DNA from: Pyrobaculum ferrireducens
Lineage (GTDB): Archaea; Thermoproteota; Thermoprotei; Thermoproteales; Thermoproteaceae
Direction: 5' to 3'
DNA length: 64,000 bases
Assembly (NCBI RefSeq): GCF_000234805.1
Contig: NC_016645.1
Span: 720,391-784,390, forward strand
Part shown: positions 1 to 64,000 of the stretch, piece by piece
Layout: every line of letters starts with the position of its first letter
Position numbering within the stretch: position 1 is the stretch's first letter
Made by a program: the position numbers and the translations under genes
The notes under the pieces: model-generated
Database searches by the model: none
What the model saw: only the letters and a program-made list of their open reading frames with translations
Told to the model about the DNA's origin: nothing

Positions 1-829
1 GGGTTATCACCCTCCACCCCTCGTCCCAGCCGTAGGCCTGTAGTACAATTTCGGCAATCCTCGTGTTGCTGGTGGACTGGGTGAGCCGGGAGAGCCCCGT
101 CACCGGCATCCCCCTCAGCACGGCCCTGCCGTAGTCGAAGGAGGCGAGGTCCGACCACGTCTTGGGCTCGGGCACCCCGGCGGCCTTGAGGACCTTTGTG
201 TTTATTGTGATGCCGAAGCTGGAGACGGCCCAGGCCACCCAGTACACCTTCCCGTCTGCTCCCGTCCGCATCATGGGCATACCCGCGATGGTCTTGGGTA
301 TCTGGGCCAGCGCGGCCTTAACTTCGTCGCCCTCCAGGGGGAGCAGAAGCCCGTCTTTATAGAGCGAGTCGAAGAGGGTGGGGCCTCCGCCCCACGCCAC
401 GTCGGCCTGCCCCTGCTCTATGAGGGGCCTCCACTGCGCCGCGGCTATGGGCCTAAAAACCACGTCCTTGATTCCGTACTTCTTCGCCACGTCGCTTTTG
501 AGAAACAGCGTCCTCGCCGCGTCGAGGATGTCGGTGGGGTGCCTAGTCACCACCACAAGCCTGTCGCAGGTAGGCGCCGCCGTCGTGGTTGTCGTTGGTG
601 TGGTGGCGGTTGGCGACGTGGTGGCTGTGGGGGAGGTGGTGGTAGGCGGCTGGGAGGTCGTCGTGGGGCTGGGCGTCACCGTCGGCGTAGTGGTTGGAGG
701 TGGCGGCGTCGTGGGGGTGCTTGTGGTAGTTGGTGGAGGGGTTGCGGGGGGCTGGGTGGCGAGGTAGAGGGCGATCAGGGCGATTACGGCCACCGCGGCT
801 AGTGCACCAGCTACCAACCCGGTTCGCAT
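1..829 (-). CDS. ABC transporter extracellular solute-binding protein (C-terminus off window)
   Basis: The gene reads leftwards from an ATG at 829 and runs off the window edge, so about 276 residues are visible. The N-terminus is a basic start followed by one hydrophobic helix (about residues 4-24), then a roughly 60-residue Thr/Pro-rich linker, then a type-II periplasmic-binding fold starting LVVVTRHPTDILDAA, with stretches such as PIAAAQWRPLIEQGQADVAW and WAVSSFGITINTKVLKAAGVP typical of iron/thiamine/polyamine-class binding proteins. It should sit outside the cell, anchored by the N-terminal helix, and deliver ligand to an ABC permease. Any transporter partner downstream is outside the window. 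The ligand cannot be told from the sequence. Confidence 0.85.
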   Translation of the reverse strand, partial: MRTGLVAGALAAVAVIALIALYLATQPPATPPPTTTSTPTTPPPPTTTPTVTPSPTTTSQPPTTTSPTATTSPTATTPTTTTTAAPTCDRLVVVTRHPTDILDAARTLFLKSDVAKKYGIKDVVFRPIAAAQWRPLIEQGQADVAWGGGPTLFDSLYKDGLLLPLEGDEVKAALAQIPKTIAGMPMMRTGADGKVYWVAWAVSSFGITINTKVLKAAGVPEPKTWSDLASFDYGRAVLRGMPVTGLSRLTQSTSNTRIAEIVLQAYGWDEGWRVIT

Positions 830-912
830 GGCGTAACTACTACCTCTATTTAAATGTTAGCTGGCGGGGATTCATACGAATTAGACATTTAAAAATGGTT
901 GAAAGTTGTGCT

Positions 913-2253
913 ATGCGGTCGGAACTTCTGTTGGCGGTCCTCGTGGCCGCCCTCGCGGCGGCCCAGCAAATAAACACGCCTATTTTGGTAGACCTAGCCC
1001 ACGGAGAGGCCTCCAAGGGGCTTGACTTCTGGGTAAACTCCACGGCGAACCCGCTGGCGATTTCTGACTTCGCAAGCCTCTACATCTTGGTGCCGCCGGG
1101 GACCTCCGTTGATCCGTTAATCAGTAGGCTCAACGCCACAAAGATGGCTACAATTATCAGTGGTGACCTCTCCACGGTAGATCTGTCCCAGTTCAAGGTT
1201 ATCATACTGGGCCAGCCGCCTAAGACGCTGTCAGACACAGAGCTGGCGGCTTTGAAGAAGTGGTTCGAGTCCGGAGGGAAGGTGCTATGGTGCGCCGCCG
1301 ATTCCGACTACCCGGCGCAGGGCTCCGAGGAGTCGCAGGCGGCGTGTAACGACGTGGCTGAGTACCTCGGCGCCCACATCCGCCTCGACTACGTCTCCGT
1401 GGAGGATTCTAAACACAACGCGAGGGCCAGCTACAGAGTGGTCGGCGTTGTAGATCCGCCGCCTCAGCTGGCGTTCCTCGGCTTCATGGCGCAGAGGGTC
1501 CTCTTCCACGGGCCCGGAGTCATCGCAGTTGTGTTGCCAAACGGGACTTGGGTGCCGGCTACTAGCCCGGAGGTGTCTAAATATTACAAAAACATTTTTG
1601 TAATTGCAAGGACAACTGAGAACGGCGTTATAGTGGAGAGCAGAACCTCAGCTGATAAGAAGGGGAGGGACGGCAAGGCGCACAAAGCCGGCGACCGCGG
1701 CGTCTTTGCCCTAATGGCTGTCGAGTTTATGCCTAACAACAGCGTGTTGATACTCTCCGGCGAGACGCCCTACGGCGGCTACGAGCCCATGGTAGCCCCT
1801 GTGTACTACGGCGTGAGGCTAGAGGGGCCGAGGTTCTTCAGAAACCTCATGCTGTGGGCCACAGGCAACTACAGAGAGCTCTCCACCATGGTGGCCCAGA
1901 GCCAGGCCCTGGCCCAGCTGGCCAGCAACGTGGCCTCTCTGTCCGACGATTTGCAGTCTGTGAAGAGCGAAGTAGCGGCGGTGAAAGGCGCCGTTGGCGG
2001 GGTGCAGAGCGACGTGGTGTCTCTTAAGAATTCTGTGTCTCAGCTAAGCAACCAGATAGGGAGCGTTGCTGGGCAGATCAACACCGTGAGTAGTCAAGTC
2101 TCTGCGCTGAGCCAGAAGGTGGACCAGCTCAGCCAGCAACTAAACGCGGCGATGGCAGAGGCCTCCAACGCCCGCACTGTGGCTTTCGTCGGGACGGCGC
2201 TGGCGTTGATATTCGCCATAGCCGCCGCGGCTCTGGCAATTAGGAAGAGGTAA
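913..2253 (+). CDS. secreted, C-terminally membrane-anchored protein with coiled coil
   Basis: I choose the ATG at 913 because it opens a clean signal peptide (MRSELLLAVLVAALAAAQ); the open frame extends 183 nt upstream but that part looks non-coding. The protein is 446 residues: a globular domain with IILGQPPKTLSDTELAALK and KWFESGGKVLW, reminiscent of the GATase-like DUF4350 class, then a heptad-rich coiled coil with many Q, S and V residues (roughly 325-415), then a single C-terminal helix and RKR. This topology puts almost the whole protein outside the cell. Its stop overlaps the start of the next gene by one base, so the two are probably co-transcribed. Function is not known. Confidence 0.75.
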   Translation: MRSELLLAVLVAALAAAQQINTPILVDLAHGEASKGLDFWVNSTANPLAISDFASLYILVPPGTSVDPLISRLNATKMATIISGDLSTVDLSQFKVIILGQPPKTLSDTELAALKKWFESGGKVLWCAADSDYPAQGSEESQAACNDVAEYLGAHIRLDYVSVEDSKHNARASYRVVGVVDPPPQLAFLGFMAQRVLFHGPGVIAVVLPNGTWVPATSPEVSKYYKNIFVIARTTENGVIVESRTSADKKGRDGKAHKAGDRGVFALMAVEFMPNNSVLILSGETPYGGYEPMVAPVYYGVRLEGPRFFRNLMLWATGNYRELSTMVAQSQALAQLASNVASLSDDLQSVKSEVAAVKGAVGGVQSDVVSLKNSVSQLSNQIGSVAGQINTVSSQVSALSQKVDQLSQQLNAAMAEASNARTVAFVGTALALIFAIAAAALAIRKR

Positions 2254-4166
2254 TGAGACTCCTCTTTTTCCTCCTCGCCGCCTCCCTGGCCCTGGCGGCC
2301 ACCATCGTCGATCCCAGGTGGGCCGTACCCGCGTACGTCACGCCGGGGGGCACGTTCAACATCACCCTCGACGCGCCGGTCGCAGTGAACAGCGTGGCGC
2401 TGGCGGCGCCTGGGCTAGACAAGCCCATAGCCCTCACATTCAAGACCTCCGGCAACGTAATCACGGCGGCGGTGCCTGCTGACACGCCGCTCGGGCTGTA
2501 CGACGTGGTGATAAACGGCGGGGAGCTCTACGAGCCGAAGGCTGTCTGGGTGGGCAACGTCACGGGGCCGCTTAGGATTCTCCAAATCACCGACGAGCAC
2601 ATGGGAGTGGAGCTGGACATGGCCTCGGTTTACCGCCTCATACACGCCATGGTAGTGGCCAACGGCGGTCCCTTCGACGTGGTCTTCGCCACTGGCGACC
2701 AGGCGGACGTGGGGGGCCAGCCGTGGCACCACATGCTCTTCGCTAGGTACGCCTCCACCGCAACCAAGCCCATATTCGCCATTCCCGGCAACCACGACCA
2801 CGCAGGCGACGACCCCCTGGTAAACTACAGGAAGTTCCAAGGCCCGCCGGTGTGGTACAGAGTCGTCGGGCCCTACCTAATAATCGGCCTCGACAGCGGC
2901 TTAGAGGGCTACCTCACCGACTCCGTCGTCAAGTTTTACGAAGACGTGTTGAAGAGGTACCCAGACAAGGTGAAGATAGTCCTCGTGCACCACCCGCCGT
3001 TTTACAAAGCCGACTCCTACATAGTGGAGACATACAGAGGGCCGCAGGACGTCGACCGCCTAAACAGAGACCCCACCGGCAGAAGCCAGTACTACATCGT
3101 CTACACCAGCTACCTCCAGAACAGACCCGCCTACGAGAAGTTCCTAGAGCTGACCATCAAGTACAGAGTGGCGCTGGTGATGTCCGGCCACGTCCACAGC
3201 GGCAACTCCACCATTGTGATAAACGGCACGTACTTCGTCACCACGAGGACCCTCGGCGGCTCCATAGACACCTCCCACGGCTACAGATCCTACGTCGTCT
3301 ACCCCGACGGCCGCGTGGAAATCGGCAGAGAGGTGTGGACCTACAAGAACTTCGCCGTCTTGACCTGGGGCTCCAAGGCGGCTCAGCTCTACATAGACAG
3401 CGACCTGGCGCCGGGCGAGATCACCATCGACCTCCCGAGCGACTACTCGGGGCTGAAGGTGCTCAACGGCTCCGCCCAGCTGGTGAAGGTGCAGAGACAC
3501 CCCCTGGGCAAGTACAGCAGATACACCATTAGGATCTCCGGCAGGCCGGTGTGGATCGCCATAGGCGACTACGCCCCGGCGCCCGCAGTCAAGGTTGAGA
3601 AGGTGCTCCCCAGGAGCCCAACCCCCGGCGACCTGGTGACCGTCACAATCTCAGCAGACGATCCCAACGTCGGCGTGCCCTTCCTACTGGTCAACGGCCA
3701 GAGAGTCCTCGGCTCCTACTTCGAGGAGAAGCCAGTCTACATCTACAAATTCACCTACCAGAAGCCCACGGCCCTCCAGATCCTAGCCCCCGGCGGCCAG
3801 CCCACCACCATACAGATAGGCCAAGCCACCCCGCCAGCCACAACCACCCCCACCGCCACACCGACCCAGACCCCCACGGCCACCACCGCCCCAGCAACGC
3901 AGACAGCCACAACAACCCAGCCCGCCCCCGCCACCACCACCACGCCGATCGCCACGCCGCAACCAACCGCCGCGCCTCCGCCGTCCGCGGCGTCCCCGAC
4001 TGTAACCGCGCCGCCAGCCACACCTGCGCCCGCCGCGCCGCCGGCGCCTCAGCCCGGCTTCCCCATTGAGGTAGCCGCGCTGGTAATAATCGCGGCGGTT
4101 GGGGCGGCGGTGCTTGCTGTGCTTGCTAGGAGGCCCAAGCAGGGCGAGACTCGGGTAAGGTCCTAG
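2253..4166 (+). CDS. secreted calcineurin-like metallophosphoesterase with Thr/Pro stalk and C-terminal anchor
   Basis: This 637-residue protein has a signal peptide (MRLLFFLLAASLALA), an N-terminal beta-rich region, and a full set of metallophosphoesterase motifs in order: ITDEHMG, TGDQAD, PGNHDH, VHHPPF and SGHVHSG. These supply the two-metal ligands of the calcineurin fold, so a phosphoester hydrolase acting outside the cell is likely. A beta domain follows, then about 90 residues of Thr/Pro/Ala stalk, and a terminal helix with a basic tail. Translation is probably coupled to the preceding gene (TAATG overlap at 2251-2255). The substrate is unknown. The last four bases (CTAG) are shared with the stop codon of the convergent gene. 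Confidence 0.88.
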   Translation: MRLLFFLLAASLALAATIVDPRWAVPAYVTPGGTFNITLDAPVAVNSVALAAPGLDKPIALTFKTSGNVITAAVPADTPLGLYDVVINGGELYEPKAVWVGNVTGPLRILQITDEHMGVELDMASVYRLIHAMVVANGGPFDVVFATGDQADVGGQPWHHMLFARYASTATKPIFAIPGNHDHAGDDPLVNYRKFQGPPVWYRVVGPYLIIGLDSGLEGYLTDSVVKFYEDVLKRYPDKVKIVLVHHPPFYKADSYIVETYRGPQDVDRLNRDPTGRSQYYIVYTSYLQNRPAYEKFLELTIKYRVALVMSGHVHSGNSTIVINGTYFVTTRTLGGSIDTSHGYRSYVVYPDGRVEIGREVWTYKNFAVLTWGSKAAQLYIDSDLAPGEITIDLPSDYSGLKVLNGSAQLVKVQRHPLGKYSRYTIRISGRPVWIAIGDYAPAPAVKVEKVLPRSPTPGDLVTVTISADDPNVGVPFLLVNGQRVLGSYFEEKPVYIYKFTYQKPTALQILAPGGQPTTIQIGQATPPATTTPTATPTQTPTATTAPATQTATTTQPAPATTTTPIATPQPTAAPPPSAASPTVTAPPATPAPAAPPAPQPGFPIEVAALVIIAAVGAAVLAVLARRPKQGETRVRS

Positions 4167-4366
4167 GGTTTTTTCCCTACCTTCTCCAATACCTCTTTAA
4201 CCGCCTGGCATATTTCATCTGGGGTGAAGCCCTCCCTCGCCATCTGGGCGACGAAGAGGCCTAGGAGGGTGGGGAGGTCGGAGAGCGGCCCAATTGCCAC
4301 GGCCTCTCTCTCGCCGCGTTGATACACCAGCCTCGCCACGGGGCCTTGTAGCTCTACTCTCAGCAT
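4163..4366 (-). CDS. small hypothetical protein, 67 aa
   Basis: The open frame continues upstream to 4528, but I take the ATG at 4366 because the upstream part is Arg/Pro noise that overlaps the next gene. The product starts MLRVELQGPVARLVYQRGER, then a helical segment (LPTLLGLFVAQMAREGFT) and ends in EVLEKVGKKP. It has no Cys, no signal peptide and no recognised motif. It is convergent with the phosphoesterase gene, sharing the CTAG at the two stops. Confidence 0.55.
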   Translation of the reverse strand: MLRVELQGPVARLVYQRGEREAVAIGPLSDLPTLLGLFVAQMAREGFTPDEICQAVKEVLEKVGKKP

Positions 4367-4394
4367 GGCGGATCGAGGCGGCTGGTTTATAACA

Positions 4395-4739
4395 TTAATC
4401 CGTGGCCGGCCTCGGAGGCGGGGGCGGGGCACACTGCACGGCCTTGGTATAGCCCTCCCACTCCACCACGTACAGGGTGCCGTTGCCCACGCGGCAGGCC
4501 GCGTCCGAGCCCGCCTTGACTTGGTCAAATACGCAGTAAACGGCGCCGCCCGGCTCGTAGACCTTCACCCCCCTCAGCTCGGCGTTAGCCGACACGACGA
4601 CGTACTTATCCACACAGTAGGCGTAGAAAGGCGGCGTGGGGGCCGGCCTCGGCCTCTCCAAGTAGATCATAAGGCCAATCACAGCCACAATCAGAGCCGC
4701 CACCCCCAGAAGGAACACGCCAATTCTCAACAAATCCAT
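4395..4739 (-). CDS. small single-pass membrane protein
   Basis: A 114-residue protein with an N-terminal hydrophobic helix (residues about 3-25, IGVFLLGVAALIVAVIGLMI) followed by a Pro-rich hinge and an outer domain holding four Cys (YAYCVDKY, VYCVFDQ, DAACRVGNG, AVQCAPPP), which could form two disulphides outside the cell. It ends in a proline run. The start lies just after an AT-rich TATA-like stretch (4745-4760). No family is recognised. Confidence 0.65.
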   Translation of the reverse strand: MDLLRIGVFLLGVAALIVAVIGLMIYLERPRPAPTPPFYAYCVDKYVVVSANAELRGVKVYEPGGAVYCVFDQVKAGSDAACRVGNGTLYVVEWEGYTKAVQCAPPPPPRPATD

Positions 4740-4763
4740 AACTCCACCTACGCACTATTTAAA

Positions 4764-4946
4764 TTACACAACTGCCCTACCAGCGGCCAGCTCGACGAGG
4801 CCACACGCCACACACCGGCCCCTACACCGCGGGTCGCCTGGTAAGAGGGGCACCGCCGCTACTTTCACGGGGCGGTCGGTAAGCTCCTTAGCCACCTGCG
4901 GGCGATTCGTGGACACAACTGCGCCTAGCGGCAACCACACAGCCAA
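4764..4946 (-). CDS. possible small Cys-containing protein or displaced C-terminus of the neighbouring gene
   Basis: The 60-codon frame has codon use like its neighbours and ends with DPRCRGRCVACGLVE, a C-x3-C-x2-C cluster. Its first available start is a TTG that overlaps the end of the upstream membrane-protein gene by 22 nt in another frame. It could be a separate small gene or the true C-terminus of that gene after a further frameshift; the sequence alone does not decide. Confidence 0.35.
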   Translation of the reverse strand: MAVWLPLGAVVSTNRPQVAKELTDRPVKVAAVPLLPGDPRCRGRCVACGLVELAAGRAVV

Positions 4947-5369
4947 ACCTCCTTCTGCCTCCCCTTCACCACGCCTCTAATGCGCATCCACCTCCCGCCG
5001 CAGTGAGGTGTTGAGAAGTAGAGCCGGTCTCTACAGCTGAGGAATTGGGTGGTGGGCAGGGGCCACCCCCAGCATGAGGCGCCGCGGGGCGTCGTGGGGA
5101 TTGTTCCACCGCCCGCTACCTCACCGAATATTTCTACTACCCTGACTTCTAGGCATCTAACGGGTGTGCATAGCTTGTAGATGCCGCTGTCAGAGGCGCA
5201 CCTAACCGGCATGTACCAGAGGACGATGAGGGTGTCCACGGCGAAGAACAACGCCACGGCATACCACAGCTCAGGTATATCTAGGCTCCACGCCGCCGCG
5301 GCCCCCCAGCGCCAATGTGCCGTATATGAGCGAGAGCTCAAAGGCCCTCACGGCGGAGGCTCTAAACAT
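4925..5369 (-). pseudogene. membrane protein gene broken by +1 in a G6 run
   Basis: From ATG 5369 the frame reads MFRASAVRAFELSLIYGTLALGG and then leaves the coding frame. A second open frame continues without a gap as AAAAWSLDIPELWYAVALFF, AVDTLIVLWYMPVR and so on to 4925. The two join perfectly if one G is removed from the G6 run (C5302-5307 on the plus strand), giving a continuous two-helix membrane protein with a Cys-bearing soluble domain. Either the gene is really shifted or the run length is miscalled. No family is recognised. Confidence 0.65.
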
Positions 5370-5405
5370 GGGGTTTGGGCGCGACTCTAAATTTATACGT
5401 CTCGC

Positions 5406-5786
5406 CTATGTAGTCTGCGCAACGCGGCGGCTCTCATCTACAGTTGACTGGTCCCCGGCGAGGAGTATCCCCTCGTCAAGGGCCTCCCTCACCAAGTTGT
5501 TGCCTCTTCTGTAGGCGGCGCAGGCCTCTTCAAGCGACATGTAGACCGCGTTTACGTCGCCGGCCTCCACATGGGCGGTCCTCCCCCTCCAGGAAGGCGG
5601 GCCCCTCGTCACCACCAAGATGTCTATGTCGCTTAGGCCCCGGACGAACCTCCCCCGGGCGGCGGAGCCGAGTAGATACGCCGCGGCCGCCTCCACGCCC
5701 CTCAGGTCCTGCTCCAACGCCTGGGCCAGCTCCTCGGCTGTGAGGGACCTGTTCCGCCTAGCCGCCTCCAACAGCCCTTTTGACAT
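5406..5786 (-). CDS. MNT-type nucleotidyltransferase (antitoxin of HEPN/MNT pair)
   Basis: The 126-residue protein carries the minimal nucleotidyltransferase signature: YLLGSAARGRFVRGLSDIDILVV, i.e. the G-S helix turn followed by D-x-D, with a later acidic residue in AHVEAGDVNAVYMS. In known HEPN/MNT modules the MNT partner neutralises the HEPN toxin, in some cases by adding nucleotides to it. It overlaps the upstream HEPN gene by 29 nt, so the two are translated as a unit. It is of normal length and all visible catalytic residues are present. Confidence 0.85.
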   Translation of the reverse strand: MSKGLLEAARRNRSLTAEELAQALEQDLRGVEAAAAYLLGSAARGRFVRGLSDIDILVVTRGPPSWRGRTAHVEAGDVNAVYMSLEEACAAYRRGNNLVREALDEGILLAGDQSTVDESRRVAQTT

Positions 5787-6162
5787 ACTCCAGAACAGCC
5801 TCGGCGTTTTTTATACACTTCTCGGCGTCGGCCGCGCGGTAGTGGGCGTGGGGCGGGCCCCACGGCCACGCCTCTGGGCATCTGCTGGGGACGTAGTGGC
5901 GGTCGAGCTCCTCCGCGGCTTCGCGTAGCTCCGGGGGAGGTGCTAGGCCGAGCCTCTCCGCCTCCAGCACCAGCGCCAATGCGCTGTGGGGCCCCGCGTA
6001 TCTCCCGCTTTTTGCAATAAGGAGGGTCTTCAGCGCCTTCTCAGCCGCCTGCTGGGCGAGGAAGCAGGCCTTGGCGTATCTCCCAAGCCTCACGAGGTCA
6101 AGCGCCGCGGCTAGGTCGTCCTCCGCGTCGCTCAGCCAGTCGGCCCAACTCTCCCAGCTCAC
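5758..6162 (-). CDS. HEPN-domain protein (toxin of HEPN/MNT pair)
   Basis: This 134-residue all-helical protein starts SWADWLSDAEDDLAAALDLV and contains CFLAQQAAEKALKTLLIAKS, the classic HEPN segment, with DRHYVPSRCPEAWP near the C-terminus matching the region where HEPN proteins carry their catalytic Arg/His (here R-H-Y-V-P-S-R). It is first in a two-gene operon with the MNT gene. A TATA-like stretch and an AT-rich start lie upstream (about 6180-6210). RNA cleavage is known for several relatives but not shown here. Confidence 0.85.
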   Translation of the reverse strand: MSWESWADWLSDAEDDLAAALDLVRLGRYAKACFLAQQAAEKALKTLLIAKSGRYAGPHSALALVLEAERLGLAPPPELREAAEELDRHYVPSRCPEAWPWGPPHAHYRAADAEKCIKNAEAVLEYVKRAVGGG

Positions 6163-6417
6163 AGCTAAAGCCGCCGCATGGATTTATATACACACGTCCC
6201 ACCTCTTTAAACACTACACTCTTGTGGAGAATTGGCTCGCTCTAAGGCCTCTGAGAGGGGAGTTGGTGGGAAATACCCCCTATGTCCTCCGAGCGCCCCG
6301 GGCGACTGCTACCTGGCTTTCTCCAAGGCGCACACGGACGGGGCCGCGCCCTAGGGGCTAGCGATGTGAGAGAGTCCCAGCTCTCCGTACAGAAGATTTT
6401 AAACCTGCCCAACGTAC

Positions 6418-6993
6418 GTGGATGTGGAGGTTTTGGAGAGGCCCCTCCCGAAGCCCACAGCCGAGGACTACGTCTCGGCGCGTCTGCTTGAGGCGCTTGT
6501 GGAGGCTGGGCTGGCTCTTGAATACCTACGCCGCGGCCTGGTGAGAAACGCCGCGGGGAAGGCCTTCCAGGCGTGGAAGGCGTTTATCGCCGCCTTATTG
6601 AGGCTGGAGCTGGATAAGCTGAAGACTCTGGCCAGAGGCGACGAGGAGAGGCGGTGGCTAGAGACGACGGGTGTTTCCCGGGTGCCGACTTCTAGGTTGA
6701 TGGCTTTGTCTAAAATGCTGAGTGATGTGGGGTATAGTGGGATTTACTTTGTCGCCAATACCGCTCTTAATCTCCACGAGTATCAGTACCACGGCCCCGA
6801 TCCCGACATGGCGTGGTCCAAGTACCGCACACGGGAGGAAGCCGCAGTGGCTGTAGTGGAGCTGTTGAGGGAAGTTACAGACAAGGCCGAGGTTTTGAGG
6901 GCCAGAGTGAGGTGGGGCGACGAGCTGGAGAACGCGCTTAAAAGTCTTAAAGAGGCCTTGGCGAGTTATACCAAGAGGTCTGTCCAGCGGTGA
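6418..6993 (+). CDS. PaREP1 family protein
   Basis: A 191-residue helical protein beginning at GTG 6418, about 25 nt after an AT-rich box (GATTTTAAACC, 6395-6405). It shows the PaREP1 hallmarks: RRGLVRNAAGKAFQAWKAFI near residue 40 and NLHEYQYHGPDP near residue 120. PaREP1 is a multi-copy family first described from P. aerophilum and related in fold to HEPN proteins; its role is not established. Two other members lie at 20683 and 49835, so the family itself is dispersed across this window. Confidence 0.85.
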   Translation: MDVEVLERPLPKPTAEDYVSARLLEALVEAGLALEYLRRGLVRNAAGKAFQAWKAFIAALLRLELDKLKTLARGDEERRWLETTGVSRVPTSRLMALSKMLSDVGYSGIYFVANTALNLHEYQYHGPDPDMAWSKYRTREEAAVAVVELLREVTDKAEVLRARVRWGDELENALKSLKEALASYTKRSVQR

Positions 6994-7032
6994 GGGCTCC
7001 CTCGCGTAGGTGGATCTTTAAAAACTGCATGG

Positions 7033-7126
7033 GGCCGCCGCCGGGATTTGAACCTTAACCCGACCTCGTGGGTCGTCGGGTCAACGGGACCACAACCCGC
7101 CATCCTAACCGCTAGACTACGGCGGC
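7033..7126 (-). tRNA. tRNA-His (GTG) with a 22-nt intron in the T arm
   Basis: The complement gives acceptor GCCGCCG pairing with CGGCGGC, D arm GTCT-loop-GGAT, and anticodon stem GCGGG/CCCGT around TTGTGGT, so anticodon GTG. The 7-nt loop TTCAAAT is followed by CCCGG, but the bases directly before the loop (TAAGG) cannot pair with it. Removing 7055-7076 joins CCG to GG and restores a perfect CCGGG/CCCGG T stem and a 72-nt tRNA. The intron and its flanks form a 9-bp hairpin (TTGACCCGA/TCGGGTTAA), as expected near a bulge-helix-bulge site. The discriminator is C73, as in tRNA-His. CCA is not encoded. Confidence 0.9.
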
Positions 7127-7462
7127 TCAGTTGGCCTCATCCATCAATTTATAAATTTTAACCCTGTACCCGGAGCCACCCCTACCGTAGCTATCCTCCA
7201 ACGTCACCAGCTTTCCTCCCGCCGTGGAGCACGCCCAGAGCTGGCCGAGCTCTGCCGGACCGCTCCACGTCTCTGCCAAGGTCCCGTCTGCCCTCTGGAG
7301 CATCTCGATGTGCCACATAGGCGTGCCCCCATTAGGCCCCTGCCCCGTTGCGGCGTGGTCCACTACGTAGATGTGCTGACCCGCATCGCAGATGGCTAGA
7401 GACGCGCCGGGGGGTAGACTGGGCTGGGATACCCGTCTGCGCTGGCAAAAGCCAAAAAACAC
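7127..7462 (-). CDS. hypothetical protein abutting tRNA-His
   Basis: The 111-residue frame starts at GTG 7462, about 20 nt downstream of a TATA-like CTTTTAAAAGCC. From residue 16 it reads like real protein (PPGASLAICDAGQHIYVVDH, GYRVKIYKLMDEAN) with the beta-strand rhythm of a single blade-like repeat. Its stop codon ends one base before the 5' end of the tRNA gene. It may be an independent small protein or the surviving end of a larger beta-propeller gene; no family is recognised. Confidence 0.5.
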   Translation of the reverse strand: MFFGFCQRRRVSQPSLPPGASLAICDAGQHIYVVDHAATGQGPNGGTPMWHIEMLQRADGTLAETWSGPAELGQLWACSTAGGKLVTLEDSYGRGGSGYRVKIYKLMDEAN

Positions 7463-7514
7463 CGCGAGCGCCGGCTTTTAAAAGTCTACGAACCTCCCAC
7501 CGAGCTTAAAAAAG

Positions 7515-8549
7515 CTACGTCTTGTCTAGGATGTAGAAGGTTTTGCCTTTTTTGACGATGCCGGCGGCGAGTCCGACTAGCTCGAGTAGGGAGGCGAGCC
7601 AGACGTCTAGGACGTAGCGCCTGGCTTTGAGGCTTCCGTAGAGGTACACCGCGGCGTATATAGTTGCGATAAGTAGCGGCGTGCTGGGGCCGTAGAGCCA
7701 CGTGGAGGGGGCCGCCGTCCAGAGGGCGAAGCCGGCGGCTATTAGGCCTATGTAGGGGGTGTTTCTGTACCTCGCCGCGTCTCTCAGGGCGCTGGCCCAC
7801 CTGGCCCTCTGCCTCACGAAGTCGGCGAGGGAGTTCGGGCTTCTAATCGAGACGCGGGTAGCCGACTGGAAGGTCTTGTAGCGCCTTCTGAGTAGCTCCA
7901 TGGCGAAGCGGAAGTCCTCGGTGACGGTGTCCCCCATGGCGGGCCAGATCTCTCTCAACACGTCTCCCCTCACTATTAGGAGCTCGCCGTGCATGCCGAA
8001 CACCGGCCTCCTCAGCAACTCCATGGCGAAGCGGTAAATCGTCACGTCGTGGAACCACCTAACCCAGTCCAGGGCGTAGGCAAGCGGCGATCTCCCCGGC
8101 CTAGGCACCAAGACGCCGTTGCCCGCCACGTAGCCCCTCGCGCCGTAGTAGGCGATGTCGCTGAGGAAGCGGGTGTCTAGGGGGTAGCTGTCGTCGTCGA
8201 GAAAGACGTACCACACGTCGGGCCTGGCGTAGTTCTTCACAAACCACCTAACCGCGCGGTACTTAGAGCCGTCCTCCTCCGGCGGCACCACCAACACGCT
8301 ACGCAGGGGGAGGGGCCGCGACGAGACAACCACGTACCTGAGCCCCAGCCGCTCCAGCTGGGCCACCGTCTCCAACAGCGCCGGGAGGACCCTGCCGTCG
8401 CCCACCGTTACCACCACGACGAGGTAGTTCTCGACGGGCGGCGCCCGGCGCCCCCTCACCCTCTTCACAGCTCCCAGCGCCATTATAAAGGCGTAGAACC
8501 CCCCGATGAGGTTGGGAACGAGGTAAAACACCAAATAGTCAATAGCCAT
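7515..8549 (-). CDS. membrane-associated family 2 glycosyltransferase
   Basis: A 344-residue protein with an N-terminal membrane helix (about residues 5-27), a GT-A domain with the metal/nucleotide-sugar motif FLDDDSYPL (DDD at 118-120), the acceptor-side TEDF near 210 and QRARW near 245 (a QxxRW-type motif), then three or four hydrophobic helices. This combination is typical of inverting, membrane-bound GT2 enzymes that elongate polysaccharides or glycolipids on the cytoplasmic face. The donor sugar cannot be inferred. It has its own promoter region to the right (AT-rich 8555-8575). Confidence 0.85.
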   Translation of the reverse strand: MAIDYLVFYLVPNLIGGFYAFIMALGAVKRVRGRRAPPVENYLVVVVTVGDGRVLPALLETVAQLERLGLRYVVVSSRPLPLRSVLVVPPEEDGSKYRAVRWFVKNYARPDVWYVFLDDDSYPLDTRFLSDIAYYGARGYVAGNGVLVPRPGRSPLAYALDWVRWFHDVTIYRFAMELLRRPVFGMHGELLIVRGDVLREIWPAMGDTVTEDFRFAMELLRRRYKTFQSATRVSIRSPNSLADFVRQRARWASALRDAARYRNTPYIGLIAAGFALWTAAPSTWLYGPSTPLLIATIYAAVYLYGSLKARRYVLDVWLASLLELVGLAAGIVKKGKTFYILDKT

Positions 8550-8625
8550 GAGGTGGACATAGCCGGGTTATAAATGAGTTGCCAATATGACAGTCGTCTA
8601 CAACGGTGTGCATAGGAGAGGGGAG

Positions 8626-8800
8626 ACCCGCGGCGCCTGGCCGTCGGCGCCGATTTCGCCGGCGGCGCCAGACGGGGAGGCCCGCCCAGCGCTACCGGCT
8701 TGTCCCCCAACGCCGCCAGCGGCGAGGGCAGTGGATGGGGAAGCCACCCACATCCCCCACCGCAGGAGGCTGGGCACGGGGGCGGCTAGACGCCGCGGGT
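8626..8800 (+). mobile_element. 175-bp MITE-like element, copy 1
   Basis: The element has perfect terminal inverted repeats: ACCCGCGGCG at the left (8626-8635) and CGCCGCGGGT at the right (8791-8800). It is extremely GC-rich inside an AT-rich intergenic stretch. A copy of the same length lies in reverse orientation at 51419-51593; the first 73 bases match exactly and the rest is a diverged but alignable sequence. It contains no convincing gene and no obvious target-site duplication. Size and termini suggest a non-autonomous transposon, though a structured RNA cannot be ruled out. Confidence 0.75.
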
Positions 8801-9012
8801 CTGTATATCAAAGACTCTATGTTTATAACTATCTGTTTGTAATATTCTTGGATTACTATCTGTGGATTTTTGTATTGTCTGTTTTATAAGTTTTCCTGGG
8901 GTGGGGCGTTTTTAAAGTTTATATATCTATGGATTTTGCTCCTTGATGTATATAGGTGGGCTGGCGGCGTGGGGTTCTGCGTCGCCTTGGGGAGCCGGCG
9001 GGTGGTGGGGGT

Positions 9013-9906
9013 ATGAGGGCTCCGTCTACTAGCGCTAATCTCGGGGCTGGTTTCGACGTGGTTGCGGTGGCGCACGACGCCTACGTGGCTGAGGCGTATG
9101 TCAAGGTGGGGTCTGGTTGCGGCGTGGAGGTGAGGTTTAGGGGTTTTGACCCCGGCGGTGATAACACCGTGGTACGGGCTTTTCGGCGGTTTTTCGAGCT
9201 TACCGGGGTGTGCCGGGGGGTGGAGGTGGAGGTGGTTAACCACATCCCCGTCGCCAGGGGGCTTGGGAGTAGCGGCGCCTCGGCGGTGGCGGCCCTGGCG
9301 GGTTTTATAAGAGAGGCTGGGGTTAGGGTTGACCCGCGGCTGGTGGTGGAGGCGGCGGGCTTCGGCGAGGCGGCGGCGGCGGGGAGTCCGCATTTTGACA
9401 ACGTGGCGGGGGCGGCACTCGGGGGGGCCGTTGTGCTAACCTCGCTGTCTCCCGTGGATTTTGTCAAGTTTACGCCTAGGCTCACCTTCGTGGTGGGGGT
9501 GCCGGACGTCCCGCCTATGCCGAACAAGACTAAGATGATGCGGGAGGTCCTTCCGCGGGAGGTGGAGTTCCGCACCTATGTGAGGCAGATTTCGAGAGTG
9601 GCGTCGCTGGTGGCCGGCTTCGCCTTGTCCGACCCCAGGCTGGTGGCGAGGGGAATGGAGGACGAGGTGGTGGAGGCGGCCAGGGCGCCTCTGGTGCCGG
9701 GGTACCACAGGGCGAGGAGATACGCCTTGGAGGCGGGGGCCCTGGGCTTCGCCCTCTCTGGCGCGGGGCCCTCCGTCATCGCCCTCGTGCTGGACAGAGA
9801 CGCCGACGCCGTGAAAAGCGCCGTGGCGAGGGCGTACGCAGAGGAGGGGCTGAGGGCCGAGGTAAAGGTGGCGGCCGTGGCCGAAGGCGCCCTGTCCCAG
9901 ACCTAG
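9013..9906 (+). CDS. thrB: homoserine kinase
   Basis: A 297-residue GHMP-family kinase: [20 protein letters not shown] at the N-terminus, the nucleotide-binding loop [17 protein letters not shown] near residue 80, and the C-terminal [14 protein letters not shown] glycine loop. It phosphorylates L-homoserine in threonine synthesis, in the cytoplasm. I choose ATG 9013 over an upstream in-frame start (8956) because the homology begins at APSTSANLG and a purine-rich GGTGGTGGGGG lies directly before it. The convergent pseudogene overlaps its last four bases. Confidence 0.92.
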
Positions 9907-10277
9907 TCAACTAGGTAGAGGCGCAGCGCCGGGGCCACCTCCCCAATTTTCAGGTAGTCTCTGTCTCTTGTCAATAGGGGGAGCCCGTGGGCGATGGCGG
10001 TCGCCGCTATGTATATGTCGTTTTCACTCACCGCTGTGCCTCTTTTCTTCAGCTGGGCGAAGACGTCGGCGGCTACCTCAACCACCTCGTTTGTTATGGG
10101 GAGCACGGTGAACGCCTCCTCAAGCCTCATCTTGTAAAACCGCCTCCCCCTTTACACCTAATATATTCATATACCGATTTTGAGAGATGGGGCTAGTCCG
10201 GTAGTAGCTCTAGCCTCTCTGTCTAGCACCTCGATCAGCGCTGAGGTGTCTAGGAGAGCCTCCGCGGGGACCCCCAT
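9903..10277 (-). pseudogene. vapC: VapC PIN-domain toxin with three in-frame stop codons
   Basis: From ATG 10277 the frame gives LLDTSALIEVLDREAR (first catalytic Asp at residue 10), reaches TGA at codon 37, TAG at codon 40 and TAA at codon 42, then continues in the same frame as RGRRFYKMRLEEAFTVLPI and NDIYIAATAIAHGLPLLTRD to 9903. Reading through the stops gives a normal 124-residue VapC, and the local sequence I-G-I-x-I-Y-x-V-x-R-G fits the usual IYEVLRG segment. The downstream piece alone lacks the first catalytic Asp. The gene is therefore dead as written. It overlaps its own antitoxin gene, which is also damaged. Confidence 0.85.
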
Positions 10278-10491
10278 CTCCTCCTATCTTCAAGTAGCTC
10301 CTCGACGGAGGCCGCGCCTCCCCCCCCCGGTTTTTCTCCAGCATCTCCAGTATGGCCACTCTCCTCCTCAGAAGCTTGTACTCCTGTAGTATTCTGGATA
10401 TGGCCTCCTCCATGGACCTCGCCCCGAGCCTTTCCTTCACTCTCGCAACCTGCAGAAGTTTTTTCGACACGGCTATAGTCGTCTTCTCCAC
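10250..10491 (-). pseudogene. vapB: VapB-type antitoxin frameshifted at a G9 run
   Basis: The GTG at 10491 opens MEKTTIAVSKKLLQVARVKE and RSMEEAISRILQEYKLLRRR, a ribbon-helix-helix-like VapB antitoxin. After EMLEKNRGG the frame passes a run of nine G (plus-strand C10320-10328) and becomes Arg/Pro/Gly nonsense. One extra G would restore ASVEELLEDRRRWGSPRRLS, a normal VapB tail that overlaps the vapC start. Antitoxin and toxin are thus both broken. Confidence 0.7.
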
Positions 10492-10519
10492 GCATACACC
10501 ATTATAACTCTATACAACT

Positions 10520-11875
10520 CTACCGGCCGGAGATGTCGACTAGCCCGTTCTCGGTGCACTGGGGCCTCCCAGCGGGCGCGTGGGCTAGGGGGTCCTTTAG
10601 ACGCCGTGGGAAGAACGCGGTGTATTTCTTAAACTCTTCGAGGTCGAGGATCTTCTCCTCTTGCTGAGTCACGGCCTTGTCGACGAGGAGGTCGATGTAG
10701 TAGACGCGGCGGCCCCACTCGGGTTCGGTGTTGAGGTTGATGTATGTGCCGACCGGCCTCCCGTCGGGGGTGTAGTAGGTGTGTACCACGTACCAGGCGC
10801 CGCGGGGTATGCACGTCAGCGCGTAGTAGCCCCTGCCGATCTCGACGCCGATTCCGTCCAGCACGCCCCCCGGCTTGAGCAACCTCTTCACCACCAGGAC
10901 TCCGCCCCTCACGCCTATGGACTCCCCCCTCATCTTCACCACGTCGCCCCAGGGCTTCACGTGGTAAATCGCCACCTCGCCCTTCGCCAGGTACTCCGCC
11001 GCCTTTTCGTACACGTCGCCGCCGACGTAGTCGAGGAGGTCTACGCATCTCCCAATCCCCTGGGCTCTGAGGGCGTGGTGCCCCCTAGCCGTTGGGACAA
11101 CCGAGGCCCTGGCATCGTCCAGCCTCTCCTTGCCCCACTTGTCGAAGAGGGCGATCGCGAGGCAGCTACCACGCCTCAGCACCTCGCCGGGCGCCCCGCC
11201 TTTCGAAAGCGCCAGGAGCTCTTGGTAGAGGGACTCCGCCTCCCGGGCCAGGGCCTCCTCGTCGGCGTAGCGTGCCGACGACTTGAACCTCAGCCCGAGG
11301 GTGGCGTACTGCCTCAGCCGGGACTCCGCGAGTATCCTCAGCCTCAGCCTGTCCTCCGGGGGGATGTGCTCGCTGTACGTCACCCTCCCCGTGGTGTTCA
11401 GCTCGAGGTACTCGCCGTCGACGACGATCTCCGGCACCGCCACCCCTCTGTGGGGGCCGATGGGCGGCTTCGCCACCGTGTATACGCCCACGGACCCCGG
11501 CGTGAGGACGTAGCGGCTCGGCACTTCGTACACCTCGCCTCCGGGGCCCTCCACCGCCGCCTCGCCCACCGCCCTCCCGGCGAATACCTCCTTCACGCCT
11601 GCCCTAGCCCTGGCGATAAAGGGATCGGCGTATTGAGAAAGCCTCTCTAGAAAGGCCTCCACCACCTCGCACTTCCCCACCACCACGATCCCCGTCTTCG
11701 ACTCGTGGTCCTTAACCGTGGCATCCGGCGGAGACACGTCCCTATCAATGGCGAGGCGTTTTGCGATCTTTTCGGTGGGCTGCACCACCTTAAAGCCCCA
11801 GTCCAGGGCCAGTTTGGTCAGCGCGGTGGCGTATATACCCCTAATCCTCAGACGGTACACGTCCGCCAGAGACAA
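10520..11875 (-). CDS. fau-1: probable ribonuclease FAU-1 (RNase E/G-like domain plus DUF402)
   Basis: A 451-residue protein. The N-terminal half starts RLRIRGIYATALTKLALDWG and has RDVSPPDATVKDHESKTGIV, matching the archaeal AU-1/RNase E-G-like domain. The C-terminal third carries the DUF402 fold (RGAWYVVHTYYTPDGRPVGTY, YYIDLLVDKAV). FAU-1 binds AU-rich RNA and takes part in rRNA precursor processing in Thermococcales. It is single and monocistronic here, with a TATA-like CTATAAAAACC at about 11897-11907 on the opposite strand just upstream of the start. Confidence 0.9.
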   Translation of the reverse strand: MSLADVYRLRIRGIYATALTKLALDWGFKVVQPTEKIAKRLAIDRDVSPPDATVKDHESKTGIVVVGKCEVVEAFLERLSQYADPFIARARAGVKEVFAGRAVGEAAVEGPGGEVYEVPSRYVLTPGSVGVYTVAKPPIGPHRGVAVPEIVVDGEYLELNTTGRVTYSEHIPPEDRLRLRILAESRLRQYATLGLRFKSSARYADEEALAREAESLYQELLALSKGGAPGEVLRRGSCLAIALFDKWGKERLDDARASVVPTARGHHALRAQGIGRCVDLLDYVGGDVYEKAAEYLAKGEVAIYHVKPWGDVVKMRGESIGVRGGVLVVKRLLKPGGVLDGIGVEIGRGYYALTCIPRGAWYVVHTYYTPDGRPVGTYINLNTEPEWGRRVYYIDLLVDKAVTQQEEKILDLEEFKKYTAFFPRRLKDPLAHAPAGRPQCTENGLVDISGR

Positions 11876-12033
11876 GGGGGTTAAAGCCTTTATCCACCTA
11901 TAAAAACCCGGGCGCTGGATATATACGCCGAGGCGTGAGGAGTCCTTCCGCTCGCGACAGGTGAACGCGGCGGAGCCGCAGAGCCCGCCTGCCGTGAGCT
12001 ACAAGGTATTTAAATCTAGAGGTATTTACCACT

Positions 12034-12300
12034 GTGGGTAGGGGAGGGGTGTCGAAGAGGAAAAAGACGAGTATTTCGCTGGATGCGGCGCTGTGGGAGA
12101 GGTTTGAGAAGAAGGTGGCGGCGGAGGGGAGGACCGCAAGCGCGGTTCTCGAGGAGTTGATTAGGAACTACCTCCTCGCCGACCTCTTCGCCGGGCTGGC
12201 CGATGAGAAGGCGCCGCTTGTGGTGAGGCCTGTGAAGCCTGTGGGCCCCGCCGACGCGGGGGAGGAGGTATGGAAAATGAGGCAAGAGTCTTCTATCTAG
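12034..12300 (+). CDS. vapB: VapB-family ribbon-helix-helix antitoxin
   Basis: An 88-residue protein whose GTG start lies about 25 nt after the TATA box TATTTAAAT (12006-12014), so a leaderless message is likely. SKRKKTSISLDAALWERFEK is the DNA-binding strand and first helix, followed by EGRTASAVLEELIRNYLLADL; the C-terminal part with VVRPVKPVGPAD would wrap the toxin. It overlaps vapC by 31 nt, the normal arrangement. It likely represses its own operon. Confidence 0.82.
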   Translation: MGRGGVSKRKKTSISLDAALWERFEKKVAAEGRTASAVLEELIRNYLLADLFAGLADEKAPLVVRPVKPVGPADAGEEVWKMRQESSI

Positions 12301-12731
12301 ACACCAGCGCCATTGTGAAGAGGTATGTTTTTGAGAAGCACAGCGACTACGTGGTGGAGCTGTACGACTCTTCGCTAGACGGCGAGGTGGAGCTCAGCTT
12401 CTCACTTTGGAACGTGGGGGAGACCCTCGGCGTTTTCGACCGCTACCTGAGGCGCGGCGTGCTGACAGAGGAGGCGTGGAGAGCCGCGCGGAGAAATTTT
12501 CTAGGTGAGACGAGGAGGCTCGTCTCGCTAGGCGTTTTGAAAGTAGTGGGAATCACCGCAGACTTGCTGAGAGAGTCGTGGAGGTTAATAGAGAAGCACC
12601 ACATATATCAAGCAGATGCGTTGCAAATCACCTCGGCGAGGTATGTAAAAGCGGATATACTAGTCACCGCCGATAAAAACCTGTGCAGAGTAGCCGGGGA
12701 GGAGGAGCTCGGCGTCAAGTGCCTGGCTTAG
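12270..12731 (+). CDS. vapC: VapC-family PIN-domain ribonuclease toxin
   Basis: A 153-residue PIN protein with acidic residues in the expected order: YLDTSAIVKRYVFE (Asp near residue 10), a mid-chain Glu in SLWNVGETLGVF, Asp in YQADALQITSARY, and Asp in LVTADKNLC. These form the Mg-binding pocket of VapC RNases. Unlike the pair at 9.9-10.5 kb, this operon is intact. It is convergent with the ASCH gene and overlaps it by 17 nt. Confidence 0.87.
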   Translation: MENEARVFYLDTSAIVKRYVFEKHSDYVVELYDSSLDGEVELSFSLWNVGETLGVFDRYLRRGVLTEEAWRAARRNFLGETRRLVSLGVLKVVGITADLLRESWRLIEKHHIYQADALQITSARYVKADILVTADKNLCRVAGEEELGVKCLA

Positions 12732-13200
12732 GCGGGGGTTCACAAAGCTCGTCCAGCCTCGCCCCCATGTACCTGTCCAGCCGTCTGTAGCTGGGGGGCG
12801 GCCTCAGGCCCAGGTCGCTCAGCTTGACGGGGGCGCGGCACTGGGCGTGCTCCCTCACCTGGATGAGCATGGCGTATCTCGCGCCGCGGACGTACTCCAT
12901 GTCCTCCCCGCCGACGCCCACGTCGCCGAGCTCCGCCAGCAGTTGCGGAATGTTGGAGGGGGGCGCGACGAACACGACTCCTGCCGTGAAGCGGCCGGCC
13001 ACGGCGGCTGTGGGCTTGGTGAAGTAGAGGTAAACCACGTCCCCCGGCTCCACGAGGGGCCCCGCCAGCCTCCTCAGCTCGTACTTCTTGCGGCCGCTGA
13101 GGATCTCCCAGCCGAACCTGGGCTTAATCGACATGAGGATGTAGCGGCGCGAGGGGGGCGGGTTCTCCTCAACGTCGGAGGTACTCCGGCTCTTCACCAC
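12715..13200 (-). CDS. ASCH-domain protein
   Basis: The protein carries the ASCH signature ILMSIKPRFGWEILSGRKKYELRR... near its N-terminus and the beta-barrel segment GDVVYLYFTKPTAAVAGRF, as in PUA-like ASCH proteins that bind RNA or modified nucleosides. A TATA-like TTATATTTTTT (minus strand, about 13224-13234) points to the GTG at 13200 as a leaderless start; an in-frame TTG exists at 13218. The Pro-rich C-terminus overlaps the convergent vapC. Some relatives act as RNA-binding regulators or nucleases; no specific role is claimed. Confidence 0.8.
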   Translation of the reverse strand: MVKSRSTSDVEENPPPSRRYILMSIKPRFGWEILSGRKKYELRRLAGPLVEPGDVVYLYFTKPTAAVAGRFTAGVVFVAPPSNIPQLLAELGDVGVGGEDMEYVRGARYAMLIQVREHAQCRAPVKLSDLGLRPPPSYRRLDRYMGARLDELCEPPPKPGT

Positions 13201-13246
13201 TCCGACGCCTCCACCCAAGTTAAAAAATATAACCTTTTCCCCCTAC

Positions 13247-13981
13247 GTGAGGTGCTTCTGCGGGAGGCCGGCGCTGGAAAGCGGCTACTGCCCCTACCAC
13301 GACCCCAACTGCGTGAGGGACAAGCGGTGCCGGAGATCGCTGGCCTTCACGCCGGACTGCGAGGGCTGCAACCTCCCGGGGGGCGAGGTGTTCGACTCGG
13401 CGCCGAGGCTGAGGGGGGCGAAGATACACGGCCCCCTAATAGTGCAGTACGTGGTGGGCGACGTGGACCTCTCAGAGGCCAGGGGGGCCGACCTCTACAT
13501 CCACAGCGTGAGAGGCGCCGTGAGACTGGGGGGCTCCCGGTTTAGAAACATATACATAGACACGGTGGAGGGCGGGGTAGACCTGACGGGGGCCAGGGCA
13601 GTGGGGGTTGTCCTCTGGTCTGTGAAAGGCTCCGTGGCGGCCGGCGGCCTGTCGGCTGGTGGCCACGTCTCCGTGGTAGATGCGGCGGGCCCCGTGGCGC
13701 TGGGCGGGGCGAAGATAGCGGGGGAGCTAATCGTCGAGGGGGTAAGGGGCACCTTACAGGCGGGGGCCTCTGCCTACTCCATCTCCATCTACAAGCTGAG
13801 GGGCGAGGCCTCGCTCTCCGGCGCCTCCACCGAGGGCGACATCCGCGTCGTGGAGTCCCAAGGCGAGAGGCTGGACCTCTCCGGCGTAGAGGTGGGAGGC
13901 CGCGTCTACATCCTCGCCTCTAAATTCGGCGGCGTAAGAGTCGACAAGCAAGAGGTTTTAAAAAAGCTGGTTGTTCTTTAA
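13247..13981 (+). CDS. zinc-ribbon-like plus right-handed beta-helix (pentapeptide-like) protein
   Basis: A 244-residue protein. The first 45 residues hold eight Cys in pairs (RCFCGRP, YCPYHDPNC, RCRRS, DCEGCNLP), which looks like a metal-binding knob. The remaining 200 residues are a regular beta-solenoid with about 20-residue turns such as IHGPLIVQYVVGDVDLSEA, LYIHSVRGAVRLGG, IYIDTVEGGVDLTG and ISIYKLRGEASLSG. No signal peptide is present, so it is cytoplasmic. It shares a short intergenic region with the divergent ASCH gene. Resemblance is to pentapeptide-repeat or bactofilin-like solenoids; function unknown. Confidence 0.7.
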   Translation: MRCFCGRPALESGYCPYHDPNCVRDKRCRRSLAFTPDCEGCNLPGGEVFDSAPRLRGAKIHGPLIVQYVVGDVDLSEARGADLYIHSVRGAVRLGGSRFRNIYIDTVEGGVDLTGARAVGVVLWSVKGSVAAGGLSAGGHVSVVDAAGPVALGGAKIAGELIVEGVRGTLQAGASAYSISIYKLRGEASLSGASTEGDIRVVESQGERLDLSGVEVGGRVYILASKFGGVRVDKQEVLKKLVVL

Positions 13982-14017
13982 CTACACCTCCTGACGCCAC
14001 CCCCCGCGGGCCCCGTA

Positions 14018-14038
14018 TACCCCCTGGCCTTGGGGGTA
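14018..14038. other. G/C-rich hairpin in the suf upstream region
   Basis: TACCCCC (14018-14024) and GGGGGTA (14032-14038) form a 7-bp stem with a 7-nt loop TGGCCTT. It lies about 115 bp before the suf TATA box and 40 bp after the preceding stop codon, so it could be an operator or the transcription end of the upstream gene. Nothing else is recognised in 13982-14150. Confidence 0.4.
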
Positions 14039-14152
14039 CAGTTGCTTAACGTCTACGATCCTGTGCCTTAGCCGACGCAGATTTTACACCCCCTACGTGT
14101 TAAACACAAGTGTGTGCGATGTGGTCGTCAGCTTTGTGCACTGCATGCATCT

Positions 14153-14166
14153 TTACATATTTAAAC
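14153..14166 (+). promoter_or_regulatory. TATA box of the suf cluster
   Basis: TTACATATTTAAAC is an archaeal TATA element centred about 27 nt before the GTG of sufC, consistent with a leaderless transcript that starts at the start codon. Confidence 0.6.
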
Positions 14167-14185
14167 TGATGTACTTCTCATATAT

Positions 14186-14875
14186 GTGTCTCTTGTGTTG
14201 GAGGGCGTTTCTGTATCTGTAGGGGGGCGTCTTCTGCTCAGTGACATATCTCTGGCGGTTCCCCGAGGCGGTGTGTTCTACATACTGGGGCCCAACGGGG
14301 CGGGGAAGTCATCGCTTCTCAAGGCTGTGATGGGTATTCCAGGTTATAACGTGGTGGGGGGCCGCGTCTTGTTAAACGGCGAGGATGTAACTGGGCTGAA
14401 ACCTTGTGATAGAGCGGCTAGGGGCCTCGCCCTCGCCTTCCAAACTCCGCCGAGGCTCCAGGGGGTAAAGGTGGGCACACTTCTCCGCCACATCTGTAGG
14501 AAAAGTGGGTGCGACCCCCACGAGGTGGCGAAGGTGGTTGAGGTTGAACATTTACTAGATCGGGAGGTTGGGAAGCTCTCCGGAGGGGAGGGGAAGAGGG
14601 TTGAGCTAGCCACAGTCATTGCACAGAGGCCTAAGGTGGCCCTAGTCGACGAGCCGGACAGCGGCGTGGACGTGGAGAGCCTCGCCGTGGTGGGGAGGGG
14701 GCTCAGAGCCTTGGCGGAGACAGCGGCGCTTCTAGTAGTGACCCACAGCGCCCATATTGCTAGGCACCTCCCTCCAACTCGGGTATGCGTTCTCCACGGC
14801 GGGGGTCTTAGGAGGTGCGGAGGGCGGGAGGTCATCGAGGAGGTGTTTAGCTATGGCTTCTCAAAGCTGGTTTGA
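14186..14875 (+). CDS. sufC: Fe-S cluster assembly ATPase SufC
   Basis: A 229-residue ABC ATPase: Walker A GPNGAGKSS near residue 36, Q-loop region in ALAFQTPPRLQGV, signature LSGGEGKRVELA, Walker B VALVDEPDSGVD and the switch His in VVTHSAHIARHL. The DEPDSG variant and the soluble, stand-alone nature identify SufC rather than a transport ATPase. With SufB it builds Fe-S clusters in the cytosol. The GTG start is fixed by the TATA box. The end overlaps sufB by 23 nt. Confidence 0.92.
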   Translation: MSLVLEGVSVSVGGRLLLSDISLAVPRGGVFYILGPNGAGKSSLLKAVMGIPGYNVVGGRVLLNGEDVTGLKPCDRAARGLALAFQTPPRLQGVKVGTLLRHICRKSGCDPHEVAKVVEVEHLLDREVGKLSGGEGKRVELATVIAQRPKVALVDEPDSGVDVESLAVVGRGLRALAETAALLVVTHSAHIARHLPPTRVCVLHGGGLRRCGGREVIEEVFSYGFSKLV

Positions 14876-16049
14876 GGAGGTTAGGCACAAGGCAAGGAGC
14901 GCGCTGGATAAACCGGCGCCGTACGGGCCGGATATTGACGTGACGGCCTTTGGAGAGGGGCGGGGCCTCTTGGAGGAGGAGGCGGTTGCCTCAGTTGCGG
15001 GGCGCGTGGGGGTTTCCACAGCGGCGGCCGCGTTTTACATACAGGCGGACAACGCCTACTTTAGATACCTAAGCAGAATACCCGGCGTCGAGGTGTATAG
15101 ACTAGAGGAGTTTGTAGAGGAGTACAGAGACGTGGCGAGGGACTACCTCTGGCGCCTAGTGCCGCCGCACCTGGATAAATACACCGCGGCGGCCGCCTTG
15201 AGGGGGGTGGGGGGTTACGTCATAAGAGTAAAGAGCGGCGTCAAGGTGAGCGAGCCAATCCTCGCATGTCTCTCTATTGTGAGGGGAGGCCTCCAGGCGC
15301 CTCACAATGTGGTTATAGTAGAGGAGGGGGCCGAGGCGGTGGTCTACACCGGGTGCGCCATTGCGCCGGAGGCGGTGGGTCTTCACGTGGGTATTTCCGA
15401 GTTCTACGTGATGAAAGGGGCCAGGCTTAGGTTTATCATGGTCCACAGCTGGAACAAGGCGGCTCACGTAAGGCCCAGGACCGGCGTCCTCGTTGAGGAG
15501 GGCGGCGAGTATGTAGAGTACTACGCCAACCTCGCCTCCGTGAAGACGCTCCAGACAAGTCCCCGGATTGTGCTGAAAGAGGGGGCCAGAGCCCACTCCG
15601 TCTCCGTGGTGCTGGGCCTGGGAGACGCGGTGATTGATATAGGCACCGTGGCGTCGCTAGAGGGGCGGGGCGCCGGCGTGGAGCTGGCGACAAGGGCCAT
15701 CGCCGCTGGGTCTTCTACGGTGACGATGCGGGCCTTGGTGGAGGCGTGGAGCCCGGCGAGGGGCCACGTGGAGTGTAGCGGACTGCTGATGTCGGAGCGG
15801 GCCAATATCGTGACCATCCCGCAACTGGCCGCCCGCCACAGCGACGCCGCACTGACCCACGAGGCCTCCATCGGGAGGCTGGCGGAGGAGGAGATCAACT
15901 ACCTAATGGCCAAGGGCTTCACCTACGAGGAGGCCGTGTCGCTACTAATCCGCGGCTTCGTCACCACAGACATCCACAAATACCTCCCGGAGCAGGCGAG
16001 GCGCTATGTGGAAAATATTGAAAAACTAATAACCGAAAAAGCCATGTGA
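14853..16049 (+). CDS. sufB: SufB/SufD family Fe-S scaffold protein
   Basis: I take ATG 14853 (MASQSWFEEVRHKARSALDK) over an upstream start inside sufC. The 398-residue protein has the beta-helix core of SufB/D and the conserved C-terminal block CSGLLMSERANIVTIPQLAA, THEASIGRLAEEEINYLMAK and AVSLLIRGFVT. It forms the scaffold on which SufC acts. Only one SufB/D gene is present, so the complex may be a homodimeric scaffold, as in the minimal sufCB-like systems described in archaea. The end overlaps the next gene. Confidence 0.9.
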   Translation: MASQSWFEEVRHKARSALDKPAPYGPDIDVTAFGEGRGLLEEEAVASVAGRVGVSTAAAAFYIQADNAYFRYLSRIPGVEVYRLEEFVEEYRDVARDYLWRLVPPHLDKYTAAAALRGVGGYVIRVKSGVKVSEPILACLSIVRGGLQAPHNVVIVEEGAEAVVYTGCAIAPEAVGLHVGISEFYVMKGARLRFIMVHSWNKAAHVRPRTGVLVEEGGEYVEYYANLASVKTLQTSPRIVLKEGARAHSVSVVLGLGDAVIDIGTVASLEGRGAGVELATRAIAAGSSTVTMRALVEAWSPARGHVECSGLLMSERANIVTIPQLAARHSDAALTHEASIGRLAEEEINYLMAKGFTYEEAVSLLIRGFVTTDIHKYLPEQARRYVENIEKLITEKAM

Positions 16050-16477
16050 ACCTGCGTCTGCCCCCTAGGATAAAGGTGCTGGAGGCCCTAGGCGCCTTGG
16101 CAGACGGCAGGGTCAGGGTGCTGGCCCCCGGGAGGTGCGAGGTGGTGTCCTCCGAGGGCGACAAGACCTACACCGTATACGTCGCGGGCGGGTACGCATA
16201 CAGCAACGACAACGGGACGGTGCACCGGGGCTACGTGGGCTACCCCATACTGGCCTGCCTAATGGCCGGGGGCGCCCTCCCCGTGGATAGAGAGCTGGCG
16301 GAGAAGCTGAGGGGCATCCCCTGGAAGAGGCTCAACGAGCAGTTTAAGAAGTACGAAGAGGTGATGCGCTTCATCTACGCCGAGAGGGGTATAGACCGCG
16401 CCAAGGCGGAGGGCTACATCACCCGCGTGCTGGGGGAGGTGGTGAAGCTGAGGCTTAGGTTCAAGCCGCCGCCATGA
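16046..16477 (+). CDS. conserved-looking hypothetical protein in suf/queE cluster
   Basis: A 143-residue basic protein whose GTG start overlaps the sufB stop (ATGTGA) and whose stop overlaps the queE start (ATGA), so it is firmly in the operon. The N-terminal half is beta-rich (RVRVLAPGRCEVVSSEGDKT, YAYSNDNGTVHRGYVGYP), the C-terminal half helical (RLNEQFKKYEEVMRFIYAER). There are only two Cys and no CxxC, so it does not look like an Fe-S carrier. No family is recognised. Confidence 0.7.
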   Translation: MNLRLPPRIKVLEALGALADGRVRVLAPGRCEVVSSEGDKTYTVYVAGGYAYSNDNGTVHRGYVGYPILACLMAGGALPVDRELAEKLRGIPWKRLNEQFKKYEEVMRFIYAERGIDRAKAEGYITRVLGEVVKLRLRFKPPP

Positions 16478-17124
16478 GGGTCTTGGAGATCTTCGCCTCC
16501 CTCCAGGGAGAGGGGGTGAACATAGGCAAGCCCGCGGTGTTTGTGAGGCTGGCGGGGTGCCCCATACGGTGCGCCTACTGCGACACAAAGTACTCATGGG
16601 ACTACGGGGCGGGGGTGGAGATGGACGTCGACGACGTCGTGAAAAAGGCGGCCTCCCTGGGGGTGAGGGGCCACGTCGTGGTGACGGGCGGTGAGCCGCT
16701 GATATGGCTGGGGAGGGGGCTGGAGGACCTCGCGTGCAGGCTCAGGAAGCTCGGCGCCGTGGAGGTCGAGACAAGCGGAGTCTACCCCCCAAGCGCCGGG
16801 CTCGACCGGTGCGTGGACTACTACGACGTGTCCCCAAAGCTGTCCAACGCGGGGGTGAAGGCCCCCCTCCACCCCTTCTACCCCTCGAGCCCCAAGGCGT
16901 GGTTTAAATTCGTGGTCCGGGACGAGGGGGACGTGGAGGAAGCCGCCGCCTACGTCGAGGCCCGGGGGATACCCCGGGGGCGGGTCTTTCTTATGCCTAT
17001 GGCCGAGACCCCCGAGGAGCACGCCGCAGTGCTCAGAAGGATATGGGACGCGGCTCTGAGACACGGCCTCAGAGTAACCCCCCGCCTCCACATAGCGGCG
17101 TGGGGCAACGCGAGGGGGAGATAA
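16474..17124 (+). CDS. queE: 7-carboxy-7-deazaguanine synthase
   Basis: A 216-residue radical-SAM enzyme of QueE type: EIFASLQGEGVNIGKPAVFV at the N-terminus, the cluster motif GCPIRCAYCDTKYSW (C-x3-C-x2-C), and VVTGGEPLIW for SAM binding. QueE converts carboxy-tetrahydropterin to 7-carboxy-7-deazaguanine, here leading to archaeosine in tRNA. It needs a 4Fe-4S cluster, which may explain co-transcription with sufCB. Length is normal for the family. Confidence 0.92.
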   Translation: MRVLEIFASLQGEGVNIGKPAVFVRLAGCPIRCAYCDTKYSWDYGAGVEMDVDDVVKKAASLGVRGHVVVTGGEPLIWLGRGLEDLACRLRKLGAVEVETSGVYPPSAGLDRCVDYYDVSPKLSNAGVKAPLHPFYPSSPKAWFKFVVRDEGDVEEAAAYVEARGIPRGRVFLMPMAETPEEHAAVLRRIWDAALRHGLRVTPRLHIAAWGNARGR

Positions 17125-17150
17125 TTAAAAAACAGAGTTATGAAAGAGGC

Positions 17151-17285
17151 ATGGACAAGGAATTGGTGAAGAGGCTGAGGGCGGTTATCGACCAGCTCGA
17201 GTCAGCGGTAGAGGACGGCGACTGCGAGGCGGTGGAGGAGGCGCTGGACGAGTTGAGAAGCTTGGTCGAGGAGCTCGAGGGGTGA
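17151..17285 (+). CDS. 44-residue acidic helical protein
   Basis: From ATG 17151 the frame encodes DKELVKRLRAVIDQLESAVE, then DGDCEAVEEALDELRSLVEE, i.e. two amphipathic helices with a short turn. The stop codon overlaps the following ATG (TGATG), which supports real translation in the operon. The helices could form a small coiled-coil dimer. No family is recognised. Confidence 0.6.
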   Translation: MDKELVKRLRAVIDQLESAVEDGDCEAVEEALDELRSLVEELEG

Positions 17286-18208
17286 TGTTTGTAGATCTGC
17301 ACCAGGACATCGCCTTCTACTTCCTCACCTCCCTCAGCCCGCCCCCCTTTGACGCCGACGCCGGAGGGAGGCAGAGCGACCTCCCCAAGCTCAGGAGAGC
17401 CGGCGCAGAGCTGGTATTCGCCGCCGTGTTCCCCTTCGTAAACGCCTACGGGGCGTGGACCCCCGACGTGAGGCTTGCGTGGGAGGGGGTAAAGGTCTAC
17501 CACGCCATCGCCGAGAGGCACGGCGTAAAGATCGTAGAGACGAGAGGGGATCTGTACGCCCCGGGCCTCAAATTCCTCATCACCCTCGAGGGGGCGGACG
17601 TCGTACACGACGTGGGGGACCTCCGCCTGTGGCACAGACTGGGGCTACGCGGCCTCGGAGTCACTTGGAACCTCGACAACAGGTGGGGCCACTCCTGCTA
17701 CTCCAAAAACGACAGGGGGCTCACCGAGGCCGGCGCGGAGCTGGTAGAAGCGGCGCAGAGGCTGGGGATAGTCGTGGACCTTGCCCACGCCGGCATGGTC
17801 ACGGCGCTCGACGTGTTGAGAGAGGCTAGGAAGCCGGTGGTCATCAGCCACGCCAACGCCCGAGGCGTAACCCCCCACCCCCGCAACGTCGGCGACGAGG
17901 TCCTCAAGGCCCTGGCGGACAGAGGCGGGGTAGTGGGACTCACCTTCATACCATCCACCATATCCCAGTCCCCCACCCCACGCGACTTGGCTAAACACGC
18001 CTCCTACCTAAGGGACAAATTCGGCGTGGAGATTATCGCCGTGGGCACAGACTACCTGGGAATCTCCACCACCCCCCATGGACTTGAATCAGTCGACAAA
18101 ATAGACAACTTTGTAAAAGCTCTGAAAGCCGCCGGGTTCCGCGACGAGGAAGTAGAGGCCGTTATGTGGCGAAACGCCTACCGCCTACTGAGGGAGGTGC
18201 TCCCCTAG
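17285..18208 (+). CDS. membrane-dipeptidase-like metallopeptidase (M19)
   Basis: A 307-residue TIM-barrel hydrolase of the renal dipeptidase type: FVDLHQDIAFY (H-x-D metal site), LITLEGADVVHD (bridging Glu), VVDLAHAGMVTALDV and VISHANARGVTPHPRN (two His ligands), and AVGTDYLGISTTPHG (late Asp). All expected metal ligands are visible. No signal peptide is present, so it is cytoplasmic. It hydrolyses dipeptides in known members; the natural substrate here is unknown. ATG 17285 overlaps the previous stop, and an in-frame GTG lies directly before it. Confidence 0.88.
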   Translation: MFVDLHQDIAFYFLTSLSPPPFDADAGGRQSDLPKLRRAGAELVFAAVFPFVNAYGAWTPDVRLAWEGVKVYHAIAERHGVKIVETRGDLYAPGLKFLITLEGADVVHDVGDLRLWHRLGLRGLGVTWNLDNRWGHSCYSKNDRGLTEAGAELVEAAQRLGIVVDLAHAGMVTALDVLREARKPVVISHANARGVTPHPRNVGDEVLKALADRGGVVGLTFIPSTISQSPTPRDLAKHASYLRDKFGVEIIAVGTDYLGISTTPHGLESVDKIDNFVKALKAAGFRDEEVEAVMWRNAYRLLREVLP

Positions 18209-20586
18209 CGCCCCCGGCGCACGGCGAGGAGGCCCACCAAGACGCCTCCACCCACCAACACAGCCACGCTGTAGACGCCCACGGCCGGTCTAGAGACCTC
18301 GCACTTGTAGTTGAGTGGAAGCAGTGGCCTTGATCGGCCCGCCGCGTCTGTTACAGCCTTCGTGGTGTAGTTTCCGCACGATATAGACACCTCGCTGAAC
18401 GGCGCTGGCATTGACAAAAAGTCTCTAACCTCCAGCTCGACGTGTCCTACGTCAGCCACGGCCTCCACCTCTGGCGGCGGCGACCTGGCCTCCACCCTCA
18501 CCGCAACGCCGCGCCACTCCACTTGCCTGGGCGGCCCCGGCGCCCAGCCTACGTAGTGAGGCCCTAGATAGACGCCATCTCTACTATATAGGTGAAGCGT
18601 AATGTTGTACTCCCGCCTGTACTCGGCAACGATGTGCATAGGCTTGTACACCGGCCCGCTGTAGTTATAGCCAAGAGGCACGAGCCTCGTCCCGTTTCCA
18701 AGATACAAAACCGCAAGCCGCGGCAGAGGCGCGGAGCCTCCCCTCTCAACCCACACGCCGCCCGACTCGTTATACACACGGTAAGTTACAAAATACTGAT
18801 ACCCCCTCTCCACAACTATAGTCGCCGGGGCATTCACCACTACAGAGGATATAGAGACGTTGCCCAGCTTCAGATCCTTCAAAACCGCCCTGGTGCCGTT
18901 GCCAAAGTCGATAATAGACTCCACCCTCGGGGAAAAGACTGAGCCAGCCGCAACCCAGTAACGCGAAACCCCAGCCACATCTACAAGAGTTATCAAGTAC
19001 TCCCGCCTGTATAGAAGGACAACCTCCGCCGGCGACCTCACCACAAAGCTCACGGACCCCCTGTAGACCCCCCCAAGCCGCCACCCCTCGAAGACAAGCC
19101 GCGTCGCGTTGCCGAAGTCTACGACAGGAGGCGGGCTAAACTCATACACCCCACCCTCGGGGACCCACTCACTTCTCTCCACAGGTCCAGACACCCTAAC
19201 TAAGTACTCCCTCTGCCAGCGGAATACGACCTCCAGCGGCTTAGTCACGACTACGCCACCCACACCTAAACTATTCCCCAGATATCTTACACGCGTTCTA
19301 TTGCCAAAGTCTATAAGCGGGGGCCTCGTCAAGTTTAGAAAAGTGCCGTTGAAAACCACTACCCAGCCCCTTCGATCATAGTCGGAGATGTAAATCGGCA
19401 CATATCTACTCCACATATACTCAGGCAGATATACACCCCGAGTAAGATTGGCTCCTCTGCCGTACAACGCGACGACCTTTATGTTTGATGCGGTTTCTGC
19501 GGTGGCTTGTCCAAAATTTACAAAACTCGGAACTGCGGCGAAGTGCGTGCCGTTCCAGTATTCGAGCTGAAGCACGACTGAAATCTTCTTAAAATCTGCA
19601 TGCTCGCGGCAACACATTCCCCCCACGACTCCCTCCGCGTTTAGCTCAAGACCACGTGGATTCTTCTTCAGCCCCCTTACGGCAATGGCCACGCTACGTG
19701 CCGCCAAGTTTAAAGTCACGTTGTCATACCACTCAACACCACGTCCAACATCATAGCCAAAGGCAAACCACGGCCTCCCATCAGACCTAACGCCGACTTT
19801 AATATATAGAGAAGTGTTTATTGGTGGTGCGGCGTCTTTAAAATCAAAAGCAATTTTATAATAGTAGTCTTCTAAAACTCCTTGGGGGTTGCGATCGTTA
19901 CCCACATTACCCAGCCCCTTTATAACTTCTTTACTAAGATAGCTGAACGCATCGGTATGATTCCATATGTTATTTAGAATTCTAAATTTTCCATTATAAA
20001 ACTGTATAACGTTTTGTAGCCAGTAGTAGTGAATTCCTTTCGAAGTATTAACTTCAGCATATACGTTTAGCTGTATGCTGTAGGCATCGCCGCGCGGGCT
20101 CGCCGCCTCGCCGCCCAGCCAGACCACTCGTAATCTGAATTCTCTAGTAGTGTAGTTGTACACAACCGGAGGATTTGTAAAAACGACGCCGTAGTCGGAA
20201 ACGCCGATCGGCGCGCTTCGATTTATAGCTAGTCTAAAAACAACAGGACTTGTCCCGTTGTTGTTCACAACCACGACATATCTCCCCCTCCCCAAGGGAA
20301 TCCACGAAGATACATTAATGCCATAAGCTGACCACAGCGGCTTCGCCTTGAGACCCTCTTTAGAGAACGTAGAATTTGAAAAAACCAAAACCTGGACATG
20401 CCTATCCGCAACTACATCTAGCCAGAACCCGCTACTTACGTTAAAAAATCTATAGCTATACCAACCAGGCGGCAGGTAACCAATTGCGTTATAGAGATTA
20501 CCTACAGATAGTCCTCTGTCGGTGACCACTTGAAAGGAGTATGCCGACGCCACCACAGTTATCAAAGCCAGAATCATGAGTCTCAT
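18205..20586 (-). CDS. large secreted thermopsin-like (A5 family) surface protein
   Basis: The 793-residue protein starts at ATG 20586 with a signal peptide (MRLMILALITVVASAYS). Its N-terminal half resembles thermopsin: PPGWYSYRFFNVSSGFWLDV, NVIQFYNGKFRILNNIWNHT and EDYYYKIAFDFKD. The C-terminal half is a chain of beta domains with a recurring pattern, DFGNRTRVRYLG, DFGNATRLVFEGW, DFGNGTRAVLKDL and YLGNGTRLVPLGY, about 70-75 residues apart. It ends in a membrane helix and RRGR. More than 20 N-x-S/T sites suggest heavy glycosylation. A peptidase role is inferred from family likeness; I did not locate a sure catalytic Asp pair. Confidence 0.7.
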   Translation of the reverse strand: MRLMILALITVVASAYSFQVVTDRGLSVGNLYNAIGYLPPGWYSYRFFNVSSGFWLDVVADRHVQVLVFSNSTFSKEGLKAKPLWSAYGINVSSWIPLGRGRYVVVVNNNGTSPVVFRLAINRSAPIGVSDYGVVFTNPPVVYNYTTREFRLRVVWLGGEAASPRGDAYSIQLNVYAEVNTSKGIHYYWLQNVIQFYNGKFRILNNIWNHTDAFSYLSKEVIKGLGNVGNDRNPQGVLEDYYYKIAFDFKDAAPPINTSLYIKVGVRSDGRPWFAFGYDVGRGVEWYDNVTLNLAARSVAIAVRGLKKNPRGLELNAEGVVGGMCCREHADFKKISVVLQLEYWNGTHFAAVPSFVNFGQATAETASNIKVVALYGRGANLTRGVYLPEYMWSRYVPIYISDYDRRGWVVVFNGTFLNLTRPPLIDFGNRTRVRYLGNSLGVGGVVVTKPLEVVFRWQREYLVRVSGPVERSEWVPEGGVYEFSPPPVVDFGNATRLVFEGWRLGGVYRGSVSFVVRSPAEVVLLYRREYLITLVDVAGVSRYWVAAGSVFSPRVESIIDFGNGTRAVLKDLKLGNVSISSVVVNAPATIVVERGYQYFVTYRVYNESGGVWVERGGSAPLPRLAVLYLGNGTRLVPLGYNYSGPVYKPMHIVAEYRREYNITLHLYSRDGVYLGPHYVGWAPGPPRQVEWRGVAVRVEARSPPPEVEAVADVGHVELEVRDFLSMPAPFSEVSISCGNYTTKAVTDAAGRSRPLLPLNYKCEVSRPAVGVYSVAVLVGGGVLVGLLAVRRGR

Positions 20587-20682
20587 ATTTCGAGATAATA
20601 CCACTCTTAAAATCTCTGCCCTCCCCCAGAAAGGCCGTAGTTAAGTCCCTCCGCTGAGGGTTGTCTCTCTGTCCGCATGGGC

Positions 20683-21147
20683 CTATTTGAGGAATTTCTT
20701 GAGTTTTTCGACGAGCGTCAGCACGTCGCTTCTATGAATTCTAAACGATGCCTCTCTCAGAAAGCCGTGGTAGAAATTTGCGCGTAGCCTCTCTGCGGAG
20801 GCGAAAAGCCGGGGGATGTCGCCGTCTCCAGACTCCTCATGCAGTACTTCGACGACCTCGGCGTAGTCCCTGTGGCTGAAGTGACGGAGGCCCCGCCTCT
20901 CCGCAATTGCGCTGAGCAGAGCGGTGACAGCTCCCCAATACTTCTCACCAGCTTGCTGGAGGTCGCCCTTTTGATACAGCTCCTCAGCCTCCCTCAAGTA
21001 CTTCTCGTGGAGCTTTAGATAGACCTCAACCCGCTCTGGGGGGTCCAGCCTCGCCGCCAGCAACTCTACTAAAAACTCTTCGAGATCACGGCCGCCCGCC
21101 GCCCTTCTGAGAATTTCGGCGATCGGTGGGGAGATCACCAAAGCCAC
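20683..21147 (-). CDS. PaREP1-like (HEPN-related) protein
   Basis: A 154-residue helical protein with YLKLHEKYLREAEELYQKGD, LQQAGEKYWGAVTALLSAIA and RANFYHGFLREASFRIHRSD. The middle segment corresponds to the N-A-A-G-K-x-F-Q-A-x-K block of PaREP1, here QAGEKYWGAVTAL, and the FYHGFL segment to the H-x-Y block. It is a divergent member compared with those at 6418 and 49835. Start is GTG 21147, with an in-frame GTG three codons later. Role unknown. Confidence 0.75.
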   Translation of the reverse strand: MALVISPPIAEILRRAAGGRDLEEFLVELLAARLDPPERVEVYLKLHEKYLREAEELYQKGDLQQAGEKYWGAVTALLSAIAERRGLRHFSHRDYAEVVEVLHEESGDGDIPRLFASAERLRANFYHGFLREASFRIHRSDVLTLVEKLKKFLK

Positions 21148-21392
21148 GTAAAGATCCGGAAGACGGCTTAAAAATTTGAAAATGCTGGGCTAGGACGCGA
21201 TTACCCAAGTGGGCGGCGCCATGGCGTTTTCAGCTGTATGTTCGCAACCGCCGCCACTGCCAGCGCGACTCATGCGACCTCTACCTGGCTCATGGGTGGG
21301 GAGACAAGTGCAGTTTCGCAACTCTCCACACGCCCAGCGGGAGCCTCGTAGGCCGGCGGGCCCCCGTCTGTCACTATGGAGCCCCGGGGGTT

Positions 21393-21731
21393 CTAAGACG
21401 GAGATCCATAAGACTCTCCAAGCGCCGCTCTCAGCCTCTCCGCCAGCTCGAGGGCGCTGGGCACTGGGCCGCTGTGCACCAGCCTCCCCCCAACGAGGAC
21501 CAGGGGAAGCCTCCCGGTGCGGTGCCTCAGCATGAGGTACAGACCACGGAGAGACATGGGGTTTGTAAACCTCACAGGCACCCCGCCGAGGTACGACAGC
21601 GCCGCCAGCACAGCCGGGAAGTCGCCGGCGGGGATGTGCTCCTCCGTCAAATCCACCCCGAAGGCCCTCGCCGCGTCGCACGCCCTGCAGACCCCCACCC
21701 TAAGCGGGGCGAAGACCACAACCTCAATCAC
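21393..21731 (-). CDS. thioredoxin/glutaredoxin-like protein with CRAC motif
   Basis: From GTG 21731 the 112-residue product reads VIEVVVFAPLRVGVCRACDA, with a CxxC in the position of the thioredoxin active site after the first strand, then EEHIPAGDFPAVLAALSYLG, GGVPVRFTNP (resembling the cis-Pro region) and LPLVLVGGRLVHSGPVP. The fold and CRAC suggest a small redox or Fe-S related protein. It is divergent from cas6 across 48 bp of AT-rich promoter, so the two may share control elements. Confidence 0.6.
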   Translation of the reverse strand: MIEVVVFAPLRVGVCRACDAARAFGVDLTEEHIPAGDFPAVLAALSYLGGVPVRFTNPMSLRGLYLMLRHRTGRLPLVLVGGRLVHSGPVPSALELAERLRAALGESYGSPS

Positions 21732-21779
21732 ACCCCACCCCCGCCCCCAACATAAAAACTTTTTTACACAAGGAGAGCC

Positions 21780-22532
21780 GTGTACGTGGCGGAGTGGCGC
21801 CTCGTCGAGCTGAGGCTGAGGGCGGAGGGTCCCTGCCCAATGGCCGGCTGGTCGGGGTCGGCCGCCTACAGAATCCTGCTGGAGACCACGAGGCGGGAAG
21901 CCGAGCCCAAAAACAAGATATACGCCCACCCAATATACGTCGGCGGGAGGCCCCTCCTCACCGGAGTAGACGGCAGAGCCGCCGTCCTAGAGCCAGGCAC
22001 CAGACTCGCCATAAGGGCGGTGATGTCTGAGCAAGACGCCTACTACCTCCTCGCCGCGGTGTCCAAAAACCCCCGCCCGGAGGCCCCCTGCCACCTAGAG
22101 GCGGAGCAGCTCTCCCTCACGGCGCTGGAGCCCGCCCTCCCCGACGGCCACGGATTCGCCACCGTCAAGCTGGTCTTCGCCCCCACGGCCTTCATGTTCC
22201 ACGGCAGAGACGTCCTCTACCCCTCCCCCCAGCGCATCGCCTACAGCCTAACCAAGACCTACAGAGACCTATTCGGCACAGACCTCAAACAGCTCGCCGA
22301 CCGCGCCCCCACGGCGCTGGAGCTGACCCACTTCGCCGTGAGGCCAGTCCGCGTCGGCATAGGAGAGGCCCGCGCAGTCCCCGCCTACATAGGCAAGGCG
22401 GAGCTCGCCATATACGGCAACGTCGAAACCTGGCTAGCCCTCCTAAAACTAGGCCAAGCCACAGGCGTAGGCATATCCCGCGCCATAGGCTTCGGCAAAT
22501 ACAAAATAAAAGAGGTCAAGAAACACGCCTAG
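21780..22532 (+). CDS. cas6: CRISPR endoribonuclease Cas6
   Basis: A 250-residue RAMP protein. It begins VAEWRLVELRLRAEGPCPMA, has the mid-protein block YPSPQRIAYSLTKTYRDLFG found in archaeal Cas6, and ends with the glycine-rich loop GVGISRAIGFGKYKIKEV, the C-terminal RAMP hallmark. Cas6 cuts the precursor transcript within each repeat to leave an 8-nt handle, and could serve both arrays at 41-48 kb and the Cmr complex encoded next door. It starts at GTG 21780 and converges with the unknown gene ending at 22516. Confidence 0.85.
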   Translation: MYVAEWRLVELRLRAEGPCPMAGWSGSAAYRILLETTRREAEPKNKIYAHPIYVGGRPLLTGVDGRAAVLEPGTRLAIRAVMSEQDAYYLLAAVSKNPRPEAPCHLEAEQLSLTALEPALPDGHGFATVKLVFAPTAFMFHGRDVLYPSPQRIAYSLTKTYRDLFGTDLKQLADRAPTALELTHFAVRPVRVGIGEARAVPAYIGKAELAIYGNVETWLALLKLGQATGVGISRAIGFGKYKIKEVKKHA

Positions 22533-23022
22533 ATCCCACACCACACCTCATACCTGAATCAGCTACACAACGAGTCAAGCGGCCCCCCAGAGCATCCTCC
22601 CACACCCTCCCCTCCACAACCTCCCCACATCTCCACGGACTATCTAAATAAACCGCGACATCGGCATCGGCGCACAGAAGCTCTCTCACCGGCGTAGGCG
22701 TCTCAGAAACGTCCCTAACCCACACCCAATCACACACTGTAAATATACTGTCTCCAAAAACATCCTCTTTTAAAAACGGCGAGGGGCTTGCCACCGCCGC
22801 CACCGCCCTATCCACAAAACCTCTCAGCAACTCAAACGCACGCTCAGGCGAGTAGGCACCCTCAGCCACAGCTAGACACCCCCCATACACCTCAAAATCC
22901 TCATCAAGCCAGTACTTCCTCAAGGTAATAGACACAGCCTCGTAGCCGCCAACCTCTCTCCTCCTCACTAGAAAATCCTCCCCCAGATCGGGACAGCCCC
23001 CCCTACAAAACGCTAAGAGCAT
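22516..23022 (-). CDS. unknown protein C of the cmr-linked cassette
   Basis: A 168-residue protein not recognised. It starts MLLAFCRGGCPDLGEDFLVR, has a central segment AVAEGAYSPERAFELLRGFV and ends in a Cys-bearing region (LTRCVADSGMRCGVGSRRVS). Seven Cys are spread over the chain (positions about 6, 10, 49, 96, 118, 133, 152, 159). It overlaps the upstream Cys-rich gene by 10 nt and is the last gene of the cmr4-5-1-6 operon, so it is probably made with the Cmr complex. Its end overlaps the convergent cas6 by 17 nt. Confidence 0.7.
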   Translation of the reverse strand: MLLAFCRGGCPDLGEDFLVRRREVGGYEAVSITLRKYWLDEDFEVYGGCLAVAEGAYSPERAFELLRGFVDRAVAAVASPSPFLKEDVFGDSIFTVCDWVWVRDVSETPTPVRELLCADADVAVYLDSPWRCGEVVEGRVWEDALGGRLTRCVADSGMRCGVGSRRVS

Positions 23023-23402
23023 ACCTTACACACACCACAAGGCTCTTCACAACATCTATACAACCGAATTCTCTTCCTTTCCAGTTCCCTCCTAAGACTA
23101 TCGCTAACATACGGCATAGCAACCCCGTACTCTAATCTCCCCTTCACAGATAGATAGCTCTTAATATTATTAAACTTATTCTCCACTTCTACCAGCAACG
23201 AGTGCCTCTCTCCCTTATCCCCCATTACACGTGTCCCAATCTTACACTTGCACTCCACCAAGACATACCTACCCCTCCCCACTTTCACAACCCATTCTGG
23301 CGCCTTATCATAAATCTGACCACAGCCATAAGGACAGCCCCGATTCACCGTCGATTTATCCAGCACACAAGCCTCGCACCCTCCCAGCCTGTGCATAACC
23401 AC
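23013..23402 (-). CDS. small Cys-rich putative PD-(D/E)XK nuclease, protein B of the cmr-linked cassette
   Basis: A 129-residue protein with eleven or more Cys in clusters: GGCEACVLD, GCPYGCGQIYD, VECKCKIG and YRCCEEPCGVCKVCS. Between them lies a strand-turn-strand GRGRYVLVECKCKIGTRV with E-x-K, preceded by an acidic residue in IYDKAPEWVVKV, the layout of a PD-(D/E)XK core. Cys at both ends around such a core recalls Cas4, where four Cys hold an Fe-S cluster, but the protein is much smaller and is not Cas4 by overall sequence. The GTG start shares one base with the ATPase stop. Nuclease activity is an inference. Confidence 0.6.
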   Translation of the reverse strand: MVMHRLGGCEACVLDKSTVNRGCPYGCGQIYDKAPEWVVKVGRGRYVLVECKCKIGTRVMGDKGERHSLLVEVENKFNNIKSYLSVKGRLEYGVAMPYVSDSLRRELERKRIRLYRCCEEPCGVCKVCS

Positions 23403-24181
23403 TACACCGACAGCTCCACCTCAGCCACACGCCTCAAATCGTCTAGAGAAGACACGCGGCTGAAACCGCCGTCATAGACGTAATACACAGACCAGCCCTC
23501 TACAAGCGCAGTCTTCACAGTTATTGCCAAATGAGTTTCCATCAATACCCATGCTCTTATCTTCGAGAGGAATTTGATAAGCGTTGTAGCCAAGTCGTAG
23601 TGTAACCCGGCTTCAAAAGCCTCTATAGCTAACAAATCAACGTCATAAGACGTAGCAACTATTCCAAGCGCCCTCTTGTACCCATACGCGAGGTCCCTCA
23701 TCTCAATCCATATATCCCCCTGCTTCGCCTTGTCGCCATATACCTTGTCCACCGTGGTGACGTTCCAATTCTCCTCCAGGTACTCAGCTAGCGACGGATC
23801 TTTAATCTCAACAGTCCCCTTACACAAATCCAGCGGATCTCCCAACCGCGTCGAAACAGCATCACAAGGACCCACGTATCCGACTCCGAGCCGCCGACGC
23901 GGCCCCTCGCACTTAATCCGCCCCACGCTATACATGCACGTTACTACGCCACCTCCGTCCAGCTCAACCACCACCTCCCACTCACTACCTAACTCCCCCG
24001 GCGACTTTAAGAAATCCCAATTTCTCGTAGATCCAAGTTCCAAACCTTCATAAAGCGCACGGAGCACCAGGTGGATAAAGGTAGATTTACCCCCGCCATT
24101 TGGTCCGAAAAGTAATATCTTATTACCTACAACCTCCGTTGAGAAATTTTTATACGTTCCCTGAGCCTTAATTCTCACCAC
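23402..24181 (-). CDS. ABC/AAA-type ATPase, protein A of the cmr-linked cassette
   Basis: A 259-residue ATPase of the SMC/OLD-like class: Walker A LLFGPNGGGKSTFIHLVLRA near residue 24, a signature-like RDLAYGYKRALGIV, then DLLAIEAFEAGLHYDLATTL where the usual I-D-E-P-E-A-G-L-H is I-E-A-F-E-A-G-L-H, and WVLMETHLAI for the switch His. The Walker B Asp is thus Glu and the usual catalytic Glu is Ala. No coiled coil is present. It begins 9 nt after cmr6 on the same strand. This ATPase-plus-nuclease order resembles other ATPase/nuclease defence pairs. No specific family is recognised. Confidence 0.75.
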   Translation of the reverse strand: MVRIKAQGTYKNFSTEVVGNKILLFGPNGGGKSTFIHLVLRALYEGLELGSTRNWDFLKSPGELGSEWEVVVELDGGGVVTCMYSVGRIKCEGPRRRLGVGYVGPCDAVSTRLGDPLDLCKGTVEIKDPSLAEYLEENWNVTTVDKVYGDKAKQGDIWIEMRDLAYGYKRALGIVATSYDVDLLAIEAFEAGLHYDLATTLIKFLSKIRAWVLMETHLAITVKTALVEGWSVYYVYDGGFSRVSSLDDLRRVAEVELSV

Positions 24182-24190
24182 GTTATATAT

Positions 24191-24928
24191 TTAGAATTTA
24201 AATTTAAATCTTCCGTATCCTAACGAAGTCCTAGCCCCCACGCCTCTTGCTAACGCGTCAGCTATTCTCTGCTGAAGCTCCGCGATACACCCTACATCGG
24301 CATCCGCGGCAATGATGAAAGCAAACTCCACACCTGGCGGCACCGTGGGGTAAACCAGCGGAGTAGGGCTCGCCTCCACCTCAGAGATTTCCCCCTCCAC
24401 TTCTCGGTAATGGGGCGTAATGATATCCGGCTCCATAACCTTTTCCCACTTCACGGGATATGCGTCGAATACGACAAGCATGCCCTTATGCTCCGCATCG
24501 CCGAACAGCTCCACCGCATCTAATCCACACGCCTTATCAATATGGTGGCTCAGCAGACCCTTAAGCGAGCTACCCGGGATATAAGGCACATTCAACAGGG
24601 GATGGATAGCTAGCCCAATCTCTAAGGGCAGGTACGGCCACTTTGTGTGAATCGTTAGCGGAGTCCTTAACGTAAATCGCAAAATAGCAACGTTTTTGAA
24701 TACCGCCTTAGCAGACTCGTAGAGCTCCTCCACATATTTCTCCACGTCTTTTGGAGAAGGCCAGCTGGGGGGATTCTCGTAGATATACAACACAGTATCC
24801 CTCGAAAATTCTGCAATAGCCACACTCCCGCCGCCACTCGCCTTGAGAAAACCCAACACGACACAAGATGTAATATTATACGCGCCAGAACAGTTAAAGT
24901 ATCTCCCACTAACGTTGCTCACGGCCAT
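24191..24928 (-). CDS. cmr6: type III-B RAMP protein Cmr6
   Basis: A 245-residue RAMP with LRFTLRTPLTIHTKWPYLPL, the loop YIPGSSLKGLLSHHIDKACG, AVELFGDAEHKGMLVVFDAY and the C-terminal GVGARTSLGYGRFKFKF. The block KVMEPDIITPHYREVEGEIS is typical of Cmr6. It caps the backbone of the Cmr complex together with Cmr1. It overlaps cmr1 by 10 nt and precedes the ATPase gene by 9 nt. Confidence 0.88.
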   Translation of the reverse strand: MAVSNVSGRYFNCSGAYNITSCVVLGFLKASGGGSVAIAEFSRDTVLYIYENPPSWPSPKDVEKYVEELYESAKAVFKNVAILRFTLRTPLTIHTKWPYLPLEIGLAIHPLLNVPYIPGSSLKGLLSHHIDKACGLDAVELFGDAEHKGMLVVFDAYPVKWEKVMEPDIITPHYREVEGEISEVEASPTPLVYPTVPPGVEFAFIIAADADVGCIAELQQRIADALARGVGARTSLGYGRFKFKF

Positions 24929-26052
24929 AGCCTACTCATACTCCCACCAAGCTTCTCCACATACTCCCGGAACTCGGACAAAGCTGTATCATACGCCTCA
25001 GAAACTTTCTCAAAGTCTATATTAATCTGCTGATCACCGCCACCTGTCCACTCCAGCGCCGTAGGCCAGTCGGCTGATCTAATCACAGTAAGATAGCCGC
25101 CTCTACCCGTCACATGGTTGTTGTGGAAGGAGACAATAAAAGTCGACGCACGTCTCTTGACATCGCCCTTAATCCCATAGCCCGTCTCTGTCTTCTCCTC
25201 TTTCCGCGGAAGGCCAAGAACCCACGCCAAGAGCCTCTCCCTAAGCTCATCCGGAATGGCGTAATTGCCCTTCAGCACGCGGGCCCTATGCGACCGCAAA
25301 AAGAAGTCGTGTAAATGAGAGAAATTTAACCCCTCTACGCGGTAGATCTCCGCCACACCCTCTGCGACAGCTGGCATAGGCGGAAACGGAGGACGTTTGC
25401 CAGAACACGGAGATATCCACCTCCTAAGCCACCCCCTCACGTCCTCCACTAGTTGTTTTAAATCACGGGCAAGGCGGAAGCGGTACACCGCTGTGACGTC
25501 AATAGAGCCAAGCCCCTTCCGCCCTCCCTTCCCCAGACCCTCAAGCGTCAACGCAACCAACAGAACCTCAAGAGCTTGCGGCGGGCCGCCTCCACTTACC
25601 TCCAGCTCAAAATCGCCCCCCACAGCGTACTCTATTGGCGGCTTTTTGCGGGTTAAATAAGCGAACCTATGCACATCCGCCCAATACTCCCTCACCCGCA
25701 CCTTACCCTTGGTACGGTCTATAGAGGGCTCCCTTAACACCCTGATATCCAACGCGAATTTGGATGCCATTGCCGCCTTTTCGCCAGCATATCCTAGACC
25801 CATCACAGTGCCCACCACCCTAGATACCGCCTCAGCCTCTCTCGATGTGGGAACTAACAGCACATCCTTACCGCTCCTGCCCGCTAGACACCCCATTTCG
25901 TACATGACCCCGGCGACGAAGGCCCGAGCCCACCACCTCCAAAGACCCTTTACAGACGGCGGCCTGATATAGAACCACCTGTCAAGCACCTCAGGTTTGT
26001 ACCACCCAAGAGACATCGGCGTTGCAATAGTAAGCCTAAATACCGCAGACAT
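24919..26052 (-). CDS. cmr1: type III-B RAMP protein Cmr1
   Basis: A 377-residue RAMP starting AVFRLTIATPMSLGWYKPEV with IRPPSVKGLWRWWARAFVAG, the Cmr1 N-terminal signature, and a glycine-rich LEGLGKGGRKGLGSIDVTAV loop in the middle. Two RAMP domains fit the length. Cmr1 sits at the 3'-guide end of the complex and helps bind target RNA. I use ATG 26052, which shares a base with the cmr5 stop (TGATG); a GTG lies directly upstream in frame. Confidence 0.88.
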   Translation of the reverse strand: MSAVFRLTIATPMSLGWYKPEVLDRWFYIRPPSVKGLWRWWARAFVAGVMYEMGCLAGRSGKDVLLVPTSREAEAVSRVVGTVMGLGYAGEKAAMASKFALDIRVLREPSIDRTKGKVRVREYWADVHRFAYLTRKKPPIEYAVGGDFELEVSGGGPPQALEVLLVALTLEGLGKGGRKGLGSIDVTAVYRFRLARDLKQLVEDVRGWLRRWISPCSGKRPPFPPMPAVAEGVAEIYRVEGLNFSHLHDFFLRSHRARVLKGNYAIPDELRERLLAWVLGLPRKEEKTETGYGIKGDVKRRASTFIVSFHNNHVTGRGGYLTVIRSADWPTALEWTGGGDQQINIDFEKVSEAYDTALSEFREYVEKLGGSMSRLWP

Positions 26053-26474
26053 CACTTGAAATACGCCTCAGCCAGCAACTTAATCCACCTAGCCACCTCC
26101 CTAGACTTCAGCGCGGAGCTTGGTCGCTTCAACTCCATTAAAACATCCTCAAAAGACGTGGAGCTAACTACTCCCACCTTCTTCATCGTGTAGAGAAGCA
26201 CAGCGCCATACAGCGCATACGCCTTCCACTCAGGCCCCTCCCTAGCGTTCATCACACCTTCCACAACCTCTCTACAGCTCTCGGCACGCAACCCTAGCTC
26301 TACAGCATCTTTAGAAGATCTGGCGGCGGCCACGGCAACGACATATGCAGGACCCAGCACATAGAGATCTGAGATCAAAGAGCGAGCCCTACTCGCGTAG
26401 CGCGACTGGATATCTCTCGACTTAACCTCAGCGACAGCCTTAGTACACTCAACGGCAAAGTCTATTTGATCCAT
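26052..26474 (-). CDS. cmr5: type III-B small subunit Cmr5
   Basis: A 140-residue all-helical protein with SRYASRARSLISDLYVLGPA near residue 24 and AYALYGAVLLYTMKKVG, matching Cmr5 in size, helix pattern and place between cmr4 and cmr1. Cmr5 lines the inner groove of the complex. The start overlaps cmr4 by 13 nt. Confidence 0.85.
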   Translation of the reverse strand: MDQIDFAVECTKAVAEVKSRDIQSRYASRARSLISDLYVLGPAYVVAVAAARSSKDAVELGLRAESCREVVEGVMNAREGPEWKAYALYGAVLLYTMKKVGVVSSTSFEDVLMELKRPSSALKSREVARWIKLLAEAYFK

Positions 26475-27334
26475 ATTCTCACCAGACCCTTACCAATAGT
26501 CTCCTTCCCCCCCACCCAAAGCACAGCAGGGTTACCGCCTAGAAGGTTGTTAAACAATGCACATACCTTATCAGCTGTTCTATCCCCAACATCTCTACAA
26601 ACCACCGCCGAATGGAAAAGAGTAAACTGCGGCACATACTCCTCGCTCCACAAACCCCCCTCAGCCACCGTCTTAGTCTCCCTATTCAGCCTCACCCTGT
26701 ACTGAACCAAGAGCGATCTATCAATCACCTCGCGGCTTAAGTCGTCGCCAACAACAGCAATATCAAACTTCGGCAACTGGATCCCCAGGTTCCTCAACGC
26801 ATTAGCAAAGGCCTCCACCACGGGGTCAACAGAAGCCTCAACCTCTACCTCGTTAAGAAAAATCTTCCCATTGTCAACGTAATCCTTAGAGGATACTAAC
26901 GCCTTGTTTTTAATGCTATTATTGATAAGCTTTTGCGCGTTCTCCACAGCATCTTTAAAGCCTTCCCTCTCACCACCCTTATACACCTCGGCATATGTTG
27001 TAAAAAGTCTTAACAAATGAGGTGTGGTAACGTATATCCAGACACCCCTCAGCGATCTTGCGGGCATGAGGAGGAGCCTGGCGTCAAGTAGCGTAACGCC
27101 GGAGATGGAGTCTGGCCGCTCCCCCGGCTCCCTACCAAACACTAAGCGAACGTCATTCCCCGCCCCCCTCTTGTATGCATGCGACTTCAAAGCACCCTTG
27201 AGCGAAGACGCCCAAATCACGGGTAATTCAAACTCATCTCTCTGAACAGGCAGATCCACATGAGCTCCCTCAGCTCGGCCCACTCCCACATGCAGAGGCG
27301 ATAGGGCGTATACAAACAGCGCTAAAGCTTGCAT
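26462..27334 (-). CDS. cmr4: type III-B backbone RAMP and target-RNA nuclease Cmr4
   Basis: A 290-residue RAMP: ALFVYALSPLHVGVGRAEGA, then VQRDEFELPVIWASSLKGAL with the R-D and glycine-rich motif of Cmr4, and the C-terminal LLGGNPAVLWVGGKETIGKG. Cmr4 forms the repeated backbone and its Asp residue cuts target RNA every six bases in known complexes; the Asp in QRDEFELPV is the likely catalytic one. It is first in the minus-strand operon cmr4-5-1-6-A-B-C. Confidence 0.9.
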   Translation of the reverse strand: MQALALFVYALSPLHVGVGRAEGAHVDLPVQRDEFELPVIWASSLKGALKSHAYKRGAGNDVRLVFGREPGERPDSISGVTLLDARLLLMPARSLRGVWIYVTTPHLLRLFTTYAEVYKGGEREGFKDAVENAQKLINNSIKNKALVSSKDYVDNGKIFLNEVEVEASVDPVVEAFANALRNLGIQLPKFDIAVVGDDLSREVIDRSLLVQYRVRLNRETKTVAEGGLWSEEYVPQFTLFHSAVVCRDVGDRTADKVCALFNNLLGGNPAVLWVGGKETIGKGLVRIWIK

Positions 27335-27381
27335 AATCTAATGAAACCGTACATTTAAATATTTTAATAGACAAGACAGCC
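27335..27381. promoter_or_regulatory. divergent cmr4/cmr2 promoter
   Basis: Only 47 bp separate the two start codons. The segment ACATTTAAATATTTTAATAG (27349-27368) is AT-rich and near-symmetric and can serve as TATA box for both directions, so both halves of the Cmr module are probably controlled together. Confidence 0.55.
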
Positions 27382-30300
27382 ATGAAATCACTAACCGAGT
27401 TTTTCCTAGCAAAGCTGTGGACCCTCCTCCACGATCCCCCACACAAGGTCTGGATTCTAAAAGACGGAAAAAGATGCCTAGATGCCGATACCAACATAGA
27501 AAGCTGGGCTGAGCAACATAAGTTACGGGGACATGAAAGAGATGCTCTGAAAATTTTCGACAGCTTTCTAAATGGCAGAGCACATGAGTATCTCAAAGAG
27601 CCCCTACTACAACTTGCCAAAGAAGCTGACCACTACTCATCTTCATTTGATCGCTGGATTAGCAATATAATATTTATACTTGACTCAAAAAATATCATTA
27701 AAAATATAGTATTTGAATACTACAATCTACACAATATATTCTCTCCATCTAATTACGTAATTTATGTAAAAAATCCTGATGAAAAAGTACTATGTGATAG
27801 AATTAAAAAATGGGTGGCCCGCATCAGCGGATTAACAAATGGCGTTGACAACATAGAGCTTGTGTACCACTTAGTCTATGCATCGGCTGAGCTGGCGTGG
27901 ATAAAGGAGGACCTACCTCCACCCTTAGCAGAGACCCGCGTGCCTACACACACAATCTTTGACCACCTCTACGCCGCCGCCATGACAGTTAACTGGCTGT
28001 GGGAAGATCGGCAGAACACCGAAGATACGGCCTCACGGGACCGGCAGAACACCGAAGATACGGCCTCACGGCCTTTCTCGCTCATGCCCAAGGGCTATTA
28101 CGTCGTGATAGACACACCCGGCGTCTCAAAAATTTTAGAGGCGTCGAGAAAGGCAGGAGACTTCTGGGCAGGTAGCTGGCTAGTCTCTGCCTTGATGTGG
28201 CTTACGGCGTGGAGCTATATCAAGTCCTACGGACCCGACATCTTGCTTACCCCCACGGCCAGATTCAACCCGTTCTACTACGAATTCCTTAGACTCTGGC
28301 TTGAAAAAGAAAACAAGAAGCAGATAGCGGACAAGCTAATCCAACTATACGAAGACGTTATAGCGATGGCTGTGGGGGCAAAAAACGGAGTAAAACTAAG
28401 TTATCTACTGAGACACGCAATTATTCCACCTACAATCACTCTCGCACTACCAAAAAAAGAAAATGTTGAGAAACTAGAAGAAGAAATACTACAAAACTTT
28501 AACCAAGCATATCGGTGCATAATACATGGACTAGTGCTAGGAGAAGAAAGAAACATAGAATGTACTGATGAAATAGTTAAAAAATTCATAGAAACATGGA
28601 AAAGTCAAATAGATGAGAATATTCTAAAACCCGTAAAATCCATACTATACGAAATCCAACCACATCTCTTTGAACAATTATTAATTCCACGAATAGTAAT
28701 TATAGATATAGAAAAGCTATATACCGAGTTCCAAAATATTATAACAGGTCAAAGTAAAGAAACAATAGATAATATTAATAAAGAAACATATCAAAAATTC
28801 CTTAAATTCCTTAAAAACTTTAAAGAACAAAAATCAGATTCTAAAAAAATAGACGAGGACATGATATCTAAATATCTACTCTTCCATGTAGTAACTAAAG
28901 AAGCCCTTAGACAACTCATAAATACAACAATGCTACCTGTCGGCAGAACTTGGTTTACACTAGACGGCCAACCACTGATGGACTACCAGAAATTCACAGA
29001 TGCGCCAGGCTGGATATTCTGCACCACTTGCCTACGAGAGCCGGCAGTCGTAAAATTCGGCAAGGCGTGGAAAGTAAAAGACGGTGTTCCCGTAGTCTCT
29101 TACGACGACGAGACAATAAAGAGGCTTAATATAGACGGCAACGTTGACGAGCTACAAAAAATCTTCAAGCCTGGCGAGGCTCTAGGCCCCCTATGTCTCC
29201 TCAAAAGATTACTTTATCTTTCAACAACCCTACGTCCGAAATTTGACACAACCGAGGACGTAGCCATTGGATGGTATACCAGGAGGATATATAGAGAGAT
29301 ATCTCCCCTCCTCAAAAATACGCAAACTAGAGAATGCAACGTCGCAGTCAAATACATCGAACAGAAAAGAGGCCGGGATATCCTGGCCTACGGCCCAATA
29401 GAAGAGATACGGCGCCTGTTTAGAAAATGCGCAGAGTCTGTAGAAAAGTATGTGGATAAAGATACGGCAACCAAAATTAGTAGATTTTATGGCGCTACAC
29501 AATTATATGCACTACTAGAGTTAAGAGATACCTACGCTGTGATAAAAGCCGACGCAGACGACATACGCAAAGTCTACACTGGAAACATCCCAACCACGTC
29601 ATATAAACAGTTGTTGATACAACTCGCAGATCACAGCGATAGCAGAGATGTAAAAGAATTCTTCACAGACCTGCTGAAATTGCTAAACGCCCTCGAGGAA
29701 TTGACCAATGGAAAAATACTAGTTTCACCAACATACTATGCCGCCCTCTCGCTTTCGCTTATGATAACTGCACTTAAAGATATATACAAAGTGGAAAAAA
29801 TCTACGAGGGTATGACCGTGTACGCGGGTGGAGACGACGTACTAGCCCTAGCGTCTGTGGACGCCTCGCTACACGTAGCCGAAACGATGAGGCGTAATTA
29901 CTGGGGTGACGGAGGCTTCCACAGAATAGGCCAATACGCCATACCTGCGGTAGTGGTGACTGGCAGAAGCATATCAGTCAGATACGTCAACGTGCTCGAC
30001 CATATGGGCGGCGAGATATCGAAAACATTAGAACTGTTAAAAGAAGCGAAAAAAACCACCTGGTTGCTGGGCGGCAGAGAAGTTAGAAAAGATACGCTGG
30101 TGATAAGCGACTCGAGAACCAACACCTCTGCATACCTCCCACTAATAGATTCAAGAAATAGAGTAGGCACATACATAAAATATCTAAGAAAAATGTGGGG
30201 GATGATGATCGGCGGAGAACTCAGCGGCAACGCCCCGTCTGACTACATAGCTACATTCGGCGACGTGACGGAGAAATTACTCGACGAAGAAGCCCTCGTC

Positions 30301-30450
30301 AAAATTTACGAATACACGCTCAGTAGAAACCTCAAAAAAGCCGCCGCATGGAAATACGCAGATGTAGCGGCAGAGGCAAAGAAAGAGGGCAGAACCCCAC
30401 TGGGAGACGAAATAATGAAAGCACTGGCCATACTCAGAAGATACCCATGA
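27382..30450 (+). CDS. cmr2: type III-B large subunit Cmr2 (Cas10)
   Basis: A 1022-residue Cas10. The N-terminus has LWTLLHDPPHKVW, an H-D pair of the DNase HD domain. A zinc finger spans about residues 546-605 (FCTTCLREPAV ... LGPLCLLKR). The palm domain has YAGGDDVLALASVD with GGDD at about 816-819, the cyclic-oligoadenylate synthesis motif, and an earlier IKADADDIRKVY. It should therefore be able to make signalling nucleotides. The gene is clearly more AT-rich than its surroundings and holds a 33-bp tandem duplication near residue 210. Its stop overlaps cmr3. Confidence 0.92.
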   Translation: MKSLTEFFLAKLWTLLHDPPHKVWILKDGKRCLDADTNIESWAEQHKLRGHERDALKIFDSFLNGRAHEYLKEPLLQLAKEADHYSSSFDRWISNIIFILDSKNIIKNIVFEYYNLHNIFSPSNYVIYVKNPDEKVLCDRIKKWVARISGLTNGVDNIELVYHLVYASAELAWIKEDLPPPLAETRVPTHTIFDHLYAAAMTVNWLWEDRQNTEDTASRDRQNTEDTASRPFSLMPKGYYVVIDTPGVSKILEASRKAGDFWAGSWLVSALMWLTAWSYIKSYGPDILLTPTARFNPFYYEFLRLWLEKENKKQIADKLIQLYEDVIAMAVGAKNGVKLSYLLRHAIIPPTITLALPKKENVEKLEEEILQNFNQAYRCIIHGLVLGEERNIECTDEIVKKFIETWKSQIDENILKPVKSILYEIQPHLFEQLLIPRIVIIDIEKLYTEFQNIITGQSKETIDNINKETYQKFLKFLKNFKEQKSDSKKIDEDMISKYLLFHVVTKEALRQLINTTMLPVGRTWFTLDGQPLMDYQKFTDAPGWIFCTTCLREPAVVKFGKAWKVKDGVPVVSYDDETIKRLNIDGNVDELQKIFKPGEALGPLCLLKRLLYLSTTLRPKFDTTEDVAIGWYTRRIYREISPLLKNTQTRECNVAVKYIEQKRGRDILAYGPIEEIRRLFRKCAESVEKYVDKDTATKISRFYGATQLYALLELRDTYAVIKADADDIRKVYTGNIPTTSYKQLLIQLADHSDSRDVKEFFTDLLKLLNALEELTNGKILVSPTYYAALSLSLMITALKDIYKVEKIYEGMTVYAGGDDVLALASVDASLHVAETMRRNYWGDGGFHRIGQYAIPAVVVTGRSISVRYVNVLDHMGGEISKTLELLKEAKKTTWLLGGREVRKDTLVISDSRTNTSAYLPLIDSRNRVGTYIKYLRKMWGMMIGGELSGNAPSDYIATFGDVTEKLLDEEALVKIYEYTLSRNLKKAAAWKYADVAAEAKKEGRTPLGDEIMKALAILRRYP
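28009..28074 (+). repeat. 33-bp in-frame tandem duplication in cmr2
   Basis: The unit starting CGGCAGAACACCGAAGATAC at 28009 is repeated at 28042 with almost no change. It adds a second copy of RQNTEDTASRD-like sequence (11 residues) and keeps the frame. The near-identity points to a recent event; the insert would lie in a surface loop before the palm domain. Confidence 0.9.
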
Positions 30451-31442
30451 CAAGCAATCAAAAGACGCTGGTGCTTGTAATCAAGCCGCTGGAGCCGCTC
30501 CACTTCGGCAAGACGCAGATCCCCGGCATAGACCTCGCCGGCAGAGACGCTGCCTTCACGGCGCCCCCGCCCTCGACAATATTAGGCCTCCTCGCCTCTA
30601 TAAAAGGCATCAACTACTACAACAAGCCAAAACCCTGCAACCGTCCACTAGAAGATCTCAAAACCACATATAGAGAATTGACGGGAGAAGAACTAACACC
30701 CACAATAGAGGGGGTAGACAGACCCCTCATTTGGGGGCCAGTAGTATACATAGAAAAAATCCCACATATACCTATCGAGGGAGGATATTTTGTACCTAGA
30801 GGAGAAATGGAGAAATACATCGATAATGCCGCAGGAGAAAACTCAAAAATCAAAATCAAGAAAGCAACAGTCAACATAAAGCCAGGCATAGCCCTAGACC
30901 CGACGTCCAAAACCCCCAGATACGGCTACCTCTACGGAGCCACATATGTAGGCTACCCCCTTGCATCAGAGATACGCTACGTCGTAAACATGGCAATCCC
31001 CACAGATCAAAACTACAAAGGGGTCTACAGACTCGGAGGAGAAGGCAGACTAGCCCAGATAGAGTTAAGAGAAAAACCAGTAGACATAAGAGGAGAAAAA
31101 CCGGAAGGTGAATCCAAAAAGAGCGAAGATGCCATAGTGCTGACTCCCCTCCTTTTCCAGCCAGAAGACGGCTATGCAAGAACGGCAGGCCACCCAAAGG
31201 GTCCAACACCCGGCCTTGAATGCGTCGAAGAGATACGCGGCATCTACACTGGCGACACATTCAAAATTGTCGCCGAGCCAATGGGGCTCGGCTACAGTGA
31301 GGTATGCAACAGAAGGAGACCACTCTACTACGCCCTCCCACCTGGAACCGTAGTAAAAATAAAATGTAAATATAAAGCAGTTGGCCTCTTCTCACAACTA
31401 GGATATGGAGCGATAATAAGAACTAAAGATAGACTTCCCTGA
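30447..31442 (+). CDS. cmr3: type III-B RAMP protein Cmr3
   Basis: A 331-residue RAMP of Cmr3 type: LVIKPLEPLHFGKTQIPGID at the N-terminus, APPPSTILGLLASIKG, and the C-terminal glycine-rich LFSQLGYGAIIRTK. Cmr3 pairs with Cmr2 and holds the 5' handle of the guide RNA. I take ATG 30447, which overlaps the cmr2 stop (ATGA), over an upstream start within cmr2. AT content matches cmr2, so they likely moved together. Confidence 0.88.
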   Translation: MTSNQKTLVLVIKPLEPLHFGKTQIPGIDLAGRDAAFTAPPPSTILGLLASIKGINYYNKPKPCNRPLEDLKTTYRELTGEELTPTIEGVDRPLIWGPVVYIEKIPHIPIEGGYFVPRGEMEKYIDNAAGENSKIKIKKATVNIKPGIALDPTSKTPRYGYLYGATYVGYPLASEIRYVVNMAIPTDQNYKGVYRLGGEGRLAQIELREKPVDIRGEKPEGESKKSEDAIVLTPLLFQPEDGYARTAGHPKGPTPGLECVEEIRGIYTGDTFKIVAEPMGLGYSEVCNRRRPLYYALPPGTVVKIKCKYKAVGLFSQLGYGAIIRTKDRLP

Positions 31443-31618
31443 AGAGCTCATACAAGATCCATACCAATATCAACTAGTGTCGGCAACTAGATGTAGAGCC
31501 TGCTCCACCAGCGGCGCAGTTCGAGATCCGTTGGAATCTGTAGTGCTCGACGCCACAAACCACGTTGCGGGGCGGCGGGGGCAACATAAAACATATAAGT
31601 AGCCGTGTACAGAAATAC

Positions 31619-31990
31619 GTGGCGGCGCCGCGGCTGGAGCTGGAGGACTTCCTCGTCCTCGCGCTGGCGGGCATGGGGGCGCACCCGCCCCTCATCGCCT
31701 ACCTAACGGAGATGCCGAGGGAAAGGGTGGAGCTCATCCTCGAATGGCTTGTGGAGAAGGGCTACTTGAAGAGGGAGGGGAACCGCTACAGGTGGACAAA
31801 AGCCGCCAAGCCCGTCCTTAAGCAGTGGCGCTCAAACCCGGAGGCGGCCGCCGCGCTTAGGCGCGCCTTCGACAAATTCGCCCGCGACGTGGCGGCGCCC
31901 GTGGCGAGGGCGGCGTGGGAGGCGGCGTTTTGGTGGACCATGTGGCTGGCGGCGATGAAGTGGCTCCACTACCACCCCCCAGAGGACTAG
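31619..31990 (+). CDS. winged-helix DNA-binding protein
   Basis: I take GTG 31619 because the TATA-like ACATATAAGTAG (31591-31602) lies about 23 nt upstream. The 123-residue product has a winged-helix domain (LELEDFLVLALAGMGAHPPL, ERVELILEWLVEKGYLKREG, RYRWTKAAKPVL) and a C-terminal helical part with an aromatic-rich stretch (AAFWWTMWLAAMKWL) that could touch a membrane or partner. It lies 176 nt after cmr3 with its own promoter, so it may regulate nearby genes, but no link to CRISPR is shown. Confidence 0.65.
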   Translation: MAAPRLELEDFLVLALAGMGAHPPLIAYLTEMPRERVELILEWLVEKGYLKREGNRYRWTKAAKPVLKQWRSNPEAAAALRRAFDKFARDVAAPVARAAWEAAFWWTMWLAAMKWLHYHPPED

Positions 31991-32395
31991 CCTCAGTACA
32001 GCTGAAAGGTGTATTTTGGCTTGCAGTTGGGGTTTGGATACGCGGTTCTGGTAAGCGTACATGTCTCTGTTTTTCCACAACCAAATACCCTGGCGCTGTG
32101 GTGTCGACACCAAATGTCTAGACACAGAGTATATCTACTGCCCTGTCGCAACGTGCCGTAGTTCAGCGCGATGCCGGCGCCAAAGGGCCCTAAAACGGAT
32201 TCATTGACTTTATCTACCTCTCTCGGTGTTAGGTACAGCCTCCACTGGAGGTGCTCAGCCAGATGCCGAAGGTGACTCCGCTGAGAGATGTTCTACATCA
32301 ACTTCGTGGCTACACTCTGATGCCGTGAACCCACTGCACGTTTACACAAGGCAACCCCTCAATATCGGAGGCATTCGGAGCTGGCATAACTTTGA
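31991..32395. other. no gene seen
   Basis: This stretch has no frame with gene-like codon use, no tRNA-like cloverleaf and no intact CRISPR repeat. It begins the decayed region that runs to about 38.3 kb. Confidence 0.5.
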
Positions 32396-32920
32396 CTACA
32401 TGTAGACATCTGTGACGTCGCTCCCCACCTCAAGCCGCGCTGTGCCTAGCTCGGAGCGCTCAAGCCCCACAACTATGCGAGGGAGCACAGGCGCGCACGG
32501 GACCCCGCCGAAATACCTCACCTCAACTCCCATGTATTGCTTCGCCAATATATTAACCAAGTAGCCCCCTCCAACCTGGTAAATTGTAAAATCAATGGGG
32601 TGAAGCTTAATACCAACCAAACGGCTGTACTGTGAACTCCGCAACGGCCGGCTTCACCTCCCTCACCTCTGCCTTTAGCGACTTTACCATCTAGCCGAGC
32701 GCAGTATCCGCAGAGCCTCCTCCCTGTCGATCTAGTAAAGGCGGTGAAGTCAATCTCGAGGTTGATTATGCGCCCCACCTCGTCGAGCCCCACAATCACC
32801 TCGGCCTGCCCCATAACCACCGCAGACGGCGCCCCCTCAGACCTCCTCACAATGAGCACCGCGTCCACCACCCGGACGCTAGGCGCCTCGGCGTAGTAAG
32901 ACCAGCCCTTTACCCCCAAA
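32396..32920 (-). pseudogene. remnants of one or two small genes
   Basis: Two protein-like stretches lie in different frames. The upstream one includes RVVDAVLIVRRSEGAPSAVV and MGQAEVIVGLDEVGRIINLE, faintly like DUF2283 proteins; the downstream one includes GGGYLVNILAKQYMGVEVRY and PRIVVGLERSELGTARLEVG. Between them the frame dissolves into stops. I read this as a broken gene or gene pair. The original function is not known. Confidence 0.45.
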
Positions 32921-33430
32921 TTCCCGGTGTAGTTAACCGGAGGCTACCACTCCCACGAAGAAGTATGAAGAAAAGCCCCCCATATACGTCCTGCTGTAGA
33001 TCACATCCACGGCTCTACATGCAATTCGCTATTTAAAGACAACCCCCATCGGACACAAGCCACCCCGTAGAGCTGACGACAAAGACGGCAACAAGTAGGG
33101 CCCCCGCCGCTCTACACAGCCCTCTACGTGCTCTACCCGCCCCCAGCGCCAGACCCGCCGCTACGTCCCGAGGTAGCGGGCCCCCAGTCGGCGGCCAGCT
33201 CGCAGAGACCTCCCACCAGCTGGCGCATCTCCACCCGGCAACCTCCGCCGCGGTGGTCGCTAATTACGACCACGCAGACGAGAGGACCCGGCGCCCTCGC
33301 AGAATGTCACGCAACATGCAAAGCGCACCCAGAAGCGCGCCCACCCACGCCGCATCCGCACATACGCAGAGACGCGCGGAGGCCCATGTAGATACGGAGC
33401 CGGGCTAATTTTAAAAAGCGGCTCCGGTAT
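32921..33430. other. no gene seen
   Basis: The open frames here are Pro/Arg/Thr-rich with no gene-like codon pattern. Near 33405-33418 the sequence GCTAATTTTAAAAAGC holds a TATA-like box for the next gene. Confidence 0.5.
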
Positions 33431-34054
33431 ATGTCCGTGTCTGTGGATTTGAAGACGCTTGAGGAGGTGGTGGAGAGAGCCGTCAAGAAGGCCCTGGCAG
33501 AAGCCCGTAGCTACGAGATGAAGGCAGTCGCCGAGGCGTTGAAGGCGCTGGCAGACTACACCAAAGCCGGATTTACACAAGTCACCACAGAACTCGGAGA
33601 GTTGAAAACTCAAGTCGCCGACTTGAAGACGAGGGTATCTGCATTAGAGACACGTACAGCTAGTCTAGAAAATCGTGTATCTAGTCTAGAAAAACGCGTA
33701 TCTAACGTCGAGGATAGTGTGGACTCTCTAACAGAGGCCACTCTCTCCCGCTACGTCTGGGAGGATCTTAGAGAGGAGGTTAGGGCTAGGGGGGAGGTGG
33801 TGCTGTCGAGAAGGCGGAACGCCCGCGTGGACGGCTTGGATATCGACCTCCTCGTGGAGACGGATAGATCTGTCTACGTGGTGGAGGTGAAGACTAGGGC
33901 GAGGAGGAGGGACGTCGACGCCGTGGCTAGGAAGGCTGAGGCGGCCCGAGGCGCCTACGGCAAGCCCGCAGTAGCCATCCTCGCCGGCGTAAGGATAGGA
34001 GACGACGTGGAAAAATACGCAAAGGGAAAGGGGGTTCTCGTATACAGATACTAA
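33431..34054 (+). CDS. coiled-coil plus PD-(D/E)XK nuclease-like protein
   Basis: A 207-residue protein. Residues about 1-100 form a long coiled coil with heptad turns such as LKTQVADLKTRVSALETRTA and SLENRVSSLEKRVSNVEDSV. The C-terminal part has GLDIDLLVETDRSVYVVEVK, i.e. Asp then E-x-K of a PD-(D/E)XK fold, and ends in a core strand (KGKGVLVYRY). Such proteins (DUF3782-type) are frequent in Thermoproteales; their role is not established. It resembles the protein at 35926 in architecture. Confidence 0.75.
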   Translation: MSVSVDLKTLEEVVERAVKKALAEARSYEMKAVAEALKALADYTKAGFTQVTTELGELKTQVADLKTRVSALETRTASLENRVSSLEKRVSNVEDSVDSLTEATLSRYVWEDLREEVRARGEVVLSRRRNARVDGLDIDLLVETDRSVYVVEVKTRARRRDVDAVARKAEAARGAYGKPAVAILAGVRIGDDVEKYAKGKGVLVYRY

Positions 34055-34217
34055 TCAGAGCCGCGGGGTCCAGCGAGAGCTAGGCCTGGCGTGGGCGGGA
34101 GACGGCTCCGAGACCGCGGACGCCTCTCAGAGGGCGGCGTCTACGCCGTCTGCGAGGCGGGCAGGCTACTGTGTAGACATATCAGTAAAATTTTAAACAA
34201 CTAAAAATTCTTATTTA

Positions 34218-35549
34218 ATGAATAGTAAGAGGGGGATTACATGGTATCTCGATAGGTTATTCCCTATTTTATTAGTAGCTGGTGCTGTAATTTACGTAAG
34301 CGGCTACACTACTCTAGGACAGTTGCTTATGGAGGTGCCTATTGTTGCGTATTACGTACCTGGCCTCGTCTTAGCCGCTGCAAGGCTTTACCTATCTATA
34401 AAAAAGACGGAAAATAAAATCCTCTCGGCGCTGTTCGGCGGAGTATTCCTCACATCAGTACTTTTGATAGGTGCGACATGGCTATTAGGTGAGTTGTATA
34501 TAGGTGGTTTACTAGACGTCGGAGATCTCGGCGATTTTCTATACGTTGCAATTTCAGTATTAGTGTATCTGTCATTGATGAAGGTCGTGGACATTGTTTA
34601 CAGTAGGCGGCTGGCCGGCGTGGGCAGAGTAGACGGCGGCTATCTACATGTCGAGAGAGGAGTAGCCTACGGCGGCTTCACCTTTGGGCTCGGGACAAAG
34701 TCGTTTGTACTAATCGGCGGAGAGGACCCCGCCGTGCTAGAGATGATTAGGCTACACGAAGAGTACCACGCGAAGAACAGACACCCCATGAAGCTCCAGC
34801 TGTACCTCCTGGCCGCGCTCCTCCTCACGGGTATCATGATAAGACACGGCATATGGAACACGCCGGTCTACCCCACGGCTGTTTTGGCGCTCGCCGTCGG
34901 CTTCCTAGTCTTCATAAGGGCGCTGGAGACAGCCGCCGACGCCTACACATGGCGCGCCCTGGGGCCCGCGGCGTACGAGCGCCTCAAAGCCTTTCTCAAG
35001 CTGAGGTACGGCGTAGAGGAGCCGCGGAGGGCCCCCCTCTGGTCTAGGCTCACCCACACCTCGCGCAGAGACATCACCCTCACCACAGGAGACCCCATCG
35101 GCGCCCACTGGAGGCTTGAATTCCCCCTAGCGGGCGCCCTGGCCTCTCTATCCATAATAACCTGCAAGTACTACCTCTTGCCTCAGGACATTATCTACAT
35201 CACGCTCCCAGCCGTCTTCGCTAGCCTCCTCGCGTTCTCCATCTCACTGGCATACGTAGCGAAGCCCTTAATCCGCAGATTGGCAGGCCCCGCCTTCACA
35301 GACCGCGGCGTCTTCAACCTCGGCGCCTTGTCCTCAAGCGTCTACACAACCGCCGCCGTTGCCGCAGTAGCCCTAGGCCCGTGGTCCCATGCACTGGCCT
35401 CCGCGTTTCTAGCCTACGCCATGCGCCACTACCTAAACAGCTGGAGACGCGGAGTAGCCCTCACAGCAACCGTATATCCTGTATACCTGGCGCTAAACAC
35501 CGCCATCATGTCGCTACTTCATGAGATAAGCCCACCACAACCCGTGTAA
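34218..35549 (+). CDS. HtpX/M48-like membrane metalloprotease
   Basis: A 443-residue protein with four N-terminal membrane helices, then MIRLHEEYHAKNRHPMKLQL, an H-E-x-x-H zinc site, and IRALETAADAYTWRALG, which supplies the third ligand Glu in an E-x-x-A-D context. Further helices follow. The R-H-P after the HExxH is typical of M48/BlaR1-type gluzincins. It likely cuts membrane or misfolded proteins. The start at ATG 34218 follows an AT-rich promoter (34185-34215). It stands alone between two coiled-coil nuclease-like genes. Confidence 0.78.
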   Translation: MNSKRGITWYLDRLFPILLVAGAVIYVSGYTTLGQLLMEVPIVAYYVPGLVLAAARLYLSIKKTENKILSALFGGVFLTSVLLIGATWLLGELYIGGLLDVGDLGDFLYVAISVLVYLSLMKVVDIVYSRRLAGVGRVDGGYLHVERGVAYGGFTFGLGTKSFVLIGGEDPAVLEMIRLHEEYHAKNRHPMKLQLYLLAALLLTGIMIRHGIWNTPVYPTAVLALAVGFLVFIRALETAADAYTWRALGPAAYERLKAFLKLRYGVEEPRRAPLWSRLTHTSRRDITLTTGDPIGAHWRLEFPLAGALASLSIITCKYYLLPQDIIYITLPAVFASLLAFSISLAYVAKPLIRRLAGPAFTDRGVFNLGALSSSVYTTAAVAAVALGPWSHALASAFLAYAMRHYLNSWRRGVALTATVYPVYLALNTAIMSLLHEISPPQPV

Positions 35550-35925
35550 CGGAGAAGGCGGATTGGCGGGGGAGGGGGACACTTGGCACACCGCGCCGAG
35601 GCGCCCCACACCCACGCCGCGGGCCGCGGGGCTGAGGGCCGTCCCGGCACACAACCACAACCTCCAGCTACCTGGAGGCTATTGACATCTGGCCGTAGTG
35701 CGGACAGCCGCCGCAGAGAGGCGCATCAGCTGTTTCACTTTTAATTTCAAACCCCGACTCAAAGCGGGCTTGTGCATCTCACTGACGTTTCAACTATCAC
35801 ATCCCAACGAACGCCGTTATTGATTTTAGAGGCACATAGACAACGGCGGCAACCCGCTGTGTACAGCGGCAGGTCCGCCGGGGCGGGGCCTAGAAGCATT
35901 TTTAAATCTAGGCGTAAGCAACTCC
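35550..35925. CRISPR. gene-free stretch with possible degenerate CRISPR repeats
   Basis: No gene is seen. Three segments look like worn copies of the local repeat: TATTGACATCTGG near 35680, GTTTCACTTTTAATTTC near 35733, and GTTTCAACTATCACATCCC at 35787. Their spacing (about 55-58 bp) is near one repeat-spacer unit less a deletion. A TATA-like TTTTTAAATC (35899-35908) serves the next gene. Confidence 0.35.
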
Positions 35926-36606
35926 GTGTCTCTTGCCGAGGAGGTCAAGAGGGTATTGATGGAGAACCCAGATATACTAGCAGAGGTGCTGGTCTCCAGA
36001 CCTGAGATAATTTACAAGGCCCTGGCCCAGCTGGCCCCGTGGCAGAACCTGGCTACTAGACAAGATATAGATGAATTGAGAAAAGCCGCTAGACAAGATA
36101 TAGATGAGCTGAAGAGAGCTTTAGACGAGTTGAGAAAAAGCGTTGATCAGATATCTCTGAGACTAGATGCGCTGGAAAAAACTGTTAGCCAAATATCTCT
36201 AAGAGTAGACGCGCTCGGCGCCCGCTGGGGGGTCCTCAGCGAAGACGCCTTTAGAGAGGGGGTGAGGGAGCTTCTGCGCGCGGCTGGCTACGCGGTGGAG
36301 AAGCGGCTGTACTACGACGCAGACGGGTACGTCTACGGATACCCCAGCGAGGTGGAGCTCGACGTAGTTATAAAAGACGGCGCTGTAATCGCCGTGGAGA
36401 TCGCCTCTAGTCTGAGGAGGGGGGATTTGCTTGCCGTAAAGCGGAAAACTGAACTATATACAAAAACCACCGGAAGGCCAGTCAACGCGGTTTTAGTCAT
36501 AACGCCGTATATCAGCGACAGAAACCCAAGCTACATCAAAGCCATGGCTGAGAGAATCAACATCAAACTCATAGCCCCAGAGGAGGCGGCGGCGAGGCCT
36601 GTTTAG
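35926..36606 (+). CDS. coiled-coil plus nuclease-like protein (DUF3782 type)
   Basis: A 226-residue protein: N-terminal helices (EEVKRVLMENPDILAEVLVS), a coiled coil with near-repeats RQDIDELRKAARQDIDELKR and ISLRLDALEKTVSQISLRVD, then a globular end with GVLSEDAFREGVRELLRAAG, PSEVELDVVIKDGAVIAVEI and PVNAVLVITPYISDR. The E-L-D-V-V ... A-V-E-I arrangement resembles a PD-(D/E)XK core in which the usual Lys is replaced. GTG start about 25 nt after a TATA box. Role unknown. Confidence 0.75.
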   Translation: MSLAEEVKRVLMENPDILAEVLVSRPEIIYKALAQLAPWQNLATRQDIDELRKAARQDIDELKRALDELRKSVDQISLRLDALEKTVSQISLRVDALGARWGVLSEDAFREGVRELLRAAGYAVEKRLYYDADGYVYGYPSEVELDVVIKDGAVIAVEIASSLRRGDLLAVKRKTELYTKTTGRPVNAVLVITPYISDRNPSYIKAMAERINIKLIAPEEAAARPV

Positions 36607-37740
36607 AAACCCCGGCCCCCGGCGACGCGCCTCACACCGAAGGGCGGCCGACGGCAAAGGCTCGAGGAACAGCCGCGCCGCCCCGGCCCCTGCTGAGAGC
36701 TCGACTTAGATCGCTGTTTCTGTCAGATACCGCCCTCCTCCTCGTCCTGATTCCGGCACCTCCAGCGGCGCCACCCCTCATGCCAGGCGCCTTCTTCATA
36801 TGCTCCCCCCTCCTCGCGGCCTCTCTAGCGCCCGCCTTTGTTGCGCCGCGGCGTTCGTCAGTGATATAAGCACTGTCACCCCCCGTAGGCCTCGCGGCGC
36901 TGAGGCGCCTCGGCTTCTACTCGGCGCGCACCTGCAAGCCCAGATCTTTACGCCACTCTGCGGTAGCCGTCGTTAACCGCCGCGTCGTCGGTACTTCGTA
37001 GTGGGCGCGTCCGCCTCCCTCGCGCCCCGCGGCTAACGCCGAGCGTATACCTCGGCGAGAGTTCCTCCACGTCGGCATTCAGCTAGGCAAGGCTCTCGTC
37101 GAGCTCCCTAACCCTGGGCTTTTCCTCCTCCTCCCACACCCCTAGGACCCTCGGCGGGGCCCTCACAGCGGCTGAGATCTCGAGAGGCCTCAGCTCCCTC
37201 GGCCTCCACGCGCCCTGTTGCATGACCCCCATCTCGACGGCCATAGGTGCAGAAGGGGGGCTTGTAGCTAATCCTTTTGAGGCCGGGCTCGTAGACACCT
37301 GCCATCCCCCTACAGAGCACTCGTCGAGAGGGGCCGCTCTGGGCTTCGGCACGCCGAGCCGCTCGGCGAGGGCCTCCACTATCCCCTCCGCGGTACCCGT
37401 CCCCCGGCGGCTAGAGGCAGAGCCCTGAGGGCCTTGCCGTATCTCCCAACAGTCCCCATAGAGGCCGGGCCGGCTCTTTTCGGCAACGAGGCAAGATGCG
37501 GACACTGCCGGAGGCGGCGGATAGGAGACGCAGGCGGCCCCCTATGGAGGGGCTCCGCCGGGTTGTGCGCCTCCCCACGTCCAGCCCAAGTCGGAAGGCG
37601 ATTGATCTAGAAGCCCGCGCCTCTGCCGCGTATGCCGTCAATTCCTCTCGACAGGCTCTCGGCCTCTCGGAACGCCGCGGCGCTCTACAGCTGGCTCTTC
37701 CGAGGTGGCACGCCAGGCAAAAACAGAACTCAGGGAGGGC
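36607..37740. other. decayed gene-free region
   Basis: Codon use is not gene-like in any frame over this 1.1 kb. One short hydrophobic frame near 36716-36868 on the plus strand (LLLVLIPAPPAAPPLMPGAF) may be a membrane-protein scrap. No RNA gene or transposase is seen. Confidence 0.45.
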
Positions 37741-38085
37741 GTTTCAACCACCTTTTGACTACCAGTCAGCGGGACCACGGTGGGGAGGAGATCGTCGTCA
37801 CTAATACATCGTTAAGGGGGACTGTCATCACCCATCTATCGCCTCAACTAGATCTATAAACCTGCGTCCCCGCGAACGAGAACGTCTCAACTATCCTCTG
37901 CCTTCCTGCAGACTCTTCACCCCTCTGTGCCGGCCCGAGATATCATCTGTTTCAACTACATTCTGGTTTCTGGCATAGAGCATTTAAATTTTTTCCACAG
38001 CTGTGAGGAGGAAAGTCTCAACTATTTCTGCGAGGCGCAACTACTGACACTCCTCGTTGTTAATGTTCTAACTTTTGATTTCTGG
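37741..38085 (-). CRISPR. relic CRISPR array with degenerate repeats
   Basis: Worn repeats in the orientation of the intact left array occur at 37741, 37884, 37949, 38015 and 38065; the best, at 37949-37973, differs from the consensus at a few positions in the middle. The steps 37884-37949-38015 are 65 and 66 bp, the unit length of the live arrays. Block 37754-37830 is about 95% identical, inverted, to 48033-48110 beyond the right array. The relic probably continued the left array before the 38.1-41.3 kb segment came between them. Confidence 0.65.
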
Positions 38086-38105
38086 CCAGTTGGCTGGAGG
38101 CCGGC

Positions 38106-38279
38106 AGGCAGTGCCTCTCCAACACCGACATAGCGACGAGTCAGATCCGCTACAATCTGCTGGAGAGAGACGCCGACAAGGAGCTCCCGCCCTACCTTAG
38201 GAGGAACGGGATAGCGCTCATAGCCTGGTCCCCGCTAGCCAAGGGTACCGCCGGGATCGGGCGGCCGCGCGTTTTCTAG
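38106..38279 (+). pseudogene. aldo/keto reductase fragment
   Basis: The frame without a start codon reads RQCLSNTDIATSQIRYNLLE then DADKELPPYLRRNGIALIAW and SPLAKGT, a clear match in pattern to the central barrel of aldo/keto reductases (Q-V-x-Y-N-L-L ... G-I-x-x-I-A-W-S-P-L-A-K-G). It ends at TAG 38277-38279. Only about 57 codons survive, without the catalytic Tyr or Lys. Confidence 0.7.
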
Positions 38280-38378
38280 ACCTCCCTCGTCGTCTATCTC
38301 CACGGGCCGTCTTCAGCCGGCCCTAGGCCGATCTGTGCATCCTCAACGACGGCGGCCGGGATCGTGATGACGCAATAC

Positions 38379-38816
38379 CTAGCCAAGCCGCGTCTTGGGG
38401 CATTCGGAGTATTTTATAAAGGCGAGGCCGGCGTTTAGAGCTAGGTACATCAACGGCTGTTCTATCGGCAATCCCATGAAGAAGACCGCGGGCAGTACGA
38501 GGAGCCACAACGCGGCCGTCAACACGGCTACTACGACCAAGGCGGTCGCGAAGCCCCGCCTACATCCCCCTATCTTGAAGGCTAGACTCCAAGCCGCGTA
38601 CACCGCCAGCTGTATGAAAAACGACGCGAACACGGCAGTGGGCACGAAGAAGCTCCAAGTCGCGTCGACGGACTCCCTCACCAAGACCGGTTGCCCCAGC
38701 CGCTGGGCCTCCTCGAGTATGAGCCTCTCAAGAGCGTGGCGCAACTCGTCCATCCTCAAGACTATGTCGGCAAATGTCCAGAAGGCCATGAAGACCGCGC
38801 TTGCGACCGACCTCAC
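38379..38816 (-). CDS. multi-pass membrane protein, last gene of ABC operon
   Basis: A 145-residue protein starting GTG 38816, overlapping the ATPase gene by 4 nt. It has four hydrophobic helices, including SFFVPTAVFASFFIQLAVYA and ALVVVAVLTAALWLLVLPAV, with a helical cytoplasmic segment (MDELRHALERLILEEAQRLG) after the first. It may be a small permease or immunity-type partner of the ABC genes. No family is recognised. Confidence 0.6.
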   Translation of the reverse strand: MRSVASAVFMAFWTFADIVLRMDELRHALERLILEEAQRLGQPVLVRESVDATWSFFVPTAVFASFFIQLAVYAAWSLAFKIGGCRRGFATALVVVAVLTAALWLLVLPAVFFMGLPIEQPLMYLALNAGLAFIKYSECPKTRLG

Positions 38817-39398
38817 GGCTTTAAAGACAAGAAGTCGACCTGCAGAGTCGCCTTCAGGGGGACGCGCGCCGTCAGGACCAACACGCCGTCCCTCGACCTT
38901 CTCAACAACTCGTCGTGGAGCTCGGCGGATCTCTCAGGGGATACGCTGACGTAGGGATCGTCCAAGACGAGCAACTTGACCTTGGGCGCGACCGCCAATG
39001 CGGCGGCCAGCTGGACCAACCTCTTCATCCCCTGCGACATCTTGCCCAACGGCAAGCGCCCAGACACGCCTGCCAGTTCGAGGGTCTCCTCGGCCGAGTC
39101 CTCAGCTCCGTAGAACGACGCAAGCGCCTCCACGTATTCGAAAGCCTTAACCATCCGGCAGATCCACGACCTCCGGCAGGAAGAATATATAGTCCCTAGC
39201 CCTTGGGACAGGCACGCCGTCTAGGAGCACGGAGCCGCCGAGCGGTTTCAGCAGAGAGGCTATTGTTTTGGCCAAAGTCGTCTTGCCGACGCCGTTAGGC
39301 CCGTAGAAGACTATCGACTCGCCCTTAGCCAGCTTAAAGTCCAAGGGCTTTGTCAAGGGCTTGTCATAGCCGACGACTAGGCCTCTAGCCTCCAACAT
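38813..39398 (-). pseudogene. ABC transporter ATPase split by a frameshift
   Basis: The first part (39147-39398) has [20 protein letters not shown], Walker [21 protein letters not shown] and ends [13 protein letters not shown] at a TAA. The second part (from ATG 39154, overlapping by 8 nt) has AFEYVEALASFYGAEDSAEE, the signature KMSQGMKRLVQLAAALA and Walker B KLLVLDDPYVSVS. Together they make one normal, short ABC ATPase; a one-base change between LPDG and MVKAFEYV would fuse them. No long homopolymer is present at the break. Two-chain assembly of a split ATPase is possible but less likely. Confidence 0.65.
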
Positions 39399-39813
39399 AT
39401 CTGGCCAACGTGAGCGCCACGGATAATAAAACTATCAGCGAGAACAAAGGCGCGTAGGGCAGGGACGCGAGCCCGACAACAGTCGGCGCGAGGGCGCCCG
39501 CGACCACAGCTCCGCGCGGCCGCTTAGGGTTTCCGCGGGGCTCCAAGACCACGTAGCCTTTCTCCAGCCTCAGCTCCACGTCTACGCCCAGGGCGATGTA
39601 CTGCGCCGTCTCGTGGACGTAGATATACGCAAACGGCGCGAGGAAGACCTCTATAGATATAAGGCAATAGGTCCGACAAGAGGCGAGGAGGAAGCACAGA
39701 GCTATCGCCGTCGCTCCCAGCGCCAGATAAGCCCTAAACACGGCGTTTTTTAACATGAGCCTGCTGAGGGCGGAGAGGAACCCAACGACGTTATTGGCCG
39801 GAGCTAAGTACAT
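39385..39813 (-). CDS. membrane protein with HETAQ motif in ABC operon
   Basis: I take ATG 39813 ([20 protein letters not shown]), since the upstream part is Pro/Ser noise. The 142-residue protein has four hydrophobic helices and [20 protein letters not shown], then [20 protein letters not shown] and an Ala/Val-rich helix. The pattern recalls DUF3267-type membrane zincins, but the second zinc His of H-E-x-x-H is replaced, so protease activity is doubtful. It overlaps genes on both sides. Confidence 0.55.
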
Positions 39814-40807
39814 GGCGGATCTCCTCGGAAAGCTTGGGGAGGATAGGAAGAAGGGCCGCGGCGGCGAGGAGCTGAGGGTAATGCGACAGATACCCGGCGA
39901 CGAAGAGGGCCAGCAACAACGCAACGGCGTCCTCGTTCCTGAAGATATCCGGCTTCAACGACCATATAGACGCCGTCCACAACGCAATAAACGCCGTGTG
40001 GGTAAACACGTCGCACTCCTTGAATAGGCACACGGGGAGCGATACGGCTAGGAGCCAGAAAAACGTGACGATCGGCTTCGCCGAGGGGCGGCCCTTGAGG
40101 AGATGATATATACGCAGGCGGCTGTCCAAATAAGTGTCTAAAGACGCGCCGAAGATCAAGCCGTAGGACGCCAGGAGGAACAAAGCCAAGGCGGCCAGCT
40201 GGACGGGCGTCATGGGAGGAGGCGACGTTGCGGCGAACTGGGATAGACCCCTTATGGAGATATTGGCCGCGCCGCCGACTGTTAAGTAAACCGCCATGAA
40301 CGCCGCCGCGAGAAGAGCCTTCGCTACGGGATGCAACGTCGACATGCGCAAGGCTCCCCGGCCCATCGTGGTGATAAGCCTAGCCCTCGCCAGCGCCTCG
40401 AATACGGCCACGGCGGCAACGCCTACAGGCAGGAGGGGCGCAACGGCGATCAGAGACGCCACGAGGAGCGCGGGCCTCCTACGTAAGGCCGCTAGGAGAG
40501 GGGCGACGAGAAGCGTCGGCGATCTCCACGCCGCCGTCAACAAGACGGGCAACGACGCCGAATACGTCACCGCCGCGGTCGCCGAGAGGCCCCTGGCGCT
40601 GAAGATAGCCGGCAGAGGCCCGGATATCCTCCTCTCCGCGTAGACGCACAGTATGTATATTAATAGGAAATAGGCTGAACTCTCCATTTGAATAAAACCA
40701 AAAAAGACTTCTGTAGTAATCATAACAAACATCATTAATATTAATAAAATTATAAAATAAATATCCATAAATATGTATTTAAGATGGTAGAGGAAAAAGC
40801 TGAGCAT
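39791..40807 (-). CDS. large multi-pass membrane protein of ABC operon
   Basis: A 338-residue protein with about ten hydrophobic helices (for example MDIYFIILLILMMFVMITTE, VAPLLPVGVAAVAVFEALAR, AALALFLLASYGLIFGASLD). Its position beside an ABC ATPase suggests it is the permease of an exporter. The N-terminal coding part is AT-rich, unlike the rest. It starts directly after the stop codon of the upstream gene, without a gap. Confidence 0.65.
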   Translation of the reverse strand: MLSFFLYHLKYIFMDIYFIILLILMMFVMITTEVFFGFIQMESSAYFLLIYILCVYAERRISGPLPAIFSARGLSATAAVTYSASLPVLLTAAWRSPTLLVAPLLAALRRRPALLVASLIAVAPLLPVGVAAVAVFEALARARLITTMGRGALRMSTLHPVAKALLAAAFMAVYLTVGGAANISIRGLSQFAATSPPPMTPVQLAALALFLLASYGLIFGASLDTYLDSRLRIYHLLKGRPSAKPIVTFFWLLAVSLPVCLFKECDVFTHTAFIALWTASIWSLKPDIFRNEDAVALLLALFVAGYLSHYPQLLAAAALLPILPKLSEEIRHVLSSGQ

Positions 40808-41212
40808 TTACGGGCTATAGCAGAGGCATATATTCTTTACGTAGAGCCACCCCACCTCCAAGCCGCAACTCAGCACCTTGCTACAGAACCACCACTTACA
40901 AGTAGCGCAGGAGGCGAGGGAGCCTAGGATCGCTATGGCTACTACAGCGGCTATGATTAACACCACGACGAAGACGCCGTAGTACCTCCTGGGCACGACG
41001 AAGGCCGAGGCCACCCCGAGCGCCAACATGGCCGCGATCAGGGCAGGACCTGGATAGATAGTCTTATAGCCGGCGGACGCAACCACCGTGAAGAACGGAT
41101 ACCAGCTCTGCGCGGCAAACGGAGTTGCCAATACCAACGATATCTCTATCAACAACAGCCCTACAACTACGCCGTATATCACCGATATATAGTTATTTCT
41201 AGCTATTCGCAT
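40808..41212 (-). CDS. membrane protein with Cys-rich tail, first gene of ABC operon
   Basis: A 134-residue protein with three hydrophobic helices (SVIYGVVVGLLLIEISLVLA, PALIAAMLALGVASAFVV, YGVFVVVLIIAAVVAIAILG) and a 35-residue tail with six Cys: SCATCKWWFCSKVLSC, then NICLCYSP. The tail could form disulphides outside the cell or bind metal. As first gene before membrane and ABC genes it might be a secreted-peptide precursor or a sensor, but nothing shows which. A 17-bp inverted repeat lies 56 bp upstream. Confidence 0.6.
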   Translation of the reverse strand: MRIARNNYISVIYGVVVGLLLIEISLVLATPFAAQSWYPFFTVVASAGYKTIYPGPALIAAMLALGVASAFVVPRRYYGVFVVVLIIAAVVAIAILGSLASCATCKWWFCSKVLSCGLEVGWLYVKNICLCYSP

Positions 41213-41267
41213 GGCTTGCTAACAACATCGGTATTATTTTTTACTTCGACTAAAAGCTAAATTTTTT

Positions 41268-41284
41268 GTATCGATAGTCGATAC
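41268..41284. promoter_or_regulatory. perfect inverted repeat upstream of the ABC operon
   Basis: GTATCGA-TAG-TCGATAC is a perfect 7-bp inverted repeat with a 3-base centre, in the intergenic space between the operon start (41212) and the CRISPR array (41366). It sits next to an AT-rich TATA-like stretch (41250-41267) and could be the binding site of a dimeric regulator. Confidence 0.5.
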
Positions 41285-41365
41285 TACGTGCCGTGCTGAT
41301 ACACCACGCCTATGATCACCTCGGCGGTCGAGCATTTTAGCGGCCGGCCTCATCTCGCCTATCAT

Positions 41366-42476
41366 GTTTCAACTATCTTTTGATTTCTGGCCGTAGGCGG
41401 CGCCGCACAGCAGGCGCAGGTCAAGGTGACGTAGTTTCAACTATCTTTTGATTTCTGGTTGGCGAGAGGTTCGGCTGTCTTGCGTATGGCTATATCTTTA
41501 TCGCGTTTCAACTATCTTTTGATTTCTGGGCCGGGCAACTCCGGTGGGCCGGCATATCTGAGGCAATGATTGTTTCAACTATCTTTTGATTTCTGGTTGC
41601 CGAGATGGTTGTGCTGAATTACTACACGTTACTTGTCTGGTTTCAACTATCTTTTGATTTCTGGTATGAGTGCCACCGGTACCCAACGTACTGCGCCCAC
41701 AATATTCTGTTTCAACTATCCTTTGATTTCCGGTAGCTTAGTTGCCACGCACTCCGCGTAGCTCTCATGCCAGTAGTTTCAACTATTTTTTGATTTCCGG
41801 CGCTGTACCCGTAAAACTGCCTCCCCTCCAGAATCCAGTCCTCGTTTCAACTATCTTTTGATTTCCGGCCGCGATCCACTTGCGCGGTAGAGCGTGATCG
41901 GGGTAGAAGTTTCAACTATCTTTTGATTTCCGGCTGTACCTAAGCGACTATGACATGTGCTTGCGTTGTAGGGATGGTGTTTCAACTATCTTTTGATTTC
42001 CGGACTGGCGCCAGGCTCAGGAGGGTCAAGGCGGGTAGCCTCAGGCTGTTTCAACTATCTTTTGATTTCTGGGTCGGGGCACGCCCTGACGCGGATCCCC
42101 AGCTTCCTCCCGGTGTTTATGTTTCAACTATCTTTTGATTTCTGGGGTCCTGAGGAAGATTAATTCGCGTTTAGCTGGCCCCAGGTTTCAACTATCTTTT
42201 GATTTCTGGATACCTCCAGAAAGAGCGGGGGAGCCGCCTCAGACAGATATATGTTTCAACTATCTTTTGATTTCTGGGACATAAGGAACGCAGTTGACGT
42301 GGAGTACCTCCGCGCTGTGAGTTTCAACTATCTTTTGATTTCTGGCCGGCGTCTAGTAGCAACTTGGCAACTTCTACACTGTTGCGTTTCAACTATCTTT
42401 TGATTTCTGGTCCCTAGTCCCATAAACTAAACCCACGCTTTTTTCAAGGGCGTTTCAACTATCTTTTGATTTCTGG
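41366..42476 (-). CRISPR. CRISPR array, 17 repeats, transcribed leftwards
   Basis: Seventeen 25-nt repeats (plus-strand form GTTTCAACTATC...GATTTCTGG) start at 41366, 41434, 41505, 41572, 41640, 41709, 41776, 41844, 41909, 41979, 42048, 42121, 42185, 42253, 42321, 42386 and 42452, with 16 unique spacers of about 39-48 nt. The leader lies at the right end (42477-42669), so the newest spacer is at 42411-42451. Five successive repeats (41709-42003) end in TTTCCGG instead of TTTCTGG, and those at 41709 and 41776 carry further changes. The repeat is the same as in the right array. Confidence 0.97.
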
Positions 42477-42669
42477 GGCTGGTTTTGTTGGTTTTTGTGG
42501 GTTTTTAAGTTTTTTGTAGGTTTTTTGTATCTTCGGTGGACGCTTTTCTGCCGCGTTTTACATTCATATATGTCTCTTTTCGGGGTGGGCGGCCGCCATT
42601 CTTCGCAAGCACAGCAACGTGGAGGTTGAGAAAACGCCGAGGCCCAACGCCATTCTTCGCCGCGCCGTG
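42477..42669 (-). promoter_or_regulatory. leader of the left CRISPR array
   Basis: This segment aligns, inverted, with 46416-46608 over its full length: G/T-rich TGGTTTTTGTGGGTTTTTAA next to the first repeat, then TCTTCGGTGGACGC, GCCGCGTTTTACATTCATAT, and two copies of CGCCATTCTTCGC (42594-42606 and 42648-42660, 54 bp apart). The TTTTTAAG near 42505 is the complement of a TATA box placed about 30 nt from the first repeat. Leaders guide Cas1/Cas2 integration and drive array transcription. Confidence 0.85.
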
Positions 42670-42742
42670 CACAAGTTTATATGTTTGTAAACGGGGCTCT
42701 GGACATGTAAAAATAGTTAAATGCCCGGGCTTCCAGGGGGGT

Positions 42743-43611
42743 ATGTTTAGGGAGATTAGGTTGGTGAGGGGGTTGAGGGTGGAGGTGGGGGAGGAGCTTA
42801 GGGGGTGGCGTTGGGGTGAGCCGCCTGTCCAGCCGCCTCCGCTGGGGGTTAGGCTGTCGGTGTCTGACGTGGTTGGGGGGTACTGCGAGTCTAGGCGGGA
42901 TCTCTACTTGAGGAGGGTGGTTAGGGTGAGGGCCGAGCCGAACGGCGCCATGAAGTTCGGGGCGTATATACACGAGGTTTTTAGGAGGAGCCTCGCCGCG
43001 TTGAGGAGGCTTGTGGAGGGGGGGGGGCGGCGAGGGGGTGGGAGCTGGTGCAGGCCTTCCGCCCCGAGGAGGTGGCCAGGGAGGCCGCCTCAGCCGTGGG
43101 GGCCGAGCCGGATCCGCGCGGGGTGGAGCTGGCGAGGTACCTGGCGGTTCAGGTGGCGGCGCGGGTTGACGAAATTGCGGCGAGGACGGAGGCGGACCCC
43201 ATCAGCCTCGCCGCCAGGGCGGTGCCGCTTCTCGCCGAGTACGTCGTGGACGGGAGGCCGCTGGGGCTGACGCTGGTGAGGGCCGACGCGCTCTACCACA
43301 ATATTGTGGTGGAGGTGAAGGTGGGGCCTCCCGACGATAGACACGCCCTTGCCCTCGCCGGCTACGCCCTGGCGGTGGAGGCGGACGAGGAGGTGCCGGT
43401 GGACGCCGGCTTGCTGGTGTACATAAGCTTCAACGGCGGGGTGAAGCTCAGGGCGTACCCAGTGGCGGTGGGGGAGGGCCTCAGGAGGGACTTCCTCGAG
43501 GAGAGGAACAGGCTTATGGAGATGGTGGCGTCGGGCTCGGATCCCGGGCTCTCGCCTAGGTGCGACGACAAGTGCCCCTTCTGGAGGCACTGCCATGGAG
43601 GTGGTGGTTAA
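42743..43611 (+). pseudogene. csa1: Csa1 (type I-A Cas4-like) gene frameshifted at a G10 run
   Basis: From ATG 42743 the frame encodes MFREIRLVRGLRVEVGEELR, SVSDVVGGYCESRRDLYLRR and KFGAYIHEVFRRSLAALRRL, the Csa1 N-terminus. At the G10 run 43018-43027 it shifts; the rest of the protein continues in another frame as AFRPEEVAREAASAVGAEPD, VVEVKVGPPDDRHALALAGY and SPRCDDKCPFWRHC, with the C-terminal Cys cluster of the Fe-S nuclease. Eight or eleven G would join the two. Csa1 helps select and trim spacers. The end overlaps cas1 by 17 nt. It may be a run-length miscall. Confidence 0.8.
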
Positions 43612-44506
43612 GGACTGGGGGGTTTCGCTGGGCTACAGGAGGGGCGCCCTTGTGGTTAGGAAGAGGGGCGGCGGGGAGCAGTCGGTGCCCCTCCATCAGG
43701 TGGACAGGGTGTGGATACTCACGGGGGGCGTCTCCATATCCTCCCGCCTGGTTAGGGCCTTGGCGAGGCATTTCGTCGACGTGGTGTTTTTCGACGGGAG
43801 GGGCGAGCCGGCGGCGAGGCTGTTCCCCCCGGAGGCAAACGGCACGGTGTCGCACAGAAGGGCCCAGTACGAGGCCTACCTCACGGGGAGGGGCTTCGAG
43901 CTAGCAAAGCTGGCGGTGTACGGCAAGGTGGTGAACCAAGCCGCGGCGCTTAGGAGGCTCGGCGCGTGGAGGAGGGAGAGCTACCGCCTGCTGGCCGACG
44001 CCGCCTCCAAAGTAGCTGGGCTGGCCCCCCGGGTCCTCGCGTGCGGCGACCCGCAGTGCGTCCTGGGGCTGGAGGGCTCCGCCGCCTCCATCTACTGGGG
44101 GGCCGTGTCGGAGGCCTTCGGCGTGCCGTCCAGAGACCCCCAGGGCGGGGATCCCTTCAACCTCGCGCTTAACTACGGATACGGCATCCTCAGATACGCG
44201 GTGTGGAGGCAGGTGGTGATCCACGGCCTCGACCCCTACGCCGGCTACCTCCACGCCGACAGGTCGGGGAGGCCCTCCCTGGTGCTGGACTTGATGGAGG
44301 AGTTCCGCCCCCACGTAGATCTCATGGTTTTGAAGATGAGGCCGGGGCTTGACTGGCTTGACGGCGGGGTTTTGAAGCGGGAGGCGCGGGCGGCTCTTGT
44401 GGAGAGGTGGCTCTCCCTGAGGCTTGAGCCTGTTATAGCGAGGCAGGTGGCCCAGGCGGTGGCCCACCTAGAGGGGAGGAGCAGCTACCAGCCGCACAGG
44501 CTGTGA
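43595..44506 (+). CDS. cas1: CRISPR integrase Cas1
   Basis: A 303-residue Cas1 with the N-terminal beta domain (VVVKDWGVSLGYRRGALVVR, VDRVWILTGGVSISSRLVRA) and the helical catalytic domain: LGLEGSAASIYWGAVSEAFG holds the first Glu, GLDPYAGYLHADRSGRPSLV the His, and LVLDLMEEFRPHVDLMVLKM the last acidic ligand. All metal ligands appear intact. With Cas2 it inserts new spacers beside the leader. It lies in the csa1-cas1-cas2-cas4 operon. Confidence 0.95.
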   Translation: MEVVVKDWGVSLGYRRGALVVRKRGGGEQSVPLHQVDRVWILTGGVSISSRLVRALARHFVDVVFFDGRGEPAARLFPPEANGTVSHRRAQYEAYLTGRGFELAKLAVYGKVVNQAAALRRLGAWRRESYRLLADAASKVAGLAPRVLACGDPQCVLGLEGSAASIYWGAVSEAFGVPSRDPQGGDPFNLALNYGYGILRYAVWRQVVIHGLDPYAGYLHADRSGRPSLVLDLMEEFRPHVDLMVLKMRPGLDWLDGGVLKREARAALVERWLSLRLEPVIARQVAQAVAHLEGRSSYQPHRL

Positions 44507-44790
44507 TCTGGCTCGCCGTCTACGACATACAAGACGACGGGGAGAGGGCCAAGGCAGCCGCCATTCTGCAGGCGTGGGGCTTCGTGCGGGTGCAGAGGAG
44601 CTTCTTCGTGGGGAGGCTCCCCAGAGGCAGGGCGCAGGACCTCCTCCACGTCTTGTCTAGACACGTCAAGACGGGGCACGTGGCCCTAATCCCGGTCCCC
44701 GACGACTCGCTGGACAAGGCGCTGGAGCTGGGGGCTCCCCCATACGCCCCCCTCAAGCCGCCCAGGTATGTACAGACCCTCGTCGTATAG
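44503..44790 (+). CDS. cas2: CRISPR adaptation protein Cas2
   Basis: A 95-residue ferredoxin-fold protein: WLAVYDIQDDGERAKAAAIL with the usual early Asp, then WGFVRVQRSFFVGRLPRGRA, typical of Cas2. It bridges two Cas1 dimers in the integrase complex. The GTG start overlaps the cas1 stop, and its end overlaps cas4 by 23 nt. Confidence 0.93.
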   Translation: MIWLAVYDIQDDGERAKAAAILQAWGFVRVQRSFFVGRLPRGRAQDLLHVLSRHVKTGHVALIPVPDDSLDKALELGAPPYAPLKPPRYVQTLVV

Positions 44791-45295
44791 ACCCACGCCC
44801 TGGGACGTGCTGGAGCTGGAGTACTGCCCCCGCTACCTCTGGCTCTCTAAGAGACACGGCGTCCCCGTCACCCCCTCCATGAGGGCGGGGAAATCCGCCG
44901 AGCCGGAGCTGAGGCGGAGGCTCGCCGCGGCGCTGGGGGGAGAGCCGAGGCCTGTGTACATAGACGCGGGGTGGGCGCACGGCGTCGTGGACCTCCTCGT
45001 CGTGAGGAAGTCTGCGGTCCCCGTCGAGATAAAGACCGGCGCCCCCCGGCCCGAGCACAAGTGGCAGCTGTACGCAGAGGCCTACCTCGTGAAGGCGGCG
45101 GGCTACGCAGTCACAAGGGGGGTGCTGGCGTATGGAGAGAGGCTGAGGAGCCTCCAGGTGACCCCCGCCGAGCTTAAAGCGGCTGAGCGGTTGCTGGCAA
45201 AGGCGGCTGAGGTGGTGGAGGGCCCGCCGCCGCCCCCGAGGAGGAGCCCCAAATGCGCCTACTGCCAGTACAGAGCCATATGTACCTATACATAG
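44768..45295 (+). CDS. cas4: CRISPR Fe-S exonuclease Cas4
   Basis: A 175-residue Cas4: first Cys in ELEYCPRYLWLSKRHGV, the nuclease core AHGVVDLLVVRKSAVPVEIK with Asp and E-x-K, the QLYAEAYLV helix, and three more Cys in KCAYCQYRAIC. All four Fe-S ligands and the PD-(D/E)XK residues are visible. Cas4 trims prespacers and sets the PAM end. This is the second Cas4-type gene of the operon besides csa1, the usual crenarchaeal pair. Confidence 0.93.
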   Translation: MYRPSSYRPTPWDVLELEYCPRYLWLSKRHGVPVTPSMRAGKSAEPELRRRLAAALGGEPRPVYIDAGWAHGVVDLLVVRKSAVPVEIKTGAPRPEHKWQLYAEAYLVKAAGYAVTRGVLAYGERLRSLQVTPAELKAAERLLAKAAEVVEGPPPPPRRSPKCAYCQYRAICTYT

Positions 45296-45657
45296 GCAGG
45301 GTCGATATCGGCGGCGTCTCTGGCTACATGTGGATTCTGGGGTTGAGGCTCTACGTGAAGCTGGGGTGGCGGCCGAGGGACACTGTCTATCTGGGCAACC
45401 TCTCAGACCCCCTCTCCGCCGCTCTGCGGATTAGGCGCCTAGCCCCCAGGCTGGTTGACGTGAGGAGGCTGGCGTATACAGTGGCCAGGGCGCTGGCCGC
45501 GGCGCGTTACGTGGCGGAGCGCTGCCGGGACAGCCCGAGGTGGAGAATAAGGACCTGGGAAGCCCTCGCCCTCATCGACGAGGCAATCTCCGCAGTTGTA
45601 AACGCCTGGCCTCCCACAGCGAGAGTATTTTGGAAAAGGCGGCGCCGGCGCTGGTGA
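45280..45657 (+). CDS. unknown protein at the end of the cas adaptation operon
   Basis: I take ATG 45280 (MYLYIGRVDIGGVSGYMWIL), which overlaps cas4 by 16 nt. The 125-residue product is basic and helical (LAYTVARALAAARYVAERCR, WEALALIDEAISAVVNAWPP) and ends in a cluster of Arg/Lys. No family is recognised. It is in the same operon as cas1-cas2-cas4 and runs into the convergent csa3 gene by 86 nt. Confidence 0.6.
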   Translation: MYLYIGRVDIGGVSGYMWILGLRLYVKLGWRPRDTVYLGNLSDPLSAALRIRRLAPRLVDVRRLAYTVARALAAARYVAERCRDSPRWRIRTWEALALIDEAISAVVNAWPPTARVFWKRRRRRW

Positions 45658-46206
45658 GGGAGGTCCCGTCCGACATGCCGTACTCGGCGAATTCCCTAAG
45701 CAACCTCTTTTCGTACCTCTCCAGCTCCGCCTCCCCGGCGGAGGCCAGCTCCGCCAGAAAGCTTCTCTTGGCGCTGGAGCGGGAGTCTCTGAGGCTCCTC
45801 ACGTAGAGAACCGGCCTGAGGTCCACCTCGACGACCCTCTCCGAGTGCTCCGCCATTGTGTAGACGGCCCTCAGCTTTGCGTCTAGGATGTACACCGCGA
45901 GCAACGCCGCCGTGAAGAGGCACAGCGACAGGGCCCTCACGCCCCCGCCCACGTCGACTCGTCGTCGCCTGCGAAGAGCCGCGCCGCCTCCCCCACGCAC
46001 TGCCAGAAGTCGCTTGGGTCGAGCCTCTCGACCTCGACAGCGACTCCCAGCGCCTTTCCGTAAAGCGCCACCTCGTCGACGGCGTTCTTCACGCGGTCCA
46101 CCTCCGGATTAACTGTGGCCAGTACAATCTTCTCCGGCCTGCATCTATTAGCCACAGCCATTACGTGGTGGTAGGAGAAGCCCAGCGAAGCCACCAAAAC
46201 CCGCAT
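45572..46206 (-). pseudogene. csa3: Csa3-like CARF regulator frameshifted at a G5 run
   Basis: From ATG 46206 the frame has the CARF start MRVLVASLGFSYHHVMAVAN, EKIVLATVNPEVDRVKNAVD, and ends FAGDDESTWAGA at TGA. The continuation GVRALSLCLFTAALLAVYIL and a helical C-terminus (RYEKRLLREFAEYGMSDGTS) follow in another frame. One extra G in the G5 run (plus-strand C45942-45946) would give GDDESTWAGGVRALSL and a 210-residue Csa3-like protein, with a winged helix expected at the end. Csa3 regulates spacer acquisition and array transcription in Sulfolobales. Its promoter region abuts the right leader. Confidence 0.7.
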
Positions 46207-46415
46207 ACAACACCCCCAAACCCAATTTTTATTTTTTCCCTCCCAACCGACCAGCCCCTCTCTACACCGCACCTCCAGCCCCGGGCCGCCTCCGGGCAGG
46301 CCCCGCCTTACCCGACCGCGGCGCCTCTTGACACTACGCTAAAACGCAAATGCCGCGAACAGAAGAGCACCATAGACAAAACAATATGCCTACATAGAAA
46401 TTTGTAAATGAAACC

Positions 46416-46608
46416 GCCCGGCGTGGCGAAGAATGGCGTTGGGTCTCGGCGTCTCTTAAACATTCGGCCCGCCGCCACTGCGAAGAATGGCGCACGGCCA
46501 GGCCGAACAGCGGAATATATGAATGTAAAACGCGGCAAAACAGCGTCCACCGAAGAGACAAAAAGCAGACGAAAAACTTAAAAACCCACAAAAACCATCA
46601 AAACCAGC
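46416..46608 (+). promoter_or_regulatory. leader of the right CRISPR array
   Basis: Inverted homologue of 42477-42669. It keeps the two GCGAAGAATGGCG motifs (46426-46438 and 46480-46492, again 54 bp apart), ATATATGAATGTAAAACGCG, GCGTCCACCGAAGA and an A/C-rich tail. ACTTAAAAAC (46577-46586) is a TATA box about 27 nt before the first repeat, so the transcript should begin at or near the repeat. Confidence 0.85.
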
Positions 46609-47982
46609 CCAGAAATCAAAAGATAGTTGAAACGACAAGAGCAGTAGCGCGATTTCCTCTGTGCTCATCTTCTCAAGCAGAAATCAAAAGATAGTTGAAA
46701 CCACCCCACGTATGTAAGCGCGGTTCCTAGGCCGTAGAATGCTCCCAGAAATCAAAAGATAGTTGAAACTAGTAGTACACCGACGGGAGGTACACCGCGC
46801 CGTACCTCCCCACGCAGAAATCAAAAGATAGTTGAAACTGCTGAGGAACTCCTCCCAGGACCAGGGGACTGAAATCGACACAGAAATCAAAAGATAGTTG
46901 AAACCACTGGGTCTAACAGCCCAAGAAGCCCGGCGAGCGCCAGCCAGAAATCAAAAGATAGTTGAAACTTTCACAGAGGCGGGGCCGCCCACGCGATGCC
47001 CACCAGAAATCAAAAGATAGTTGAAACTCTAATTAGTTTCCGAAAGCCTGGACGCTTCAGTGGATCCTTACCAGAAATCAAAAGATAGTTGAAACTAGAT
47101 CTATATCTCTGGTTGTGAGTAGCAGAACTTCCGAACCAGAAATCAAAAGATAGTTGAAACAAGGATGAACCACGCGTACTCCGTTATCTTAACCCACTCC
47201 CCCCCCCCCCCCAGAAATCAAAAGATAGTTGAAACATGTCTGCGTGTGCGCCCAACACTCCGTCTTCGACGGGGCATACCAGAAATCAAAAGATAGTTGA
47301 AACTCGAGGAGCTGTGGGGCGAGGTGAACAAGGCTATCGAGACGGTCCAGAAATCAAAAGATAGTTGAAACAAACGGAGGCGTCGAACCCTGTCCACAAG
47401 GGGCTCTACATACTCTCCAGAAATCAAAAGATAGTTGAAACAGCTCCATAACTTGCATTGTCTTTGCCGTTCCGGGAGGACCAATCCAGAAATCAAAAGA
47501 TAGTTGAAACGTAGAGTCTGAGGCAACCACGCGGCGTCTTGACTACCCTCTCCAGAAATCAAAAGATAGTTGAAACCAGCGTGCCTGGCGCGGTCGCATT
47601 CGCAACTATGGACATACCAGAAATCAAAAGATAGTTGAAACCTGTATGCGACACGTCTTGGAGCCTAAACATGTGCAGCCTGACCAGAAATCAAAAGATA
47701 GTTGAAACTAACTATTCAACATGTACGCTATGACGCCTCCCCGCAACTCAAACCAGAAATCAAAAGATAGTTGAAACCGATGTAAGCGGCTCTATGGCTG
47801 GGGGGCGTAAGCCGCAGTCCAGAAATCAAAAGATAGTTGAAACCGGCTGGCCATGTCGGGCGTGTGGGCCACCAGGAAGGCGGGCTTCCCAGAAATCAAA
47901 AGATAGTTGAAACATCGACGAGATACTGTCGATGTCACGCGAGAGGTCTGAGGTGACCAGAAATCAAAAGGATAGTTGAAAC
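46609..47982 (+). CRISPR. CRISPR array, 21 repeats, transcribed rightwards
   Basis: Twenty-one repeats (CCAGAAATC...GTTGAAAC) start at 46609, 46677, 46745, 46814, 46880, 46944, 47003, 47071, 47136, 47211, 47279, 47347, 47417, 47486, 47552, 47617, 47684, 47753, 47819, 47889 and 47957, with 20 spacers. The newest spacer is 46634-46676. Some leader-proximal repeats differ in the first base (GCAG or ACAG), and the last repeat has an inserted G (26 nt), a sign of the old end. The spacer 47161-47210 is unusually long (50 nt) and ends in 12 C. Confidence 0.97.
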
Positions 47983-48010
47983 GTGTGTGTCCGCCGTGAA
48001 AGTTCATCTA

Positions 48011-48112
48011 GCTGGAAATCGAAAAGTTGCTAGTGATGATGGTCCCCCTTAACGATGTATTAGTGACGACGATCTCCTCCCCGCCGTGGTCCCGCTGACT
48101 GGTAGTCAAAGA
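48011..48112 (+). CRISPR. degenerate repeat and shared trailer block beyond the right array
   Basis: CTGGAAATCGAAAAGTTGC at 48012 is a worn repeat, and CTGGTAGTCAAAGAGG (48099) and CTGGAGGTCGAGAAGC (about 48141) look like others. The block 48033-48110 matches 37754-37830 in inverted orientation with only a few differences. It also carries GTGATGA and CTGA-like boxes, but no complete C/D-box RNA layout. Nothing else is seen up to 48380. Confidence 0.6.
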
Positions 48113-48388
48113 GGTCGGCTTTCTCTCCGGTCGCTCTCCCTCAGCTGGAGGTCGAGAAGCGTGAATTGGGGGGCGGCAGATGCCAGGTCAGAGGCGCAGA
48201 GGCCCGGCGCCGGCGGCGTGCGGGCTTGTCTGGGCGTGGGCGCGGCTGGTGTCTGCGGGTGCTGCGGCGTGGCTGTGCGGCTGGTCGGGGCGGTTGGCCG
48301 GAGGCTGTCGGCGCGTGGGTTGCGCCGGGGCGGTGCGCTCGGGGCTCGGCCGATGTAAAGGTTTTATAGAGCTGTTTTTTATGTGGGT

Positions 48389-48631
48389 GTGAAAAAAACG
48401 GAGGCGGCTTCTGCGGCTGACGCGGGTGTGCGGGAGGTTTATCTGAAGAAGCTTGAGGAGATCAAGAGGGCTGTGGAGGAAGGCCGGGTGGTGAGGATCA
48501 GCGGCATTCTCGTGCGGAAGCTTGAGTACAAGACGACGCGGCGCGGTGGGATTATAGTCATCGTAAACGACGGCGAGCTTATCGACTACGCGAGCAAGCT
48601 GTTGAACAACCGGCGGATTGAAATCCTCTAG
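48389..48631 (+). CDS. small hypothetical protein, 80 aa
   Basis: GTG 48389 lies about 24 nt after the TATA-like GTTTTATAGAG (48360-48370); a GTG two codons earlier is also in frame. The product has a charged helix (VYLKKLEEIKRAVEEGRVVR) and a beta-rich end (ILVRKLEYKTTRRGGIIVIV, DGELIDYASKLLNN). Size and charge suit a nucleic-acid-binding or antitoxin-like protein, but no family is recognised. Confidence 0.6.
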   Translation: MKKTEAASAADAGVREVYLKKLEEIKRAVEEGRVVRISGILVRKLEYKTTRRGGIIVIVNDGELIDYASKLLNNRRIEIL

Positions 48632-49201
48632 CTACGCATCCCCAGGGGCGGCGTCTGCGGAAATACGTAGCCGCCGGGGGGGGATCTGGGCTGTCTGAGC
48701 CGGCGGCCCGCGCCCCCGCCTGGGGTGGTTGCGGGGGTGTGGGGCGTCTGGGCTCGGCGCGGTGTTCCGCGTATTCTCCGACCTGTCCTCCTCGCCTCGG
48801 GCGCCGCGCCTGCGGCGTCTCCACATGGGCGGTGGAGCCTCCCGGCGGATCCTCGCGTGCCCCTGACCCGCGTCTGGCTCTTATGCGCGTCCCCTCGCCG
48901 CGTTGCGTAGGCTGTCGCTTGGTTTCTCCGTTCGGGCTGGGCTGAGCTTCGTCTTAGTGATGCTTCAAAGGCCCGGCGTTGGGCATCTCCGCGGGCGGGT
49001 CTTCGGGCTCTTCTGTAAGCGCGCCGACGCGGCTCTGCACTCGGCGTTGCTTGCGTGTAACGCGCCGGGGCTTGGTGTTGCGCCTGTTTGCCGGGTTTTC
49101 GTACTGCAACGCCGCTGGTTGCGTTCGGCGGGTGGATCTGCGAGCGCGGATGGGCGTTGCCCGGCGGCGTGTTTGGTTAAGTTTATAAATAGGGATTGCT
49201 T
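48632..49201. other. GC-rich stretch without a gene
   Basis: The open frames here are Arg/Ala/Gly/Pro noise on both strands. The only signal is TTTATAAATAGG (49181-49192), a TATA-like box just before the next small gene. Confidence 0.5.
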
Positions 49202-49327
49202 TTGTCTGTGGAGGAGCTTCCGAGGGAGGTGGAGCTTCTGCTGAGGGCGTATAGAGAGGCTAGGAGGCCCCACATTAAGATTGGGTATCTCAGGGTGAAG
49301 GGGGTTGGGGGTTTTCTATGGCGTTGA
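49202..49327 (+). CDS. 41-residue protein upstream of clan AA protease remnant
   Basis: TTG 49202 opens SVEELPREVELLLRAYREAR followed by RPHIKIGYLRVKGVGGFLWR and a stop that overlaps the next start (CTATGGCGTTGA). Charged helix and length resemble small antitoxin-like partners found before clan AA protease genes of the AF_0612 type. A TATA-like box lies about 15 nt upstream. Confidence 0.5.
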   Translation: MSVEELPREVELLLRAYREARRPHIKIGYLRVKGVGGFLWR

Positions 49328-49645
49328 GGGTGAGGGTAAGGCTTAGGGCCGGGGGCAGAGAGGTCGCGACCTCCGCGCTTGTGAACACGGGCTTTGAGTC
49401 CTCCGCCCCAGACGTGGCTGTGCCCGTGGAGGTTGCGAAGGCGCTTGGGCTGTGGCCGCCGAAGTCGGCGAGGGTTGTGTCGGCGGATACCGGCGGCGGC
49501 GAGGTTGAGCTTGTCTATATCGAGGCGGGGCGGAGCTTGAGGTGGAGGGGCCTGGGTGAACATCTTGGTGAATCCCTACATAGACGAGGTGCTGATCAGC
49601 GACTTCCTCGCCGGGGAGCTCGGCATTGTCATCCTAGCCGCCTAA
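49318..49645 (+). pseudogene. clan AA (retropepsin-like, AF_0612 type) protease remnant
   Basis: From ATG 49318: RVRVRLRAGGREVATSALVN-TGFESSAPDVAVPVEVAKAL, where the catalytic D-T-G-F of the family is N-T-G-F. After YIEAG the frame is lost; the pieces ELEVEGPG and NILVNPYIDEVLISDFLAGE-LGIVILAA follow in the two other frames and match the usual end of the family. One extra G at the G4 run 49527-49530 and one at 49554-49556 would restore a single protein. Loss of the active Asp plus two shifts suggest a dead gene. Confidence 0.65.
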
Positions 49646-49834
49646 GCCTCTAGGCGTAGTTTTTGTCCTTAGTATCAACATCTCGATAAGTGCATAGCTT
49701 CATACCGATGGTGCTCACAGGGGGCGTCTGTACATCGCATGTCGCTCGTCAGCTCCCAGGTGCGGGGAGCGGCTTGGCGCCCCGCGTGGGGGGCGTCTGT
49801 ATCTTCGCGCAGTTGTGAATGCCTAGGGCCTTGC

Positions 49835-50317
49835 TTAGGCGCTCTGCACTTGGTATTTTCCGCATGCCTCTGCGTAGAGGGCTTCGTCGCATTTCAGCGC
49901 CTGGCAGAGCCTGGCGGCGAGCCAGCAGAAGTCGCGGGCGGCCGCCTCGCGGCTTGGGTATATGGACATCACCCCCTCGGGGTCTGGGCCGCTGTGCTGG
50001 TACTGGTGGAGGGCGAGGGCGACGTAGCCCTCCTTCTCCATGCCTAGGGCGGCTGATACTTCGGGGATTGCCCTCGTGGGCATGTGCGCTATGATTTTGT
50101 CTATGTTTTTGAAGCGGGGGGCTAGCTCCGCCTTTCTCCTCCCCGCGGCGGCGGCTAGATACGACTTGTAGGCTTGGAAGAGCTTGCCCGCGGCGTTTCT
50201 AGTGTAGCCCTCTGTCATCAGCGTGAGGGCTAGCCTCAGCTCTGCCCGGGCCTCCTCCAGCCTTGCCTGTATGTAGGCGTCGAGGTCTCTCCACGGCTTG
50301 GCGAGGGCCGTGTCCAC
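49835..50317 (-). CDS. PaREP1 family protein
   Basis: A 160-residue helical protein with ALTLMTEGYTRNAAGKLFQA, YKSYLAAAAGRRKAELAPRF and ALALHQYQHSGPDPEGVMSI, the same two hallmark blocks as the member at 6418, then REAAARDFCWLAARLCQALK. The GTG start 50317 lies just after a TATA-like stretch (50330-50345). It is a typical family member; role unknown. Confidence 0.88.
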   Translation of the reverse strand: MDTALAKPWRDLDAYIQARLEEARAELRLALTLMTEGYTRNAAGKLFQAYKSYLAAAAGRRKAELAPRFKNIDKIIAHMPTRAIPEVSAALGMEKEGYVALALHQYQHSGPDPEGVMSIYPSREAAARDFCWLAARLCQALKCDEALYAEACGKYQVQSA

Positions 50318-50401
50318 GTCTCTATATCTGCGCGTTTTTATATCTTGAGGGGTGGGGGTGCCGCCTGCCGGATGTAACGGCTGTGGGAGCTCGTCGGGGG
50401 G

Positions 50402-51141
50402 TTAACTGGAGTGCCGGCGTAGTACGTAGCGGCGGGCGGCTAGCAACAGGGCGCTTGACAGTGAAGCGGACCCCGACAGGTATATGAGGCCGGCGTATGT
50501 GGAGTTGGCTATTGTGTTGAGGTAGCCGACGATGTAGGGGCCGGCGAAGCCGCCGAGGTTGCCGACTGAGTTTATTAGGCCGACGGCGACGGCTCTGGCG
50601 ACTCCGGCGAGCATGCGCTGGGGTATTGGCCAGAAGGGTGGGTAGAAGGCGTATATCCCAGCGGCGGAGAGGACGAGCGCGGCGAAGGCGAGCTGGGGGG
50701 TGGGGGCGAGGGGGGCTACTGCGGCTAGGCCGATGGCGCCGGCTAGGAGCGCGGCGGTTGAGTGGAGGAAGCGCTCTCCGGACCTGTCTGAGGACCAGCC
50801 GACGGCCACCATGGCGGCGAAGGCTGTGAGGTACAGCGCGGCGTTTAGGAGGCCCGCCACCACGGGGTTGCCGCCTGTGAGGGCTTTTAGAACCTGGGGG
50901 GATCAGAAGGTTATTCCGTAAGGGCTATGTATGTGCCGGGGATCTCGAGTATGAAGTAGCCGATGAAGAAGATGCCCGCGGCGAGGCCGAGGTCGGCGTC
51001 TGTGAGGCCGAGGCTCTGCTTCATGCCGAGGCTGGCTATCCCGATGTTTACCCTGTCTATGAAGGCGAGGAGGTAGGCAACCCACACGGTGGGCATTATA
51101 TGCCTCCACATCCTAGCCGAGAGGGCTCCCCTATCTACCAT
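50402..51141 (-). pseudogene. MFS transporter (anion:cation symporter type) with internal deletion
   Basis: The first part (50911-51141) has the N-terminal helices: MPTVWVAYLLAFIDRVNIGI and GLAAGIFFIGYFILEIPGTY, ending in a stop. The rest resumes after about 40 bp in another frame as VLKALTGGNPVVAGLLNAAL, AAMVAVGWSSDRSGERFLHS and SVGNLGGFAGPYIVGYLNTI, i.e. helices 7-12. Helices 3-6 and the central loop are missing. A normal member has about 400-430 residues. It is certainly inactive as a transporter. Confidence 0.8.
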
Positions 51142-51418
51142 AGCGACTTGCTGAAATACCTTTATAAATTTAATTTACATGTATCAATTTAATAAAATAT
51201 TTAACAATTAATATTGTATATGAAGTTCTGTATGGTGTACAGATTTGCCTCGTAACCGCGGCGCACGCCGCGCCAAGACGTCGATGCCCGGATCGGGCGC
51301 CGGCGGGGTTCCATCTCTGTAAAATTTATATACCACTGTTTTACACATGTCGAGAAATGGTGTATAATATTCTGGTAATATCACACCACTGTTAATAATT
51401 TGAGTAGTTTTGATATTA

Positions 51419-51593
51419 ACCCGCGGCGTCTAGCCGCCCCCAGGCCTAGCCGCAGGCGGCTGGGGCTGTGGGTGGTCCCCCCATCCACGGCTTCCACCGC
51501 TTGTGGCGTGTGGGGATAAGCCGGCTGCGCTGGGCGGGCCTCCCCGTCTGGCGCCGCCGGCGAAATCGGCGCCGACGGCCAGGCGCCGCGGGT
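51419..51593 (-). mobile_element. 175-bp MITE-like element, copy 2
   Basis: Inverted copy of 8626-8800, the same length, with the same 10-bp terminal inverted repeats (ACCCGCGGCG at 51419, CGCCGCGGGT ending at 51593). Its right-hand 73 bases are identical to the left end of copy 1, and the rest differs at many positions. It lies between the MFS pseudogene and the ATP-cone gene in an AT-rich intergenic region of about 480 bp, where nothing else is seen. Confidence 0.75.
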
Positions 51594-51625
51594 CTCCTCT
51601 TTTATATTTCTGACTAGCAGTATAC

Positions 51626-51901
51626 ATGGTTAAGGTGGTTAAGAGGGATGGGCGGGTTGAGGAGTTTATTCCTGAGAAGATTGTGGTGAGTGTTCTCAAG
51701 GCGGGGGCTCCTGTGGACGTTGCGCGTAGGGTGGCTAGGAAGGTGGAGTGCGCTGTTATGGACAGCGAGAACGTGACGGCGAGGGAGTTGACGCGGCTTA
51801 TTCTCACGGAGTTGAAGAGGGTTAATGAGGAGTGGTATAGGAACTGGGTTGTGTTTGACTTAGCGGTTAAGCGTAGGAGGACTGAGGAGGAGTTGAAGTA
51901 G
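51626..51901 (+). CDS. stand-alone ATP-cone domain protein
   Basis: A 91-residue protein that is almost entirely an ATP-cone: MVKVVKRDGRVEEFIPEKIV, VDVARRVARKVECAVMDSEN and ELTRLILTELKRVNEEWYRN. ATP-cones bind (d)ATP and control ribonucleotide reductase or, in NrdR, transcription; no zinc ribbon is present here, so it is not NrdR. It may regulate a reductase in trans. It starts 32 bp after the mobile element with TTTTATATTTCTG (51600-51612) as promoter. Confidence 0.82.
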   Translation: MVKVVKRDGRVEEFIPEKIVVSVLKAGAPVDVARRVARKVECAVMDSENVTARELTRLILTELKRVNEEWYRNWVVFDLAVKRRRTEEELK

Positions 51902-51937
51902 CGCCACAAACTTAAAATAGCAATCGTTTTTTGTTTT

Positions 51938-52672
51938 ATGGAGTTTCGGGAAGCTATGGGGGTGTTGTTTAGGGGGTATCTCTACATGTTGATTTATGTG
52001 ATTGGGGCTGGGTTGGCGATGGTGGCTGTTTTATACGCCATGGTGATGTCGGCGGTTTGGTCGGCGTTGCATGGGAGAGGGTTCGACTTCTGGGGGTTCC
52101 TCGCGGCGTTTATAGCTGTGGTTGTGTTGTTTACGGTTGGTGTCTTGGTTATCTTTTTTAGGTATCACTTCAGGGGGTTTATGGCTCTGTACCGTCTGGG
52201 GTTTAAGGTGGCTTGGTTGCTGGCTTGGGGGCCTGTGATTACGCTGATACTCATGGCGGCGATAATCGGCGTGGTGGTTGTCTCTGCGCCGGCTGTGTTG
52301 TTCAGAGGGGACATCTTGGGGGCCTTGGCGGCTGGCGTCGCGGTCATGGCCTTGCTGGCGGCGGCCTTTGCGGTGGGTTTCGCGGTGCTGGTGGCGCGGC
52401 TGGCTCTGCTGAGGGGGCTCTACCGCTACACCGGCATTAACCTTTTCAACATTGCCTTTGTCCTCGCACTTGTGGGGCTGGTGTTCTACGCGGCCTACTA
52501 CCTCTACATCCTTACGTATTCAAGGCCCTATGGCTTCGCCGCGCCAGGCCCGGCGGTGGGTCTGGCGGCGCTTGGGGGAATTGTGAGCATCGCGGCTTAC
52601 ATTGTGGAGATGATTGCATATAAGGAGGGGTCTGAGTGGACGCCGAAGGCGCAACCTACCGCACCCGCCTAA
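51938..52672 (+). CDS. multi-pass membrane protein
   Basis: A 244-residue protein with six or seven hydrophobic helices, including YLYMLIYVIGAGLAMVAVLY, AAFIAVVVLFTVGVLVIFFR, AGVAVMALLAAAFAVGFAVL and AVGLAALGGIVSIAAYIVEM, with few charges between them. The layout resembles DUF973/DUF996-type archaeal membrane proteins, without a clear match. Its last 17 nt overlap the convergent tupC. Confidence 0.65.
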   Translation: MEFREAMGVLFRGYLYMLIYVIGAGLAMVAVLYAMVMSAVWSALHGRGFDFWGFLAAFIAVVVLFTVGVLVIFFRYHFRGFMALYRLGFKVAWLLAWGPVITLILMAAIIGVVVVSAPAVLFRGDILGALAAGVAVMALLAAAFAVGFAVLVARLALLRGLYRYTGINLFNIAFVLALVGLVFYAAYYLYILTYSRPYGFAAPGPAVGLAALGGIVSIAAYIVEMIAYKEGSEWTPKAQPTAPA

Positions 52673-53246
52673 GGGCGCCGTCCCGCATTTCGTAAAGCGC
52701 GTCTGAGTTCTCCGCCTCTGGGGGGTAGTGGGTTGTCCACACCACCAGCGCCTTTTTTGCGTACTGCGCGACGTAGTCCAGGAGGCGCCTCCTCTTCTCT
52801 GGGTCTAGGTAGGCGGTGGGCTCGTCCAGCAGGGCGGCTTTGGGTCTGCAGGCGAGGACGCGGGCTACTGTGACGAGCTTTTTATAGCCGCCGGAGAGGG
52901 ACTTGGCCTTGTGTCTGAGGAGGGGTCTGAGGCCGAGGGCGTCCACCACGTCGCCGTCGTTGCATACGAGGTTGTCCTCCACGGTGCCGGAATAGACGAG
53001 GGGCTCCTGGTGGCTGTAGAGGACGTCGCCGCGGTGTCTTGCCCTCGCCTCGCGCCACGGCGTGCCCATTATGTAGACCTCGCCCTCTGTGGGCTCGGTG
53101 AGCATTGCGAATATTTTTAGGAGGGTTGTCTTGCCTGAGCCGTTGGGCCCCACCAGCGCCACCAGCCCCCTCTCGGGTAGCTCCACGTTGACGTGGCGGA
53201 ACACGTAGTCCCCGTACCTCTTGCCGAGGTCGACGGCCCTAATCAT
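52656..53246 (-). CDS. tupC: tungstate ABC transporter ATPase TupC
   Basis: A 196-residue ABC ATPase: Walker A LVALVGPNGSGKTTLLKIFA, Q-loop in VLYSHQEPLVYSGTVEDNLV, signature KSLSGGYKKLVTVARVLACR, Walker B KAALLDEPTAYLDPEKRRRL and switch WTTHYPPEAENSD. It lacks the C-terminal regulatory domain of longer relatives. Last gene of tupA-tupB-tupC; its start overlaps tupB. It would power tungstate uptake for the tungstopterin enzymes of hyperthermophiles. Confidence 0.88.
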   Translation of the reverse strand: MIRAVDLGKRYGDYVFRHVNVELPERGLVALVGPNGSGKTTLLKIFAMLTEPTEGEVYIMGTPWREARARHRGDVLYSHQEPLVYSGTVEDNLVCNDGDVVDALGLRPLLRHKAKSLSGGYKKLVTVARVLACRPKAALLDEPTAYLDPEKRRRLLDYVAQYAKKALVVWTTHYPPEAENSDALYEMRDGALRRVR

Positions 53247-53887
53247 CCCCTGTATCTAAAGCCCAGCGCCGTCACGGCGGCGCTGACAGCCAGCGAGATG
53301 GCCAGCAGTATCACGCCCAGCTGAATCGCCGCGTCCCAGTTGCCCAGCATGGTTTCGTGGGCAATGGCGGTGGTGAGGACCCTCGTGCGGTACCTGATGT
53401 CGCCGCCCAGCATCAAGGCGATGCCCAGCTCCCCAACGGCCCTCCCGTACGACGCGGCGACGGCGGCGGCGAGGCCCGCGGCGGCCTCTCTGACGTGCAG
53501 AGCGGCGGTGCGCCACAGGGAGAAGCGGAACATGTCGGCCACCTCCCTCAGCCTGGGGTCGACGCCCGCAAGCGCCGTGAGGGCGAAGGAGAGGTAGAGG
53601 GGGAGGATCAGCACGGTGTGGCCGATGACCACCGCGTCTAGGGTGTAGAGCAGCTGGAGGCTCCCCAGGGGGCCCGTCCTCGCCAGCAGGAGGTAGAGGA
53701 GGAGGCCGAGGAGGACCGTCGGCATGCCGACGAAGCCGTTGAAGAGGGCCTTAAGCGCCGCGGCGGCCCTCCCGCCTCTTATGTGTAGCCAGGCGGCGAG
53801 TGGGGTGCCCAGCGCCGCGGCTATAATAACGGGTGTTGTGGAGACGTAGAGGGTGTTTAGGACTATGCCGGCTACTTCAGCTGACAC
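53243..53887 (-). CDS. tupB: tungstate ABC transporter permease TupB
   Basis: A 214-residue permease with about five helices and the EAA-type loop AASYGRAVGELGIALMLGGD near residue 155, and NGFVGMPTVLLGLLLYLLLA in the front half, both typical of TupB-class tungstate permeases. It overlaps tupA by 11 nt and tupC by 4 nt. Confidence 0.88.
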   Translation of the reverse strand: MSAEVAGIVLNTLYVSTTPVIIAAALGTPLAAWLHIRGGRAAAALKALFNGFVGMPTVLLGLLLYLLLARTGPLGSLQLLYTLDAVVIGHTVLILPLYLSFALTALAGVDPRLREVADMFRFSLWRTAALHVREAAAGLAAAVAASYGRAVGELGIALMLGGDIRYRTRVLTTAIAHETMLGNWDAAIQLGVILLAISLAVSAAVTALGFRYRG

Positions 53888-54857
53888 AGCTGGGTCCGAA
53901 GATGGCGGGTTTTATCCACTCCATGGCTTTGGGGTCGGCTTTGTTTATTGGGGTGAAGAGGGGCGTCCCGGCGATGGTCAAGTTGCCGATGACCTCGAGG
54001 CCCCTGGTTAGCATGTACTGGGCCATTAGCTTGGCGGCGGGGGAAGGCTTGACGATTTCGAAGCTGTATATGTTGATGAGGTCCGGCGCCGCCGCCACTA
54101 TGACGTCTAGCTGGGGTAGCTTGCCTCTGTACCTCAGCCAGGTCCCGGTGTCAGACAGTGTGTAGGCCCTCTTCTCGTTGGCAAGGAGGAGGGTCTGGCC
54201 CATGCCGGCGCCGGCTGAGATGTACCACGTGTCTTTGGCCGGGTCGGGCTCCCTCCCAATTGCCTTCTTCCAGAGGGAAAGCTCCATTATGTGGGTCCCG
54301 GACTTGTCGCCGCGGGAGACGAAGGGGGCCTTGGCCTCGGTGATCTTCTTGAAGGCCTCCACGGCGGTGAGCCCCCTGGCTCCGGCGGGGTCGTCCTTCG
54401 GGCCGACGATGATGAAGAAGTTGTAGGCTATCACGTCTCTGCACTTCAGGGTGCCGTTCTCCAAGTACTGCTTCTCCAGGCTGGGGGCGTGTACAATAAC
54501 CACGTCCACATCTCCCCGGACGGCCATTAGGAGGGCCTGGCCGGTCCCCACCGCGGTGTACCTAACCTCTATGTCGTAGCCCCTGGACCTGGCCCACTTT
54601 TCGAAGTCTGGGATCAAGACGTCTAGAAGCCCCGTGTCTTTTACGCTGGTGGTGGTGGCCATGTAGAGGACGACCTTCTGGGAGGTCGTCGCTGTCTGTG
54701 TGGTCTGCGTGGTCGCTGCCGTGGGGGTCTGCGCGGCTTTTGGCGTAGTGGCGGGGGGAGTGGGGGTCGCCGCGGGGGGCGTGGTTAGGAGGTGGGCGGC
54801 GGCACCGGCGATTATGGCTATCACAACTGCGGTTATTAGATATCCAATTTTGGACAT
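53877..54857 (-). CDS. tupA: tungstate-binding protein TupA
   Basis: A 326-residue binding protein: an N-terminal helix (IGYLITAVVIAIIAGAAAHL), a Thr/Pro linker, then the TupA core with LYMATTTSVKDTGLLDVLIP, GDVDVVIVHAPSLEKQYLEN, FVSRGDKSGTHIMELSLWKK and ISAGAGMGQTLLLANEKRAY. The T-T-T-S and S-R-G-D-x-S-G-T-H motifs bind the oxyanion in known TupA proteins. It would be held outside the cell by the N-terminal helix. First gene of the operon and divergent from a ModE-like regulator. Confidence 0.92.
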   Translation of the reverse strand: MSKIGYLITAVVIAIIAGAAAHLLTTPPAATPTPPATTPKAAQTPTAATTQTTQTATTSQKVVLYMATTTSVKDTGLLDVLIPDFEKWARSRGYDIEVRYTAVGTGQALLMAVRGDVDVVIVHAPSLEKQYLENGTLKCRDVIAYNFFIIVGPKDDPAGARGLTAVEAFKKITEAKAPFVSRGDKSGTHIMELSLWKKAIGREPDPAKDTWYISAGAGMGQTLLLANEKRAYTLSDTGTWLRYRGKLPQLDVIVAAAPDLINIYSFEIVKPSPAAKLMAQYMLTRGLEVIGNLTIAGTPLFTPINKADPKAMEWIKPAIFGPSCVS

Positions 54858-54891
54858 GTGTACGTTTTATCTACTGGTTTTTTAAGTATTC

Positions 54892-55791
54892 ATGGAGTTT
54901 AGAGCTGATTTGAAGCTGGTGGTGGGGGGCGGGGAGCTGGGGGCCGACTTCTTTAGGTGTCTGCTCGCGGTTGACCTGTGGGGGTCTATCAAGGGGGCGG
55001 CTGAGAGGCTGGGGGTGCCGTACTCCAGCGTGTGGAACAAGATCGCCCGGGGGGAGCGCCTTCTCGGCGCGCGGCTGGTGGCGGCGAGCCGGAGGGGCGG
55101 GGCTAGGCTCACTGAGGAGGGGCGGCGGGTCCTCCGCCTCTACCTGGCCGAGGCTGGGAGGCGGGGGATTGTGCTGGGGCTCTCCGACTTCATATACGCG
55201 GGTAGCCACGACCCGGTGGTGGAGGGGGCCCTGGGCGGGGGGGAGGCGTACTTCGTGGGCTCTATGCAAGGCCTCCTCCTGGTGGCCTCTGGGTTGGCGC
55301 ACTTCGGCGGCGTGCACCTGGGGGACAACTGGGGGTTTGTCTCGCGGTACGCGCCGCATCTCTGCCTCGTCGCGGGCTTCACGAGGGAGGTGGGGGTGGC
55401 GTCGAGGAGGCCTATTAAGCGTCTGCCGGAGCTCCGCGGGCTGAGGATCGTCAACAGGCCGCCGGGTGCCGGGACCAGGGTACACATCGACAGGTTGCTG
55501 GCCGAGCTGGGGGTTGCGCCGTGGGAGGTGCCGGGGTACTGGGACGTGGCCGCGACCCACGAGGAGGCGGCTAGGCGGGTGGCCGAGGGGTCGGCTGACT
55601 ACACAGTCACGGTGCGCCACGCCGCGGAGAGGCACGGCCTCTACTTCTACAAGCTGGGGGTGGAGAACTTCGACTTTGTGTGCAGGAGGGAGGCCTGCGG
55701 CCGGGTGGCGGGGTTTGTGAAGTCGCTGAGGCTCCCCCGGGGCTACGGGGAGGCGGAGGGCTTCGGAGAGGTGAGGTGCGCCTGGGGGTAA
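54892..55791 (+). CDS. ModE-like regulator with ligand-binding domain
   Basis: A 299-residue protein: an N-terminal winged helix of ModE type (LAVDLWGSIKGAAERLGVPY, SSVWNKIARGERLLGARLVA, GGARLTEEGRRVLRLYLAEA) and a C-terminal periplasmic-binding-like domain (LGLSDFIYAGSHDPVVEGAL, IVNRPPGAGTRVHIDRLLAE, ADYTVTVRHAAERHGLYFYK). This fusion is a known one-component oxyanion sensor. It is divergent from tupABC over 34 bp of AT-rich sequence, so it probably senses tungstate or molybdate and controls that operon. Confidence 0.87.
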   Translation: MEFRADLKLVVGGGELGADFFRCLLAVDLWGSIKGAAERLGVPYSSVWNKIARGERLLGARLVAASRRGGARLTEEGRRVLRLYLAEAGRRGIVLGLSDFIYAGSHDPVVEGALGGGEAYFVGSMQGLLLVASGLAHFGGVHLGDNWGFVSRYAPHLCLVAGFTREVGVASRRPIKRLPELRGLRIVNRPPGAGTRVHIDRLLAELGVAPWEVPGYWDVAATHEEAARRVAEGSADYTVTVRHAAERHGLYFYKLGVENFDFVCRREACGRVAGFVKSLRLPRGYGEAEGFGEVRCAWG

Positions 55792-55820
55792 GAGATATAT
55801 TGCCTAGGGGTGTGGGGGAC

Positions 55821-56192
55821 ATGGCGATTAGGGAGGGTGATGTGATTGTCGTGACGACGCCGTACGTGCCGGGGTACAGGGTGGTTAAGGTGCTGGGGGT
55901 GGCTGTGGGGGTGACGGCGAGGTCGAGGGGACTTGGGGCTACTATAATTGCTGGGCTTAGGTCGATTTTTGGTGGGGAGATTGACGAATTTACGGAGCTT
56001 GCGGAGCAGGCGAGGAGAGAGGCTATCGAGCGGATGGTGATGCACGCGAGGGAGATGGGGGCCAACGCCGTGGTGAGCTTCCGGCTGGAGAGCAATGAAA
56101 TTAGTGAAAATATGGATGAAATCATTGCCTACGGCACGGCGGTGGTGGTGGAGCCCGCTGAGGGCAGCGGGGGCTGCGCCGCGGTGGAGTAG
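55821..56192 (+). CDS. YbjQ/UPF0145 family protein
   Basis: I take ATG 55821 (MAIREGDVIVVTTPYVPGYR), with GAGATATATTG (55792-55802) as TATA box about 25 nt upstream. The 123-residue product has VVKVLGVAVGVTARSRGLGA and RMVMHAREMGANAVVSFRLE, the two signature blocks of this beta-rich pentameric family. It ends in a Cys-containing tail (GSGGCAAVE). Function is not established. Confidence 0.85.
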   Translation: MAIREGDVIVVTTPYVPGYRVVKVLGVAVGVTARSRGLGATIIAGLRSIFGGEIDEFTELAEQARREAIERMVMHAREMGANAVVSFRLESNEISENMDEIIAYGTAVVVEPAEGSGGCAAVE

Positions 56193-56200
56193 TAACGTAT

Positions 56201-56216
56201 TTTCCGATATCGGAAA
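56201..56216. promoter_or_regulatory. palindromic operator of the PadR gene, site 1
   Basis: TTTCCGATATCGGAAA is a perfect 16-bp palindrome placed directly before the TATA-like AAATTTTTTAAATG (56220-56233) of the padR gene. A regulator dimer bound here would touch the BRE/TATA region, so autoregulation is likely. A second near-copy lies inside the gene at 56286. Confidence 0.75.
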
Positions 56217-56251
56217 CGAAATTTTTTAAATGCCTGGTTTTGGAGTGGTTC

Positions 56252-56770
56252 ATGGAGGCGCTGGTCTCGGCGGGTAAAAGGCTCGTTTTCGATATCGGAA
56301 GAGAAATGTTTATAAAGACGGCTGTTCGTAGACTCATGGGCCCGCCTCCGTGGGCGTTTATCGGAAGGAGGGGCCTCCGGGAGGTGGTTCTGTGGCTAGT
56401 CTCGGACAAGGCTATGAACGGGGCTGAGATTATAAGGGCTGTGGAGGACGTCACCTGGGGCTTCTGGAGGCCGTCTCCCGGCTCCGTCTACCCGCTCCTG
56501 AAGCAGCTGGAGGCCGAGGGGCTTGTCAGGAGGAGGTCCGACGGGAGGTACGAGCTTACGGAGTCTGGGAGGGGGGCTGTGAAGCTGATTCCGTGGCTGA
56601 GGGGGCCGAGGCTGGGGGCGCCGAGGAGCGTGGGGGAGATTGTGGAGGAGATCGAGAGCTGGGCTATGTACCTCTCAGACCTGGCCGTGTCTGATCCAGA
56701 GAAAGTGTCTCCTTACAAAGAGAGGGTGAGGCAAATAGCGGAGTTGTTGAAAAAGGTAAGTGAGGTTTAG
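56252..56770 (+). CDS. PadR-family transcription regulator
   Basis: ATG 56252 lies about 25 nt after the TATA box, so a leaderless start is likely; a TTG four codons upstream is also in frame. The 172-residue protein has the PadR winged helix GLREVVLWLVSDKAMNGAEI, GFWRPSPGSVYPLLKQLEAE and GLVRRRSDGRYELTESGRGA, then a helical C-terminus (IESWAMYLSDLAVSDPEKVS) for dimerisation. The palindromes at 56201 and 56286 are its likely binding sites. It is convergent with the next gene, the stops overlapping by 4 nt. Confidence 0.87.
   Translation: MEALVSAGKRLVFDIGREMFIKTAVRRLMGPPPWAFIGRRGLREVVLWLVSDKAMNGAEIIRAVEDVTWGFWRPSPGSVYPLLKQLEAEGLVRRRSDGRYELTESGRGAVKLIPWLRGPRLGAPRSVGEIVEEIESWAMYLSDLAVSDPEKVSPYKERVRQIAELLKKVSEV
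56286..56301. promoter_or_regulatory. palindromic operator, site 2
   Basis: TTTTCGATATCGGAAG matches site 1 at 14 of 16 positions and lies 85 bp downstream, within the first codons of padR. A second site in this place would allow roadblock or looping. Confidence 0.6.
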
Positions 56771-57954
56771 CTAATCCCCAGCTCAACCTCCATTGTTTTT
56801 ATCTCTTTACGAATCCTCTCTAGAGAGTCTTCATAATACTTTATGTAGCGTGTGGCGTTTTTGTCGGCGGCCAGGCGCTCTAGGGCTTTTGTATAGCGTA
56901 ACTCGTAGAGTTTTCTGTTAATGTAACTGGCGGTTTTCTCCGGCGCCTCAATTACGACATATGAGCGGTCAGGTGGTAGATCGGTGAAGCTCTCGGCGAA
57001 GCAACGCCCGATGAAGCCCACGGCGTCGCCGGACATGCCGATTTTAAGCACCTCTACTCTCAACTGCATGTTAGCGTGTAGAAATGCTCTTGCCGTGTTT
57101 TTAGAGACGCCGTACCACCCCAGAGGAACGAAGGCCTCCACAACCTGGCGGTTTTTGAAGAAGCTACCGTAGTCGGAGGGGAGTAGAATTGTGTTGCTAC
57201 ACGGGTCAACCTCTATACCGAGGTGCTCCCGGCCGAGTTTTACAAAATCCGCGTCGTCTAGCACGAGTAGATCCGCAACGGGGCCCCACGCCGTGGTCTC
57301 ATTTCTTCCCGCGACCAGCGTTGCGTATTCGATACGCCATGCGTAGTATACACCGCGTATTGGAATCTTAGCCCTTAATACGTCTACCAACTCGTCCACG
57401 TCACCTGGGGCGAGGAACTCTGGATCTCGCCTCACCCTCTCCACGACCCCAGCCGACGAGTTTACATAGGAGAGAAACTCCCTCCGGGCCTCGTCGTCTA
57501 GCACTCCGTAGATCTTCACGACTGTGTCGTTTCTCTTAGGTTTCTTGAAGTAGTCCATCTCCACAGCCCTCACGCCGATGTACACCCTCTCCAAGCCATC
57601 GTACGCGATGGATTCAACGAATAATGTGTAGGACCCCCAGTCGGTTCTGTTTCCAGCTCTCGTAGAATTTTCGCCCCCTCTCTGTGAGGTAGCTGATTGC
57701 GGTGGCGCCAGCTTCTGCCCCGTTTCTGTAGCTCTTGAAGCTGTCTCTGTGACCGCGGGGGGAGTGTTCTGGTAAGTTGCTGAGTTGGTATGCGTATTTT
57801 GTTGAGGAGCCGATGTTGTTGCGGCTGTGTTGTGTTGTGGAGCTGATTGGCGATCTGGCGCTGTTGTTAAGCCCGTTTGTATGATAGCAACAACCGCCAG
57901 TATGGCAATAACTAATACTACGCTTGAGAATATTATTACATTTTTCATGGCCAT
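56767..57954 (-). CDS. membrane-anchored extracellular protein with Thr/Gln-rich stalk
   Basis: A 395-residue protein: N-terminal anchor helix (NVIIFSSVVLVIAILAVVAI), about 75 residues of T/Q/N/P-rich stalk, then an extracellular domain of about 280 residues (GSYTLFVESIAYDGLERVYI, VYYAWRIEYATLVAGRNETT, PLGWYGVSKNTARAFLHANM). Two Cys and several N-x-T sites fit an exported protein. No family is recognised. Its gene is convergent with padR and has an AT-rich promoter (57955-58050). Confidence 0.7.
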   Translation of the reverse strand: MAMKNVIIFSSVVLVIAILAVVAIIQTGLTTAPDRQSAPQHNTAATTSAPQQNTHTNSATYQNTPPAVTETASRATETGQKLAPPQSATSQRGGENSTRAGNRTDWGSYTLFVESIAYDGLERVYIGVRAVEMDYFKKPKRNDTVVKIYGVLDDEARREFLSYVNSSAGVVERVRRDPEFLAPGDVDELVDVLRAKIPIRGVYYAWRIEYATLVAGRNETTAWGPVADLLVLDDADFVKLGREHLGIEVDPCSNTILLPSDYGSFFKNRQVVEAFVPLGWYGVSKNTARAFLHANMQLRVEVLKIGMSGDAVGFIGRCFAESFTDLPPDRSYVVIEAPEKTASYINRKLYELRYTKALERLAADKNATRYIKYYEDSLERIRKEIKTMEVELGIS

Positions 57955-58052
57955 TCTAAATAGGCATTTATACTGTAGCTATAGACTGCATTATAACAGT
58001 ACTGAGGTAATTTGGGCATAAGATCCTTTTTTTGTATTTAAAAATTTTACTC

Positions 58053-59864
58053 CTATAAGACGAATCCGTATCTTGTTTTTAGTACCCTCGTGGTTAGGGT
58101 TATCGCTGCTATCTGTATTGCGACTAGTATGAGGCCGAGGGTTGCGGCGTCTTGTACGCCGTATAGCCCGCTTTCGAACCGCTCTCTCATGAAGGCTGTT
58201 ATGGGCATGGCGGTGTCTCTCCCCACCCCCTTGAGGACTCCCAGGGTTATGCTGAGGGATACCTCGCTGGTGACGTAGACGAAGCCTATCAAGGCGCCGC
58301 TGAGGATGTTGGTCTTGAGGAGTGGTATCAAAATCTTGTGGAGTACGCCGAGGTAGCCTGCGCCTAGGTTCATGGCCACCTCCTCCATGGAGGTGTGTAT
58401 CTGCTGGAGCCCGGCGTATATGCTCCTCACGACGAAGGGTAGCTTCCTCACGGAGTATCCCAGCACAAGGTAGAGCTCGGGGTGGGCGATGGGGTCGAGG
58501 ACGGCGGCTAGCTGGGGGGCGCCTGCGGCCTTCAGCCACGTGGTCACCTGAAATGAGGTGAGGAAGTAGGCATAGGCCACCACCAGCCCGGGTATGGCTA
58601 TGGGCATGGTGGCGAGGGCGTCTAGGGCGTCTGCGAAGGGGCCTCTGGAGCGGGCGGCGGCGATAGCTATGAAGAGCCCCACCGCAGTCATGATCAGCGT
58701 GGCGGCTACGCCGTAGTACAGAGTGTTGAGTATGCCGCGGAGGAAGAGCTGGTTTTGGAAAACCCCCTCCAGCCTCTCCGCGGCGTTGGCGGGGCTGAGG
58801 CCCTCCGGTAGCGGCGAGGTGGTCCACCTGTCGGCGAACACCAGAGCCACGGCGCCGATGAGGGGGGCGGCGGCGGTGAGGACCAGCGGGAAGGCGACTA
58901 GGTAGATGGCGAGTTTGCCGAGGGGGCCTGGGGTGTAGGTCCTCGGCCTCAGCTGGCGGATGAGCATAGCGTACTGCCTAAGCCCGACGTACCTCCTCAC
59001 GGCGAGGAACGAGGCGATGGATATGGACAGCAGTATCAGGGCGAGGAAGGCGGCGGTTGGGCTAATCTGGCCTCTTATCTGGTCGAGGAATTTGGAGTAG
59101 ACCTGGTAGGAGAGTAGCTTACGGGCGGCTGGGTCGTCTTGGAATATTATGGGGGCGGCCACGTCGTCTATGGCGAATATGAAGACGAGGACGAAGGCGG
59201 CGGCGAGGCCCGGCGTGGAGAGGGGGAGCACCACGTCGCGGACAGCCCTCCCCTCGCCGGCGCCTAGGTTGTTAGCCACCTCTTCGAGGGTGGGGTCCAC
59301 CCGGGTTAGGGCGGCGTATATGTTGAGGTAGGCTATGGGGAGGTACATGAGCATCTGCACAGCCGCCACCGCCGCCAGCCCCGAAACCTCTATCTTGAAG
59401 GGGAGCCCGAGGACGTCGTGGAGGAGCCAGTTGAGGGTGCCCCACCTGGGGTCGAGGAACTTCCTCACCACATACGCCGTGGCGAAGGGCATAACTATCA
59501 GCGGGATCGTTGCGAGCAACCCCAGAAGCGTCCTGCCGGGGAAGACGTACTTGGCGAGGACGTAGGCTAGGACGAACCCCAGGGCCACGTCGGCGGCGGC
59601 CACTGTTAGGGCTACCCAGAGGCTGTTGAGGATGACGCCCATGTCGGGCCCTCTGATGACCACCGTCGGGGGGTCTGTGGGTCTTATAAACACGGCGTCT
59701 CTAAAGGCGCCGGGGGTGGGGTTTAGGTAGAAGGGGTCTGTAATTGATGTATAGATCTCGGCTATGCCGGCGAGGACCTGCCAGAAGATGAAGAGCAGGG
59801 GGGCTACCAGCAGGATGGTGAGGTATAGGTAGCCAGCCCCCGTGGAGAGCTTTATGAGGTTCAT
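58053..59864 (-). CDS. ABC transporter permease, two permease domains fused (Fe3+/thiamine class)
   Basis: I take ATG 59864 (MNLIKLSTGAGYLYLTILLV). The 603-residue protein contains two BPD-type permease units, each with an EAA loop: LEEVANNLGAGEGRAVRDVV near 195 and MEEVAMNLGAGYLGVLHKIL near 485. A fused pair is typical of AfuB/FbpB-type iron permeases and relatives. The start overlaps the ATPase stop (ATGA). No binding-protein gene is next to it. Confidence 0.88.
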   Translation of the reverse strand: MNLIKLSTGAGYLYLTILLVAPLLFIFWQVLAGIAEIYTSITDPFYLNPTPGAFRDAVFIRPTDPPTVVIRGPDMGVILNSLWVALTVAAADVALGFVLAYVLAKYVFPGRTLLGLLATIPLIVMPFATAYVVRKFLDPRWGTLNWLLHDVLGLPFKIEVSGLAAVAAVQMLMYLPIAYLNIYAALTRVDPTLEEVANNLGAGEGRAVRDVVLPLSTPGLAAAFVLVFIFAIDDVAAPIIFQDDPAARKLLSYQVYSKFLDQIRGQISPTAAFLALILLSISIASFLAVRRYVGLRQYAMLIRQLRPRTYTPGPLGKLAIYLVAFPLVLTAAAPLIGAVALVFADRWTTSPLPEGLSPANAAERLEGVFQNQLFLRGILNTLYYGVAATLIMTAVGLFIAIAAARSRGPFADALDALATMPIAIPGLVVAYAYFLTSFQVTTWLKAAGAPQLAAVLDPIAHPELYLVLGYSVRKLPFVVRSIYAGLQQIHTSMEEVAMNLGAGYLGVLHKILIPLLKTNILSGALIGFVYVTSEVSLSITLGVLKGVGRDTAMPITAFMRERFESGLYGVQDAATLGLILVAIQIAAITLTTRVLKTRYGFVL

Positions 59865-60907
59865 GTCTTGAAGGCCCAGGCCCGCGCTATCTCCACCGCC
59901 ACCCCCTCGCCGGGGGCCGCCGGGGGCTTCGGGCCCTCTGCCTTGAGGACGACTCCTCCGCAGTTCAGAGTGGTTTGGTAGTACCTGCCGAGGAAGACCA
60001 CGTCCATCAGCTCGCACCTCAGGCGCCCCCCGCCTACGTAGACGTCCTCCGGCCTAATCACCAAGGTGACCTCGTCGCCGGGGGCCAGCTTGTGGGGGGT
60101 GGCTGCGTGTATGGGGAAGCCGGCGTCGACGACGGCGGCCTCCCCCCTCTGCTCCACGACGCGGCCCTTAAGGACGTTGGAGCGGCCGACGAAGGTGGCG
60201 ACGAATAGGTTGGCCGGCTTGTGGTAGATCTCCTCAGGTGTCCCCACCTGCATGACCCTCCCGGCGTTCATGACGGCTATTCTGTCGGCAACTGCGAAGG
60301 CCTCCTCCTGGTCGTGGGTGACGTATATCGTGGTTATGGAGAGCTTCTTGGCTATCCTCCTCACCTCCTCTCTGAGCTCCACCCTCAGCTTCGCGTCGAG
60401 GTTGGCCAGGGGCTCGTCTAGGAGGAGCACCTCGGGCTGAACCACCAGGGCCCTGGCGAGGGCCACCCTCTGTTGCTGCCCTCCGGAGAGCTGGAAGGGC
60501 TTCCTCTCCTCCAGCCCCGAGAGGTCCACAAGCTCCAGCACCTCCCCCACCCTCCTCTTTATCTCCGCCTCCGTCATCTTCTTGCCCTTTTTCTTCATGA
60601 GGCGGAGGCCGTACGCCACGTTTTCAAACACCGTCATGTGGGGCCACAGCGCCCAGGTCTGGGGCACCACGGCGGTGTTTCTCTGTTGCGTGGGGAGGTG
60701 GGTGACGTCGCGGTTGTCGAAGTATATACGGCCGGAGGTGGGCTCCTCCAGCCCGGCGACGAGGCGGAGGAGCGTGGTCTTGCCGCAACCGGAGGGCCCC
60801 AGGACTGCGAGGATCTCGCCGTCGTTCACCGTGAGATCTACGTCGTCTACAGCCACGACGCGGTTGTCGAAGACCTTGCGGAGCTTCTCCAGCCTCACGA
60901 CGGTCAC
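59861..60907 (-). CDS. ABC transporter ATPase with TOBE domain (Fe3+/polyamine class)
   Basis: A 348-residue ATPase: Walker A AVLGPSGCGKTTLLRLVAGL near residue 36, Q-loop VVPQTWALWPHMTVFENVAY, signature FQLSGGQQQRVALARALVVQ, Walker B VLLLDEPLANLDAKLRVELR and switch ITTIYVTHDQEEAFAVADRI, then a C-terminal TOBE-type beta domain (NVLKGRVVEQRGEAAVVDAG, EVTLVIRPEDVYVGGGRLRC). First gene of the operon; TATA box on the minus strand near 60930-60940 (CTTAATATATATAC). It shares this region with the divergent aIF2-gamma gene. Confidence 0.9.
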   Translation of the reverse strand: MTVVRLEKLRKVFDNRVVAVDDVDLTVNDGEILAVLGPSGCGKTTLLRLVAGLEEPTSGRIYFDNRDVTHLPTQQRNTAVVPQTWALWPHMTVFENVAYGLRLMKKKGKKMTEAEIKRRVGEVLELVDLSGLEERKPFQLSGGQQQRVALARALVVQPEVLLLDEPLANLDAKLRVELREEVRRIAKKLSITTIYVTHDQEEAFAVADRIAVMNAGRVMQVGTPEEIYHKPANLFVATFVGRSNVLKGRVVEQRGEAAVVDAGFPIHAATPHKLAPGDEVTLVIRPEDVYVGGGRLRCELMDVVFLGRYYQTTLNCGGVVLKAEGPKPPAAPGEGVAVEIARAWAFKT

Positions 60908-60960
60908 ATGTTTCTCTTCCAGCCAGTATATATATTAAGTGTTGTGTATGCCGAGGCGCG

Positions 60961-60974
60961 TTAAGTATATAAAC
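60961..60974 (+). promoter_or_regulatory. TATA box of the aIF2-gamma gene
   Basis: TTAAGTATATAAAC lies about 25 nt before ATG 60993, so transcription probably starts at the start codon itself. Confidence 0.6.
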
Positions 60975-60992
60975 GTTGCCGTAGGTGGCGGC

Positions 60993-62228
60993 ATGGCTTT
61001 CGTCTACCCAGACGCCATAGTCTCCACCGCGGGGCACGTGGACCACGGGAAGACGCAGACCACCTACGCCCTATCGGGGGTCTGGGTTATGAGGCACAGC
61101 GAGGAGGTTAAGAAGGCCATGACTATAAAGCTTGGCTACACCCAGGTGGGGATTTACGACTGCGGCGAGGAGTACTACTACAGCGACGGTATTCTCCAAG
61201 AGGGTAAGTGCCCGGGGGGCGGGGAGCCGAAGCTAATCCGCCGCGTCTCCCTTCTGGACGTCCCCGGCCACGAGGTGCTTGTAGCCACCATGGTATCCGG
61301 CGCCGCCGTCGTCGACGGGGCCCTCCTCGTGGTGGACGCATCCCAGCCCGCGCCGCAGCCCCAGACGGCGGAGCACTTCGCCGTGCTCGACATCATCGGG
61401 GTGAGGCACATGGTGGTGGCCCAGAACAAAATTGACCTGGTGACTAGGGAGAAGGCCCTTGAAAACTACGAGCAGATTAGAAACTTTCTAAAGGGGACGT
61501 GGGCTGAGAAGGCCAAGGTGGTGCCCATCTCGGCGCTCCACAGGGTAAATATAGACGTCCTCGCCACCTACATCGCGAAGTCCGTGCCGAGGCGCGAGGC
61601 TGAGCTGGGGAAGCCGGCGCGGTTCTCCGTCCTGCGTAGCTTCAACGTCAACCCGCCGGGCACCCCGCCGGAGAAGCTGAGGGGCGGGGTCCTGGGCGGG
61701 ACGCTACTGCAGGGGGTGTTGCGCGTCGGCGACGAGATCGAGCTGAGGCCGGGGCTGAAGGTGGACAAGCCCAAGCCCGGATACCAGCCTATATACACAA
61801 AGGTGCTTAGCATCGAGTACAGCGGGTACAAGGTGGAGGAGGCGAGGCCCGGGGGGCTGGTGGGCATAATGACCGGCCTCGACCCGGCGCTCACAAAGGC
61901 AGACGCCCTGGCCGGCGCAGTGGTGGGGAAGCCCGGCACGCTCCCCCCCGTCTGGACCGCGGTGGAGATCGATACGAAGCCCATACCCAGGGCTGTGGGG
62001 GAGAAGGTGGAGCCGCTTAAGCAGGGGGAGGTGGTGCTGGTGGCGGTAGGCCCCGCCACCGTGTTCGGCGTGGTCCAGTCAGTTAAGAAAGACGTGGTCT
62101 CCGTAGCGCTTAAGAAGGCGGTCTGCGCCGAGCAGGGCGCCAAGACCGTCGTCATTAGGCAGGTGAAGAATAGGTGGATCGTCACAAACTACGGAGTGTT
62201 GAAGGGAGGCACCGCGGCGCTGGAGTAA
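60993..62228 (+). CDS. eif2g: translation initiation factor aIF2, gamma subunit
   Basis: A 411-residue GTPase: G1 STAGHVDHGKTQTTYALSGV near residue 10, the switch I region with MTIKLGYTQVGIYDC, G3 LLDVPGHEVLVATMVSGAAV, G4 VVAQNKIDLVTREKALENYE and G5 VVPISALHRVNIDVLATYIA, then the two beta-barrel domains. aIF2-gamma carries Met-tRNAi to the ribosome. I choose ATG 60993 over an upstream TTG (60939) on homology and the TATA box. Two Cys pairs seen in some relatives' zinc knuckle are only partly present (YDCGEE, GKCPGG). Confidence 0.94.
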   Translation: MAFVYPDAIVSTAGHVDHGKTQTTYALSGVWVMRHSEEVKKAMTIKLGYTQVGIYDCGEEYYYSDGILQEGKCPGGGEPKLIRRVSLLDVPGHEVLVATMVSGAAVVDGALLVVDASQPAPQPQTAEHFAVLDIIGVRHMVVAQNKIDLVTREKALENYEQIRNFLKGTWAEKAKVVPISALHRVNIDVLATYIAKSVPRREAELGKPARFSVLRSFNVNPPGTPPEKLRGGVLGGTLLQGVLRVGDEIELRPGLKVDKPKPGYQPIYTKVLSIEYSGYKVEEARPGGLVGIMTGLDPALTKADALAGAVVGKPGTLPPVWTAVEIDTKPIPRAVGEKVEPLKQGEVVLVAVGPATVFGVVQSVKKDVVSVALKKAVCAEQGAKTVVIRQVKNRWIVTNYGVLKGGTAALE

Positions 62229-62270
62229 GCCGTACCTCATCAGTTGTAAAATCTGTGCCCCTCCACAGGT

Positions 62271-63212
62271 TTACTTAGGCTTGACGTAGTTCCGGCCGTC
62301 TCTCTTCTCCACCTCCACAAGCCCCTCCCTCTCCAGCCTCCTCACGGCCTTGAAGACTGTGGTACGTGGGAGGCCCAGCGCCCTAGCTATCTCCGCCTCG
62401 TAAACCCCGCCGGTGCGCCTGACGTACTCCAGCACGGCGCTATCCGTCTCGTTGAGGTCGCCGCCCGACTTCTTGCCTCTATTCCTCAACACGGCGTATC
62501 CCACACCCGCGGCGGCCGCCGCCGCTACACCTGCCGCGGCTACGGGAACCCAGTCGAAGCCAGGCGGCGGGCCGCCTCCAGAAGGAGCGGCGCTGGCGGT
62601 GGGGCCCGGGCTCTGGGCTGTGGAGCTTGTTGCGGCTGGGGGAGGCTGCGACGTCTGTGTGGTGGATGTTGTGGAGGGGCCGGCTCCGGTCTGCTGGGCT
62701 TGTGCAGGCGTCAGCGTTGTCGTCGTGATCGCTGTTGTGGTGGTCATGGCTGTGGTAGTGGTGGCCGGGGTGGGGGCTGGTGATGTGGTTGCTGTGGTGG
62801 TGGGGGTTTGGCCTCGGCCTTGTAGTGTGTAGGCGACGGTGCCGGGGCCTTTGGCTATTACTACGAGTGCGTTTTTGTCAAGGGTGTAGTTGATGATTTG
62901 GAGTGTAGGGAGGAGGAGCACGCCTCGCTCTGCCCATATGACGTAGTAGCCCTCTGTGACGTTGAAGGCGAGTGTGCCGTCGACGACCCTAGTCCGGGGG
63001 ACGTACTTTACCGTTATCAAGGCGTAGCCGAGGACTGGCACCGTCAAGACGTCGCCGGCGAGCACGGCGGGGACCGGGGTCATGTTGTTGTAAACCACGG
63101 GGGCGGATAGGGGCGGGGCTGGGAGGGTGAGGTTGTAGAGAGTGCCCACTAAGGTCTGGTTGAATAGGAGGAGGGCTGTCCCGTTGGCAAAGATTAGAAC
63201 TGCCCAGAACAC
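62271..63212 (-). CDS. membrane-anchored winged-helix regulator with extracellular domain
   Basis: A 313-residue protein: an outer beta-rich domain (GYALITVKYVPRTRVVDGTL, NYTLDKNALVVIAKGPGTVA), about 80 residues of Thr/Pro/Ala stalk, one membrane helix (WVPVAAAGVAAAAAAGVGYA), a basic KK turn and a cytoplasmic winged helix of about 60 residues (DSAVLEYVRRTGGVYEAEIA, LPRTTVFKAVRRLEREGLVE). This looks like a one-component transmembrane transcription factor. It lies downstream of the gene at 63251 on the same strand, so the partner is likely co-expressed. The GTG start has little upstream signal. Confidence 0.72.
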   Translation of the reverse strand: MFWAVLIFANGTALLLFNQTLVGTLYNLTLPAPPLSAPVVYNNMTPVPAVLAGDVLTVPVLGYALITVKYVPRTRVVDGTLAFNVTEGYYVIWAERGVLLLPTLQIINYTLDKNALVVIAKGPGTVAYTLQGRGQTPTTTATTSPAPTPATTTTAMTTTTAITTTTLTPAQAQQTGAGPSTTSTTQTSQPPPAATSSTAQSPGPTASAAPSGGGPPPGFDWVPVAAAGVAAAAAAGVGYAVLRNRGKKSGGDLNETDSAVLEYVRRTGGVYEAEIARALGLPRTTVFKAVRRLEREGLVEVEKRDGRNYVKPK

Positions 63213-63250
63213 GGGGGAGCCGGAAAAAACCTATTTCAAAGTTTCGCCCC

Positions 63251-64000
63251 CTACTTACCCTTCTTATCCTTCTTCTCCTTGTCCTTCTTCTTGTCGCCGC
63301 CACCCGACTTCTTCTCTTCGTTCTTCTCGCTCTTATCTGACTTTTCCTCCTTCTTCTCCTCCTTTACGCCCTTGTCCTCCTTCTTCTCATCTTTCGCCTT
63401 TTCGTCTTTTTCATCGTGGCTGTCTTTGTGGACTTTTCCTTTCTTTACCTCTACCTCTACTGCGTAGCCTTGTCCCGTTTTCTTTATTTCTATGTAGGTG
63501 CCGTTGCCTAGGTATAGCTCAGCCTTTTTGAGCGTTGACGTGAGATTTGCCACGTAGGCGGCGGCTTTTGTCAGCTGCGCCGCCGTCTGCGGATCTATGG
63601 GCTCTATCTGCTTAGCCACCTGTCTCAGGAATGTGGCCATCTGGGCGAGGTCTCTTACGTGGGCCTTTACCTCGAGCTCGCTGGAGGTGCCGTTGAGGGC
63701 CTTGGCTCTTCTCTCTATTTCGTATTCTATCTTGGCTTTTAGGGCTGTGGCGTTGGGGGATGTGCCGTTGAGGGCCTTGGCGGCGACCATTACGTTCAGC
63801 TCGGCCTTCTTCGTGGCGTTGTTTGTGGCGACGTACTGCGCAAGTTGCTTCAGTAGTTGCATGGCTTTGGTGGTGTTGCCGGCCTTAAGGGCCTCGTATA
63901 TCTGCTTCACCGAGCTGGAGGCGTTGAACTGACCCACGGCGTGGCCCACAACGTGTATGTAGTAGGCGGTGGTGCCGTTGTAGACAACTGTCTTCAGATT
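63251..64000 (-). CDS. exported protein with charged Lys/Glu tail (N-terminus off window)
   Basis: The frame enters from the right edge (KTVVYNGTTAYYIHVVGHAV) and continues to 63251; about 249 residues are visible. It is helical and rich in Ala, Lys and N-x-S/T sites (KALNGTSPNATALKAKIEYE), with a repeated AKALNGTS segment about 30 residues apart. The last 65 residues are almost only K, E, D and S, with a GGG break (SEKNEEKKSGGGDKKKDKEK). N-x-T sites suggest an extracellular position. It precedes the membrane-anchored winged-helix gene by 38 nt. Confidence 0.65.
   Translation of the reverse strand, partial: NLKTVVYNGTTAYYIHVVGHAVGQFNASSSVKQIYEALKAGNTTKAMQLLKQLAQYVATNNATKKAELNVMVAAKALNGTSPNATALKAKIEYEIERRAKALNGTSSELEVKAHVRDLAQMATFLRQVAKQIEPIDPQTAAQLTKAAAYVANLTSTLKKAELYLGNGTYIEIKKTGQGYAVEVEVKKGKVHKDSHDEKDEKAKDEKKEDKGVKEEKKEEKSDKSEKNEEKKSGGGDKKKDKEKKDKKGK

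Follow-up and report, generated by a model that had tools for sequence, protein, structure and literature searches.

A three-gene cassette adjoins the cmr genes of a type III-B CRISPR locus in Pyrobaculum ferrireducens and recurs, as an ATPase gene with two small genes, at 13 cmr loci. In the stretch of DNA that we analysed (64,000 nucleotides, here called the window), its genes encode an ABC/SMC-type ATPase (A), a Cys-rich probable PD-(D/E)xK nuclease (B) and a member of a protein family catalogued without function (C). The cassette is conserved and linked to cmr, it co-diverges with Cmr1, and A is homologous to ATPases of known systems and lacks the usual catalytic glutamate. The cassette is probably an undescribed extra arm of Cmr (RNA-targeting CRISPR) immunity in heat-loving archaea; whether it is a type III-B accessory module of Thermoproteales and of one or more further orders of the phylum we regard as evenly balanced. 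A gene order that is constant at cmr loci over two orders, together with the co-divergence with Cmr, suggests a second CRISPR output or a guard, which would use none of the known cyclic-oligoadenylate (cOA) sensors.

Gene layout and recurrence at cmr loci

In the window, A (23402–24181; 259 aa), B (23013–23402; 129 aa) and C (22516–23022; 168 aa) lie downstream of cmr4 (26462–27334; TIGR02580, E = 1.2e-65), cmr5 (26052–26474; PADLOC Cmr5, 2.6e-57), cmr1 (24919–26055; PADLOC Cmr1, 1.5e-11) and cmr6 (24191–24928; TIGR01898, 1e-30), all on the minus strand. On the plus strand, cmr2/cas10 (27382–30450; TIGR02577, 5.5e-59) and cmr3 (30447–31442; TIGR01888, 2.2e-18) are divergent from them. The open reading frame of cmr3 as listed begins at 30348, and the ATG at 30447, which overlaps the cmr2 stop, is the likelier start. 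Cmr2 retains the GGDD motif noted in the sequence-only reading and also carries an N-terminal LHDPP (HD) motif. On the other side of the cassette, cas6 (21780–22532, plus strand; PF10040, 8.8e-13) is convergent with C and overlaps it by 17 nt. The spacing of 9 nt between cmr6 and A, the 1-nt overlap of A with B and the 10-nt overlap of B with C were all confirmed. From this spacing, co-expression with cmr, as claimed earlier, is likely at the window locus, but it is not obligatory, because several other loci have the block on the opposite strand or at a distance from cmr6.

The window also holds two CRISPR arrays of about 15 and 20 repeats (41365–42476 and 46609–47914), with a cas4 gene between them at about 44807–45286. 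A probable antitoxin–PIN toxin pair lies at 12034–12731 and 12715–13218 and is followed by a small protein that matches PADLOC PDC-M11B (3.6e-15). Downstream of the cas6 region, positions 20683–21147 encode a helical protein of 154 aa that has no PADLOC match and presumably resembles the HEPN-like PaREP1 proteins of Pyrobaculum.

Relatives of A occur in 12 of 41 close genomes, and the A profile matches 11 of 398 genomes of the phylum at 1e-18 or better. Examination of the surroundings of the A relatives gave the 13 cmr loci: the window; L028, the second cmr locus of the same genome; L029–L031, L033–L035 and L038 from Pyrobaculum-like genera; L036 from another family; L057 from another order; and the more distant loci L059 and L062. 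L028 (9412–12702) is a complete second locus of cmr, A-B-C and csx1. In the two Pyrobaculum-like genera the cassette is found near every intact cmr4 (9 of 9), and the cmr loci L060 and L061 are without it. The block follows cmr6 on the same strand in the window, L028, L033–L035, L038, L059 and L062, is on the opposite strand in L030 and L057, lies beyond cmr3 in L031 and is divergent from cmr4 in L036; despite these changes of place and strand, the order A-B-C is constant. Because other cmr loci have relatives of all three genes, arranged alike, the set is more than a chance arrangement. The co-occurrence next to cmr that the sequence-only reading had proposed to look for is thus present at 13 loci, so the cassette is neither a single occurrence nor remote from defence genes elsewhere, and the earlier suggestion of an independent defence module is not supported, as few copies lie anywhere but at a type III locus.

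Several copies are degraded. L029 (8759–9534) and L033 (10185–11581) have tandem second cassettes with deleted or decayed remnants of A and B, C being intact in the former and A in the latter. In L030, B (10200–10660) contains a single in-frame stop, after which the frame runs on to the usual CGEKVCRVCSWCS end; this is either a nonsense mutation or a sequencing error. In L032 (9440–11830), from a genome without cmr4, A is intact, B is truncated to 80 aa and C is missing; a 208-aa protein and a PIN-like protein come next, and the genes are convergent with a non-cmr type III locus. The A homologue of L037 was left out of the set, as it is weak (1e-20) and adjoins no cmr gene. A wider contig scan with the A alignment was overwhelmed by matches to Walker A motifs in general; the three loci that it returned were bacterial and unrelated. 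We found no match for A in the viral contigs or plasmids searched and none for C in the phages searched. In the cassette-free cmr locus L061, the genes for a different P-loop ATPase (362 aa) and, after it, a protein of 153 aa (379–1925) may form an analogous module.

Pairwise distances across the 13 loci correlate with those of Cmr1 for A (r = 0.74), B (r = 0.56) and C (r = 0.82), and the distances of A, B and C correlate with one another (r = 0.56–0.77); none of 5,000 permutations reached the observed values in either comparison. L030 and L038 are two cassettes of one genome that fall into different groups, each matching its own cmr, which indicates that the cassette tracks the cmr locus and not the species. 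Divergence is faster in B and C than in A, and faster in A than in Cmr1; between L034 and L035, for example, identity is 82% for Cmr1, 70% for A, 55% for C and 41% for B. Fast evolution of B and C is as expected for parts in conflict with viruses.

The ATPase, the candidate nuclease and the third protein

A matches Pfam AAA_21 above the cut-off (1.4e-7). It has the Walker A motif LFGPNGGGKST (GPNGGGKST at 24080–24106, minus strand), an ABC-like signature, LAYGYKR, and the Walker B region DLLAIEAFEAGLHYDL (23591–23638, minus strand), with Ala at the position of the catalytic Glu. In a search of the PDB with a profile of the 15-member A family, the best match was AriA of the PARIS system (2.9e-14), followed by Rad50 (9.4e-10), PtuA (2.9e-9) and the ATPases of retrons Ec78 and Ec83 (about 3e-7). 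By sequence, then, A belongs with the ABC/SMC-type ATPases, and the ATPases of solved structure that are closest to it serve in defence or repair. The core residues of Walker A and the H-loop (E-[TS]-H) are conserved in the family, most members retain a signature of the LSYGQRR type, and the Walker B acid is E or D. The catalytic-Glu position, which aligns with the E of 'IDEPE' in AriA (Q in another deposited AriA chain), is occupied in the 15 relatives by A, T, G, A, V, P, N, N, N, N, D, N, G, D and N. As none of them has E, the odd Walker B of the earlier description is shared by the family as a whole and does not set the window copy apart. The missing Glu suggests slow or absent ATP hydrolysis, although the activity of one OLD-family ATPase from an archaeon survived mutation of Walker B (PMC12796447).

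B contains 11 Cys in 129 aa (Cys content in B is 8–10%), with clusters at both ends, and has the core PEWVVKVGRGRYVLVECKCK (PE...E-C-K; 23241–23300, minus strand). Aligned relatives share the Cys clusters and a core of the form PD-x(n)-hydrophobic-ECKC, exemplified by PDCLLVLVGPRGPAEKILVECKCN in L028 and CPDLVFKIKRMCYLVELKVK in L057. Most relatives have PD...ECKC, as does L059; the window has PE...ECKC and L057 PD...ELK, and further non-canonical residues are SCK for ECK in L062 and T for K in L033–L035, beside PE for PD in the window. Profile comparison relates the B subgroups at E values of 9e-5 and 7e-7, against 0.5–0.8 for unrelated controls. B had no match in Pfam, NCBIfam, PADLOC or the PDB, where a profile search gave chance matches only. 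Against Cas4 and Hjc profiles built in this analysis, the B profile scored 26.5 and 22.0, in register on PD...ExK, with an hhalign probability below 12%. Unrelated families from these loci reached at most 21.5 against Cas4 and 19.6 against Hjc, and true homologues scored 44.1 (Csa1-like against Cas4) and 31.7 or 19.4, depending on direction (Hjc against Cas4). The E-C-K-C-K core with flanking Cys that had been read as PD-(D/E)xK-like is supported by the core that the relatives share, with profile scores above those of the unrelated families tested. The motif and the weak profile signal make B a likely, not an established, PD-(D/E)xK nuclease; with a probability this low, its membership of the Cas4/Hjc group is not established. 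An Fe–S cluster could be one reason for the Cys richness; zinc and disulphides are others. Disulphides are common in Pyrobaculum proteins. Single-sequence AlphaFold models of B and C (pLDDT 33 and 40) were unusable and are not drawn on here.

C, described as unrecognised in the sequence-only reading, turned out to match PADLOC cas_RFas, which is catalogued without function (PDLC01070, E = 9.3e-50). PDLC01070 matches 6 of 14 C-family members and PDLC01095 matches 4; both models bear the name cas_RFas and together cover 10 of the 14. The two main C subgroups are related to each other (profile E = 3e-5), and the C of L057 is weakly related (1e-3). The third genes of L059 and L062 could not be linked to C, with a profile E of 0.48, the same as for unrelated pairs, and membership of C in the Hjc/Cas4 group was rejected, as its scores were within the unrelated range. 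A PDB profile search with C gave only chance matches, and the literature searched did not reveal where the name cas_RFas ('cluster 17 associated') comes from.

Effector context and competing explanations

The sequence-only reading had reasoned that no CARF effector is encoded in the operon and that the cassette might therefore be the effector. The premise holds for the 64-kb window, where we found no CARF gene, but the one csx1 found in this genome adjoins its second cmr-A-B-C locus. The cassette has a csx1 (CARF9-HEPN) or a relative of csx1 nearby at L028–L031, L033, L034, L057 and L059, and motif matches place one at L036 and L062; csx1 co-occurs with the cassette in at least 9 of the 13 loci. 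This coexistence weakens the argument and indicates that the cassette supplements csx1 and does not substitute for it.

That A-B-C is a dedicated Cmr accessory, an ATPase-controlled nuclease module working like PARIS or Septu, is in our judgement an even call. For contact between A and B, the trigger, the substrate and the role of C within such a module, we infer the following scheme. A would bind ATP, form a dimer or larger scaffold and control the separate nuclease B; because the usual catalytic Glu is absent, A might serve as a slow ATP-dependent clamp or switch. C would join the two, probably to regulate or inhibit B or to serve as an adaptor for it. On infection, activation of Cmr, or viral interference with it, would alter A, and the altered A would release or switch on B, which would then cut nucleic acid, so that the output is either an effector arm or a guard of Cmr. 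A more specific version, which we offer tentatively as possible, is a CARF-independent type III-B arm in which a hydrolysis-impaired, AriA-like A senses activation of Cmr, by contact, or its inhibition and unleashes the Cys-rich PD-(D/E)xK protein B, a PARIS-like guard inside CRISPR.

Should A-B-C watch the Cmr complex and fire on viral inhibition, not downstream of Cas10, its cmr linkage and fast co-divergence would stem from A or C recognising Cmr or viral inhibitors. The strong co-divergence with Cmr1 fits this idea, as does the fact that AriA, the closest solved relative of A, belongs to a system that fires on Ocr and Arn, which are anti-restriction proteins of phages (PMC11455837). A guard is also favoured by the searches of A, B and C, which revealed no CARF domain, and by csx1, which already gives most cassette loci a cOA effector; A is, however, much shorter than AriA, and we consider this reading rather doubtful. 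A direct Cas10-dependent effector, in which A or C senses a second messenger, cOA or other, is unlikely: GGDD is present in Cmr2 of all cassette loci tested and the window locus has no csx1 of its own, but Pfam, NCBIfam and PADLOC gave no CARF or SAVED match for any of the three proteins, and the frequency of csx1 leaves no effector gap to be filled.

The tight cmr linkage and the co-divergence with Cmr1 would also suit a helper in the assembly or operation of Cmr (loading, turnover of target or crRNA, or spacer uptake) and not a separate weapon, and B scores slightly closer to Cas4 than to Hjc. Yet the cmr loci of two genomes (G019 and G021) are without the cassette, which means that Cmr does not need it, and the rate of evolution of B and C is far above that of Cmr1; such a role is distinctly unlikely. 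Least probable is a selfish, toxin–antitoxin-like addiction module parked beside cmr. That copies in L029 and L033 have been duplicated in tandem and have decayed recalls such elements, but the near-confinement of copies to type III loci and the searches of plasmids, viral contigs and phages, which gave no match for A or C as described above, speak against it, and we hold it to be very improbable. The ATPase–nuclease defence cassette linked to cmr that was first proposed thus keeps its linkage, its gene order, its co-divergence and the relatives of its ATPase, with B as a nuclease only probable. A pair of an ABC ATPase and a nuclease in which the ATPase has no catalytic Glu would be a useful test of the role of ATP hydrolysis in such defence systems.

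Comparison with known systems

Among the three proteins, C maps to an already named family, cas_RFas (PDLC01070, PDLC01095); A and B are not in that family. A survey of type III accessory genes by Shah et al. reportedly appeared in 2019, and A or B may already be in it. Effectors of the Csx1 (CARF-HEPN) type lie beside the cassette at many loci and differ from A, B and C, which have no CARF or HEPN match. A genus-wide study of Pyrobaculum CRISPR loci lists cmr, cas and csx1 genes and leaves the A-B-C genes unnamed (PMC3396285); the array of L038 matches exactly the coordinates given there for Crispr6 of P. calidifontis (1203351–1205855), and that of L033 matches Crispr5 of P. oguniense within one base. 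Type III accessory genes have mostly been sought through CARF or SAVED domains or, as in a 2024 survey for new effectors (PMC11229360), at loci where Cas10 is HD-less and no effector has been recognised. A screen of that type would miss the cassette, because the Cas10 HD is retained and csx1 is usually present.

A shares Walker A, the ABC signature and the H-loop with Rad50, SMC and OLD proteins but, at 259 aa, has little room for a coiled coil, lacks the catalytic Glu and is paired with a protein that is not Mre11. In Gabija and OLD systems a Toprim domain is fused to the ATPase, whereas A consists of the ATPase domain only. B aligns with Cas4 and Hjc on PD...ExK and, like Cas4, has Cys near the C terminus; it differs in its size of about 130 aa and in having Cys clusters at both ends. 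Septu and the retron ATPase systems resemble the cassette in combining a separate ABC ATPase with a nuclease, but PtuB is an HNH partner and B has no HNH match, and no reverse transcriptase is present among the annotated neighbours of the cassette. The closest likeness of A is to PARIS, in which an AAA_21/ABC-type ATPase also acts with a separately encoded nuclease. AriA, however, has 464 aa and the catalytic Glu that A lacks, its partner AriB is a Toprim/OLD-type nuclease where B has a PD-(D/E)xK-like core and no Toprim match, and the cassette has a third gene and is tied to cmr. Given these differences in partner nuclease and Walker B, the cassette is not a member of PARIS or Septu.
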